10,593 bases of DNA. It comes from Syntrophobacterales bacterium (GTDB lineage Bacteria; Desulfobacterota; Desulfobaccia; Desulfobaccales; 0-14-0-80-60-11). The position numbers and the translations under genes are program-made. Of the stretch, positions 1-10,593 are shown in pieces (position 1 is the stretch's first letter; the number at the start of each line of letters is the position of its first letter). The DNA is taken from the NCBI GenBank assembly GCA_020052215.1, contig JAGVPN010000388.1, positions 1-10,593 of the forward strand. The letters are read 5' to 3'. Under the pieces are notes generated by a model. The model had not been told where the DNA came from. It saw nothing but the letters and a program-made list of their open reading frames with translations, and did no database searches.

Positions 1-318
1 CCTGCCGGCAAGCTCCCCTACGGCCACCAGCGCCGCCTGGAGATCGCCCGGGCCTTGGCCACGGGGCCTCGCTTCCTCCTCCTGGACGAGCCCGCCGCCG
101 GCCTCAATCCCCAGGAGACTGGCGAGTTGATTTTTTTTATCAGAGGTATCCACGAACGTTATAATTTGACCATTCTGGTCATCGAACACAACCTGCGCCT
201 GGTCATGGGCCTCTGCCAGCACCTCACCGTGCTGGACCACGGCCTCACCATCGCCGCCGGTCCGCCTCCGGCTATACGCCAAAACCCGGAGGTAATTCGA
301 GCCTATTTGGGGAAGTAG
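1..318 (+). CDS. livG: Branched-chain amino acid ABC transporter ATPase LivG, 3' part only
   Basis: This is the C-terminal 105 residues of an ATP-binding subunit of the high-affinity branched-chain amino acid (LIV/HAAT) importer. It hydrolyses ATP on the cytoplasmic face to drive uptake. The frame is open from the first base, so the gene starts outside the window. Visible motifs, in order, are the LivG-type signature LPYGHQRRLEIARAL, Walker B FLLLDEP followed by AAGLNPQET (a LivG hallmark), and the H-loop segment VIEHNLRLVMGL. It ends EVIRAYLGK, as in the family, at TAG 316-318. In this family the usual motif is EHDM; here it reads EHNL. livF follows 121 bp downstream on the same strand, a larger gap than is usual for livG-livF, and the gap is filled with small repeats. 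The livG identification is firm; the amino acid preference is inferred from the family. Confidence 0.93.
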   Translation, partial: PAGKLPYGHQRRLEIARALATGPRFLLLDEPAAGLNPQETGELIFFIRGIHERYNLTILVIEHNLRLVMGLCQHLTVLDHGLTIAAGPPPAIRQNPEVIRAYLGK

Positions 319-348
319 CAGTTAGCTATCAGCATTTAGCAGTTAGCT
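318..348. repeat. Degenerate TTAGC/ATCAGC short repeat after livG
   Basis: This 31-bp stretch starts on the last base of the livG stop codon and is built from reiterated GTTAGC and ATCAGC words. Its motif AGCTATCAGC is the reverse complement of GCTGATAGCT in the repeat at 1344-1376. The two are therefore probably oppositely oriented copies of one family of small intergenic repeat flanking livF. No function can be assigned. Confidence 0.5.
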
Positions 349-378
349 TGATGTGGATATGATTTCTTAGAACCTTTC

Positions 379-397
379 CCCCCTTTAAGAAAGGGGG
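379..397. repeat. CCCCCTTT/AAAGGGGG palindromic repeat between livG and livF
   Basis: A perfect 8-bp inverted repeat, CCCCCTTT then AAAGGGGG, is separated by AAG. It lies in the livG-livF gap, 43 bp before the livF start. It could form a hairpin in the liv mRNA, but there is no T tract immediately after it, so I do not call a terminator. It looks like a dispersed intergenic palindrome. Confidence 0.55.
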
Positions 398-439
398 ACT
401 TAAAACGCTAAAACCCGCATTATCTAAGGAAGCCATAAG

Positions 440-1177
440 GTGCTGGAAGTCCTGAATCTCAAAGTCTCCTACGGGGCCATCAAGGCCCTGGACGGGATCA
501 GCTTTGGCGTTCCCCGGGGCCGGATCGTGGCGTTGCTGGGAGCCAACGGCTCCGGCAAGACCACCACGCTCAGGGCCATCACCGGGCTGGCGGCGCCCGA
601 AGGAGGCCGCATCGTCTTTGAGGGTCGGGAGCTAAAGGGTCGCCCCACCCATGAGATCATCCGGGCCGGCATCGCCCTGGCGCCGGAGGGCCGCCGCATC
701 TTCGCCAATCTCACGGTTTACGACAACCTGCTCTTAGGGGCGTACTTTCGGCGGGACCAACCGGCCCTGGAACGGGACCTGGGCCTGATTTACGACACCT
801 TTCCCCGTCTGGCGGAACGGCGCACCCAGGCGGCCGGCACCCTTTCCGGCGGCGAGCAGCAGATGCTGGCCGTGGGCCGGGCCCTGATGAGTCAACCGCG
901 GCTCTTGCTCCTGGACGAACCCTCCCTGGGATTGGCGCCCTTGCTGGTCAAGGAGGTGTTTCACATCATCACCCGCCTCAACCAGCGGGGGGTCACCATC
1001 CTCCTGGTGGAGCAGAACGCCGCCGCGGCCTTGAAAATCGCCCACTACGGCTATGTGCTGGAAACCGGCCGGGTGGTGCTGGAAGGCATGGGCGCGGAGT
1101 TGTTGGCAAACCCCCAGCTGCAGCAGGCCTACCTGGGGGATGAAGCGGAGGCTTCGCCGCCGCCGCTCCCTTCCTAA
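440..1177 (+). CDS. livF: Branched-chain amino acid ABC transporter ATPase LivF
   Basis: This is the second ATP-binding subunit of the branched-chain amino acid importer, a 245-residue cytoplasmic ATPase that would pair with LivG and the LivH/LivM permeases. Walker A is GANGSGKT at residues 34-41. The LivF-typical APEGRRIFANLTVYDNL follows at 81-97, then signature LSGGEQQML at 135-143, Walker B LLLLDEPSLGLAP at 155-167, and the H-loop region LLVEQNA, where Gln replaces the usual His as in many LivF proteins. The start is GTG at 440, preceded by AAGGA at 426-430 with 9-nt spacing, and the N-terminus MLEVLNLKVSYG matches the family. It ends in a short Pro-rich tail after the usual QAYLG. It probably closes the liv operon, since no further liv gene follows and the next gene is prfB after a 224-bp gap. 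Confidence 0.95.
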   Translation: MLEVLNLKVSYGAIKALDGISFGVPRGRIVALLGANGSGKTTTLRAITGLAAPEGGRIVFEGRELKGRPTHEIIRAGIALAPEGRRIFANLTVYDNLLLGAYFRRDQPALERDLGLIYDTFPRLAERRTQAAGTLSGGEQQMLAVGRALMSQPRLLLLDEPSLGLAPLLVKEVFHIITRLNQRGVTILLVEQNAAAALKIAHYGYVLETGRVVLEGMGAELLANPQLQQAYLGDEAEASPPPLPS

Positions 1178-1401
1178 TCCAGGATTTTTCTGGTAAAATT
1201 TAACCTTGGAGATTGTTTAGGTCTGAGGCGGAATTGATCGCCTCGACCGTCATCCAAAGATGTTCCCGGCGCCCGGCATGGTGCGCCGGGCGTACCCTAG
1301 TGTCGCGTTCCATAATATGAAGCGCCACACTAGCCAGGCTCTTGGCTGAAAGCTGAAAGCTGATGGCTGATAGCTGTTTTATCCTAACCCTGGAGGTCGA
1401 A
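1178..1401. other. Intergenic region livF-prfB with small palindromes
   Basis: No gene is visible here. The region holds a hairpin-forming GC-rich palindrome near 1270-1292 (CGCCCGGC pairing with GCCGGGCG) and the reiterated AGCTGA repeat at 1344-1376. A 4-bp CCAG/CTGG hairpin just after livF is too weak to call as a terminator. The prfB promoter was not identified. Confidence 0.5.
1344..1376. repeat. Reiterated GGCTGAAAGCTGA-type repeat before prfB
   Basis: This tract of reiterated GCTGAA, GCTGAT and GCTG words lies about 25 bp before the prfB start. It shares GCTGATAGCT, in inverted orientation, with the repeat that directly follows livG. It is probably a short dispersed repeat, and no role is assigned. 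Confidence 0.5.
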
Positions 1402-2515
1402 ATGTTACCGGACAGCGTGGATCTCAAAACCAAATTAAAGGGTTTGCAAGACCGGTTGGAAACCCTTCGAGGTCATCTTTGATCTGGCGGGCAAACAGGT
1501 CAGACTGCGTCATTTAGAAGAGTTGATGGCCGCCCCGGAGTTGTGGGACGACCAGGCCCGGGCCGCGGACATCCTGAGAGAACGAGCGTCCCTGATCCAG
1601 GCGACGGAAGAATATGCGGCCCGGCGCCAGCAACTGGAAGACCTGGAACTGATGCTGGATATGGCCCTGGAGGAAGATGACCACCAGATCTTGAAGGAAG
1701 TGGCCAGGGACCTGACGGCCATGGAGCGGGAGTTCTCCGATTGGGAGCTCAAGCTGCTCCTGGGGGCCGAAGACGACGACAAGAACGCCATCGTCACCAT
1801 CCACGCCGGGGCCGGCGGCACCGAAGCCCAGGATTGGGCCGAGATTTTGCTGCGCATGTACCTGCGCTTCGCCGAGCGCAAGGGTTTTAAGACCGAGACC
1901 ATCGACCTCTTACCTGGGGACGAGGCCGGGGTCAAGAGCGTTACCTTCACCGTGAGCGGCCCTTACGCCAACGGCTTTCTGAAGAGCGAAAACGGCATCC
2001 ACCGCCTGGTGCGCATCTCGCCGTTTGACGCCAGCGGCCGCCGCCACACCTCCTTTGCGGCGGTGCAGGTGCTGCCGGAGGTGGACGACCGCATCGAGAT
2101 CGACATCCAGGAGAATGACCTGCGCATCGACACCTTCAGGGCCTCCGGCCCCGGCGGCCAGCACGTCAACAAGACCTCCTCGGCGGTGCGCCTCACCCAC
2201 CTGCCCACGGGCCTGGTGGTCTCCTCCCAGTCCGAGCGGAGCCAGCACCGCAACCGGGAACTGGCCATGAAGGTGCTCCGGGCCCGCCTCTACAACCTGG
2301 AAAAGCGCAAGCAGGAAGCCAAGAAGCAGGAACTCCAAGAGACCCAGAAGGATATCGCCTGGGGCAGCCAGATCCGCTCTTACACGCTCCAGCCCTACCG
2401 CCTGATCAAAGACCATCGCACCAAACACGAAGAGGGCAACGTCGACGCGGTCTTAGACGGCGACCTGGACCGCTTCGTGGAGGCATATCTGCTTAATCCG
2501 GGGGAGGAATCATAA
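1402..2515 (+). CDS. prfB: Peptide chain release factor 2, expressed by programmed +1 frameshift
   Basis: RF2 recognises UAA and UGA in the ribosomal A site and triggers peptidyl-tRNA hydrolysis. The gene starts at ATG 1402, preceded by GGAGG at 1392-1396. It reads 26 codons to an in-frame TGA at 1480-1482, and continues in the +1 frame from GAT 1481 to the stop at 2513-2515. This gives 370 residues, close to the usual 365. The junction is RGHL-D, where E. coli has RGYL-D. The stop-recognition tripeptide SPF is at residues 206-208 and the catalytic GGQ at 251-253 in the context SGPGGQHVNKTSS; both sit one residue from their E. coli positions. The coding sequence downstream of the shift is intact and ends in an acidic NPGEES tail. 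A plain ORF caller would start it near 1523 and lose about 40 residues. No operon partner such as lysS is adjacent. Confidence 0.96.
1469..1482 (+). promoter_or_regulatory. prfB: prfB programmed frameshift site (internal SD, CTT TGA)
   Basis: The Shine-Dalgarno-like GAGGT at 1469-1473 is followed by 3 nt (CAT), the slippery CTT codon at 1477-1479 and TGA at 1480-1482. This is the autoregulatory RF2 architecture: when RF2 is scarce the ribosome pauses at UGA, slips +1 on CUU-U and continues at GAT 1481. SD spacing and slippery codon match the classical bacterial element; the SD is weaker than the E. coli AGGGGG. Confidence 0.95.
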
Positions 2516-2550
2516 GGGCGGGAAGAAAGGGAGTGAATCATCTTAACTCA

Positions 2551-2607
2551 ATGGTGGCACCGGCATCTTGCCGGTGCGGTGCACAGGCTGGAAGCCTGTG
2601 CCACCAT
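2551..2607. repeat. Nested palindromic element (two hairpins inside a 10-bp inverted repeat)
   Basis: The outer arms ATGGTGGCAC (2551-2560) and GTGCCACCAT (2598-2607) are perfect inverted repeats. Between and partly overlapping them are two perfect 8-bp hairpins with 3-nt loops: CACCGGCA/TGCCGGTG (2558-2576) and CACAGGCT/AGCCTGTG (2582-2600). The folded shape would be a three-way junction. A related, larger element lies at 3616-3735. The copy here sits between the convergent prfB and methyltransferase genes and may act as a bidirectional transcription barrier, but lacks a T tract. Confidence 0.8.
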
Positions 2608-2651
2608 TGCCAAACAGCATATGCAGGTTGGGCGCCGCCCACCGAAATAAT

Positions 2652-2668
2652 GGCGGGCAGTGCCCGCC
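2652..2668. repeat. GGCGGGCA-G-TGCCCGCC palindrome, copy 1
   Basis: This is a perfect 8-bp inverted repeat around a single G. An identical 17-mer occurs at 3809-3825, also preceded by ATGGC-type context. The two copies bracket the methyltransferase gene. It is a dispersed intergenic palindrome of unknown role. Confidence 0.7.
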
Positions 2669-2752
2669 CCGGCATACTCTCTCTCCACAGGTTTCCCTTT
2701 GTAAAGATTGACTTGAGCGTTCCACCCAACCCGGGCGGCGTTATTTCGGCTT

Positions 2753-3595
2753 TCAGGTGCCGCCGGGTTCGCAGGCCGCCTCTTTTACAGGGGCCGCCGG
2801 CGGTTCGGCTTGGGGGGCGAGGTCGTCCCGGGTCTGGCCGTTCGCCAGTTTTTCCGCATAAAATAAGGCCCCTTCGGTGTAGGGGGAGCTCTTGAAGCCG
2901 GTGTAGCGGCGCAGCGCCACCCGGTGGAAACCGGCCTTGAGCATCAGGGCCAGGAAATCCTTTCCCGGCATGGCCCCGCCGATTCACTGGAACCAATTCT
3001 CCACCTTGCCGGCCTGATCCGGGGGCAGCGCCGCCACCAGGACCATATCGGCCAGCATCAAGCGGCCGCCGGGTTTTAAGACCCGGTGCGCCTCTTCCAG
3101 AGCCTTCTCCTTATTGAGGGTCAGGTTGAAGACGCCGTTACTGATGAGGGCGTCGAAGTGGTTGTCCGGGAAGGGGAGGGCCTCGGCCTCGCCCACCTGA
3201 AAGGTGACGTGGTTAAGACCCAGCCGCGCCTGGTGGCCCCGGGCGCGCTCGACCATGGCCGGGGTGACGTCAAGGCCCACCACCCGGCCGCCGGCCCCCA
3301 CCAGATGGGCCGCCACCAGGGAGTCTACCCCGGCGCCGCAGCCGATGTCCAGGACGGCCTCCCCGGGGTTAAGATGCCCCAGGCTGAAGGGATTGCCCAC
3401 GCCGCAGAAGTCGGCCAGGACCTCCGGGGGGAAATTTTTTAGCACCTCCGGGGGATAACCTTGAATTTCCATGCCGGCTCTGCCGGTGGGATACTGGAAA
3501 CAGCCGCCGGCGCCGGCCGCGGCCACCCGGTCGTACTTTTCCTTGATGCCTTGCCGCACCTGGAGGATTTCCGGTTCAGTCATTTCTGAACTCAT
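2753..3595 (-). CDS. ArsM-like SAM-dependent methyltransferase, candidate selenoprotein (Sec204)
   Basis: I read this as one 280-residue gene interrupted by an in-frame TGA at 2984-2986. The class I SAM-binding fold shows motif [12 protein letters not shown] (81-91), the acidic ribose-binding D109, EALPFPD (138-144) and RVLKPGGRL (171-179). N-terminal landmarks [12 protein letters not shown] (30-41) and FCGVGNPF (63-70) match methyltransferases related to arsenite methyltransferase ArsM. The TGA falls in ENWFQ-TGA-IGGAMP, where homologues have Cys (C-I/L-G/A-G-A), equivalent to a metalloid-binding Cys of ArsM. The protein continues in frame for 76 residues after the TGA without another stop, with family-like LMLKAGF. 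A candidate SECIS follows the TGA. ATG 3595 ([10 protein letters not shown]) is preferred; the longer GTG start at 3625 lies inside a repeat, and ATG 3583 is also possible. The Cys at ArsM SNCVxNL is Gly here (SNGVFNL), so arsenite may not be the substrate. Substrate unknown. Confidence 0.8.
2947..2976 (-). promoter_or_regulatory. Candidate bacterial SECIS element of the methyltransferase
   Basis: Downstream of the TGA at 2986-2984 the mRNA can fold an outer 6-bp stem (GGGCCA with UGGCCC), a 5-nt bulge UGCCG on the 5' side, an inner 5-bp stem (GGAAA with UUUCC) and an apical loop GGA. The loop lies 24-26 nt after the UGA. General rules for bacterial SECIS elements are a loop about 16-37 nt after UGA and G among its first two bases, and both hold here. 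It lacks the GU of the best-known loops, so support is structural rather than by exact motif. Confidence 0.68.
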
Positions 3596-3615
3596 GGCAT
3601 TATCCGTATGCAACT

Positions 3616-3735
3616 TTGGTGGCACAGGCTTTCCAGCCTGTGGGGCGGTAGGGTGCGTCTCCCGCGCCCGTTATGGTGCGTAGAACGCACCCTACCTGTC
3701 TGTGTGAAGCACCGGCAAGATGCCGGTGCCACCAA
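3616..3735. repeat. Composite nested palindromic element (three hairpins inside TTGGTGGCAC arms)
   Basis: The outer arms TTGGTGGCAC (3616-3625) and GTGCCACCAA (3726-3735) enclose three inner inverted repeats. These are CACAGGCT/AGCCTGTG (3623-3642), GTAGGGTGCGT/ACGCACCCTAC (3648-3695, itself holding GGTGCGT-aga-ACGCACC) and CACCGGCA/TGCCGGTG (3710-3728). Arms and two hairpins are shared with the 57-bp element at 2551-2607 in swapped order. It looks as if a third palindrome was inserted into an element of that type. It lies just upstream of the methyltransferase start and would supply a spurious GTG start. Confidence 0.8.
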
Positions 3736-3808
3736 GAACTTTTTAGAACAGTCGCACCTGGGTCTTTGGCCCACCCGTAAAACCTGAAAAAGTGGAGGTC
3801 GTAATGAT

Positions 3809-3825
3809 GGCGGGCAGTGCCCGCC
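3809..3825. repeat. GGCGGGCA-G-TGCCCGCC palindrome, copy 2
   Basis: Identical 17-bp palindrome to 2652-2668, on the other side of the methyltransferase gene, followed by CTACA as is common for dispersed copies of such repeats. Confidence 0.7.
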
Positions 3826-3872
3826 CTACATGTAACATTTCGGAGCGCAACAGCCGGGGCGGCTGTTTCACG

Positions 3873-3906
3873 GAAAACAGAAAACAGAAAACAGAAAACG
3901 GAAAAC
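3873..3906. repeat. Tandem 7-mer repeat (GAAAACA)n
   Basis: Four units of GAAAAC plus one base (A, A, A, then G) followed by a final GAAAAC form a simple tandem array of almost five units. On the minus strand it reads GTTTTCT repeated, just after the flavin reductase stop. It is a slippage-prone microsatellite in non-coding DNA with no evident role. Confidence 0.8.
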
Positions 3907-3932
3907 CTTTCAAAACAGGTCGATCTCGGCCA

Positions 3933-4502
3933 TCACATGAGATCCCGGCCGATGGCGAAGGCCTGGCCCAAAAACTTCCCGATGCCGTGATAGGTGCGGA
4001 TCTCCGGGCCGAAGACGATGGGCCGGGCTTTTTCGATATCCGGGAAGCCTTTCTCGCCCAGGATGTGCTCATCGGCCTTGACGTCCAAAATCTCCCCGAT
4101 GAACAGGGTGTGGAGGCCGATTTCCAGGGTATGGATCACCCGGCACTCCAGGATCAGGGGAAATTCCGCCACATAGGGGGCGTCCACCAGGTCGCTGCCC
4201 ACCGGGGTGAGGCGGGTGGCGGCGAACTTATTCACGTCTTTGCCCGTGGCCATGCCCAGGTAGTCGGCTTCCCGGACGTGGTCCTCGGAGGGCACGCTGA
4301 TGGTGAAGGCCTGGCGCGCCACCAGGTTGCCGTAGGAATAAGTTGCTTTGCGCAGCGACACCCCGATGGCCGGGGGCTTGGAGCAGCAAATGGAGGCCCA
4401 GGCCGCGGTCATGGCGTTGGGCTTGCCTTCCTGGTCATAGGTCCCCACTACCCACACCGGGGTGGGAAAAGCCATAGTCCGGGGGCCGATGGATTTTTTC
4501 AT
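3933..4502 (-). CDS. Flavin reductase family protein (flavoredoxin-like)
   Basis: This is a 189-residue cytoplasmic FMN-binding split-barrel protein of the flavin reductase domain family, closest in feel to flavoredoxin of sulfate reducers. It would bind FMN and pass electrons from NAD(P)H or a partner redox protein. Family landmarks are AFPTPVWVVGTYD (11-23), GKPNAMTAAWASICCSKPP (26-44), SYGNLVARQAFTISVPSEDHV, DYLGMATGKDVNKFA and HTLFIGEILDVKAD. The start is ATG 4502, with AGGAGG six bases upstream. A longer open frame extends upstream to 4871, but it is antisense shadow of the Hdr-like gene and lacks family similarity. It lies downstream of the Hdr-like gene, separated by a strong terminator, so it needs its own promoter, which I could not pinpoint. 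A C-terminal fragment of a second member of this family lies at 9495-9617. Confidence 0.88.
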   Translation of the reverse strand: MKKSIGPRTMAFPTPVWVVGTYDQEGKPNAMTAAWASICCSKPPAIGVSLRKATYSYGNLVARQAFTISVPSEDHVREADYLGMATGKDVNKFAATRLTPVGSDLVDAPYVAEFPLILECRVIHTLEIGLHTLFIGEILDVKADEHILGEKGFPDIEKARPIVFGPEIRTYHGIGKFLGQAFAIGRDLM

Positions 4503-4589
4503 GATGATCCTCCTCTGCCTGGATGTTAAGTCTTGTGGGAGAAAAAGCAATACCGGAGGCCAGCAAAGACCGGGTTCCGCCTCCTCCAC

Positions 4590-4625
4590 AAAAAGAGCCT
4601 GGAGAACGAAAAATTCTCCAGGCTC
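4590..4625 (-). terminator. Intrinsic terminator of the Hdr-like gene
   Basis: A perfect 12-bp stem (GAGCCTGGAGAA with TTCTCCAGGCTC, 4595-4606 and 4614-4625) with a 7-nt loop is followed on the minus strand by five T residues (4594-4590). It begins 41 bp after the Hdr-like stop codon and precedes the flavin reductase gene. This is a textbook Rho-independent terminator, implying that transcription of the Hdr-like gene ends here. Confidence 0.92.
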
Positions 4626-4666
4626 AGAAGGTGCTCCGGCGCGGTGGTGCGGTTCAGGCCGCCGGC

Positions 4667-6004
4667 TTATTCCTCTTCTTCCAGTTCGACCCCGTCCCGC
4701 TCGAACTGGGCGTCGCGGGCGGCGTGGCCCGCTTCGATCTCCGCTTCGCTCCAGGGTTCGAAGTCCAGGCAGAGGGAGACCAGTTCCCACAGGTACAGGG
4801 TCTCTTTGTAGTTGCCCATGTCGTGGACCTTGGGGAGGGCTTTCATGATCTGGTCCCGGCAGTTGTGGCACGGGGCGACAACGATCTCGGCCCCGGTGTC
4901 CTTGATCTGGTCGGCCTTCATCTTGCCGTAGGCCAGACGCTCATCGTCGTAGGGCATGGCCCAGGCGCCGCCACCGGCCCCGCAGCACAGGTTGTTCATC
5001 GAGTCTTCGCACATTTCCCGGTAGAGGCTGGGGTCGATGCACTGCTGGGCGATCCAGCGGGATTGGTCGGCGGTGGACTGCCCAAAGGCCATCTGGGATT
5101 TGCGCACGTAGTTGCACGGGTCGTGGACCGTGTAGGCTTCATGATACTTATGCGTGTTCAGCTTGATCCGGCCGGATTTGATGTACTCCTCCAGCAGATC
5201 CATGACGCTGACTACCTTGAATTCATCGTAAACTTCCGGAAACCAATTTTTGAACCCGAACCGGGTTGCATAGTAGGCATGCCCTCATTCGGGGTACAAA
5301 ATTGTTTTACACTTAAGTCGTCGGGCATTCTCGATTACCCGGGCGACCTGCTCCTTCATGGAGGGGTCGTCCCCGGAGAACAGGCCCCAGTTGACCCCTT
5401 CCCAATTGGTGGAGGAGACGGTCCAATCTTCCTTGGCGGCATAGAAGATCTTCCACCAGAACTTCATGTCGTCCGGCTCGCCGAAGGGTTCCTTGGAGTT
5501 GATGGTGACGATGATGTTGGCCCCTTCCTTGTCCACCGGCACGTAAAAGCCGGGGGTGGGCTGCTCTTCGTCGTTTTCCATCTCCACGCCCAATTCCGCC
5601 AGCAGGAACAAAAAGTCGTCCCTGGGGATCCCGAGATTGTTGCCCCTCTGGAGGTTCATCATGGTGCCCTTGTGGATGGGGCCGGGCACCTTGTCCCGCT
5701 CCCGCAAGGTGCGGCAGGTCCGGAAGGTCCGCATCAACTGGATGCCCATGGGGCACTGATACTGGCAGCGGCCGCACAGGGTGCAGACCCAGGGCCACTT
5801 GGAATCAATGACTTCCTGCTCCATGCCCAGGACAATGGCCCGGATGGCCTTCCGGGGGTCCCAGCCGGGAACCAGCCCGGTGGCGGGGCAACCGCCGGCG
5901 CAGGTGCCACAGGTATAGCAGCGATCCGCCAACTCGGGAGCGATGTTCCCGATTTTGCGGTGCTTCCTGTCCACCTTGATTTCTTTTACGGCCTCTTCTG
6001 GCAT
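4667..6004 (-). CDS. HdrD/DsrK-like iron-sulfur protein, candidate selenoprotein (Sec240)
   Basis: I read this as one 445-residue gene crossing an in-frame TGA at 5285-5287. The N-terminal half carries two ferredoxin-type [4Fe-4S] motifs, C29-C32-C35-C39-P and C74-C77-C80-C84-P, like HdrC. The C-terminal half is HdrB/CCG-like, with C297 in HDPCNY, C340-C341-G in LCCGAGGG, and C379/C382 in PCHNC. The TGA lies in ILYPE-TGA-GHAYYATRFG, exactly where DsrK/HmcF-type and GlpC/HdrD proteins have the Cys of ECGHA or CPxC; the frame then runs on without gap to WFPEVYDEF. A candidate SECIS follows. There is no signal peptide or membrane segment, so it should be cytoplasmic, unlike membrane DsrMKJOP. 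The start is ATG 6004 after GGAGGG. It has its own promoter and terminator. The first CCG motif is otherwise degenerate, as in DsrK. The likely role is electron transfer or thiol/disulfide redox chemistry; partner and substrate are unknown. Confidence 0.85.
5253..5267 (-). promoter_or_regulatory. Candidate bacterial SECIS element of the Hdr-like gene
   Basis: After the TGA at 5287-5285 the mRNA forms a perfect 5-bp stem AACCC/GGGUU with the pentaloop GGUUC. The loop lies 23-27 nt downstream of the UGA, inside the window used by bacterial SECIS elements. It begins with GGU, the same core as the SelB-binding loop of E. coli fdhF (AGGUCU). The lower stem is poorly paired, which is tolerated in bacterial elements. 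Confidence 0.78.
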
Positions 6005-6192
6005 TTTCCCTCCAAGTAAATTGTGATTAGTATAATCCCAATTGACGACCGGCCCGGGCTTGGTGCGCCCTGAGGCTGATCGCCAGGTTAAAGACTTCCC
6101 TTAATGATCTGAGGCGGTTCTTACCTTGGCCCCTGTTGGTTATATATAAAATTTTCGCCGAAAAATAAAGAGTTTTTCCTCCCTGCTCTTTG

Positions 6193-6220
6193 ATTTTAGA
6201 GGCCGGGGAGCGCATGTCAA
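6193..6220 (-). promoter_or_regulatory. Sigma70-type promoter of the Hdr-like gene
   Basis: On the minus strand a perfect -35 TTGACA (6220-6215) is followed after 16 nt by TAAAAT (6198-6193) as -10. The predicted transcript would start near 6185 and carry a 5' leader of roughly 180 nt before ATG 6004. The leader has no riboswitch class that I recognise; it contains repeated CCTCAG words. Confidence 0.75.
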
Positions 6221-6578
6221 GAAGAAAATACTATTTTTCACAAAAACCCTCTAAGGCTCTTCAGCGAGGGGAAATGAGCGGCCCTTTTAGGCGCGTTGAC
6301 GGCCAGGGATCCTTAAGCTCCGCAGCAATGAGGTGTCTGAATTCAGATGGCCATGCATGAATATAAATAAATAATTAGCTTAAATTAGCAAATATGATGA
6401 TATATTATTTTCGTCAGCAGATACGACAGATACGACTTGCGGCTCAGGAGAATTTGGGGAATTTTCCCCGGGGAAAGAGTTCCCCCCAACCGTTTCTTAC
6501 TGCGGTGGCCAAAGTTGCCGCATAATTTCGGTTTAATACGAACTTTTTTCAACTCTTTGCGGGAGGGATGAATCCGTT
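6221..6578. other. AT-rich divergent intergenic region before the PEP-CTERM gene
   Basis: No gene is seen. About 60 bp around 6355-6415 are very AT-rich compared with the surroundings. A tandem direct repeat AGATACGAC-AGATACGAC spans 6419-6436, and a perfect 14-bp palindrome TTTCCCCGGGGAAA spans 6463-6476. These are plausible regulator sites for the plus-strand gene at 6579. A TGGCC..TTGC string near 6508 resembles a sigma54 site but its spacing is two bases too short. Confidence 0.45.
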
Positions 6579-7298
6579 ATGTTGATGCATCGCACTTGTT
6601 GCCTCTGGTTTATCGGCTTGCTTTTGGGATTGGTGATTTTCAACCCTCTGAACCCGGCCCCGGCCGGAGCGACCTGGATCACCGTGTACGAAAATGATTT
6701 TCAAACGCCGGTGGGCTCTGAGTGGACTTCCAGCGGCACCGCCATCCATACCGAGGCCACCCCCTTACCTTCGGACGGGTCGCGTATTTTCCTGGGCCAG
6801 TTCAGCAACGACACGGTGAGTCTGTCCCTCTCCGGCCTGCCTGCCCACACCCAGGCGCGCCTCTCTTTCGATCTATACGTCATCGCATCCTGGGACGGCT
6901 GGCCTAGTAATGCGCCCATTGAGATCTGGGACCTTTCCATTGCCGGCGGGGGGAACATTATAAAAACCGGCTTTGCCAATATTGAGGGAAGGAATCAATA
7001 CTATCCCGGTACGTACCCTGGCGGTTCCAACCCCGCGCGCACCGGGGCCTCGGAAAACAACACCCTGGGCTTCCTCCCGTATGGGGACTCGGTTTATAAT
7101 TTTAGCTTCGAGGTGCCACACTCAGCCGGTTCCGTGGTGTTCCAATTCACCGCCTCTGGCCTCCAGGATATCGCCGACGAAAGCTGGGGCCTGGACAATG
7201 TGAAGGTGGAGGTGGTTCCCCTGCCCTCCACCCTGCTCCTTTTGGGTTCCGGGTTGCTGGGTTTGGCGGGGTTGCGCCTGAGGTTCCGGAAGGGTTAA
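6579..7298 (+). CDS. PEP-CTERM sorting-signal surface protein
   Basis: This is a 239-residue exported protein of unknown function. It begins with a Sec signal peptide (hydrophobic residues about 9-23, predicted cut near PAGA-TW). It ends in a PEP-CTERM-type tripartite tail: VPLPS motif, hydrophobic segment LLLLGSGLLGLAGL, and basic RLRFRKG. Such tails direct proteins to exosortase/EpsH processing in Gram-negative bacteria that make exopolysaccharide. The mature part is Gly/Ser/Asn/Trp-rich and looks like a beta-sandwich, with ENDFQTP and WGLDNVKVEVVP, as in carbohydrate-binding or discoidin-like PEP-CTERM proteins. The start is ATG 6579 with GGGAGGG 11 bp upstream; an earlier ATG at 6568 hits a stop after five codons. 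No exosortase gene is in the window. The VPLP form of the motif is common in this lineage. Confidence 0.85.
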   Translation: MLMHRTCCLWFIGLLLGLVIFNPLNPAPAGATWITVYENDFQTPVGSEWTSSGTAIHTEATPLPSDGSRIFLGQFSNDTVSLSLSGLPAHTQARLSFDLYVIASWDGWPSNAPIEIWDLSIAGGGNIIKTGFANIEGRNQYYPGTYPGGSNPARTGASENNTLGFLPYGDSVYNFSFEVPHSAGSVVFQFTASGLQDIADESWGLDNVKVEVVPLPSTLLLLGSGLLGLAGLRLRFRKG

Positions 7299-7433
7299 CC
7301 AGGCATTCCCGCTTATACCGGGTGGCGTTCAAACCGTAACGAAGTACTTGGGGGGACAGGCAGGTCCTCCTAAAAATTGTGCATTGATTGCCCAAGGGTA
7401 TTAATACCAATAAGTAATCAAAAGACTATTTTT

Positions 7434-7513
7434 GTCATTCTGAGCGCAGCGAAGAATCTCTCTTTTTAAGGCGCCGAGATTCTTCACTCCGCTACGCTCC
7501 GTTCAGAATGACA
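7434..7513. repeat. GTCATTCTGAGCG inverted-repeat element
   Basis: The left arm GTCATTCTGAGCGCAGCG with AAGAATCTC is mirrored by GAGATTCTTC through CGTTCAGAATGAC on the right, around a short TTTTTAAGGCGC centre. The arms are near-perfect, and this looks like a miniature inverted-repeat element of the widespread type with GTCATTCTGAGCG ends. No transposase is encoded. Confidence 0.8.
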
Positions 7514-7550
7514 TGAATATTCATAGTTTTTTGACCGCAACTTGGTGTAC

Positions 7551-7588
7551 CCCCCCAGGCAGGGGCAGCTATGACCCTGCCTGGGGGG
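7551..7588. repeat. Perfect 14-bp-stem hairpin upstream of the ALDH-like gene
   Basis: CCCCCCAGGCAGGG (7551-7564) and CCCTGCCTGGGGGG (7575-7588) are exact inverted repeats with a 10-nt loop. It is the longest perfect stem in the window. No T tract follows on either strand, so it is not a standard terminator. It could be a mobile-element end or an mRNA structure in the leader of the downstream gene. Confidence 0.8.
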
Positions 7589-7769
7589 AGGCCGCATCAA
7601 CCGCGCGGTTTCCTGGCACCGCCAACCCCCAATTATTTTTCCCACCCCCTGAGGATTGTGATATTTTCCCAAGAGGTAGATAGAACTCCCCGTCGGTAAG
7701 GGGCGGCGGGCCTCGATCTGCCCCGGCCCGAAAGGGAAGGGAACGTCCCGGTGAAAGGTGGATCCCACC

Positions 7770-8975
7770 ATGGCTCAGGATTTCGCGGCGCGTCTGGCGG
7801 TGTTGCACGAATTGGCCGAGCGTCTGGCCCGGCGGCGGGACGGCCTGATGGAGGCGGAAGCCGAAGATATCGGCACTCCCTGCGCCGCCGCGGCCATGGA
7901 AGTGGATATGGCGGTGGAACACCTCCGCACCATGGAACTGGAAGTGCCCTATGTTGCAGGCAAGGCCCCTTACGGTACGGTGGCCGCCATCCTGCCCTAT
8001 GACGCCCCGCCGGTGATGGTGGCCCGGGTGGGCGGGGCCGCCATCCTGGGGGGGAATCAGTTCCGGTTCAGCTGCTCCTCCCAAACGCCCCGCACCGCCC
8101 GCCTGTTTCAGGAACTGATGGCGGGCTTGCCGGGCTTCACCGCGGTGGCGGGGATGGACAACCGGGAGTTTGGCCGGAACTGCGTCGAAGACCCCAACGT
8201 GCGGGTCTTCTTCATCTCCGGCGGGGGCGAAGTGGGGGCCGCTTATGAAAAACAAGCCCACCGCTTCGACAAACTTTTCTTTGCCGGACCCAGCGGCCTG
8301 CCGCCGGTGATCCTGTTCAAGGACGCGCCCCTGACCAAGGCGGTGGAGTTCGTGGTGCGCCGGGCCTTCATCAACGGCGGCCAGTACTGCACCACCCTGA
8401 AGCGGGCCTACATCCACCGGGAGATTTATGACCGGGTGAAGGGCCTGATCCTGGCGCAGCTGCGGGAGGTGCAGGTGGGGGACCCCCGGGACCCCAAGAC
8501 CATGATCGGCCCCATCAAGGTGGAGCGCACCCGCAAACTCCTGGAACGGGCCCTGGCGGCCTTGAAAGAGCCTCACTTCCTGGCGCCGCCCCGACGGGAC
8601 GGCCAGTGGCAGGGGCCGTTTCTCCTGGAGACCACCGAACCCCCGGACACCGAGCTGTTCGGCCCCTTCCTAGCCTTGATCCCGGTTGCGAGCGACGAGG
8701 CCGCGGTGGCCCAGGCGCTGCAGAGCCGCTACCCCTTTCTGGTGGCCTGGTTCGGTTCCCCACCTCCCGGCGCCGAAGCTGCCCTTACCGAAAAATTCGG
8801 CATGACCTATGACAACCCGGAGTTCGTCTTCACCCCCCTGCGTCTGCCCTTCGGGGGCAAAGGCGACAGCGGCTGGATCATCGAAAACCGGGAGGGGAAA
8901 CTGATTAAACGGGACGGGGCGTTTATCTACAGCGCCGAGTTGGTGCGGGATCAGGGATCAGGGGCCAGGGATTAG
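7770..8975 (+). CDS. Atypical, N-terminally short aldehyde-dehydrogenase-like protein
   Basis: The 401-residue protein belongs to the NAD(P)-dependent aldehyde dehydrogenase superfamily. The nucleophilic Cys is C207 in NGGQYCTT. EVGAAYEKQA resembles the Rossmann helix, ELFGPF is the E-x-F-G-P cofactor motif, and PFGGKGDSG is the conserved C-terminal loop. It departs from the family at other key places: PWNxP is PYDAP (catalytic Asn to Asp), the VVKPS Lys is replaced in FRFSCSS, and the ELGGK general-base Glu is missing (FAGPSGLPP). It also lacks the first 60 or so residues of a normal 450-500-residue ALDH. It may be an acyl-CoA-reductase-like or non-hydrolytic member, or have lost activity. 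ATG 7770 is chosen for AGGTGG eight bases upstream; GTG 7758 is in frame but lacks a good SD. The last residues (DQGSGARD) are encoded by an intergenic-type repeat. Confidence 0.75.
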   Translation: MAQDFAARLAVLHELAERLARRRDGLMEAEAEDIGTPCAAAAMEVDMAVEHLRTMELEVPYVAGKAPYGTVAAILPYDAPPVMVARVGGAAILGGNQFRFSCSSQTPRTARLFQELMAGLPGFTAVAGMDNREFGRNCVEDPNVRVFFISGGGEVGAAYEKQAHRFDKLFFAGPSGLPPVILFKDAPLTKAVEFVVRRAFINGGQYCTTLKRAYIHREIYDRVKGLILAQLREVQVGDPRDPKTMIGPIKVERTRKLLERALAALKEPHFLAPPRRDGQWQGPFLLETTEPPDTELFGPFLALIPVASDEAAVAQALQSRYPFLVAWFGSPPPGAEAALTEKFGMTYDNPEFVFTPLRLPFGGKGDSGWIIENREGKLIKRDGAFIYSAELVRDQGSGARD

Positions 8976-8981
8976 GGGTCA
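8948..8981. repeat. GGGATCAGGG-type degenerate repeat overlapping the ALDH-like C-terminus
   Basis: This tract of reiterated GGGATCA, GGCCA, GGGATTA and GGGGTCA words begins inside the last codons of the ALDH-like gene and continues past its stop. It probably replaced or extended the original C-terminus by a few residues. Confidence 0.6.
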
Positions 8982-9017
8982 GTAACGTATTAATCTGGAA
9001 AGGAAAACCGGTAGGAT

Positions 9018-9034
9018 TGGGCCTGGGGCCCAAA
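9018..9034. other. Hairpin after the ALDH-like gene
   Basis: TTGGGCC and GGCCCAA form a 7-bp perfect stem with a 3-nt loop 43 bp after the ALDH-like stop. No T tract follows, so a terminator role is only possible. A second 7-bp hairpin, CCTGCCG/CGGCAGG, follows near 9057-9073. Confidence 0.4.
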
Positions 9035-9101
9035 TGGCAAAATCCTCACTCTTCCCCCTGCCGGTGCGGCAGGCGGATTTCCTGAGGCGGCGCCTGCGGG
9101 C

Positions 9102-9305
9102 CTAGACCCTGGGCCAGCGACTCTGTTGCCAGCCAGCGGCGGCGGTGGCGTCGAAGAGGTTTTCCCGGTACAACGGGCAGACGTGATAGCGTGAGTTACT
9201 GCACCGCTGCTGCTGGGAATCCCACTCCCACCAGAGGCAATTCTCGCAAACCCCCCGTCTCTCCTGGTTGAGGCAGATTCGTCCCACATCCCCCAAATTG
9301 ACCAT
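9102..9305 (-). CDS. Small Cys-rich protein of unknown function (67 aa)
   Basis: This 67-residue protein is not recognised. It has four spaced cysteines, VC20-x2-C23-LWW, C35 and C43-PLY, plus C11, suggesting a small zinc- or iron-binding knuckle. It is probably cytoplasmic, with no signal peptide. The start is ATG 9305, with GGGGGAG eight bases upstream, which makes it more believable than a chance ORF; an in-frame TTG directly before it is less likely. The pattern C-x2-C-x2-W, C, C-x2-aromatic is shared with the small protein at 9636-9833, so the two may be distant relatives. A perfect 15-bp dyad lies about 40 bp upstream. The function is unknown. Confidence 0.6.
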   Translation of the reverse strand: MVNLGDVGRICLNQERRGVCENCLWWEWDSQQQRCSNSRYHVCPLYRENLFDATAAAGWQQSRWPRV

Positions 9306-9494
9306 CAACCCATCTCCCCCTGAGGTTCCCTTTCTGAAAGCACGTTGAAGTCACTTCAATAATCGGCAACCCTTTAGCCTAAATAAACCAAAGTCACAGC
9401 AAATGCAAGTATTTTCTTTTGGTTAGCCGGAGGGAGCTACCAGGGGGGCAAGGAGGGAGGTCAAAAGGATTTAATCGTGCCGTGGAGATAGTGC
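9306..9494. other. Intergenic region upstream of the small Cys-rich gene
   Basis: No gene is seen. On the minus strand this is the leader of the 67-residue protein. It contains a perfect dyad at 9345-9359 and a weak promoter-like pair, TTGCAT then 17 nt then TATTTA, which I regard as tentative. Confidence 0.4.
9345..9359. promoter_or_regulatory. Candidate operator dyad TTGAAGT-C-ACTTCAA
   Basis: This is a perfect 7-bp inverted repeat around a single central base, in non-coding AT-richer DNA 40 bp upstream of the small Cys-rich gene start. Its size and symmetry fit a dimeric helix-turn-helix regulator site. The regulator is unknown. Confidence 0.5.
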
Positions 9495-9617
9495 TTAAAA
9501 GAAATCGCTTTTTTTAAAGATCAGGGGCTGGCTCTCGGGGTTAAGGATTTTGGCTTCCACCACCTCACCCACAAACAGGGTATGGTCTCCGGCGGCGAAG
9601 GTGTGCACCAGCTTGCA
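9495..9617 (-). pseudogene. Decayed C-terminal fragment of a flavin reductase family gene
   Basis: Forty codons read CKLVHTFAAGDHTLFVGEVV followed by EAKILNPESQPLIF, ending at TAA 9497-9495. This is the characteristic C-terminal strand region of FMN-binding flavin reductase domains; compare HTLEIGLHTLFIGEILDVKA in the intact gene at 3933-4502. An in-frame TGA lies two codons upstream of the Cys. There is no start codon, and the preceding 120 residues of the domain are absent, replaced by the 3' end of the small Cys-rich gene at 9636. It is a gene remnant, not expressed as such. Confidence 0.82.
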
Positions 9618-9635
9618 TCGTCAGCCTCCTTCAGG

Positions 9636-9833
9636 CTAAGGGGAGGGAGGAATCGGGGCGGGAGCCCCCGGGGCTGCCGGTAAAAGGCGGTCATCGGTCG
9701 CGGCCCAGTCTTCGCAGCGCCAGAACTTCCCCACCCCCTGGTTCAGGCGGGTGCACAGCCCTTTATACCGGTAGACCCAGTAATGACAGGTGGAACAGAC
9801 CTTCAAAGGACGGGCTTTCAGATTGACAGGCAT
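9636..9833 (-). CDS. Small Cys-rich protein of unknown function (65 aa)
   Basis: This 65-residue protein is not recognised. It has VC13-x2-C16-HYW, C27 and C40-EDW, a four-Cys pattern typical of small metal-binding proteins, then an Ala/Pro-rich tail. It lies downstream of thiL on the same strand, 112 bp after its stop. The start is taken as ATG 9833; AAAGG lies about 13 bases upstream, a weak site. The frame stays open to 9971, but that extension overlaps thiL and is Pro/Gly-rich without similarity, so I reject it. The cysteine and tryptophan pattern resembles the 67-residue protein at 9102-9305. It could be co-transcribed with thiL, as no T-tract terminator separates them. Confidence 0.55.
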   Translation of the reverse strand: MPVNLKARPLKVCSTCHYWVYRYKGLCTRLNQGVGKFWRCEDWAATDDRLLPAAPGAPAPIPPSP

Positions 9834-9945
9834 GGGTTTGCGTAAACCTTTCTTTGGGTTTCTGGGGTTGAGCGCCAGGTTTCCACCCGCCGGCGGCGGA
9901 CCCCCCGAGGGGGGGGTTAAGGGAAAACTCCCGCTTGGCGATATG
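9834..9945. other. Gap between thiL and small Cys-rich gene with C/G hairpin
   Basis: This stretch carries a run of C followed by GA and a run of G near 9900-9918 that can form a 6-bp or longer hairpin, and a CCGCCGGCGG palindrome just before it. No T tract follows on the minus strand, so it is at most a weak or Rho-dependent stop for thiL. Confidence 0.4.
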
Positions 9946-10593
9946 TTACTGTGCATCGCCTTGGAGGTCAAGGCGGAAATGGTCGTAGCCTTTGCCGGAG
10001 ATATCCACCCCGCCCGCCGATGTGGAAAGGACGACCCGGTCCCCGGCCACGATGCGGCCCAGCCGGAAAGGCGCGGCCAGCCCGGCCCGGGAGAAGGAGG
10101 CGGGCAGGCGCCCGGCCACCTCCGGGGGGCAGGTGAACAGGAGGAGATAATCTTCCCCGCCGAAGAGGGCCAGGTCCAGGGGGTCGCGGCCCAGAAGTGG
10201 GGCCGCGGTTTGGACCCGGGGAGAGATGGGGACCTCCGCTGCGGGGATGTTGGCCCCCACGCCGCTGGCCCGGCAGATGTGGTACAGGTCGGTGGCGATG
10301 CCGTCGGAGGTGTCGATGAGGGCCGTGGCCAGGCCCTCCTGCGCCAGGAGGCGGCCGGCCCGGAGGTGGGGCCGGGGCCGGAGTTGGGCCTCAGTTAACG
10401 CCTCTTTCAGGTCCGGCGGCAGGTTCAGGCCCTGCCGGAGGATCTCCAGGCCGGCGGCGGCTTCCCCCAACGGCCCGGTGACGAAGATCAGGTCCCCGAC
10501 CTGAGCCCCGGAGCGCCGCAGCATCTGGCCGGCGGGCACCCGCCCGGTCAGGGTTACGGTGACGATGAGGCCCCCGGGGGAGGCGACGGTGTC
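9946..10593 (-). CDS. thiL: Thiamine-monophosphate kinase ThiL, C-terminal part
   Basis: ThiL phosphorylates thiamine monophosphate to thiamine diphosphate, the last step of cofactor synthesis, in the cytoplasm. The visible 215 residues lack the N-terminal third, which lies beyond the right edge; the frame is open to 10593. Family motifs are DTVASPGGLIVTVT at the edge, GRVPAGQMLRRSGA, GDLIFVTGPLGEAAAGLE, the ATP/Mg-binding ALIDTSDGIATDL, and ALFGGEDYLLLFT, followed by the typical RLGRIVAGDRV. It ends ISGKGYDHF and a short tail. It belongs to the PurM/ThiL-like kinase fold. No other thi gene is in view. Confidence 0.94.
   Translation of the reverse strand, partial: DTVASPGGLIVTVTLTGRVPAGQMLRRSGAQVGDLIFVTGPLGEAAAGLEILRQGLNLPPDLKEALTEAQLRPRPHLRAGRLLAQEGLATALIDTSDGIATDLYHICRASGVGANIPAAEVPISPRVQTAAPLLGRDPLDLALFGGEDYLLLFTCPPEVAGRLPASFSRAGLAAPFRLGRIVAGDRVVLSTSAGGVDISGKGYDHFRLDLQGDAQ

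Follow-up and report, generated by a model that had tools for sequence, protein, structure and literature searches.

Related selenoproteins and iron-sulfur proteins

A selenoprotein family described as "Fe-S oxidoreductase-like (GlpC)", with the motif UGH, has already been published (PMC13188914, PMC1794560), and the passage of PMC13188914 concerned with it places the "Fe-S oxidoreductase-like protein, PTHR43551, UGH" among the selenoproteins predicted with high confidence, citing Kryukov and Gladyshev 2004. The same UGH family also appears in the selenoprotein list of PMC9312934, and the HdrD4 of Desulfobacterium autotrophicum HRM2 is counted among selenocysteine (Sec) proteins in the relevant part of PMC2702500. 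As for the iron-sulfur centers, the section of PMC13083937 dealing with EtfD assigns its non-cubane [4Fe-4S] cluster to C637, C672, C673, C709, and C712, with His583 of the first CCG half as the sixth ligand, and describes the EtfD homologues FadF and DgcB as being without the first-half cluster cysteines.

Here, we describe a gene whose product fits the predicted UGH "Fe-S oxidoreductase-like / GlpC" family, to which it was matched by motif and description (reference member WP_174406253.1). The window, that is, the whole stretch of 10,593 nucleotides that was analyzed, is contig C37 of a Syntrophobacterales draft genome of 2.83 Mb in 514 contigs, 73% complete, and its nearest named relatives are drafts labelled Deltaproteobacteria, Desulfobaccales, Desulfobacca acetoxidans, Syntrophales, or Syntrophobacterales.

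One reading frame through an in-frame TGA

The gene lies on the minus strand at 4667..6004, with a Shine-Dalgarno-like GGAGGG (6008..6013, minus strand) 3 nt ahead of its ATG, and encodes an HdrD-like iron-sulfur protein of 445 residues followed by a TAA stop, with a single interrupting TGA. A preliminary description of this DNA had proposed that two minus-strand frames join here through one TGA, and this was borne out, given that frames 6004-5288 and 5284-4667 are in phase through the TGA at 5287-5285 (codon 240, 5285..5287 on the minus strand, motif PEUGHA) and together make up the 445 codons. A mechanical ORF listing returns two ORFs instead, the second beginning at ATG 5203, which a weak AAGG precedes by 11 nt. 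The 27 codons from the TGA to this ATG are conserved as protein, with 90 synonymous vs. 46 non-synonymous differing codons of 459 in a comparison of 17 close, hand-picked loci. It had also been anticipated that standard annotation would split the gene, and indeed the database proteins P0006, P0016, and P0067 all end at the Glu preceding the TGA; P0006, labelled "MAG: 4Fe-4S dicluster domain-containing protein [Desulfobaccales bacterium]", has 245 aa and 29 member sequences, and matches with 89% identity across 54% of the query. Very probably, the gene encodes one protein with selenocysteine at the internal TGA.

Relatives were sought in a collection of genomes with six short peptide patterns taken from the protein, none of which spans codon 240, and 71 loci were obtained. 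One of these peptide patterns, residues 249-256, is in part encoded by the 3' arm of the hairpin described below, and the null model used for that hairpin holds the protein fixed. Codon 240 is readable in 70 of the 71 loci (L079 ends short of it and was excluded), being TGA in 68 and TGC in 2, and the TGA recurs in separate assemblies, including those of Desulfoprunum benzoelyticum DSM 28570 (L056) and Desulfogranum marinum DSM 2058 (L055). Among the 22 genomes of the window's family, its own included, 20 carry an orthologue of at least 74% identity whose only internal stop is a TGA, and this count overlaps with that of the 71 loci because many of the genomes are the same assemblies. Of the two family genomes outside this count, G006 offers just a paralogue of 45% identity, with Cys; in G010, a paralogue of 45% identity is accompanied by contig-end fragments that cover residues 1-43 and are 91% identical. 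A search of 297 phylum genomes with P0029, which is fused to a helix-turn-helix (HTH) domain, returned 30 loci, where a TGA was found inside the match in 25, no stop in 4, and only a TAG in 1, with the TGA counted anywhere within the match and some of the loci lying on the same contigs as the 71.

According to the preliminary description, the TGA replaces a conserved Cys before GHA, and the homologues agree with this: where column 240 is not Sec, it is Cys in 96 of 119 rows among the matches listed, a full-length homologue of 70% identity (P0002) has Cys there, and so does the genome's own DsrK. Copies with TGC and with TGA coexist in two draft genomes (L061/L069 and L064/L068, judged to be the same genome by record prefix and isolate name).

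Selenocysteine machinery and a second selenoprotein gene

The host genome contains selA (570.3 bits, cut-off 267.9), selB (365.9, cut-off 242.25), and a tRNA-Sec of 74.7 bits (cut-off 47), which ARAGORN also called as tRNA-SeC with anticodon tca, so the machinery whose presence was to be checked is largely in place. For selD, there is no match over the cut-off in this 73% complete genome, and a C-terminal piece of 91 residues is found at the end of contig C273 (SelD NF002098 40.8 bits, cut-off 299). A contrast between genomes by selA is uninformative, since 47 of 50 genomes are over the cut-off, including the nine picked as being without an in-frame TGA at the site among the matches listed (G006, G035, G060, G071, G107, G129, G166, G181, and G294). 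The three genomes where selA is not over the cut-off (G012, G026, and G097) are 62-81% complete and have TGA genes.

The window holds a second gene of this kind at 2744-3625 on the minus strand, a methyltransferase/UXPK-star double selenoprotein with TGAs at 2986-2984 and 2755-2753. Read through both TGAs, it is a full-length match to NF047649 with 517.2 bits (cut-off 460), and ended at the first TGA, where mechanical ORF calling halts, it gives 375.5. In all, therefore, the window has two genes with three probable Sec codons between them, and the Sec reading of 4667..6004 is supported by this neighbor. Release factor 2 competes with Sec insertion at TGA, and the plus-strand gene at 1523-2515 in the window resembles, as we presume, release factor 2 (prfB).

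The SECIS-like hairpin behind the TGA

A bacterial SECIS-like hairpin, AACCC-GGTTC-GGGTT, is located at 5253..5267 on the minus strand and begins 18 nt past the TGA, with AACCC at 5267-5263, the loop GGTTC at 5262-5258, GGGTT at 5257-5253, and a possible sixth pair, G5262-C5258; both the 5-bp stem and the GGUUC loop 23-27 nt downstream of the TGA had been described correctly. Taken alone, the window hairpin is unremarkable (0.074 under a synonymous-codon null; stem p 0.075, folding energy p 0.040), and Rfam returned no match at the hairpin and five sub-threshold matches elsewhere in 2600-6100. Among relatives, a complete hairpin in one of two registers is present in 67 of 68 TGA rows, these being 67 loci plus the window, with the chimeric L077 left out. 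Counting distinct rows, 56 of 57 have the complete hairpin vs. 2.1 +/- 1.4 under synonymous recoding (maximum 7 in 400 trials), the two registers having been read off the data and applied equally to the null. In columns counted from the T of the TGA, 21-25 pairs with 31-35 in 33 of the 68 rows and 21-24 with 31-34 in 34, and L036 matches neither register and has another stem. Loop columns 26-27 are GG in 66 rows and GT and AG in the other two, so that all 68 have at least one G. These rows are phylogenetically related, and the counts are thus not independent events.

In the subgroup of the second register (24 distinct rows), three of five pairs and 16 cells are changed on both sides; in 500 shuffles, the covariation score and the cell count were never reached, and the pair count was reached in 9. 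The window's own hairpin subgroup has no double-sided pair change, with four of six pairs invariant and two varying on one side. The all-row recoding test, which took in every row but L077, is more trustworthy than these two alignments (A3 and A4, of 24 and 25 rows), because their rows were selected by hairpin register. As for the TGC copies, L061 (codon at 4703) retains the five stem pairs and L064 (codon at 2543) four of five, neither of them with a G at the loop start, which is suggestive of a fossil SECIS left behind after a change from Sec to Cys.

Given that the TGA is kept, the hairpin is kept, the 27 codons behind the TGA are conserved, the Sec machinery is present, and the paralogues have Cys, we read codon 240 as selenocysteine. 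The product would almost certainly be a single, soluble 445-residue Fe-S protein in which SelB and tRNA-Sec insert Sec240 by means of the downstream hairpin.

Domains, cluster ligands, and identity

The protein was described as collinear with the Hdr/DsrK/GlpC architecture, and it has in fact two [4Fe-4S] motifs and then a CCG domain, in the same order. The first motif (C29, C32, C35, and C39; 5888..5920, minus strand) is over the cut-off of Fer4_8, and its cysteines are Cys in all 183 rows with a letter, of 184, among the matches listed; the second (C74, C77, C80, and C84; 5753..5785, minus strand) is Cys in 184 of 184 rows among the same matches. The complete CCG domain (C297, C340-C341, and C379xxC382; 4859..5116, minus strand) matches PF02754 with 33.1 bits (cut-off 20.6) and is a probable non-cubane [4Fe-4S] site; among the matches listed, C297, C340, and C341 are conserved in 184 of 184 rows, and C379 and C382 in 183 of the 183 with a letter. 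The N-terminal half matches the HdrC chains of solved structures, and the CCG profile aligns to EtfD 9ojn. Judging by its sequence, the protein is thus an HdrC-like part plus one complete CCG domain: there is only one PF02754 match, and the first CCG half is degenerate and without a CCG motif, so it does not have the two complete halves of the HdrB type.

It had been claimed that residue 240 belongs to the CxxC end of a CCG domain, and here the profile comparisons gave no support. In the full comparison with HdrB/EtfD, the C-terminal CCG half alone was aligned (probability 96.3%), and hhalign of the excised first half against HdrB/EtfD was not significant (probability 0.2%) and left the two loops unpaired with each other. 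The Sec column reads ECGHM in the own-genome DsrK (contig C153; 432.5 bits, cut-off 400), TECGHA in HmcF-type relatives, and PDCGG in a Cys paralogue. GlpC proper, the glycerol-3-phosphate dehydrogenase subunit C, was rejected as an identity, with TIGR03379 at 15.3 bits vs. a cut-off of 279.9.

Gene neighborhood

Next downstream in the window, on the same strand, is a flavin reductase-like gene (3933-4502, PF01613), and the upstream ORF on the opposite strand (6579-7298) has no Pfam match. No HdrA-like or hydrogenase gene was recognized beside the Sec gene in the window, L009, or L014. Elsewhere, an HdrA-like gene lies directly downstream in at least 13 of the 71 loci (including the chimeric L077 and the TGC copy L061) and upstream in at least three, and a hydrogenase maturation protease gene lies directly upstream in at least 15 of the 71, e.g., L013 (G012:C62), L020 (G009:C4), and L016 (G013:C99), all of these being lower bounds because the ORF calls are mechanical and many flanks are short. 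One HdrA-like representative scored 851.6 bits with NF040770 HdrA2, below the cut-off of 1100, and one protease representative 115.6 bits with TIGR00072 (cut-off 47.45). Sulfhydrogenase beta- and gamma-like genes, below their cut-offs, occur upstream in a total of seven loci, each of the two kinds in six of them, and we assume that these neighbors resemble Flx proteins. The preliminary term "stand-alone DsrK-like" does too little justice to those relatives that are linked to HdrA-like and hydrogenase genes.

A PF00374 hydrogenase large-subunit match with one TGA shares the contig of the Sec gene in four of 22 family genomes (G005, G013, G014, and G018), at a distance of 1.3 to 7.2 kb; the other 18 have no PF00374 on that contig among the matches listed, or no full Sec gene. 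G012:C62 and G009:C4, with the maturation protease upstream, have no PF00374 large subunit among the matches listed. Several HdrA-like matches occur in the window's own genome; all of them stay under the NF041778 cut-off, and one (C22) contains a TGA. In Desulforhabdus sp. TSK (L077, near 4694), the frame past EUGHAYY continues as a stretch that we take to be like the FAD domain of HdrA, and it stops after 31 residues; either a deletion fused two neighboring genes or the assembly is at fault.

Variation at column 240

The 184 aligned rows are made up of the window itself, 66 of the loci, and 117 proteins from the 120 that were listed out of 930 matches; L049, L065, and L072 (truncated), L077 (chimeric), and P0006, P0016, and P0067 (ending at the TGA) were left out of the tree. 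Among the matches listed, column 240 is Sec in 65 rows, Cys in 96, and another residue (Ser, Gly, Leu, Ile, Ala, Thr, or Val) in 23, which all retain the cluster cysteines; the protein database search behind these numbers is biased toward Cys over Sec homologues, because Sec homologues stored in truncated form, being shorter, mostly rank low or fall outside. Since these 23 rows vary with intact cluster cysteines, the clusters can probably do without residue 240. In a FastTree tree built without column 240, parsimony requires, among the matches listed, at least 8 changes between Sec and non-Sec, and at least 17 when three states are distinguished.

An N-terminal HTH_17 domain characterizes one branch of the tree, and by motif search it occurs in 113 of 184 rows among the matches listed, 13 of them Sec. 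Also among these matches, all 23 rows that are neither Sec nor Cys fall in one 118-row, mostly HTH-fused branch, 22 of the 23 with the HTH motif and none in the window's branch. Fusions of an N-terminal excisionase-like helix-turn-helix with Sec are found in L050-L058, L066, L068, L070, and L075, where the HTH domain is possibly a redox-responsive regulator or a docking domain; for this branch, one narrow full-text literature search yielded only an apparently unrelated paper.

Alternative explanations

Were the TGA a true stop, the locus would encode two proteins or be a pseudogene, in keeping with the two mechanical ORFs, the ATG 5203 with its weak AAGG, and the 245-248-aa pieces held in databases; this is very improbable given the 68 of 70 relatives with TGA, the 27 codons conserved as protein behind it, and the retained hairpin. 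A sequencing or assembly error for TGC or TGT, conceivable in a draft of 514 contigs and 73% completeness, is the most improbable reading of all, as the identical TGA occurs in separate assemblies, two DSM strains among them. An orthologue of DsrK, HmcF, or TmcB from a sulfate-respiration membrane complex would have the identical domain order, and NCBIfam does give HmcF 183.4, TmcB 153, and DsrK 135.9 bits, but these are far under the cut-offs (NF045711 750, NF045724 735, and NF045796 400, respectively) and the genome already has its own DsrK with Cys at 432.5 bits, so that this identity is highly unlikely. We reject all three on this evidence.

The remaining alternative concerns what Sec240 does rather than whether it is there. 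The protein could be an electron relay like EtfD or FadF, with a non-catalytic Sec or Cys that merely tunes or caps the CCG cluster, as would suit a column that accepts other residues in 23 of 184 rows among the matches listed, and the EtfD section of PMC13083937, which terms the equivalent cluster non-catalytic and capped by His583. Against this, the variant rows are confined, among the matches listed, to the mostly HTH-fused branch, away from that of the window, and Sec was gained or lost repeatedly, with the at least eight parsimony changes noted above. We consider the relay the less probable reading, albeit one with real weight. As a whole, the best explanation, and in our opinion quite a likely one, is a UGH-family selenoprotein that would act as an HdrC-HdrB-type module with a reactive Sec240.

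Proposed mechanism

For this module, we propose that the two N-terminal [4Fe-4S] clusters would relay electrons between an HdrA-type flavoprotein and the non-cubane [4Fe-4S] cluster, which C297, C340, C341, C379, and C382 would hold. The first CCG half is degenerate, and a loop in it may place Sec240 next to the cluster, where it could break or make a disulfide as a selenolate or else serve as an additional, exchangeable ligand. Sec240 is proposed to face the cluster because the CCG cysteines match their counterparts in EtfD, where His583 of the first half caps the cluster; visual comparison puts U240 at His583 or next to it, and the profile comparison gave no confirmation of this position. 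On such a fused HdrC-HdrB-type module, with electrons passing between HdrA and the cluster and the selenolate acting on a disulfide or as a ligand, our judgment is evenly balanced. We infer that the function would be that of a disulfide-active or electron-carrying partner of HdrA.

More tentatively, and rather against our expectation, column 240 might be a swappable redox cap over the non-cubane [4Fe-4S] cluster. The column would have moved repeatedly among Sec, Cys, and redox-inert residues while the ligands were kept, so that one scaffold would be a thiol/disulfide enzyme in some lineages and a plain electron carrier in others, and the HTH-fused branch might be a redox-responsive regulator. 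The natural Sec, Cys, and Ser/Gly/Leu variants with unchanged ligands offer a direct test of what selenium contributes beside a non-cubane cluster. Although the gene as a whole is a moderate to low surprise, we regard this natural variation at a single site as the most useful result.

Comparison with known systems

DsrK, HmcF, and TmcB share with the window protein the two [4Fe-4S] motifs followed by a CCG domain, but the DsrK/HmcF-type proteins have Cys at the Sec column and the window protein stays below their curated cut-offs. With HdrB/HdrC (5odc) and mycobacterial EtfD (9ojn), the HdrC-like N-terminus and one CCG domain align, whereas HdrB has two complete CCG halves where the first half of the window protein is degenerate, and EtfD differs by its membrane helices and its linear [3Fe-4S] cluster. 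HdrD4 of strain HRM2 is likened to it by its description in the relevant part of PMC2702500, as a soluble, Sec-containing protein of a sulfate reducer in which HdrC- and HdrB-type parts are fused.

The UGH family (COG0247/PTHR43551) differs in that the window gene is without recognized hdrA or frh neighbors, and it agrees in the UGH motif, the Fe-S oxidoreductase architecture, the deltaproteobacterial hosts, and the HdrA/hydrogenase context of some relatives. The gene, which occurs in 20 of 22 family genomes and probably contributes to energy metabolism there, is easily overlooked, because P0006, P0016, and P0067 stop at the TGA. Its novelty is lower than the preliminary description implied, because the UGH family already stands in published selenoprotein tables. 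In summary, the family is known, and what is new here is the fixed cluster cysteines vs. the variable Sec column, the HdrA-like and hydrogenase-maturation neighbors, and the HTH fusion.
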